Positions 1-28,574 of a stretch of 28,574 bases of DNA are shown here, piece by piece. The notes beneath the pieces are model-generated. The model made no database searches and was not told where the DNA came from. It worked only from the letters and a program-made list of their open reading frames with translations. The stretch lies in assembly GCA_000827205.1 (NCBI GenBank), contig KN832563.1, positions 542,470 through 571,043 on the forward strand, read 5' to 3'. Within the stretch, counting starts at the first letter, position 1; the number at the start of each line of letters is the position of its first letter. The position numbers and the translations under genes were made by a program. The DNA comes from Plicaturopsis crispa FD-325 SS-3. Taxonomy: Eukaryota; Basidiomycota; Agaricomycetes; Amylocorticiales; Amylocorticiaceae.

Positions 1-561
1 CGGGAGCGTGAGCAGGAGAGGGCGAGAAGGAGCTAGCAAAGGAGAAACGTCAGTGTCCCGCATCCTCACTACGCGCTGGCAGCACATACCACCTGACACA
101 AACATCAACAGAAAACCGTTCCGCGAAGGTTAAGGCGACAGAAAACAAGGGTGAGTAGAACGGCACACCTTGATTCAGTATCCCCAAGGTTTGAAGTCAT
201 ACTCCACAGTCTGGGGTCAAAAGCGCACCAGGGCGGGAAAGAGGGAGCACGACTCCAAAGTATCTGGAAACAACGACGGTCAGCAATTGCGAGACACAGG
301 CAGGTTATTCATTCACGTACAACATTATGCACCGCTTATGGTCTACTCAGTCAAAAGCGACAGTCAGGAAGATAGACATGCTAAGAAGAAACGCAAAGGT
401 GATTCTGGTTGTAAACACGCACCGCAACATATGCCGCTTTGCGTACTCGGAGTCCGAGAGCGTTATTCGTCGAGGTCGTCCTTCCATTTCTTCTCACGAT
501 CCCGTACAGGATACTCCTGCCCTTGTTATCTGTCTGGAAAGTCGATTGCTTATCAACACCA

Positions 562-2881
562 ATGTCAAATGCAGTGCCCCGACGTCGCTCACCTGCTGTT
601 ATTCGATCGGATAGCAGTGAGCCCGAGACTGATAATGGTCAGTACTATCTTGTCCATTTACTAGCCGTTGACCATTGCTGATAAGTGTGTCGGTAGAGCC
701 TGTCATCAAGCAGCCCAAATCCGATGCTAAGAATGTCAAAAGCTCGTCGAAAGGTAAGGAGACGGCGAAGAGCAAGCACCACCGTACCTCCAGTAAGGCG
801 CCGAAATCCCGCAATCAGCCAGGTTCGAACCCCGATTCCGGTGAAAAAGAACGACGCAAAAATCCAAAGGCAAAGCCACCACCTGCTATTGAGGGCGCCG
901 AGGACAGTGAGGACGACTCGTCGTCGTCGGATGGCAGCAGCAAGTCGGAGGAGGAAAGCGATCAAGGCAAATCGGATGAGGACGAGACTCTCATGAAGTC
1001 CGATGCCAAGAGTATACATGCGCAACTCACGAGTGAAGTACGTCCTTCACATGCAAACACTTTTGACTAGCTAACCGTTACTACCCTTTGCACTTACAGA
1101 TAGTCCGCATTACTAGCAGTGCCAAGTCTCCTGTAGCCACAAGCGGGGCCCATCGTAAACCCAGCCCCACGAGCGAGACTCAGGTCGACATACAAGCCAC
1201 CGTCGCCGTCCCGCCCAGATTTCGGCATTCACGTAGTGCCAGTGTTGTATCTGGTCGTGGTCTCGCCGCTCCAGATTCTCAAGACGACGGAAGTGCTGAA
1301 AGGGATCAATCTGGTACGTGGTTTTCTGAGTTCCCTCTGCCAGGTCCAACAATTTCAGTTCTTCACCGCTCGTCATTAGGCAGCAAATCACACCCTGGCG
1401 TGCATGGCGGAAAACTAGCTGAACTGCCCTTGCGAATGGACAGTGATGCTGATGGTGTCGGAGACGTTGAGATGGATTCCGATATCCCCCCGCCGAAGAA
1501 GGTATGTGCATGTTCTTCTCTCAAGATAATAACGATCTCAAGGATCAACACCTGCAGAAATTGAAGGGGAAGAAGGCAGAGTCTAATTCTGGTCGCTCGA
1601 GTCAAGCACGGCGCGAGAAGTTTCACCGCGAAGTACGTGTCTATTTCTTTCTCGAGTCTTGGTTTTTGACGCACATTTATCACTTATAGAATGCAAAGTG
1701 GCTTGAGGATGATGACCCCGCACCTCAGGCTGGTTCAAGCAGGCACGGGCAACGCGGCGTGCGCCATATCAAGAACGAGAGCGACAACTCGGGCTACGAC
1801 AACGAGGACGAGGACGACGAGGAAGACGAGGACAACATTGAACTCGTCTACGGGCCCAAGGCTCCTATCCGTATAGGTGATCAGCGCCCGAGGATTCGCA
1901 AGGTTCTTCGATACGCGATCAGTGTCATACATGAGAAAATCATCTATCAGCACGCATTCCCTTCCGCGGACATTGGTCCTCGGCCCTGGTCATGCCAGGC
2001 TCTCTACGATGGTGCCCGATCGTTTGGGTATACTGATATACAAGAACGAATCCTTCGTGATGAAAAGTACATGGAGGATATGGCAGCTGTTGTAAGTCTC
2101 TTCTTCCCGAACATGGTCCGACGCTCACTATTATCAGTCCGATGCTCGCGCAGCCAGCATTCGCAAGAAAGCCAGAGATGCAGCGATTGCCTCAGTCGCG
2201 GCATATTACGGTCTTGATCGCGATTGCACAAAGCATGTCCAAGAGCTTATGGCTGACGAGCAGTATATCTTCCCGGGGGATATTAAGGTATGGGCATATT
2301 GCGCCGCTTCATTTGCGTAGTCTTGTACTCACGCGGGCCTGTTTGTTTACAGAACCAAACTATCAATAGGGCCCGGCCATTCCAGCATCCCGCCATCATC
2401 GGCCTACTGCGCACTTTCTTCGGGCACAACGGGGAGCTACGCCGGCACCCAGAGAAGTTTGTCGTTGAAGGAGAGCAAGAGCCACAGCTCCCTGCGGCTA
2501 TGGTCGCCTTTGCTGCGACGGCGGTATGTCTTGACACGGCTATCATTACTCCGTGCACTGACGTCTATATTAGATTCATTTTGCTTTACAGTGCCACACT
2601 CGGCCTGAGAAAAGCATGCGTGGCGTTCAGTTCTCGGCCGCCATGTACACTACTATCTTCGACATGCATATGTCAAACCTGGAAGAGACGCGCGAGGAAA
2701 AGCCTGCAAAATACCGTCACCTTATGTCGAAACTGTACACGGAGGTTGTGTAAGTCCCCGCCGTTCAATTGCTTTCCCTCGAAGCTGATGGATGACTACC
2801 AGTGGTCCCGATATTGTGCCTATCGTCCGGCGTAAAGGGAACGCGAAAAGGCTGTTTGATTTGGAGGGAATGTCCGAATGA
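562..2881 (+). CDS. DUF6532-like domain protein with long disordered N-terminus
   Basis: Proposed exons are 562-637, 697-1037, 1100-1313, 1359-1501, 1558-1632 (or from 1543), 1690-2091, 2138-2287, 2353-2523, 2592-2749 and 2803-2881. Phase is kept throughout and gives about 602 residues. Residues 1 to about 350 are disordered and rich in Ser, Lys, Asp and Glu, with an acidic run near 320-332 (EDEDDEEDEDN). From about 355 to the end there is a folded region (AISVIHEKI, YTDIQERILRDEKYM, FQHPAIIGLLRTFF, FSAAMYTTIFDMHM). I recognise this as the fungal DUF6532-type domain, whose biochemical function is unknown. The start is uncertain. Coding-like stretches at about 200-290, 353-400 and 440-500 (for example VWGQKRTRAGKREHDSK) suggest more 5' exons, possibly reaching the left edge. 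The 45-nt intron 1314-1358 is in frame and could be retained. Domain identity is from memory of the family; the exon model is inference. Confidence 0.68.
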
Positions 2882-3489
2882 ACACTGAGGCAACGCGACA
2901 ATTTTCACCCTTACCGATCCTTTTAATTCGTTCTTTCTACTAGTATTACATCTTCCGTTCTCTTGTCGCTCGATTGCAGCACTGGCTAGTTACTAGTTAT
3001 CCTCCTCATCTGTTCTCCGTATCGTACAGACCGTCGATCTAATTCAATGATCTTTATGCACTACCTTTGTTAAACTGGGATGAATAGCAGAAATCTCGAG
3101 TTAACGGCGTCTCAAATGGTATGAACCAGGGCTAGAAATACTTGGATTCAGTCGAATTCATATCAAGTTCATACACGATTAATTGGGACCGCCTAGATTT
3201 CTGAATGCTGTAGATTCAGCAAATCTCGCTGAATTTGAGCAAATTCATGTAGATTTGTCTAGATTCACGATCCCGGTTTTTCCTGATGAGGATCAGACCA
3301 CGGATGAACAACGAGGCAGAAGTTATATATGTACTTACCTGTTAACCACCATCCACGTCTAAACGAAGGGCTGGCGAGCCAGCAATGAGAAAAAACGGGC
3401 ATGTTTCGCGAATGGTCGTCATGTCATGCTGCAACCCGAAGACAAATACGGGCCTCAGGCTGTCGCCCTGGACACTATGGACTCGTACA
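2882..3489. other. Intergenic, AT-rich, no gene seen
   Basis: This is the 3' flank of the DUF6532-like gene followed by AT-rich DNA. At about 3130-3275 the words AGATTCA, GAATTCA and AGATTT recur on both strands. Positions 3195-3226 can fold into a hairpin (AGATTT and CTGAAT pairing with ATTCAG and AAATCT). No convincing coding frame or RNA gene was found. Confidence 0.5.
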
Positions 3490-3594
3490 TGCCTTATCGA
3501 ACATGCCCAGCGAAAGTCGCAGCTAACCAGGTAATGTCTCGAGGACTCAGCGGCCTAAAATGCCGCCCTCGGACCAGAGCAAGGCCTTCCACTA

Positions 3595-4209
3595 CTATCT
3601 TAGACAGGGAGTTGCAAACGGTACATTGGCTTGCAAATCCTCGAAATAAATTCAGAACTCTCTTCCACCTAAACCTTTCAGCTATATATCCTGTACAGTG
3701 GTCCTTTAGGGTCTATCCAATATGCCTATCGACTTAGAATAGAGAAAAGTGCAAGTGGAAGGTCGTTCTTGAGCAAGATACGTCTGTACCCCGGTTTTGC
3801 AAAACCGTGTCTTGGGCTATCTGTCCTGCCAAAGTACACTCTTTCCCCGGGAAAAAAGTGCAGTATCGATGGTTCATCACACTATTCTCCTATGGTAGCC
3901 GTCAATATATTGAATATGTGTTGTAGCATCTGCAAAACCATGGTGTTGCAACATTGGTGCCTCGGCGAGCGCGCGGAAACATGGCGCGGCGGCATTTTGC
4001 AACTCCTTGTCCGGTGTAACCGAATTTGCAGGTTCAACACCGTCCTATTTTCTTAGACACAACCAATAGCTCTTTTGCCTCGAAAAAACGCAGGCATGTA
4101 GCTACAGACATCTTGCACAGGTCTGCGAAGAGGCCAAGGAAAATGATGAAGAATTGGAGGTGCAAGAAAATCACGACTGATCTCGTTTGCAACTCCCTGT
4201 CTAAGATAG
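3595..4209. mobile_element. TA-flanked MITE-like element, 615 bp
   Basis: Perfect 26-bp terminal inverted repeats lie at 3595-3620 and 4184-4209. They begin CTATCTTAGACAGGGAGTTG. Both ends are bordered by TA (3593-3594 and 4210-4211), the target duplication typical of Tc1/mariner-type elements. TTGCAAA-like words recur inside. No transposase-like frame is present, so this is probably a non-autonomous element. The loss of homology to arm B exactly at 3594 supports the left boundary independently. Confidence 0.8.
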
Positions 4210-4211
4210 TA

Positions 4212-6570
4212 TGGACCCCGGAACGGGTTGCAGTATTCAGGATAACGGGTGAGAGTTGTAGTTCATCAGTTTAACGGGTGCCTGCCTGGTTAAACGCAAA
4301 CGGGTTACACTTACCCCACAAAAACTGGTTAATGTCTTACCCCGCTGAACGGGTCACTGTATCCCCCTCTCAATCTCAAGACTTTCGGGGACGGTCGGGA
4401 ACGAGCCGGCAACTTCAATCAAAAATATTTCAAGTCCGCATGTTGCTCTTTGTTTTCAACCTCGACGTTGTCTAGTCTTGATTTTGTTGCGCCCACCCGA
4501 CCGTAGCTGAGCCTTCACGAAAATTCCCTTTTTCGGAAATTCACGTGACGCTCTTGGACAGACGATATTTCGTCTACGGCGCGTTAAAGTCGTGTTTATC
4601 GTACAGGATCAGGGTAGAGCATCTCGGGGATACAGGGTGAGGATTTCTCAATTCCCTCCCCAAGTTCGAGGGTCGTCGGCGGCGGGGAAACTGAAAAATC
4701 AGGAGTACTTCTGTATGGTCTAGCTTAAAGGTAGCCCGAGGGGCCAAAACAGTCCGGGGGAGTCTCCGGCGATGCAGAGATGCACCAGGGCACCTCGTCC
4801 CGTTCCAAAGCTTTCCCTCTGGATCCTGCAGCGCATAGAGCGTCGTGCGCGCTGTTTCTGCGAAGGGGAGAGGGGTCATTTTCCTCGCGCCACCGAGTTT
4901 AGGGCAGGTCAGGAAAACTCCCTTAAAAGGAAATTTCACGTCCTGAAGGCTCAGCTACGGTGTCGAGAGCGCGACTGAAAGCAGACCATACATATAGGAA
5001 CGAGTGTCTTCCTATTCGTGTGGCTGCCTACGGGAGACTAGACGTTGTCGACGTCGCCTCCTTCGATCTCAGCATTGCTTCATCGTTTTCCTTGTCTCAA
5101 CACCCCTCTACTGGTACCCTCGTGTCCTCCTAGCTGCCTCCTCGCTACTCTACCGGTTTCTGTGTGCATATCATGCATGGTTCGGGCTATCGTTTGGCCA
5201 ATGAGTACGTAACCTCTCCAATCTCCCTTTCACGTACTTCCCAATATTCGCACTAGATCATGTCGTTGAAGGGCAATACGTTACATAGAGAAAACCGGTG
5301 CAGCTAGACAGGCGACTGGTGCGGGTACCTTCCGGTGTTTTTTTCTTTTCAACTTGCGTCTCAATGCTGATTTCACCATCTCGTAGATACCCCAGACAAT
5401 CAATGCGCAATGGAGGAGCCTGTCGTGACGCATACCGGCACCGTGAGTTCATTTTCTTATCGTGTCTCTTCACTTTGATGACTACACTGGCACATTCTCG
5501 CACCGGCGCCTCCCCGATCTCCTATATCGACGTGCTACCTACACCTGTCGCGGTGTGATCTCTATTAGTGTGGTACCGTACTCACAGTGAGCTGATGACA
5601 ACATTAGGCAGACCGTGACAATGCGCTCACCCCAAAATGCACTTGACGGCGCGCGTTCGTGTTTCGCGAGACGTTTCCCGGTGTCTCCCTCTGCACGTAC
5701 CTGTTTCCAATTCAGCTCGAAGCAAAAGTTCTGACGTTCATCACAGCACGAATAGAATCTGAAGGAAAGACAAATTGAATGTGCAGCCCCGCGACCACCT
5801 TCAACAGAGCACCACCATCTTTCTGTTCTTCGCTTGCAAGCAACGCATTGACATTAGCCCCTGTGTGTCCGCTACCTACGGCTACAGCCCTGCCACGCCC
5901 GCGGAACTCTCGTGCCCGTCCGCAGAACACATTCGCAGCATGGACGATGCACACGCCCCCTGCTCGTAGGCCCCCAAAGCACCGTCCAGCCTCGCCGGTG
6001 GATCCACCGCTGCCGTGAACAGCTCAGCCTTGCGAGCGCCAACGCGCACTGTTCTCGGCCGGTCATTACTATGCTTACCCGAGGATGCGAGCCAATGCCG
6101 CGGCGTAGCGGCGGCGGTGGCACGCGTTGCACGTCATTCTGTGCGCCAGCGGCCGGACTGCCCGACGCAGCACAGCGCGCACCGACGGCGTCTACACCTG
6201 CTGCACTTTATGGTGTAGTATGTAGTACGCAGTTCCTTCCCTACATCAATGTATCGTAGCATATCTGGAATATATATTGTGTTTTCCGTACTGTCCATGA
6301 AATTAGTAAAACAGGTTCATAGTGCTCGGGTAGCCCGTTACATGATGGTACCCGTTAAACGCGACACAGTAGCATGCAGCATCAGTCGAAATTTGGCAGG
6401 GACAGAACGGGTTAAATCGGTCATAAAAGGGATCATTGTGTCTCGGATTTTTCAACCCGTTTGGCGGGTTAAAATTTTGACGATGGGTTAATGTATGTCA
6501 GGTAACCTAAGTACAGTTGCACAGATAAACTGATTATTCACCCAGCAGAAATAACCCGTTCTGGGTTCCA
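4212..6570. mobile_element. TIR element with AACGGGTT subterminal repeats, about 2.36 kb
   Basis: The left end reads TGGACCCCGGAACGGGTT. The right end, read inward on the minus strand, is TGGAACCCAGAACGGGTT, matching at 16 of 18 positions. TA lies on both sides (4210-4211, shared with the neighbouring element, and 6571-6572). The word AACGGGT or AACGGGTT occurs about five times in the first 140 bp, mostly on the plus strand. It recurs about six times in the last 250 bp, mostly as ACCCGTT. This is the arrangement of subterminal transposase-binding repeats. The interior has no recognisable transposase, and its open frames (for example 5298-5558 and 5912-6259) resemble nothing I know. Superfamily is unassigned. 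Homology of the surrounding arm resumes just outside the right end. Confidence 0.65.
4501..4960. mobile_element. Small TIR element nested in the 4.2-6.6 kb element
   Basis: A perfect 17-bp inverted repeat, CCGTAGCTGAGCCTTCA, stands at 4501-4517 and as its complement at 4944-4960. A motif close to GGAAATTTCACGT lies just inside both ends, in direct orientation (about 4536 and 4929). The element is 460 bp with no coding capacity. I could not see a clear target duplication, so the boundaries rest on the inverted repeats alone. Confidence 0.55.
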
Positions 6571-6794
6571 TAGTGTTCACGGCGAGCCCTGCCTGCCCAT
6601 TCCCGGCGTTTCAACCTACTTCCATAGCGCAGCGTCGACACTATTAGTAAATCGTGATAGATTGTGTAGCACTGCTCACCGAAGCACGGGATGCGCGGCG
6701 GTGTATTTCTTTAGTGTGCGCCGCCCAGACTCCAGAGCTCGACCCGGTTTGATATGTAGTGGCAAGCAAGCAAGAACGAGCGGGATCATCACGC

Positions 6795-7345
6795 CGCACG
6801 GTCAGGAACTCGACAACGCACCGGGCCCAGATGATAGAGGTTATGAAAATGACACGTCCTCAAGTCCAACGTTCAGGCCTCAAGTCCCACGTTCAGGGTC
6901 AAGGCTAAGTATCGTAGGTTGTGCTTTGGACACCTGCGAAAAGTGATAAGCACTCGGGCAGCATCTGGGCAGCATAGTGTCAACGAGCAGCGCAGACCTG
7001 TGCAGCGCGACCATTGCATCGTCTTGCACTAAATCACCGCAGCAACACCATCAAAGGCGGCCTATGTACTCTATTCCTTGCGCCCGGGGATCATACCCTC
7101 CCCTCCGCGTGCCTCGGGGATGTGCTCGTAAGCCTGCATGACGAGCGCGTCCTTGGCCTCGACGTCCCGGCCTCGACAATCGACATCAAGCACGGTCCGC
7201 ATCAGCTAAGTAGAAGGGCCTAGCGACGAGTACACCGTGCAGGGCTAGGTGTGGCTAGGTTGAGTGCCCATATGCGCCAGCCGACGCAACTGGAGTAACG
7301 GCGCGTGCGCGCTGGAAATGCCGACATGGCGCGTTGGGGATGTCG
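6795..7345 (-). pseudogene. Inverted copy of a decayed gene fragment
   Basis: On the minus strand, about 7205-7080 reads LMRTVLDVDCRGRDVEAKDA, then LVMQAYEHIPEARGG and on to MIPGRKE and a stop. The same phrase appears in decayed form in arm B (RDVEANANDA, then MRAYEDTPRRAEG to MIPGEG and a stop). The shared frame and stop suggest the 3' end of a former gene. I do not recognise the family. Confidence 0.4.
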
Positions 7346-7564
7346 ACAAGAAAGCAGGTGGTCATGGGTAGTCGGGAGTCGGACGTCTGCCTCGAGGGTC
7401 GCGTACGTAGTGTGGTTCGCAAATTCGCAGACCCTCCGCGCGCCTCGGCGGTAGCTCTCACCGCTCGCGTGTCAAAATGTACTTCGAATTCGTGTCTTCT
7501 TCGCGATTTTTGTTTCGTCGTCGGCGTCACCATGACTCTGCGTGACGACGTTGTACACGCCAAT

Positions 7565-7654
7565 ACTTTACACGCCAATAAACGCTTTACACGCCATTTA
7601 CGCACTTTACACGCCAATAAACGCTTTACACGCCACTTCACGCACTTTACACGA
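7565..7654. repeat. Two-plus-copy 39-40 bp tandem repeat
   Basis: The unit starts ACTTTACACGCCAATAAACG and continues CTTTACACGCCA. Copies lie at 7565-7603 and 7604-7643, followed by a truncated third at 7644-7654. TTTACACGCC is also repeated within each unit. The repeat falls inside open frames on both strands, but these look like by-products of the repeat. Confidence 0.85.
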
Positions 7655-9300
7655 GTCAGCCAACGTGGCGGTCGCGGTGGGACGATCGCCCCGACGCTCG
7701 GCGGCGCGCATCCCGTATCCATGCTACCGACGAAGCCGCCTTATGCGCGTTGAAGCGATCCTCGAGGCGTTAAAACGCGTCGGTACGGTCCTCGAGGCGC
7801 TGAAACACGACAACCACGACGCAACGTCCTTCCCGAGTCAGATGCGGCGGCTTCCCGATGCGCGTCACGGCGTTGCTTGGAGCGTGCACGGTGATACCTG
7901 CAACCGTCCTTCCCAGTCACAGGCGTCGTCGTCGCTTACTTACCTACGCACACCGTGTACCGTGACCAGGGTCGATATCGACGCGCAGCCAGCTGACCTG
8001 CACTTATTATTGCGCCCACAATGATATACGCATGACTTGGATGGCAGTGGTAATATTTGATGCCATGTTATGCGGCCCCGGGTCAAGAACATGTCAAGCG
8101 GACAATGCTAGCCCCGACTCTCGACTCTCGACGCGATGTCATGCAGGAGTAAGTAGCGAACTCAGGGTCCTTGGATGTCGGCTCAGGGTCCTTGCACGTC
8201 GGGCTGGACATCACGATGAACGCCGGGGAGGCCCGCGGAACAAGCACCCTGGCAACTACCCGCGCCGACCAAAAAACGCGAAAATCAAACAAATCAAATT
8301 GGGGAAAACACGCACCCACTGCCGCATCCATTCCCGATTCCCCATTGCACCAAAACCAGTCTGGATACAGATTGCACCGAGTGAGCAGCGGAATGGACGT
8401 CTGAGCAAAACGCACAATTAGAGTCTACAGAGCATTAGAGCAAGATCGAAGGGAAGCCACGAACCGTCGTCCTTATCCTTAAGTGCATTCAGAGTTACGG
8501 TTATGCTATAAGTAGAGGAATTGAAGCACCGGGGGAAGAGGAATCACGCGCCCAGGCATACGGGAGGTCGGTGCGGGGTGCGAGGTTTGTGGCGTTTAGG
8601 ATTTACGGAGCTCGAGGACCGCTTTTCCTAGAATCCTATTCCTACCCTGGATGAGCGCTGAGCAATGAGCAATGTTCTTGCAGTGTTGTGTTAGACCCGC
8701 GCACCGGTGTTCAAACCACCAAACCAAGATCCATCACACGCCAGAAGGGAGCAGATAGTCGCCAGCGGGAGGAGCAGGTCGGCACTTAGCTTGGTACTAG
8801 GTGCGAGAGCGGGACCCGTGAAGATGTCGGTGCGCTGGGACTTGGGATGCCGACTCGGACTCGGGACGATGCCACCGTCGCCACTCGGGACGATGCTCCC
8901 GTGTGGCACTTTGACATTTGACAAAGGAAGGTGGGATTATCGATGAAGTGAAGTCACAGTGGGAGCTTAAAATTAATTTCGTGATTGCGGCGCCGGTGCT
9001 GGTCACCCGCCATCCCAGTGATATCGATAACACCAGCGCCCTGCCCAGTGCCCTGCTCAGCTACACCGCACTTTGCACAGAGGGGAGGGATAGCGGGATG
9101 AGTAGACCGCAGGAGGCGTTGTTGTGTTTGATGGGCGCTCGAGGACGCGGGTTGCCAAGAACGGACGATCTGAGATCGGGGAACAAAAGGAGGACCGTGC
9201 GAACGAAGCGCCGCCCTGAATTCGCAGCCCGATCCGGGATAGTATAGACCCCGAGCCCACACGTCGAACGTCGCACATACGCTTTTTTTCGTTCGTGGCT
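7655..9300. other. Intergenic, no gene recognised; short direct repeats
   Basis: Several open frames exist on both strands, but none has family resemblance, plausible introns or a consistent coding signal. Short direct repeats are visible: 8161-8181 with 8182-8202 (CTCAGGGTCCTTG core); TCCTCGAGGCG about 40 bp apart near 7758 and 7790; and ACTCGGGACGATGC twice near 8860-8895. It reads as decayed repetitive sequence. Confidence 0.5.
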
Positions 9301-9312
9301 CGTGGTTTTTCT

Positions 9313-9320
9313 TATTTATA
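9313..9320 (+). promoter_or_regulatory. TATA-like box upstream of the 9406 gene
   Basis: TATTTATA stands 86 bp before the ATG at 9406, followed by a pyrimidine-rich stretch (9327-9365). Position and sequence fit a core promoter. Inferred only. Confidence 0.4.
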
Positions 9321-9405
9321 CCCGGGCCTCTCTTCCTGCTGCGCCTGTTCCCCCCAGCTCCAAGCCTCCACCAACGAAACAACCAACGACGAAGGAAGGC
9401 CTAGG

Positions 9406-10550
9406 ATGCTATCATCGCCCTACTCCGCCCTCTTCACCTCCGGCCTGCTCTCCGAGTGCCTCAGCCCCGCGCCCGAGCTCGAGGACCTCGGGCCCCGCCG
9501 CGGCAGCCTCCCCACCGACGCGTCTTCCTCCTCCCCCTGCCCCGGCGACGTCCTCCCTCTCCCCACTATCAATGAAGCCGCAGCCAAACTGCACTCGCCG
9601 ACAGATGAGAGCGCGGCGTTCTACTTCACGCTGCAGCCGCGCCGCGGGTCCGCCGAGTTTAGATCGTTCTTGTCGCTCGACCTCGCGGAGTCGCAGTCGT
9701 TGAGGAGCGCGAGCGTGAGGAGGAAGGGGAGTAAGAGGACTACTGCTTCGTCGAGAAATATCAACTTGGGCAAGTCGTGAGTAGTTTTGTTTAGGGAATG
9801 TTTTCGTGGACCTGGTAACTAACAATCGACGTCATTAGTGAACGTCCGCGCACCCGGCTGGAATCGCTGCGCACGCGCCTCCCATCGCCGAAGCCTGCAC
9901 CGTCTGCTACACTTCCTTCGCTCCCTTCTCCTTCTCCTTCCCCGGCCCCCTCTTCCACGTCTAAATCCAAACTCGCACCTGCACCCACACCTAAATCGAA
10001 ACTCACCCCATCCCCCGCTCCCTCGCCTGCGCTCGCGTCATTCACATTCCCCCCCCGCACCCCTGCACCCATCTCCTCGTCCACGCGAGCACCGAAGCAC
10101 ATTTCAGTCGCAACAACCGCCACAACCGCCTCCAGCAGCGTGACGTCGACGTACAAGCATGGGAGGTACGAGGATGCGCTTGCGCGGTTGGAGGGGCGGG
10201 TCGCGTCTGCGTCCACGTCCAACGGTGGGAAGACATCGACGTCGAAGACGGGCGTTGTGAGAAAGCCAACGTCTACGTCCAACTTCATGAACATGTCAGA
10301 CGACTCGGACTCTGACGATTCTGACTCCGACGTGGACGTGGACGACGTCTGCCCGCCCATCATGGACCCCAGCACCGGCAACCACAACGCCTCGCCGTCC
10401 ACGCCTAGTAGCGGAAACGGCCTGACCCCGCCCTCGCGCCGGAACCGCAGCAACACGGAGTCGTGGGTGCCGTTCGCGAGCTTCATCGATTTCCGGGAGG
10501 ACGAGAGCTGGAACTGGCGTGCGTTTATCGAGGTTGGTGGGGCGGTGTGA
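9406..10550 (+). CDS. Hypothetical Ser/Pro-rich low-complexity protein
   Basis: Two exons, 9406-9776 and 9839-10550, are joined across a 62-bp intron (GTGAGT to TTAG). The result is an uninterrupted 360-residue protein. It has a Ser-rich N-terminus (MLSSPYSALFTSGLLSECLS); basic RRKGSKRTT near residue 110; Pro/Ser/Ala runs about 140-215; a short possible helix KHGRYEDALARLEG near 227; an acidic DDSDSDDSDSDVDVDD stretch near 285; and a more ordered tail, SWVPFASFIDFREDESWNW, near the C-terminus. There is no signal peptide or membrane segment. Splice signals, a TATA-like box and lack of stops favour a real gene. I do not recognise it and give no function. It is the only gene between the two inverted-duplication arms. 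Confidence 0.55.
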
Positions 10551-11317
10551 GGCGGGCGCGATGTCGTACTTGGTTTTTTGGTTTTGGAATTTCAGTCTTC
10601 GCCGACACGCGACAGCCGCCCGCGTATTGTCGCATTGGCGCCACCCGAGCGCCCCCCATCGCGAGAGCCCCGCGCCGCGACACGATCGCTCGCCAACTGT
10701 TCTTGTACCCTCAGTCATACGCATTCGCACACCCTCTTTGACATTGCCCTCCCGACACCCTATCTTGCCGCCTCTGCTGGTCTCATCCCATCCCATCCCG
10801 CATCCTATCCCGTCTCTTGCTCTCCTTCTCCCTCTTGCCCATCGCTCTCAACAGCACTCGCCTCTCTTGCTCTCGACCACCTCACGCCACGCTCATTATA
10901 CATTATCCATAATGCTAAATCGCCGCTCCCTTTGCACCATCCGTCTGTTTCTTGTACCACCAGCGCTCTCTACGCACGGACTCTCGCTCTTGCCCAGTTG
11001 CACGTAGCCGAATTGCACGGACTCCTACGTAGCCGAATTGCACGCTTGCGGACTCCTACGTAGTCGCATCCCGCACGCACTCACTGTATATGCATGTACC
11101 CACTTACACCCCGTACTTACACCCCGCTCATTATAACCAACCTACTATACATACGTACACCACGGTATTTACAGAGTTCCCAAATTGAAGCTTGTTGCTG
11201 TTTAGGTTGGGCGCAAAGAGAAAGACGGGCTAAGTTACGCGACCGATGGCATGCAGGCTTGTGCTCGACTAAGACCATAACCATCTGCTCTCTTCCCCCA
11301 CTAGCTAGCGCGGTCTT
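10551..11317. other. Pyrimidine-rich intergenic DNA, no gene
   Basis: From about 10680 to 10960 the plus strand is strongly C/T-rich. The open frames here follow from that composition. At about 10998-11066 a short tandem repeat contains CCGAATTGCACG and GGACTCCTACGTAG, each twice. Nothing else was recognised. Confidence 0.5.
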
Positions 11318-11800
11318 GGCGGTCGACACCTCCAGCGCACGCGCCGTTACCCCAGTCGCCTCCGCCGTCACGCGGATATGTACTGGCCGCCCAACCCCAT
11401 GTTGACCCACATACGCGTCGCTTGACCCACATACGCGTCGCTTGACCCGCATACGCGTAAGTAGCTGCTTGGCTTTCCTAGCTGATGCGGACCATCGACC
11501 GTACCTCAGGCTGATGCGGACCAGGACGCGGGGCATCGAGGCCAAGGCCAAGGACGCGCGCAGGTCATGCGGTCGACATCCCCAGCATACGCGCCGTTAC
11601 TCCAGTTGCCTCGGCCATCGCGTGCCTATGGACGCCTACCCGCCCATCCCCGAGCTCCGTGTACGCGTCGCTTGGCCCACATACGCGTAAGTAGCTGCTT
11701 GGCTTTTTTAGCTGATGCGGACATTGACCGTACCTCAGGCTGATGCGGGCCAGGGACGTCGAGGCCAACGCCAACGACGCCCGGAGGTCGAGCCGCACGC
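11318..11800 (+). repeat. Diverged tandem repeat, about 245 bp unit, with intron-like module
   Basis: Copy 1 (about 11318-11565) and copy 2 (about 11566-11800) share the same order of blocks: GGTCGACA with CCCAGC and CGCGCCGTTAC; ACATACGCGTAAGTAGCTGC; TTGGCTTT and GCTGATGCGGAC; CCGTACCTCAGGCTGATGCG; and ATCGAGGCC or GTCGAGGCC. In copy 1 ACGCGTCGCTTGACC is further reiterated. Each copy contains GTAAGT, an internal CTGAT and CCTCAG, the signature of a 53-bp spliceosomal intron. The unit may therefore come from gene sequence. Confidence 0.7.
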
Positions 11801-12450
11801 CAAGGATGCGCGGACTCCAGGTGGACTCGGACGTCGAGCCGCACGCAGAGTCATGCGGGCTTACGAGGACACCCCGAGGCGCGCGGAGGGCCCAGGGGAA
11901 AGTAGTATGATCCCCGGAGAGGGATAGAGTAGGCCGCCCTTGATGGTCACGGTGCGGGCGTCCTCTCCGGTGCGTTGTCGAGTTCCTGGCCGAAATACTG
12001 TACCCTGGCTGATGTACTTGCCCAGATAATTAGAAATATCGGGGATATTTCCGAAAGTTTCCGAAAGTTTCGGAAACTCGTGAATAGCCCTTAAGGGATA
12101 TTTCGGCGTTTAAGCGTTAAGGCATCGTTTGGCAAATATCCCTTAAGGTGTATCAAGCCGAATATCCCTTAAGTGACGGCCGTTAAGGCATACACTCTCA
12201 AATATCTCTTAAGGGATATTCACCACACCGACCCTTAAGAGATAAATTGCATGGAATTCCTTAAGGGATATTTCGAGAATATCCCTTAAGGGATAAACAA
12301 CAAGGAATCCCTTAAGAGGTATAAAGCAAACCAAGTCTTAAGGGATAAATCCTCGGATATCGCTTAAGGTGTGTTTCTCGAAACATCCCTTAACGGATGC
12401 CCGGACGCGCCAAACGGGATATAGTTAAACAAAATCAAGACAATTTATTC

Positions 12451-12558
12451 AGACATTTGGCGTAGTGGTTGGAATCGGCGACGTTATTATTTCCAGTCGC
12501 GTGTAATGTTAAGAGTGCAAGTTCGACTCTCGCGAAGTAGTTTTGTTTTTTTTGCTTT
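12451..12558 (+). ncRNA. tRNA-like Pol III unit (tRNA relic or SINE head)
   Basis: An A-box-like TGGCGTAGTGGTTGG (12458-12472) and a B-box-like AGTTCGACTCT (12520-12530) stand about 48 bp apart. Between them GCGAC and GTCGC can pair as an anticodon-type stem with a 13-nt loop. GCAAG and CTCGC flank TTCGACT as a 4-of-5 bp T-arm. A T-rich stretch (12540-12552) could terminate Pol III. The acceptor strands do not pair, so a functional tRNA is unlikely. A tRNA pseudogene or tRNA-derived SINE head carried in the transposon is the better reading. Confidence 0.5.
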
Positions 12559-12585
12559 AGCCTTTACTCAGGGTGCTAGGCCTTA

Positions 12586-13073
12586 CAGCCTGTTGCATAA
12601 GTCCGTGAAAGCGTCAACTTTTATTCTCGGGAGATCCGTGACTCATGTCACGCCGGCAAGAAATGCCGATGCTCAACTGTTGCTAGAGCCCTTCCGAGAA
12701 GGGCGCGTCGCCGCCGCTCAGCACCCTGAGCTCGCTGTCGCGAACGATGAGCACGCCACCTTAAACGTCGCCGTCAGTAGCACGGAGTGTACCCTCATCA
12801 CGTTAAGTCTTCGGAGGAGGAGTCACATGTACTTCCCAGTCATGGTAAACTTGCAATGTATTGAAAATGGGGCTTTATTGTCGTCGGGGGCGGGGCGCAC
12901 AGTGAGCAGATGGGCGACCCCATCGCGAGAGGCAACGAGCTCGAGCATCCGGCAAGCATCGGGCCTATTTTTGGTGTCCGTTGCTACCTACTGTCGCCGT
13001 GGGACGGATCTTGTCTTGTCACACTCTGGCGAAATAAAAATTTTGCGCTTTCACGGACTTATGCAACAGGCTG
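12586..13073. mobile_element. TA-flanked MITE nested in the hAT-like element, 488 bp
   Basis: A perfect 32-bp inverted repeat occupies 12582-12613 and 13046-13077, beginning CTTACAGCCTGTTGCATAAG. Counting TA (12584-12585 and 13074-13075) as the target duplication, the element starts CAGCCTGTTGCATAAGTCCG, as in pogo or Tc1/mariner relatives. The open frame at 12506-13102 crosses both ends and is not credible as a gene. Confidence 0.8.
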
Positions 13074-13719
13074 TAAGTGATATTCGAATGTATATCCCTT
13101 AAAGGATATTCGGTCTTGTATGCCTTAAGGACTATTTAACGTTGTAAGCCTTAAGAGATTGATAGTTTTCAACCATATGGGTATTCTTGACGACGAGGTG
13201 CCCTGCAGGGTTTTAATGCTACACGCCATAAGGGCTAAAACACGAATAATGTCTTAAGGGATATTTACCAGGATAACCCTTAAGGGATGTTCACGAGTTT
13301 CCGAAACTTTCGGAAAGTTTCCGAAATATCCCCAGTATTCCCATCGCTCTCTACTTGCCACTACGGGATCATCAAAGTTCAACGTTCAAACCGGGTCGTG
13401 CTCTGGAGTCTGGGCAGCGCATAATGATGTTAGGGAAATACACCGCCGCGCTCGACAACGCCGGGACTCGAAGTATTCACGGCTCAGGCGGTGGCGGCCT
13501 CGCACTTCCGTCCGTATTTCGGTGAGCAGTTCCATCTAGATGCTCTGCTAGTGTTGACGAGACTATCCAGCTGAAACACCGGACGTCTAGTCCAAGGGCG
13601 GCATTATAGGCCGCCTCCCCAGACATTGCGACGGCACTGGGCAGCAGCGACTTTCGCTAAGCACGTTCGACAGGGCGCATTGGCAGACTTTCCACCGCGT
13701 ATAACGTTAAGGATCCAGC

Positions 13720-14460
13720 CACACCTCTATTCCATCTCCGTTCCTCAGTATACGGAAGCAGAATCCGCCATGGTCGTTCCTGGTCCTGACTCCTCGACAT
13801 TATTACTCGATTTTCTGAGTCCTGCTGGGTCAACGTGCGTTTCTCTTCAAGTTCCCTCGGGTGTGGAGTGTCCTTCAGCTACTCAGGTACTTACAAAGAA
13901 CAGGTAAGTATGACTTCTGGCCCGTTTTTCATCCGGGGTCTGATTCTTTTCGTCCAGGACCATGGCAGTCATCTAGCTTTCTATTTTGTACTAGATAATA
14001 CATGCATGACGCTGCACCATGTCGATCTCCCTGCTTCTCGCGGCAGCGCTGCCGATAGTCAACGACCTTGCCCAGCCGAGTATAAAAACGCCTGTACTGT
14101 TCAGGGCCACACGTCCGTTCTAGAGGTACTACGGAGCCAGAATCCCGCCATGCTCGTTCCTGGTCCTCGACATAAGTACTCGGTTTTCCGTGCCCAACGT
14201 GCGTTTTCCTCTTCTCTTCAAGTTCTGTCGAGCGTGGGCTTTGCTACAGGTACGGAGGACAGGTAAGTGATACCTAACTTCTGGTCCGTTTTTCATCCGT
14301 GGTCTGATCAATTTTTGCAGGTATTGCATTTGTCTTCCTCACCAATTTTCTGTAGCTGTATACGTGCTGATACATGCAGCTGCACCAAATGCATGCCGAT
14401 ATTCCTGATCCTCGCACGGGCAGTTGCCGATGTTCAGTGAGTGTCAATGATCCTGGCTAA
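13720..14460 (+). repeat. Diverged tandem duplication, about 360-380 bp unit
   Basis: Copy 1 (about 13720-14070) and copy 2 (about 14105-14460) share AGAATCC-CGCCATG; TCGTTCCTGGTCCT; CAACGTGCGTTT and TCTTCAAGTTC; ACAGGTAAGT; and ACTTCTGG-CCGTTTTTCATCCG with GGTCTGAT. They also share a terminal block with GATACATGCA-type sequence, GCTGCACCA and a CAGTTGCC/CGCTGCCGAT core. Open frames span parts of both copies but are not conserved between them. The duplication sits between arm B and the phosphatase promoter. Confidence 0.7.
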
Positions 14461-14879
14461 TCCAAAAACTACGAAAATAATGTACGCCCATGTTCTTTTC
14501 TTTCGTCCCTTTGTCTTCTCCCATATGCTGGTGTCCTCAAGCTGTTCTCACTTGCTGTCACTATCTCGGTCTTTGCATCGTCGAGTGAATGCCCTGCCTG
14601 CATGATGAATACGGCGCGCGACACGTTCATCGACGAGGTCGCGTCGGTGTTGACACACGTGCGTGGCTCGCCGTCCCTGTCTGTTCCCGGCGCGTTCGCG
14701 CGTCTCACTCGCTCGCGCATTCGCAGTTCGCACATTCACAGCGGAAGAACTGTACTCGAGTGTTCCTGCAGTGTGTCACTGTGTGCCTTGCACCGAAATT
14801 GCAATAAATAAATGCACTCCCGTGAACGGTAAACGGAGATTTCGCCGATTTCTCGCCTTCGAAATTCGCAGTCGTCAAG

Positions 14880-16716
14880 ATGTCCAAACTACTCGCCTTA
14901 GCCGTCCTTTCCCTCATCGCCACTGGTGTTACCGCGTTCAACCCGCAGCAGCAGCCGTTGGACCCACTGCAGCACTCCGGCGCGTGGTCGCCCTACTTCG
15001 ACGCGCCGCCACAAGACGGCATACCCGCCGCCCTGCCCTCCGGGTGCACCGTCTCCCAGGCCGCGTACCTCGTGCGGCATGGCTCGTGCGTGTTTTCCCT
15101 TTCCCCCCTCCTTCCCTTATACCCCTTTCCCTTCTCCCCCCACACTTACCTGACGCATAACTGACGTGACCCACCCCAGACGCTACCCCGAGCCCGGCTC
15201 CTCCGCCAGCTGGACCACCCTGCAACAAAAGATCCACAACGCGTCCTTCGCCTCCCAGCCCACGGGCCCGCTCGCGTTCCTCCCGACGTGGGTGTCGCCG
15301 GTGGATGACGCGGCGCACGAGCCGCTGTACCTCTCCGCGACGGGCGCGGGCGAGGGCTTCGCGCTCGGCGTTGCGCTGCGCAAGCGGTACCGGCTCACGC
15401 CGGGGGGTCAGAATTTTACGGCTTGGTGCGTTCTATGCGCGCGTTTCATCACTGATACCGATACTAACAAACGCACCACCCACAGGACCGCCGGCCAACA
15501 GCGCGTAGTCGACACCGCGACCTACTTCCTGCGCGGCTACCTCTCGCAGGGAAACTACCTCTCCTCCCCCTCCCTCAACCGCGCGCACCTCCTCACCCTC
15601 CCCGACTCCGTCAACTACACCTCAGCGGACTCGCTCACCCCCTCTGCCGCGTGCCCCGCGTACACAACCGGCGACACGGGGGCGGTTACGGCTAATGCGT
15701 GGCGCGCGGCGTACCAGGGGCGCGTGGCGGAGAGGCTTAATAAGGGGGAGCTGAGGGGGACGGGGGTGGTGTTGACGGCGGGGGATGTGGGGGTTATGCA
15801 GGATTTGTGTGGGTTCTCGGCGGAGATTGATGGGGATTTGAGGTTTTGCGATGTCTTCGAGCCATCCGAGTGGCTCGACTATGAGTACGCGCATGACCTG
15901 AATTACTACTACGGGTGTGTTTCCTTTCCTGCGTTTCGGTGTGCATGGACTTGACGCGTTTTTGGTTGAACAGCTCCGGGCCAGGAAACCCTCTATCGGG
16001 GACGACAGGTTTCCCCTGGGTGCGCGCGGTCACGGACCTCTTCCTCCTGGGCCCTAACAAGACTACGCCCACCGGCTCGTTCACGCCCCCGCCCCTTATT
16101 ATGGGCTTCTCCGTGCGTCGCCATTTCACACTCTCCTTCGCTTTTATCGTCCTTGGCTTCCACACTCTCCTTGACTTTGACACTCCTTGTGGCGAACACG
16201 GCTGATGTTTTTGGTTTTGATTCACCAGCACGACAACAACATCCCGCCCGTGATCGCCGCGCTCGGGCTGTGGGGTGCGCCGCTCTCGAAGACGCACGCG
16301 GACCCCGCGCGCAAGTTCCGCGCGTCGCACCTCGTGTCGTTCCGCGGGACGGTCGCGCTTGAGAAGATGACGTGCGGGAAGAAGGGCGAGTACGTGCGCG
16401 TGTCGGTGAGTGTCCACCTTCCTTGCTTGCCTCGCATCCTCTTTCCTCGCTTTTCCGTAATCTAGTAACTGACCGTATACGATCTCCCTCATTGCAGGCG
16501 AACAACGCGCCAATCCGCATCCCGGGGTGCGACTCCGGCCCGGGCTCGACGTGCCCGCTCGCGCAGTTCGCCGCGTACGTCGACAAGCGCGGGCGCGTCG
16601 CGGGGGACTTTGTGCAGAAGTGCGGCTTGAGCGCGGTTAAGAACGCGACGAGCGTTTTGGATGTGTTCGTGAATCTGAAGGGCGGGCTGGCGACGGAGAG
16701 CGTGGTGTCGCTGTGA
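14880..16716 (+). CDS. Secreted histidine acid phosphatase (phytase-like)
   Basis: Exons are 14880-15085, 15180-15425, 15486-15914, 15974-16112, 16229-16405 and 16498-16716, giving 471 residues. Residues 1-19 (MSKLLALAVLSLIATGVTA) form a signal peptide. The catalytic RHGSRYP (66-72) fits the family motif RHGxRxP; it is split within Ser69 by the first intron. HDN at 341-343 supplies the proton-donor HD motif at the start of exon 5. Several N-glycosylation sequons and Cys residues fit an extracellular enzyme that hydrolyses phosphomonoesters through a phosphohistidine intermediate. Length matches fungal branch-2 acid phosphatases and phytases. Phytate as substrate cannot be told from sequence alone. 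The ATG follows a short leader with no competing upstream start in frame. Confidence 0.92.
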
Positions 16717-17046
16717 TCTCAATTTCTTTTCTCAATGCTGTCTGAATTCGAGGTGGTAGTACCACTTTACACCAACTCTTTATATGTTCCTCGGTAATAC
16801 TGATCTATACTCCCTATAGCTACTTACCTACCTACCAACTCAACTGCAGCTACAGTACTTACTCAGGACTCCGAACTTAGGCAGGAGGGCGTACGACAGA
16901 CCACCACACGCACACGTAGTGGAAACAAAAATACAGTATTATGATCTCTAGCTAGGACAACAATAATTAACGAATGGTGTGCAATGCAATGTAGATAGCA
17001 TGTGAGAGCGATGACTCAGAGATACATTCGAATTTCAGGCGAGAGT
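16717..17046. other. Convergent 3' intergenic spacer
   Basis: This 330-bp gap separates the ends of two convergent genes. It is AT-richer than its neighbours and contains likely 3' UTR sequence for both (for example TTTATATG near 16780 and AATAATTAACG near 16962). No gene was seen. Confidence 0.6.
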
Positions 17047-20000
17047 TCATTCGGATTCCTCCGCCGCCACAGCGTTGGCCTCCTTGGGACCGTCCCCTTT
17101 GTCATTGGACTCCTTCACGGGATCGTGGTTGCGCAGCCGCATCTCGACGAGGAACTCCTTGTCGCGGATGGACTGGATCCACCGCTTCAGGAGGGCGAAC
17201 CCGACTACGAGAGTGCGGCTGGAGCCTGCCATGGCAAAGATGCCGGGGTAGACGTGCATGACTGGGGTGGAAGAGTCAGTGTTTTGGATTATCTTGAGTA
17301 CAATAGATGAAGACGTACAGAGGAATTTGCCATCGAGCGGCAATGCGGGGAAGAGTCGATGCAGGGCACGGAAGGCGCCGCCGGGTAGTAGGATCATACC
17401 CAGCAATCCCGCAGTGACAGGCAGAATGATCTCTCTCGTCGCTGCAATGGGATCTGGATGCGACCACCCATTGGACATTATCTAAGAAAAAGACTTCGAG
17501 TCAGTGAAATATTTTGACCGTCAAATGTGGAGACCTACGTTGGCGACACCTCGAGTGACTTGATTCGGAGGCTGGTATCTCTGCACGCGCAGGGCGATCT
17601 TGACGTAGATAAGTCCCAGGGCCCACATATCCACGACCCGAATCCGCGGCGACATCGCCGGGTCCACCGCGAGGCGCATAGGAAGGACTAGATACAGCTC
17701 CACAACAACAGCGAGCAGCGTCGGGATAACAACGCCCAAGAACAGCATCATGTAAGACACCTTCGCCATCCACACAAGCCCGTGCTTGAGGACGTACAAC
17801 GGCAGTTTCGCGCGCGGCCCGTCTGCGCTCCTGCGCTGGCGATGCCGGTCCATCCGGTTGACGGCCTTCCCGAAGATGGCGCAGCCCCAGAAGAGGTAGA
17901 ATCCGACGATCCAGGAGTAGCCGTCGTGGACTGGGTAGTCGACAAAACAGCTGAACAGCATCCTGCCCATCTCTATGGGGAGGGCGACCAGAGACGCCGC
18001 CACGATGCAGCCGACTACCCAGAGCAGGGCCACAAATATCATGACCCTGTACCGGAAGTGAGGGGGGATGTACACGACCATGTAATCGTCCTTTACGCTT
18101 CTGCGTGCCCTTTCAGTCTCCACATTTTGAGCTATCATGAGTTGGAGGGCATCTTTGTCGACGGGAGCACCGTGCCGATCGACTTCGACGGTAGCGCGCA
18201 TATCCCGTGGGAGCGCAATGTTGTCGGTGGCGGGAACGCGTCTGAATGTGCCGTCGTGGGTGGCGTCGGGATCGTAGACACCTACGCCGGAGTTTGAGAA
18301 CAGCGACGACCACGACCAGCGCTTCGGGGTGTACTGCTCGGTGTGCAGGTGCTCGCCGAGCATGTACGACGTTAGCCGGAGGCGCGCGGCCAGGTATTTC
18401 CACACATGGAGTGCGATCCCCTGCGCAGCCTCTTTCGGTCGGAAATAGTGCATCGTAGAGGGCAGAACGAGGTGCAGAAAGAGCAGGTCGATGGGGATGT
18501 TGGATAACGGTTCACTGTGAAACGCTGCCTGTTAGCACCTTTTCTGCACAGAGAAAAACAAGAGCTTTACCGGTTCTTCCATCTGAACGGAAGGATGGAA
18601 CGGTGGCCGAGCATTAAGATTCCTCCGATGCTAGCGACACCACACGCAACCACGATTGCATACATGACCGCACTGACAAATAGTTTGCGCAACTGCAAGA
18701 ACGTCGGCCTCTCCAGAATGTCGCGGATAGGGTGGAAATTTTGGTCCTGCGGGTCCTTGATGAACCACATGGCTCCGGGGCGCATAAGGCCTCGGCATCC
18801 AGACAAAAGAATAGCGAACTGGTACCTATGGACGAAGGGACAGTGTGAGAGATGGTCAATACGATTCTTGGATTCTACGCTCACATGAACATGGTGCCTG
18901 CGACCCAGTGGTAGAACATGGCCGTCATCGGTGATTGTAAGAAGAACCAGACCCGCGAATGGAGACTAGCTTCGGGGAAGATCCACACCGTACATAGATC
19001 CAGCATGACCCCGCATCCCAACGGGAACATGGCAAGCTCGATAACAATGAATGAAGCCACCTATAGCAAGACATACAGTGATCAGATTTGTATCCAATCG
19101 CGCACATCGAGGTCGCATACCTTGACAACCAGCAGCTGCTGGCGAACGGCACTACGAACGGCACGTCCTGCATTTTTCATGTTGCCAACAGTCAAGACGT
19201 TCAGATATACAGCTATGAGTATGCCCGTGACCACATAACCAAGGCCTACGGCGAAGACCTTTTCACTTGTCCCATTGCCCAGTGCAAAGCGGGTCCAAGT
19301 CGATTGGACCTGGAACGCCACACGCCTGACATGATTCCCGAGGGAGGCGAAGTATGGCTCGGCCACACGGGCAAAAGCAGGATGCGCATCGAGGAAAGCA
19401 CTGATGCCAGATGGCTTAGGTTCGACCGCTGGCGGAGGCGAATCAAAAAGCGGTCGCAAACGTTCCATAATTTGTTCCCAGGGCTTCCGTTGTGACTGAA
19501 TTAGACAATGTATCAGCGCAAGAAACTGCGAAACCACATTCCATGTACTTACGATTTTCGCGTGCCATCTGAACACGGTAGCCGCATCGCGCTTTCCAAG
19601 TAGCTGTTCGACTGCCTTCGCTACTGCTGAAGAGACAACGCGCAGGAATGCTACAATTACTCTTCGCATAGTGCGCAAAGTCGACGGAAGCAGGACCTGC
19701 ATAAGCAAAAACATCACGGAGTCTACGATGGGATCCGTGATAACTCGCATGCATCTAATGGGAAGGTGGATCAGTTCCAGGAGGCGGGGAGGATTCATCT
19801 ATAGCCCATGTTAGACAATACATTCAGAAAGGAAACGCCAAGACGCACGAAGAGTAATGCCGTCGATTTTCCAATGGTGAACGGAAGCCAAACCGCCAAC
19901 CCGATGGCCGAGTCAAGTACAAAGACCATGAGGGCGAGCTACATGAAGAGCATTCAGTCAAGCTGCCTAGACAAGGAGACGCGTTGGCTTACGTTCTGCA

Positions 20001-22006
20001 CGACGCCATGTATAGGACCTCTCAGGCCGATTGCTTCAGTGCCCGTGAATGAGTAGGCGCTAGTAAAAGTTTATTACTATCTTGCATACCTTCCATTGCT
20101 CCCTCCATATCATCCTCTACATTGCCATCTAGATCATCATCAAGGTCTTGCGCCGCCTGGTCCGGCGGGACTGGGGCACCTTGCGCTACACCCTCCACTC
20201 TGCGATCGCCATCGTCGTCATTCGGGTCATCCTCGTCAAACGGCTCATCATCCATATCGCCATCATCGTCAAATCGTTCGGACCCATCCGTGGCCTTGTC
20301 TTCCTCCTCGTCATCGAAATCTAACACGTCTGCATATGTTCGCGCGGCAACATCTCCGTCCGAGTCATCGCCCACCTCCTGGAAGTACCTTTCGTGTTCC
20401 GCTAACATGTCCATGTCTGCATCTATGTCGGACGAGCCGAGCACCTCCTCGATCTCATCGTCGTTGCTCCCGTCCGCGGGGTCGTGCTCATCTTGGTCGA
20501 AATACCCAGAAAACCGTGATGGCCCGGCTTCCAGCTCTTCAGGTGCACGGTACGTCGCGAGGCTAGGAGACGCCATGGGCGAGTGTATCCGGGACGCCGC
20601 AGCAGAGCCTCGCAAGGGCGGTGTCAGCGCGGTAGTCGGGAGCGGCGGCCGACGGGGAGTCGTAGGTCCAGAGGAACTAGGGCGCAGCGACTCACTCTCG
20701 AACACTTCCGAGAGCTTGAACGACGGCGTAGGCCGAAGGGGCGAATCGTCAGATGAGATACTGTTTCTGCTCGAGCCGCCTGCGCGGAACGTGAACTGGA
20801 AGGCGCTGGACGACCCTGCTTCCGTCGGCGAGTCCTCTTCCCCCTCTTCCGTACGACCCACGCGTCTCTGCGAACGCTGGCGGGGAAAGGCCCGACCTTC
20901 GCGATCCACGCCCTTTCCCTTGTCGTCGCTGTCTTCGTAGTTCACGCGGATGCGCTTCGCCTCCCGTGGCGGGTCGTCGTTGATCGTAGGGGCCCGTACG
21001 GGCGGAAGAGGCGCTATAGGACGGACAGGCGGCATCGGTGGCGGCGGTGCCAGGAGACGTGGCGGTATTCGAGGAGCCGGGTTGGGCGGAGGAAGCGGCT
21101 GCGGATTGGGGTGGGCGTCCCTTTCTTCAGCCGGAAGTTCGTCGTCGTCCAACACGCCAGGGCGCGCGTTCTGGAGAATCCACTCGCGTAGAAGAAACAC
21201 CGCAACAAAAGTGAGGACGATGAGGGACGCGATGATCTGTCCGGCAAATATGTCCGCAGACAGGGAGCGCCAGGAGGGACCTGTCATGTACCGGAACAGA
21301 AAGGGTTGCAATGTAGAGGTGCTGTTCGCAGTGCTTGTCTCATTCTGGTACGTCGGTGTTGGTTGCTGCGTCGGCCGCGGTCGATCACTTAACCACCAGG
21401 CGCTAGATGAAGGGTCAGTGGTCTAGTGGGCATACACAACGTAGGCGCGACGTACGTTAAGTCACCCATTGTGAAATACATCCGCCATGTCCACACCGTG
21501 ATCCACGGCAGCACTGCGAGCCATATGCACCCCACCACGACTGCTCTGAGACAAAATATGACTGCAAAAAAGGACTGCTGTGCGAGATGCCGGAGGACGA
21601 GGAAGGTGGGCAGCCGCGCCGGCATATCGGCTGCGTAGACTGCCAGGGCGCGAACCTCGTCGTCAACACTCAACGCTTTCCTATGCACAGCTACAAAACG
21701 CACCTTTATTGAACGAATAGGGGTGCTTGCACACATCGCAGTCCTTCTTCTTACTGTGGGCGAGCCATGTCGTCAGGCTAGAGGCGTCTACCCGTCAGTG
21801 GTGTGCGTTCATGGAAAGGCATGTAGATCGCGCACCAGTCTTGGTGTATGTAGCGGATCGTCCCGGCGCATTTGCACGGGTGGAACAGTGGCTGGTCTGG
21901 CTCTGCCGGTGCGCTGCATATGCGACATGTGTCTGGTTCATTCCAGTGTCAGTAGCGTCGCGTACGGGCGATACTAGAGCCGACCTTGCTCTTCAGCCTC
22001 CTGCAT
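17047..22006 (-). CDS. SSM4: Doa10/SSM4-type RING-CH E3 ubiquitin ligase (MARCH6/TEB4 family)
   Basis: Fourteen exons run on the minus strand: 22006-21985, 21932-21836, 21777-21704, 21639-21456, 21402-20090, 20033-19993, 19938-19849, 19798-19553, 19495-19121, 19060-18885, 18825-18571, 18514-17539, 17481-17319 and 17261-17047. Phase is exact and gives 1408 residues (yeast Doa10 is 1319). The N-terminal RING-CH finger has C10, C13, C27, C29, H37, C40, C53 and C56 (DTCRICSAPAEPDQPLFHPC and onward). About a dozen hydrophobic segments follow, with the conserved middle block (GAMWFIKDPQDQNFHPIRDI). Residues about 210-560 form a Pro/Ser-rich and acidic insert. Members of this family sit in the ER and inner nuclear membrane and ubiquitinate ERAD-C and cytosolic degron substrates. 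The intron 17262-17318 is 57 nt, in frame and stop-free, so its retention is possible. The ATG at 22006 is the first in frame and matches the family's short lead before the RING. Confidence 0.95.
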
Positions 22007-22499
22007 AAATGTAGGGTCTGCGTCCAAGTGTTTCCAACGGTTCGTTAACGACCGTTTACGACGCGCGCGACGATGGTGGAGAGAAAGAAAGGGCAGGAGC
22101 GTTCCGAATAGATTGACGCCTACCGCAGTAGAGAAAAGTAGGTGGTCGAGTCTCGACTACGCTGTGGAGCGGAGATTCAAATGAATTCATGAATAACCCG
22201 CGAGCCTGCAGCAAGTTCAACCTCCTGCGAGACCGAGGGACACTCAGGACTCAAAATACTCGTCTCATCTTACGGGAAAGCAATGGGGTATTTAGCAGAT
22301 ATATTTCTATTGTCGCTTGCTCGACGCCAATGCAGAAATAGACATGGAAAGGGTAGTAGTAGAGTACGGAAGTCGCATGCAACATCCGATCGTCCGATAA
22401 AATAGCCTGAACAATATTGCATCTCAGTCAGTCGACACCCCAGTGAGAGAAACCGAAAATTGCTGACCTGTATGTAACACGCTTTTAGAGGACACGCGT
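22007..22499. other. Promoter of the Doa10-type gene and 3' end of the carrier gene
   Basis: About 490 bp lie between the Doa10-type start and the phosphate carrier stop, both read on the minus strand. Before the ATG at 22006 the minus strand has a pyrimidine-rich run (complement of about 22075-22105), as is common in fungal leaders. An in-frame open stretch upstream (22007-22155) has no ATG and is taken as leader. Confidence 0.5.
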
Positions 22500-23685
22500 T
22501 TACTTTCCACCGGTCGTGCCAAGACCCATGCTGCTCTTGAAGGTGTCGTAGATCCACCATTGGAAACCGGTGAGGGTACCTGTGACGATCCGGTCAGCAT
22601 ACGCACAGCGACAACGTGAGCAGGCATAAGCATACCAATCATAAGCACACGGGTGCCGAGACCCTTGGTAGCGAGGGTCGAGATGCCGACCTCAGAGGCG
22701 ATCTGGCCAGCGCCCTTGCCCTTGTTCTCAGGCTTGCCGAGGAGCGACACGAGCGAGTCAGCGGGGTGCGAGACGATGGCGCAGACGACACCGGCGAGGT
22801 ATCCGGATGCGAAGGTGACACCGAGCTGCGTGCCCTTTCCGTACGACGACTTGGGCTCGGTGAACACGTGGGTGTAGAACAGCTGCACAATCTTCTCGAA
22901 GAAGAAGAACTTCGCCATCGTGTACGGGATCTGCGAGCGATTGAGTGTGGTTAGCAAGCGGACCGGGCGACGTTACAAAGTAGACATACTTGACGCGACC
23001 ACAGAGGAACGAGCGAACCGAAGGGGTAGCGGGTCTCCGCTTTTGTCGCGCTCATCTGCTTGAGGGCAGCACCGAAGGCGGTGGGGAAGGAGCCGTTCTG
23101 GCTGGTCTGGATCTTGACCTTGGTCATCTCGAGAGGGCACAGCGCGACGTCGGCGAAGACTTCTGCGGACGCGGAACCGGCCAACCAGATGGCAGGCTTG
23201 TACTTGTCCGATGCCTCCTCGCCGGCGAGGTTCATGTAGAGGTCCTTGAAGACCTCGTAGAGCCCGTACTTGAACATGCCCTGCAGCGAGTAGCCAACGA
23301 ATGTCGGGCCAACACCTTTCCAGATACCGTTCGCGCCCTCCTCTTTGACGAGGAGCTTGAGACCGGGAACCAGACCCTTGTATTTCACGGGGTTGACCTA
23401 AATCACAGTGAGCAGACGTCAAATGGTTGTGAGCTTCCAACAATGCGGGTTGAACGTACCTGCATGTTACATTTTGCGACATCCAGAGGTGTGATACCGG
23501 CGTGGGTGAAACCGCAAGCAAGGACACCGCCGAGCATGCACTTGGCGTAGTAGTTGGAGTCGTGGACCACAGGGCCGAGATACCTATGGCGCACGCATCC
23601 TGCCTTAGCAACTACCCAGCATCGCGAAAAATCGAAATTGAAAATACCTGGCATCCCATTTGCCGGAGGGTGCTAAATGCGACAT
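22500..23685 (-). CDS. MIR1: Mitochondrial phosphate carrier
   Basis: Minus-strand exons are 23685-23648, 23583-23460, 23397-22990, 22930-22636 and 22579-22500, giving 314 residues, about the length of yeast Mir1 (311). The protein starts MSHLAPSGKWDARYLGPVVH. It contains the three mitochondrial-carrier signatures PLDVAK (45-50), PLEMTK (142-147) and HPADSL (245-250), each after a hydrophobic helix. It ends in the family's FQWWIYDTFK near the C-terminus. The protein imports inorganic phosphate with protons across the inner mitochondrial membrane for ATP synthesis. The last intron falls just before TLTGFQWW. The start is set by the short leader exon, whose phase-2 junction completes Arg13. All five exons agree with the family, so confidence is high. 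Confidence 0.97.
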
Positions 23686-23742
23686 CGTTAAGGGAAATAA
23701 AGAAGTCTAGAGGATATATCTAAAGGCTATAGGAGTCCTGTT

Positions 23743-23967
23743 CTAATGCAAGCAAGAGAACGGCAGCGACGACGGGCTCGACGAGGGAGGAGGAGGAGGT
23801 AAGGAGAAAGACTCGGACGGCGCGCCAGCAGACCTTTTCAATTTTTGTTGTTCCGCGATTTGCCGAAGCCTCAGTGCCTCACCCACATTCTTCACCGTTC
23901 GGCAGCGGTCAACGTCAGCTTTCTCTCCACATCCTGTCCGAAGAGCAAAGTCCTGTATTTTATACAT
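23743..23967 (-). CDS. Possible small protein gene, uncertain
   Basis: A 74-codon minus-strand frame (MYKIQDFALRTGCGEKADVD to a Pro/Ser-rich tail) contains a coding-like helix, GEALRLRQIAEQQKLKRSAG. A further in-frame-compatible leader exon from an ATG at 24065 (MTEEIDQKHTEKSQE) could join it through an intron ending at CGGACAG near 23931. The stop lies only 57 bp upstream of the phosphate carrier start, so it could also be chance sequence in that promoter. No family was recognised. Confidence 0.28.
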   Translation of the reverse strand: MYKIQDFALRTGCGEKADVDRCRTVKNVGEALRLRQIAEQQKLKRSAGAPSESFSLPPPPPSSSPSSLPFSCLH

Positions 23968-24150
23968 CTACAAGCTTGTCAAAGCTGCCCGGGCAGCAGT
24001 ATTCACTGGCGTTGAAGACTTTCCTGGGATTTTTCTGTATGTTTTTGGTCTATTTCTTCTGTCATGACCGATGAGGCGTGACCGATGCCTGTGAATAATC
24101 ATCTCCGGCCTCCTTGTTACCTGACTGGTCTGTCACTGAATCTCTGGCAG

Positions 24151-24158
24151 TATAAAAA
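24151..24158 (+). promoter_or_regulatory. TATA box of the RIB3 gene
   Basis: TATAAAAA stands 44 bp before the RIB3 ATG at 24195, a good match in sequence and spacing to a fungal core promoter. Confidence 0.6.
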
Positions 24159-24194
24159 CTTCGGACGTGAAGCAGGACCCGAATAACGCACTAT

Positions 24195-25082
24195 ATGGCC
24201 CCCACAGCGACTTTAGTCGAAACGCAAACACAATCCGAATCCACCCCGAACACAACGATGAAGGACGCATCAGTTTGGCGACCGACGGAAGTCCGGGATG
24301 CACCTTCAAGGACGGCCTTTTCATTCGACTCTATGGAAGACGCAATAGCAGCCATCGAGCGCGGAGAACTGATAGTTGTGATGGATGATGAAGACAGGGA
24401 AAACGAAGGGGACTTGATCATGGCTGCCAGTAAAGTTACGACGGAGAAAATGGCATGGATGATCAAACATACTAGGTGCGTTGACCCCTCCTATACAAAC
24501 ATTAGGCCTGGCATATTGATTGAGTTTTCAATATCAGCGGTTACATTTGCATATCACTACCGGGAGACCGTCTACAAGAACTGGACATACCGATGATGGT
24601 GCCCGAGAACCAAGAGCGGAACCGGACAGCGTACACAGTCACTGTCGACTATATACATGGTTCGGGGATCACGATCAAATTATGGTACTGACCCATCTCA
24701 TTGTCCTCTGCACTTCATAGGAACAACCACTGGCATATCTGCACACGACAGAGCCCAAACCGCTCTTGCCCTCGCGTCCTCGACGTCACAGCCGTCCGAT
24801 TTCACGCGACCAGGACACATGGTCCCCCTGCGCGCGCGGACCGGCGGTGTCCTCACGCGCAAGGGGCACACCGAAGCTGCCATCGACCTCTGTGCGCTAG
24901 CAGGACTCCCGCGCGCGGGCCTGCTCTGCGAGATCGTTAATGACGATGCGGAGGGGAGCATGGCGAGGCGGGATGACTGCAGGAGCTTTGCCGACCGGTG
25001 GGGGCTCAAGATGATAAGTGTCGAGATGTTGGCGGAGTGGAGAAGGCAGCATGAGGCGAACGGAACGGTAAAGGGATTGTAA
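24195..25082 (+). CDS. RIB3: 3,4-dihydroxy-2-butanone 4-phosphate synthase
   Basis: Exons are 24195-24475, 24538-24659 and 24721-25082, giving 254 residues. The enzyme converts ribulose 5-phosphate to 3,4-dihydroxy-2-butanone 4-phosphate and formate, supplying the four-carbon unit of riboflavin. Residues 64-74 ([11 protein letters not shown]) form the acidic metal and substrate loop. [10 protein letters not shown] begins exon 3, and HTEAAIDL with the C-terminal Glu completes the active site. It is a stand-alone RIB3 without a fused GTP cyclohydrolase II domain, as is usual in fungi. A roughly 40-residue N-terminal extension precedes the conserved core, as in some fungal members. The start is the first ATG after a TATA box at 24151. 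Confidence 0.96.
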
Positions 25083-25424
25083 AGGGAAGTCTGGACTAGT
25101 TTTGTATCCTGTCTTTGGACTTACAAGCTGTTGTATGAGTTCTGGTATTGTAATTCCGCGAATAGAGCGCGCTAGTCAAGCGAGTGTCAAGCGCCAGTGA
25201 AACAATCTACGCTCGTTCGTTCTTGCCTTCAGATCCACGTTAGAATAGAAACGCTACGATCACTTCCGGTCTTCGATAAGCCAAAGATAACTTTTGGTGT
25301 TTAGATGACTTCATTTTTTCAACTATCCACGCCGCAGTTATATATATAACTTGTATCATGATCGTTTTGAACGGACCCAGATACCTTTTCCCCACATCCC
25401 CTACCCGTCGCTATCGATTTCAGA
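25083..25424 (+). promoter_or_regulatory. RIB3 3' flank and PSD promoter with TATA palindrome
   Basis: This 342-bp spacer contains the palindrome GTTATATATATAAC at 25338-25351, about 75 bp before the next ATG (25425). It probably serves as that gene's TATA region. No gene was seen. Confidence 0.5.
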
Positions 25425-27088
25425 ATGTCGGACTCTCCAAATACGCAAACGACCCTGCGCGGCCCCAGGGTGGATGAACGGGAGCTCGAGAGTACGATGA
25501 GGCCGTCGAGTCTCCCGGACGCCGAGCACAAGGACGTCGCGACCGCCCTATCGTCTCTCGTGGGCAAATCTGCAGAGCATGGCGATGTCGAACACAGCAT
25601 ACATGCACACACCTCTTCGCTGCATGGTATACCGTGGATACACAAGCTCGTTCCCGGGCTGCAGATCCTGGAGAGCAAATACCATGTGAGTGCTTGTGCA
25701 TGTGTGAAGTCAGAACATTTTATCTAACGGTTCACTGCAAGGTGGGCAACTTTGTTAGGATCAGAGGGTCGGATGAGAAATTCTTCGAGTCTATGCCGAT
25801 CTACGCAAGGTTTGTGGTTTACAGTCGATGCTAAGGCCCTTCCTCTAAATCCATGTAGGATTGGGATGCATCTTCTCTTCTATGGAAAGAAGCAACTGGA
25901 GGCCTTGCAGACGCAGACTGTAGAGCAGCTACTGCGCTCGCAATCTATCAAGGTACGTTGCTCGTCTCATCCCTTTAGTTACTTGCGAGCTCATGATAGC
26001 ACAGCAAGGAAAAATCTATGACGACCCCGAGTCGGTCAAGTCGATCGCGTCCTTTGCGAAACTTTACGAGATCCAAACAGACGATCTCCTCGTCCCGGAT
26101 CTTTCTGCCTACAAGACTTTCAATGAGTTCTTCTACCGGTTAGTTCAAATTCCTTTTCCCGTATTTTGTAGCGGCACTCAGTGTAGAATGCAGGAAGTTG
26201 AAAGATGGCGCACGGCCTGTGCAAAACGCGGATGATCCCGCCGCATTCTGCAGCGCTGCTGACTCCCGGCTGACCGTCTACCAAACTGTTAATCTCGCGA
26301 AAGAGTTCTGGTAAGTCATCCACACGCTGCCTCCGCCGATATTATAGCTTAATCAGGTTTACACCAACTTCAGGATTAAAGGCCGTAGATTCTCTGTCCC
26401 CCTGCTCCTCGACGTCACACCAGACTCCCCCACGGCTCTCCAATTCGACGGTGCGAGTCTCGCGATCTTCCGCCTCGCGCCCGCCGACTACCACCGCTTC
26501 CACTCGCCCCTCGATGGCACAGTCACCGGCGAGGTACACAACGTCCCCGGGCAATACTACACCGTGAACCCGCAGGCGGTGAACGAGCCCGACTTCGACG
26601 TGTTCACCGCGAACACGCGGAGCGTCATGTACTTCAAGCACACCGCGACGGGTTTGCCGTTCGCGTTTGTGGCGATTGGCGCCCTGCTGGTGGGCAGCAT
26701 CAATTGGTCTGTCCAGCCGGGGCAGGAGGTAAAGCGGGGCGATGAGCTCGGGTGAGTTGATGGTGTATTCACGCGGTGGCAGCTGCTCATATCGTGCATT
26801 GGATTCGAAGGTACTTTGCATATGGTGGCAGCACCGTCGTAGCTGTATTCCCGAAGGGACTTATCGAGTACGTCTGTTCTTCTTCTACAGGCTATGCGAC
26901 CCTGACATTGTCACCGTCCAGATTCGACGAGGATCTCGTCGTTAACTCCAAATTACCCATCGAAACTTTGGTCAAGGTACTTGCGAGACTCGTAGTGCTC
27001 CTGATCGATATCGACTAATCGCGGTCAATAGGTGGGCTATTCGCTCGGCAAAACACCTGCACAGGATAATCCGGCAGCAGGGGCATAA
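25425..27088 (+). CDS. Phosphatidylserine decarboxylase, C2-less form
   Basis: Nine exons (25425-25685, 25742-25809, 25859-25952, 26005-26138, 26194-26310, 26374-26751, 26811-26867, 26922-26976, 27032-27088) give 406 residues. The enzyme decarboxylates phosphatidylserine to phosphatidylethanolamine. The proenzyme cuts itself at GGST (356-359), where Ser358 would become the pyruvoyl group. The expected triad partners are visible: Asp209 in CSAADS and His268 in DYHRFHSPLDG. VQPGQEVKRGDELG (ending at residue 351) leads into the cleavage site, as in the family. There is no clear mitochondrial presequence, membrane helix or C2 domain, so it is neither a classic PSD1 nor a full-length PSD2. Compartment is unknown. 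PSD-like fungal decarboxylases with other substrates exist (for example PsiD), but the triad and GGST fit a lipid enzyme. Confidence 0.92.
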
Positions 27089-27434
27089 ATTGAGGAGAGA
27101 AACCGGCTTGTACAATGTCAGACGATTATGTATGTTATGTAGGAGTATTCACTGTGTACTATGTAGCGCTCCAGCAACAATTGTACTTGAGTTGCTCATG
27201 TATGAATTCCATGTTCATAAAGCAAGCCCAGTAATCGCAATACAAGTCCGCTCGTAAGCTCGCGTTCCGTTTTGTCTTTGGTCGCATGCCTTGCGAGCGG
27301 ACTGGCAACGAGTCGGAGTCTATAGTTCGACCTTGGCTCGACGTCTCAAGTAAACCTTGCTTTGCTCAATGATGATGAGAGTGTACGATGATTGTCCATT
27401 AAAACCCAACAAAACTTAAACTACGACAGAATGA
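27089..27434. other. Convergent 3' intergenic spacer
   Basis: About 346 bp lie between two convergent genes. AT-rich stretches (for example ATAAAGCAAGC near 27217 and TTAAAACCCAAC near 27398) are likely 3' UTR sequence. A 14-bp tandem repeat abuts its right end. No gene was seen. Confidence 0.6.
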
Positions 27435-27448
27435 CTACGACAGAATGA
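27421..27448. repeat. 14-bp exact tandem duplication over a stop codon
   Basis: CTACGACAGAATGA occurs twice head to tail (27421-27434 and 27435-27448). The second copy contains the aspartic protease stop codon (complement of 27435-27437) and its last codons. The first therefore repeats the same C-terminal codons and stop in the 3' UTR. Confidence 0.9.
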
Positions 27449-28574
27449 AGGACGCAGCAACAGCGATCCACATGCCCAGGGTGCTGACCAGATACGATGA
27501 AGATCCCGAACTGCTCTGTGCCTGCGCGCCCGCGGCGGTCCCACTCGAGCCCGATGCCGACGACGTGGAGGTTGCACCGGCGGTCGGGTCCGCCGCTATC
27601 GTGATCGTTGTGCTGGCGGCATTTGTGGGCGCGGCCTGGACGGTAGCTATATATATGTATATCGTTGAGCTGAAACCGTGTCATGCAGTCAATGAGTCGC
27701 TACGTACACTCTAAGCCGCTTCCGTTTTGCTGAGCTTCTTGGATAGCCTCAGTCAAAAGGTCGGCCGCGTTGCTCGGGACAGTCGACAGGAATCCGATGC
27801 GCGGGGGGTCGACAGAGGGATGCGTGAGGTTACCGTAGTAGAAAGCAACGAGATTCCTAGTGGTAGAAAAAAAAATTAGCACGGCATAACATCGTAGAGA
27901 TAGGTGGCCGCTTACGATTTGAGGAATGGGTCTCCCAGACTCCAGCTGAACAAGCTACCGACGGCGGGCGGATCGGTCGAAACTACCTTGTCGGCTAAGC
28001 AAGTTGTAGCGTCGCCCACTTTGTACCAGTCGACAAAGTCGCGGGGGTCTACTGGGAACATTTTCCCGCCAATCTCGAACGCCAAAGAATGGGGCGCTGC
28101 GCACGGCAACGTGGCTGGGGCAGAGGGAGACGTTGCAGCCGCGTACGATGAAGACACGGCAACCAGGATGTCTTTAACGAGGTCTGCAGGACCACGGATC
28201 AGAGAGTTACCCTGTTAAATAGACAGTGCCCCGTGGGTGATAGAGTCAGGGAGCGTAACAGAAGGGGCCTCACAGTATCGATAAGAGCGGAGAGCTTGGT
28301 AGCGTCGACGCCGCCGCTTCCAGGGATTGCCGATTGTGCAAGCTTCTGACCATCAAGATAAACGGCGTCGAGGTCGATTTCCCAACGGCTGAAAATGATA
28401 CAGTTAGCGGTAGTTACCCAGTCAGAACGTCCACGCAATGCGCTCACTATGGATAAACCTGCCACAAACCATTCGTTAGTCAGTGAAGTGTGCTGCAACA
28501 AGCCACGCGCGAGGGTCTCACCTCATTGGGCGCAAAGGTAGGAGGCGCTACACCGCCCTCAGCAGGAGTGTATC
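27435..28574 (-). CDS. A1-family aspartic protease, C-terminal part, GPI-type tail (partial)
   Basis: The gene runs off the right edge, so only the C-terminal half is present. Minus-strand exons are 28574-28522 (partial), 28458-28448 (11 nt), 28388-28274, 28211-27916, 27856-27708 and 27646-27435. They encode the second catalytic motif IDTGNSLIRGP, followed by the C-terminal lobe (FEIGGKMFPVDPRDFVDW, FSWSLGDPFLKS, NLVAFYYGN, RIGFLS). A long Ser/Thr/Gly/Ala stretch and a hydrophobic end (LGMWIAVAASFILS) fit a GPI-anchor signal. The enzyme is thus probably a cell-surface or wall-bound endopeptidase. An intron lies inside the active-site motif, between IDT and GNS. The first catalytic Asp and the signal peptide lie outside the window. 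Two Cys in the C-terminal lobe fit the usual disulphide. Confidence 0.9.

Follow-up and report, generated by a model that had tools for sequence, protein, structure and literature searches.

To our knowledge, there are very few elements for which structures show in detail how a multimeric transposase reads repeated end sites. In the hAT element Hermes, two BED domains bind cooperatively to a quasi-palindrome of the subterminal repeats. The two ends of Hermes carry 17 and 14 subterminal motifs, and a single-base shift impairs cleavage (accessible sections of PMC10368747). Shared between Hermes and the locus described here are 8-bp duplications, dissimilar left and right ends and many short subterminal repeats, together with the importance, on the Hermes data, of position relative to the terminus (same sections of PMC10368747). 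Hermes differs in its motif (AAGT), in preferring nTnnnnAn targets and in encoding a transposase; no 26-bp array is mentioned in those sections (PMC10368747). A further difference from Hermes is that the half-sites at the present locus face outward from a 2-bp centre (CTT/AAG). Tol2, also a hAT element, has a perfect palindromic subterminal site, AAGTACTT, after its terminal repeat (cited in the accessible sections of PMC10368747), that is, one palindrome versus 13 plus 9 phased units in one copy of the present element (A_C10b). The Cryptococcus elements KDZ1-3 are similar in their 8-bp duplications (4-8 bp for KDZ2 and KDZ3) and inverted ends of 139-241 bp; they differ in being 9-11 kb long and encoding a transposase, and the available portion of the description mentions no subterminal palindrome arrays (PMC12810828). 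Since palindromic transposase sites are already known from Hermes and Tol2, at least in the sections seen, the long phased array is what differs. In kind, the present element is ordinary, most probably a non-autonomous cut-and-paste transposon; what sets it apart is the unusual regularity of its end architecture, together with an unexplained pol III-like passenger.

The window, a stretch of 28,574 nucleotides of Plicaturopsis crispa (C10:542470-571043 in a 33.2-Mb, 49-contig assembly), contains one copy of a real, repeatedly inserted, gene-less cut-and-paste mobile element (Table 1). Split reading frames, the size of the assembly and its many KDZ transposases are in keeping with a fungal genome. 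The element is opened by CAGATAATTAG at 12023 and closed by ...CATCGCTCTC at 13351. These boundaries and the flanking 8-bp duplication had been given correctly to the base by the original prediction, made from the letters of the window alone. Length 1329 bp, or 833 bp without 12582-13077. Inverted ends rich in GGAAA had also been predicted and are present: each end has three TTTC[C/G]GAAA units at 10-bp steps, and the ends of family A form a 117-nt pair, 75% complementary. Coding capacity was examined on the copies A_C10b and B_C25 and on one window frame, the 2.2-kb copy B_C3a lying outside this set. Open reading frames wholly inside the element do not exceed 56 aa in A_C10b and 92 aa in B_C25; the 198-aa frame at 12506-13102 has no Pfam family match. 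As in MITEs and other non-autonomous elements, the element is short, lacks coding capacity and occurs in several copies with identical boundaries and duplications.

Table 1. Features of the element copy in the window (positions counted from the first base of the window)
Feature	Position	Strand	Description
Target-site duplication, left copy	12015..12022	+	TACTTGCC
Target-site duplication, right copy	13352..13359	+	TACTTGCC
Family-A element, window copy	12023..13351	+	boundaries common to 3 other copies
Left terminus	12023..12076	+	CAGA-N14-GGGGATATTTC; three TTTC[C/G]GAAA units, 10-bp steps
Left array, 12 sites with at most 2 mismatches to CCCTTAAGGG	12088..12396	+	mostly 26 bp apart
tRNA-like pol III-type unit	12458..12553	+	A box TGGCGTAGTGGTT, B box AGTTCGACTC, then T run
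Nested mini-element	12586..13073	+	own inverted ends (CAGCCTGTTGCATAAGTCC); TA at 12584-12585 and 13074-13075
Right array, 7 sites with at most 2 mismatches to CCCTTAAGGG	13096..13286	+	weaker site ACCATATGGG at 13172
Right terminus	13298..13351	-	inward: GAGA-N14-GGGGATATTTC; three TTTC[C/G]GAAA units

The terminus pattern (C/G)AGA-N14-GGGGAT(A/T)TTTC(C/G)GAAA(C/G) was searched genome-wide. The assembly has 26 exact matches, which are the ends of 15 copies: four of family A (window; C10:952649-953502; C7:88294-89172; C1:1300896-1302027) and eleven of a sister family, B, with matching termini. Two B copies (C7, C27) are single-ended, the other side entering an assembly gap. All 13 two-ended copies have one terminus starting with CAGA and the other with GAGA. 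Exact 8-bp target duplications flank 9 of the 15 copies, duplications being assessable in all but three. Atypical are A_C10b (9 bp), B_C1b (7 of 8 bases matching, read by eye) and A_C7 (none); the four family-A copies thus comprise two with exact 8-bp duplications, one with 9 bp and one with none. Further copies with the same ends, on which the original prediction depended, therefore exist, all four A copies sharing both boundaries, and the 8-bp duplication that it had proposed to look for recurs among them and in family B.

Pairwise identity within family A is 94.5-98.6%, with the exception of one pair (83.2%) in which the aligner matched through unrelated inserts. Identity within family B is 89.4-99.5% (seven of eleven copies aligned), with 98.6-99.5% among four of these copies. 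Between the families, the window copy and B_C4 are identical at 51 of 64 bases of the left end and 45 of 55 bases of the right end; with the A element as query, however, blastn aligns only the ends at three B loci. The copy B_C12a (C12:785087; L081 1088-2013, L082) abuts a gap; its left flank is that of B_C12b and its right flank, just before the N run, is that of B_C14 (GAGTATACTA). B_C12a may be a scaffolding or assembly artefact, so that family B may number ten insertions.

The window has 25 sites with at most two mismatches to CCCTTAAGGG, of which the element contains 19. In the 833 nt searched (12582-13077 left out), shuffled sequences contain 0.55 such sites on average and 5 at most (1000 shuffles), which bears out the predicted filling of both subterminal regions with about 19 degenerate copies. 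As a description of the unit, a 10-bp perfect palindrome holds in part: CCCTTAAGGG is exact in 3 of the 19 sites and one further site (CCCTGCAGGG) is a perfect 10-bp palindrome, making 4 of 19. That the sites are usually followed by ATAT was overstated, ATAT following 5, preceding 6 and standing on either side of 9 of the 19. Among the matches listed genome-wide, CCCTTAAGGGATAT with at most one mismatch occurs 48 times, all in the four A copies (reversed-pattern control 1 and 0). Among the papers listed by a literature search, none described the sequence; those returned for CCCTTAAGGG as a string did not, by title, concern DNA transposons.

The sites are spaced in a 26-bp phase. Steps in the left array are 52, 26, 14, 26, 26, 26, 25, 26, 26, 26 and 26 bp, a weaker site at 12114 filling the 52-bp step; steps in the right array are 26, 26, 53, 24, 26 and 26 bp. 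Of the 17 within-array steps, 13 measure 26 bp give or take one base; the remaining four are 14, 24 and the doubles 52 and 53, both of which contain weaker sites. In A_C10b, CCTNNAGG at one mismatch has 22 sites forming 28 pairs at 26 or 52 bp (+/-1), versus at most one pair in 500 shuffles; 28 pairs were never reached in 2000 random placements of 22 sites. A_C7 and A_C1 have one 26-bp unit more than A_C10b at the start of the right array (from alignment), from which it appears that units are gained or lost whole. The phase, the central pol III-type unit and the nested mini-element had been missed by the original prediction.

Family B has the same half-sites, CCT-NN-AGG, with other centres (CCTCCAGG, CCTGGAGG, CCTTGAGG, CCTCAAGG, CCTCGAGG, CCTGAAGG). 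Three B copies were tested; being related, they are not independent tests. One-mismatch sites number 10-11 in each (shuffle mean 3.6-3.8, maximum 10-11), a count that by itself is borderline against chance. Each also has 6 exact CCTNNAGG sites (shuffle mean 0.17-0.25, maximum 2-3). One-mismatch sites form 5, 6 and 6 pairs at 26 or 52 bp, versus a maximum of 2-3 in 500 shuffles, and random placement reaches these numbers 1-4 times in 2000. For exact CCTNNAGG alone, phasing reaches significance in one copy, B_C4 (6 in 2000); in the remaining two it does not (1 pair, reached 358 and 339 times in 2000). Genome-wide, CCCTNNAGG-N17-19-CCTNNAGG has 14 matches, every one within an A or B copy (the control has 1 match forward and 1 in reverse).

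Information content was determined for the 19 sites of A_C10b at positions outside the 10-mer used for picking. The core flanks are informative (1.37 bits at -2; 0.91-1.70 bits at +10 to +12, with 1.70 at +11), values attained by random sets at most once in 5000. Positions between the core flanks and the background are weakly informative (0.29-0.60 bits), and the signal falls to background at -8 to -6 and at +16 and +17. Uniform loss across positions would be expected of a tandem repeat in decay; core and spacing therefore appear to be kept. Among the copies, ends and arrays are less variable than the middle, both in family A (four copies; 22 of 672 versus 20 of 136 variable columns, p = 2e-6) and in family B (6 of 11 copies, B_C14 being dropped for a gap; 96 of 753 versus 50 of 160, p = 8e-8). 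Site arms and spacers do not differ significantly among copies, either in A (7 of 132 versus 37 of 530 variable, p = 0.56) or in B (7 of 66 versus 134 of 719, p = 0.13); the case for selection therefore rests on the within-array comparison.

Families A and B are best described as non-autonomous cut-and-paste DNA transposons whose palindromes are putative subterminal transposase-binding sites (probability about 0.7). Termini, duplications, copies, array, period and variability pattern are observed directly; binding of the arrays by the transposase, and the superfamily of the latter, are inferred. The proposed element is MITE-like, about 830-930 bp without later inserts, and belongs to one of two sister families. 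A transposase, most likely hAT or KDZ, would cut at the CAGA and GAGA termini and insert the element into staggered 8-bp targets. The CCCT-NN-AGGG half-sites (26-bp period) and the TTTC[C/G]GAAA units (10-bp period) would be the subterminal sites, on which a multimeric transposase with small DNA-binding modules would dock, bringing the ends together in the manner of BED domains on Hermes ends. In helical geometry, 26 bp would correspond to approximately 2.5 turns and 10 bp to approximately one turn. Binding of a dimeric protein, as originally suggested, gains indirect support from the inverted half-sites, the phasing and the less variable outer regions. A regular array of inverted half-sites at 26 bp that has persisted in both sister families, against a randomised outer spacer, would be a natural test of how site spacing and number set end recognition.

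Other roles for the arrays are less probable. Palindromes acting as DNA cruciforms or RNA hairpins are scarcely credible, although perfect palindromes do occur, the longest measuring 16 bp in the copy of the window and 18 bp in other copies of family A. Bases placed symmetrically in the flanks (offsets 0-5) are complementary no more frequently than after permutation of the partners, a pair inside the 10-mer is broken in 15 of the 19 displayed sites of A_C10b, and perfect 10-bp palindromes like CCCTNNAGGG are absent from the three B copies checked. The lack of flank covariation fits protein-bound half-sites and argues against a cruciform, so the earlier suggestion that the units could form cruciforms is unsupported. 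It is improbable, if less so, that the arrays bind a host zinc-finger regulator and that the element spreads a stress-responsive enhancer. TAAGGGAT, which we take to resemble the yeast post-diauxic-shift element, or its complement is found in many family-A units; family B, however, mostly lacks the TA centre yet keeps CCT-NN-AGG, and the arrays adjoin the termini at both ends, as expected of transposase sites.

Given a transposase, two superfamilies compete for it. Matches in the genome number 13 for the hAT dimerisation domain PF05699 and 43 for the KDZ transposase (42 over the curated cut-off), the nine best KDZ matches each covering about 200 of 217 model positions. Termini of hAT elements generally follow the rule YARNG. 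Here the termini start with CAGAT or CAGAA and with GAGAG or GAGAC, so that the rule does not hold at both ends, the GAGA terminus breaking it. The CAGA terminus resembles CAGAG of hobo and Hermes and was counted for hAT. That A and B are MITEs of hAT proper, whose BED domains read AAGGG/CCCTT half-sites, is a tentative reading, somewhat short of an even chance. It agrees with the 8-bp duplications (9 of 15 exact), the 19 subterminal sites and the hAT transposases present in the genome; many subterminal repeats, palindromic ones included, are known in hAT elements (Hermes AAGT sites and Tol2 AAGTACTT, in the accessible sections of PMC10368747). Against it, no matching end lies in the 3.1 kb around the 13 hAT matches, nor convincingly elsewhere at 3 mismatches, and the nine exact duplications fit hAT target preferences poorly: 0 of 9 have nTnnnnAn, the preference of Hermes (accessible sections of PMC10368747), and 1 of 9 has nnnTAnnn, that of TcBuster; such preferences are not universal in hAT, Ac being contrasted (available portion of PMC10512250). 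The poor fit to them also counts towards the other possibility, which stays below evens as well: that a KDZ (Zisupton/Dileera-type) transposase mobilises the element, A and B being internally deleted KDZ derivatives. KDZ matches outnumber those to the hAT dimer domain, 43 versus 13; Zisupton and a Puccinia Dileera make 8-bp duplications (available portion of PMC12730594), as does Cryptococcus KDZ1, with 241-bp inverted ends (available portion of PMC12810828), and the 75% complementary, 117-nt end pair of family A is in keeping with such ends. KDZ is, however, represented here by domain matches, whose surroundings the genome-wide end patterns cover indirectly, and the eight end-like matches outside A and B are all more than 30 kb from any listed KDZ match. 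Kyakuja-type elements differ (7 bp, CA..TG, no inverted repeats; available portion of PMC12730594), and duplications of KDZ2 and KDZ3 are 4-8 bp (available portion of PMC12810828). With no matching end in the 3.1 kb around hAT loci, a poor fit to hAT target preferences, a GAGA terminus and abundant KDZ, hAT and KDZ stand at about equal odds. The original designation 'hAT-like' may be right: the 8-bp duplications and the dense subterminal repeats stand, but a hAT transposase with such ends was not found at up to 3 mismatches, and the two target preferences are seen in 0 and 1 of the nine duplications.

An autonomous partner was searched for with the left end, the full B element, the end patterns at 3 mismatches and the spaced half-site pattern. 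No autonomous copy with these ends was found in the assembly; the A and B copies and eight 3-mismatch matches were returned, within a reach of 3 mismatches that more diverged ends or assembly gaps could escape. The terminus pattern at 3 mismatches gives nine matches, one being the interrupted end of a B copy and eight others (reversed control 0 and 3); the inner-end pattern at up to 3 mismatches gives 27, each of them an end of an A or B copy (0 and 2 for the reversed pattern). Around the 13 PF05699 loci (3.1 kb around each) there is no matching end or array, the best candidates having 6-8 mismatches. The autonomous hAT relative that the original prediction had called for was not encountered among the end matches read, at up to 3 mismatches. 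Two of the eight extra matches, the two that were read, at L088 (C10:1299300-1300100), belong to a local degenerate repeat of the ATATTTCGGCGA type and were judged unrelated.

The middle of the element carries a tRNA-like pol III-type unit. In A copies, TGGYNNAGYGGTT is followed 50 bases on by GTTCGACTC and then by a T run (seen in alignments); B copies have like boxes with 40 bases between (48 in C27). The boxes lie near the middle in one orientation relative to the CAGA end in both families (in B, for example, L025 and L083, minus strand). The A/B-box pattern is matched 11 times in the genome, versus 0 and 0 for its reverse: in all four A copies, in four of the eleven B copies (C4, C12a, C25, C27) and at 3 other places. 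B_C1b, B_C3b and B_C12b lie one or two changes away from the strict pattern and B_C14 has N there; the comparison covered the B copies other than C1a, C3a and C7. Presence of the unit in both families suggests an origin before the A/B split.

Tests for a gene were negative. ARAGORN (bacterial setting) found no tRNA gene in the window, in 9 element-bearing loci or in L089, and Rfam searches at E up to 10 with the middle segments of the window copy and B_C25 gave no family match. The unit is thus not a callable tRNA, neither ARAGORN nor Rfam recognising a fold. Boxes do not differ significantly in variability from the stretch between them, either in A (2 of 23 versus 8 of 49 variable columns, p = 0.49) or in B (3 of 23 versus 14 of 39, p = 0.08). 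The middle is the most variable part of the element, which counters strong selection on the unit and makes a present function doubtful. In tRNA-derived SINEs, the A and B boxes are internal and a T run comes after them. Families A and B share this arrangement of boxes and T run; they differ in having inverted ends and 8-bp duplications and in that the unit is central, not 5'. It is unlikely, if conceivable, that the lineage uses two cis systems, the phased dimer-site arrays as a 26-bp ruler and a central pol III unit kept through the A/B split because it is helpful. Pol III transcription or bound TFIIIC might, in that case, insulate the element from silencing or open chromatin. A functional unit would be an unusual MITE cargo and could affect silencing or spread. 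The three box matches outside the element are L089 (C11:827200-828230), C11:473764-474672 and C28:95728-95857. L089 is another tRNA-like sequence, whose A/B box is similar and whose middle is long, and the stretch around it is partly duplicated; it was judged unrelated, the finder giving no inverted repeats and no array being present.

The nested mini-element at 12586-13073 has three more copies (C2, C6, C13), 89-93% identical and all TA-flanked. It is inserted at the centre of a CTTAAG site. At the same CTTAAG centre, A_C1 holds a 256-bp insert of another kind, likewise flanked by TA (L023). Two independent, unrelated insertions at one of 74 TA steps (count in A_C10b) are suggestive, and no more. 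The insert of B_C3b (L026) is a further nested element with inverted ends CAGGCCCCCGGAAGCTCCTGCAG. Rfam matches to miRNA precursors (array, L022) are far below gathering scores and were taken as chance matches to inverted repeats. L022 200-384 forms a long imperfect hairpin of approximately 185 nt with a weak score against miRNA-precursor models, and is perhaps another inverted-repeat mini-element. Pfam matches were obtained for 5 of 10 scanned frames of the window: histidine phosphatase, MARCHF6-like, mitochondrial carrier and, in two frames, DHBP synthase.
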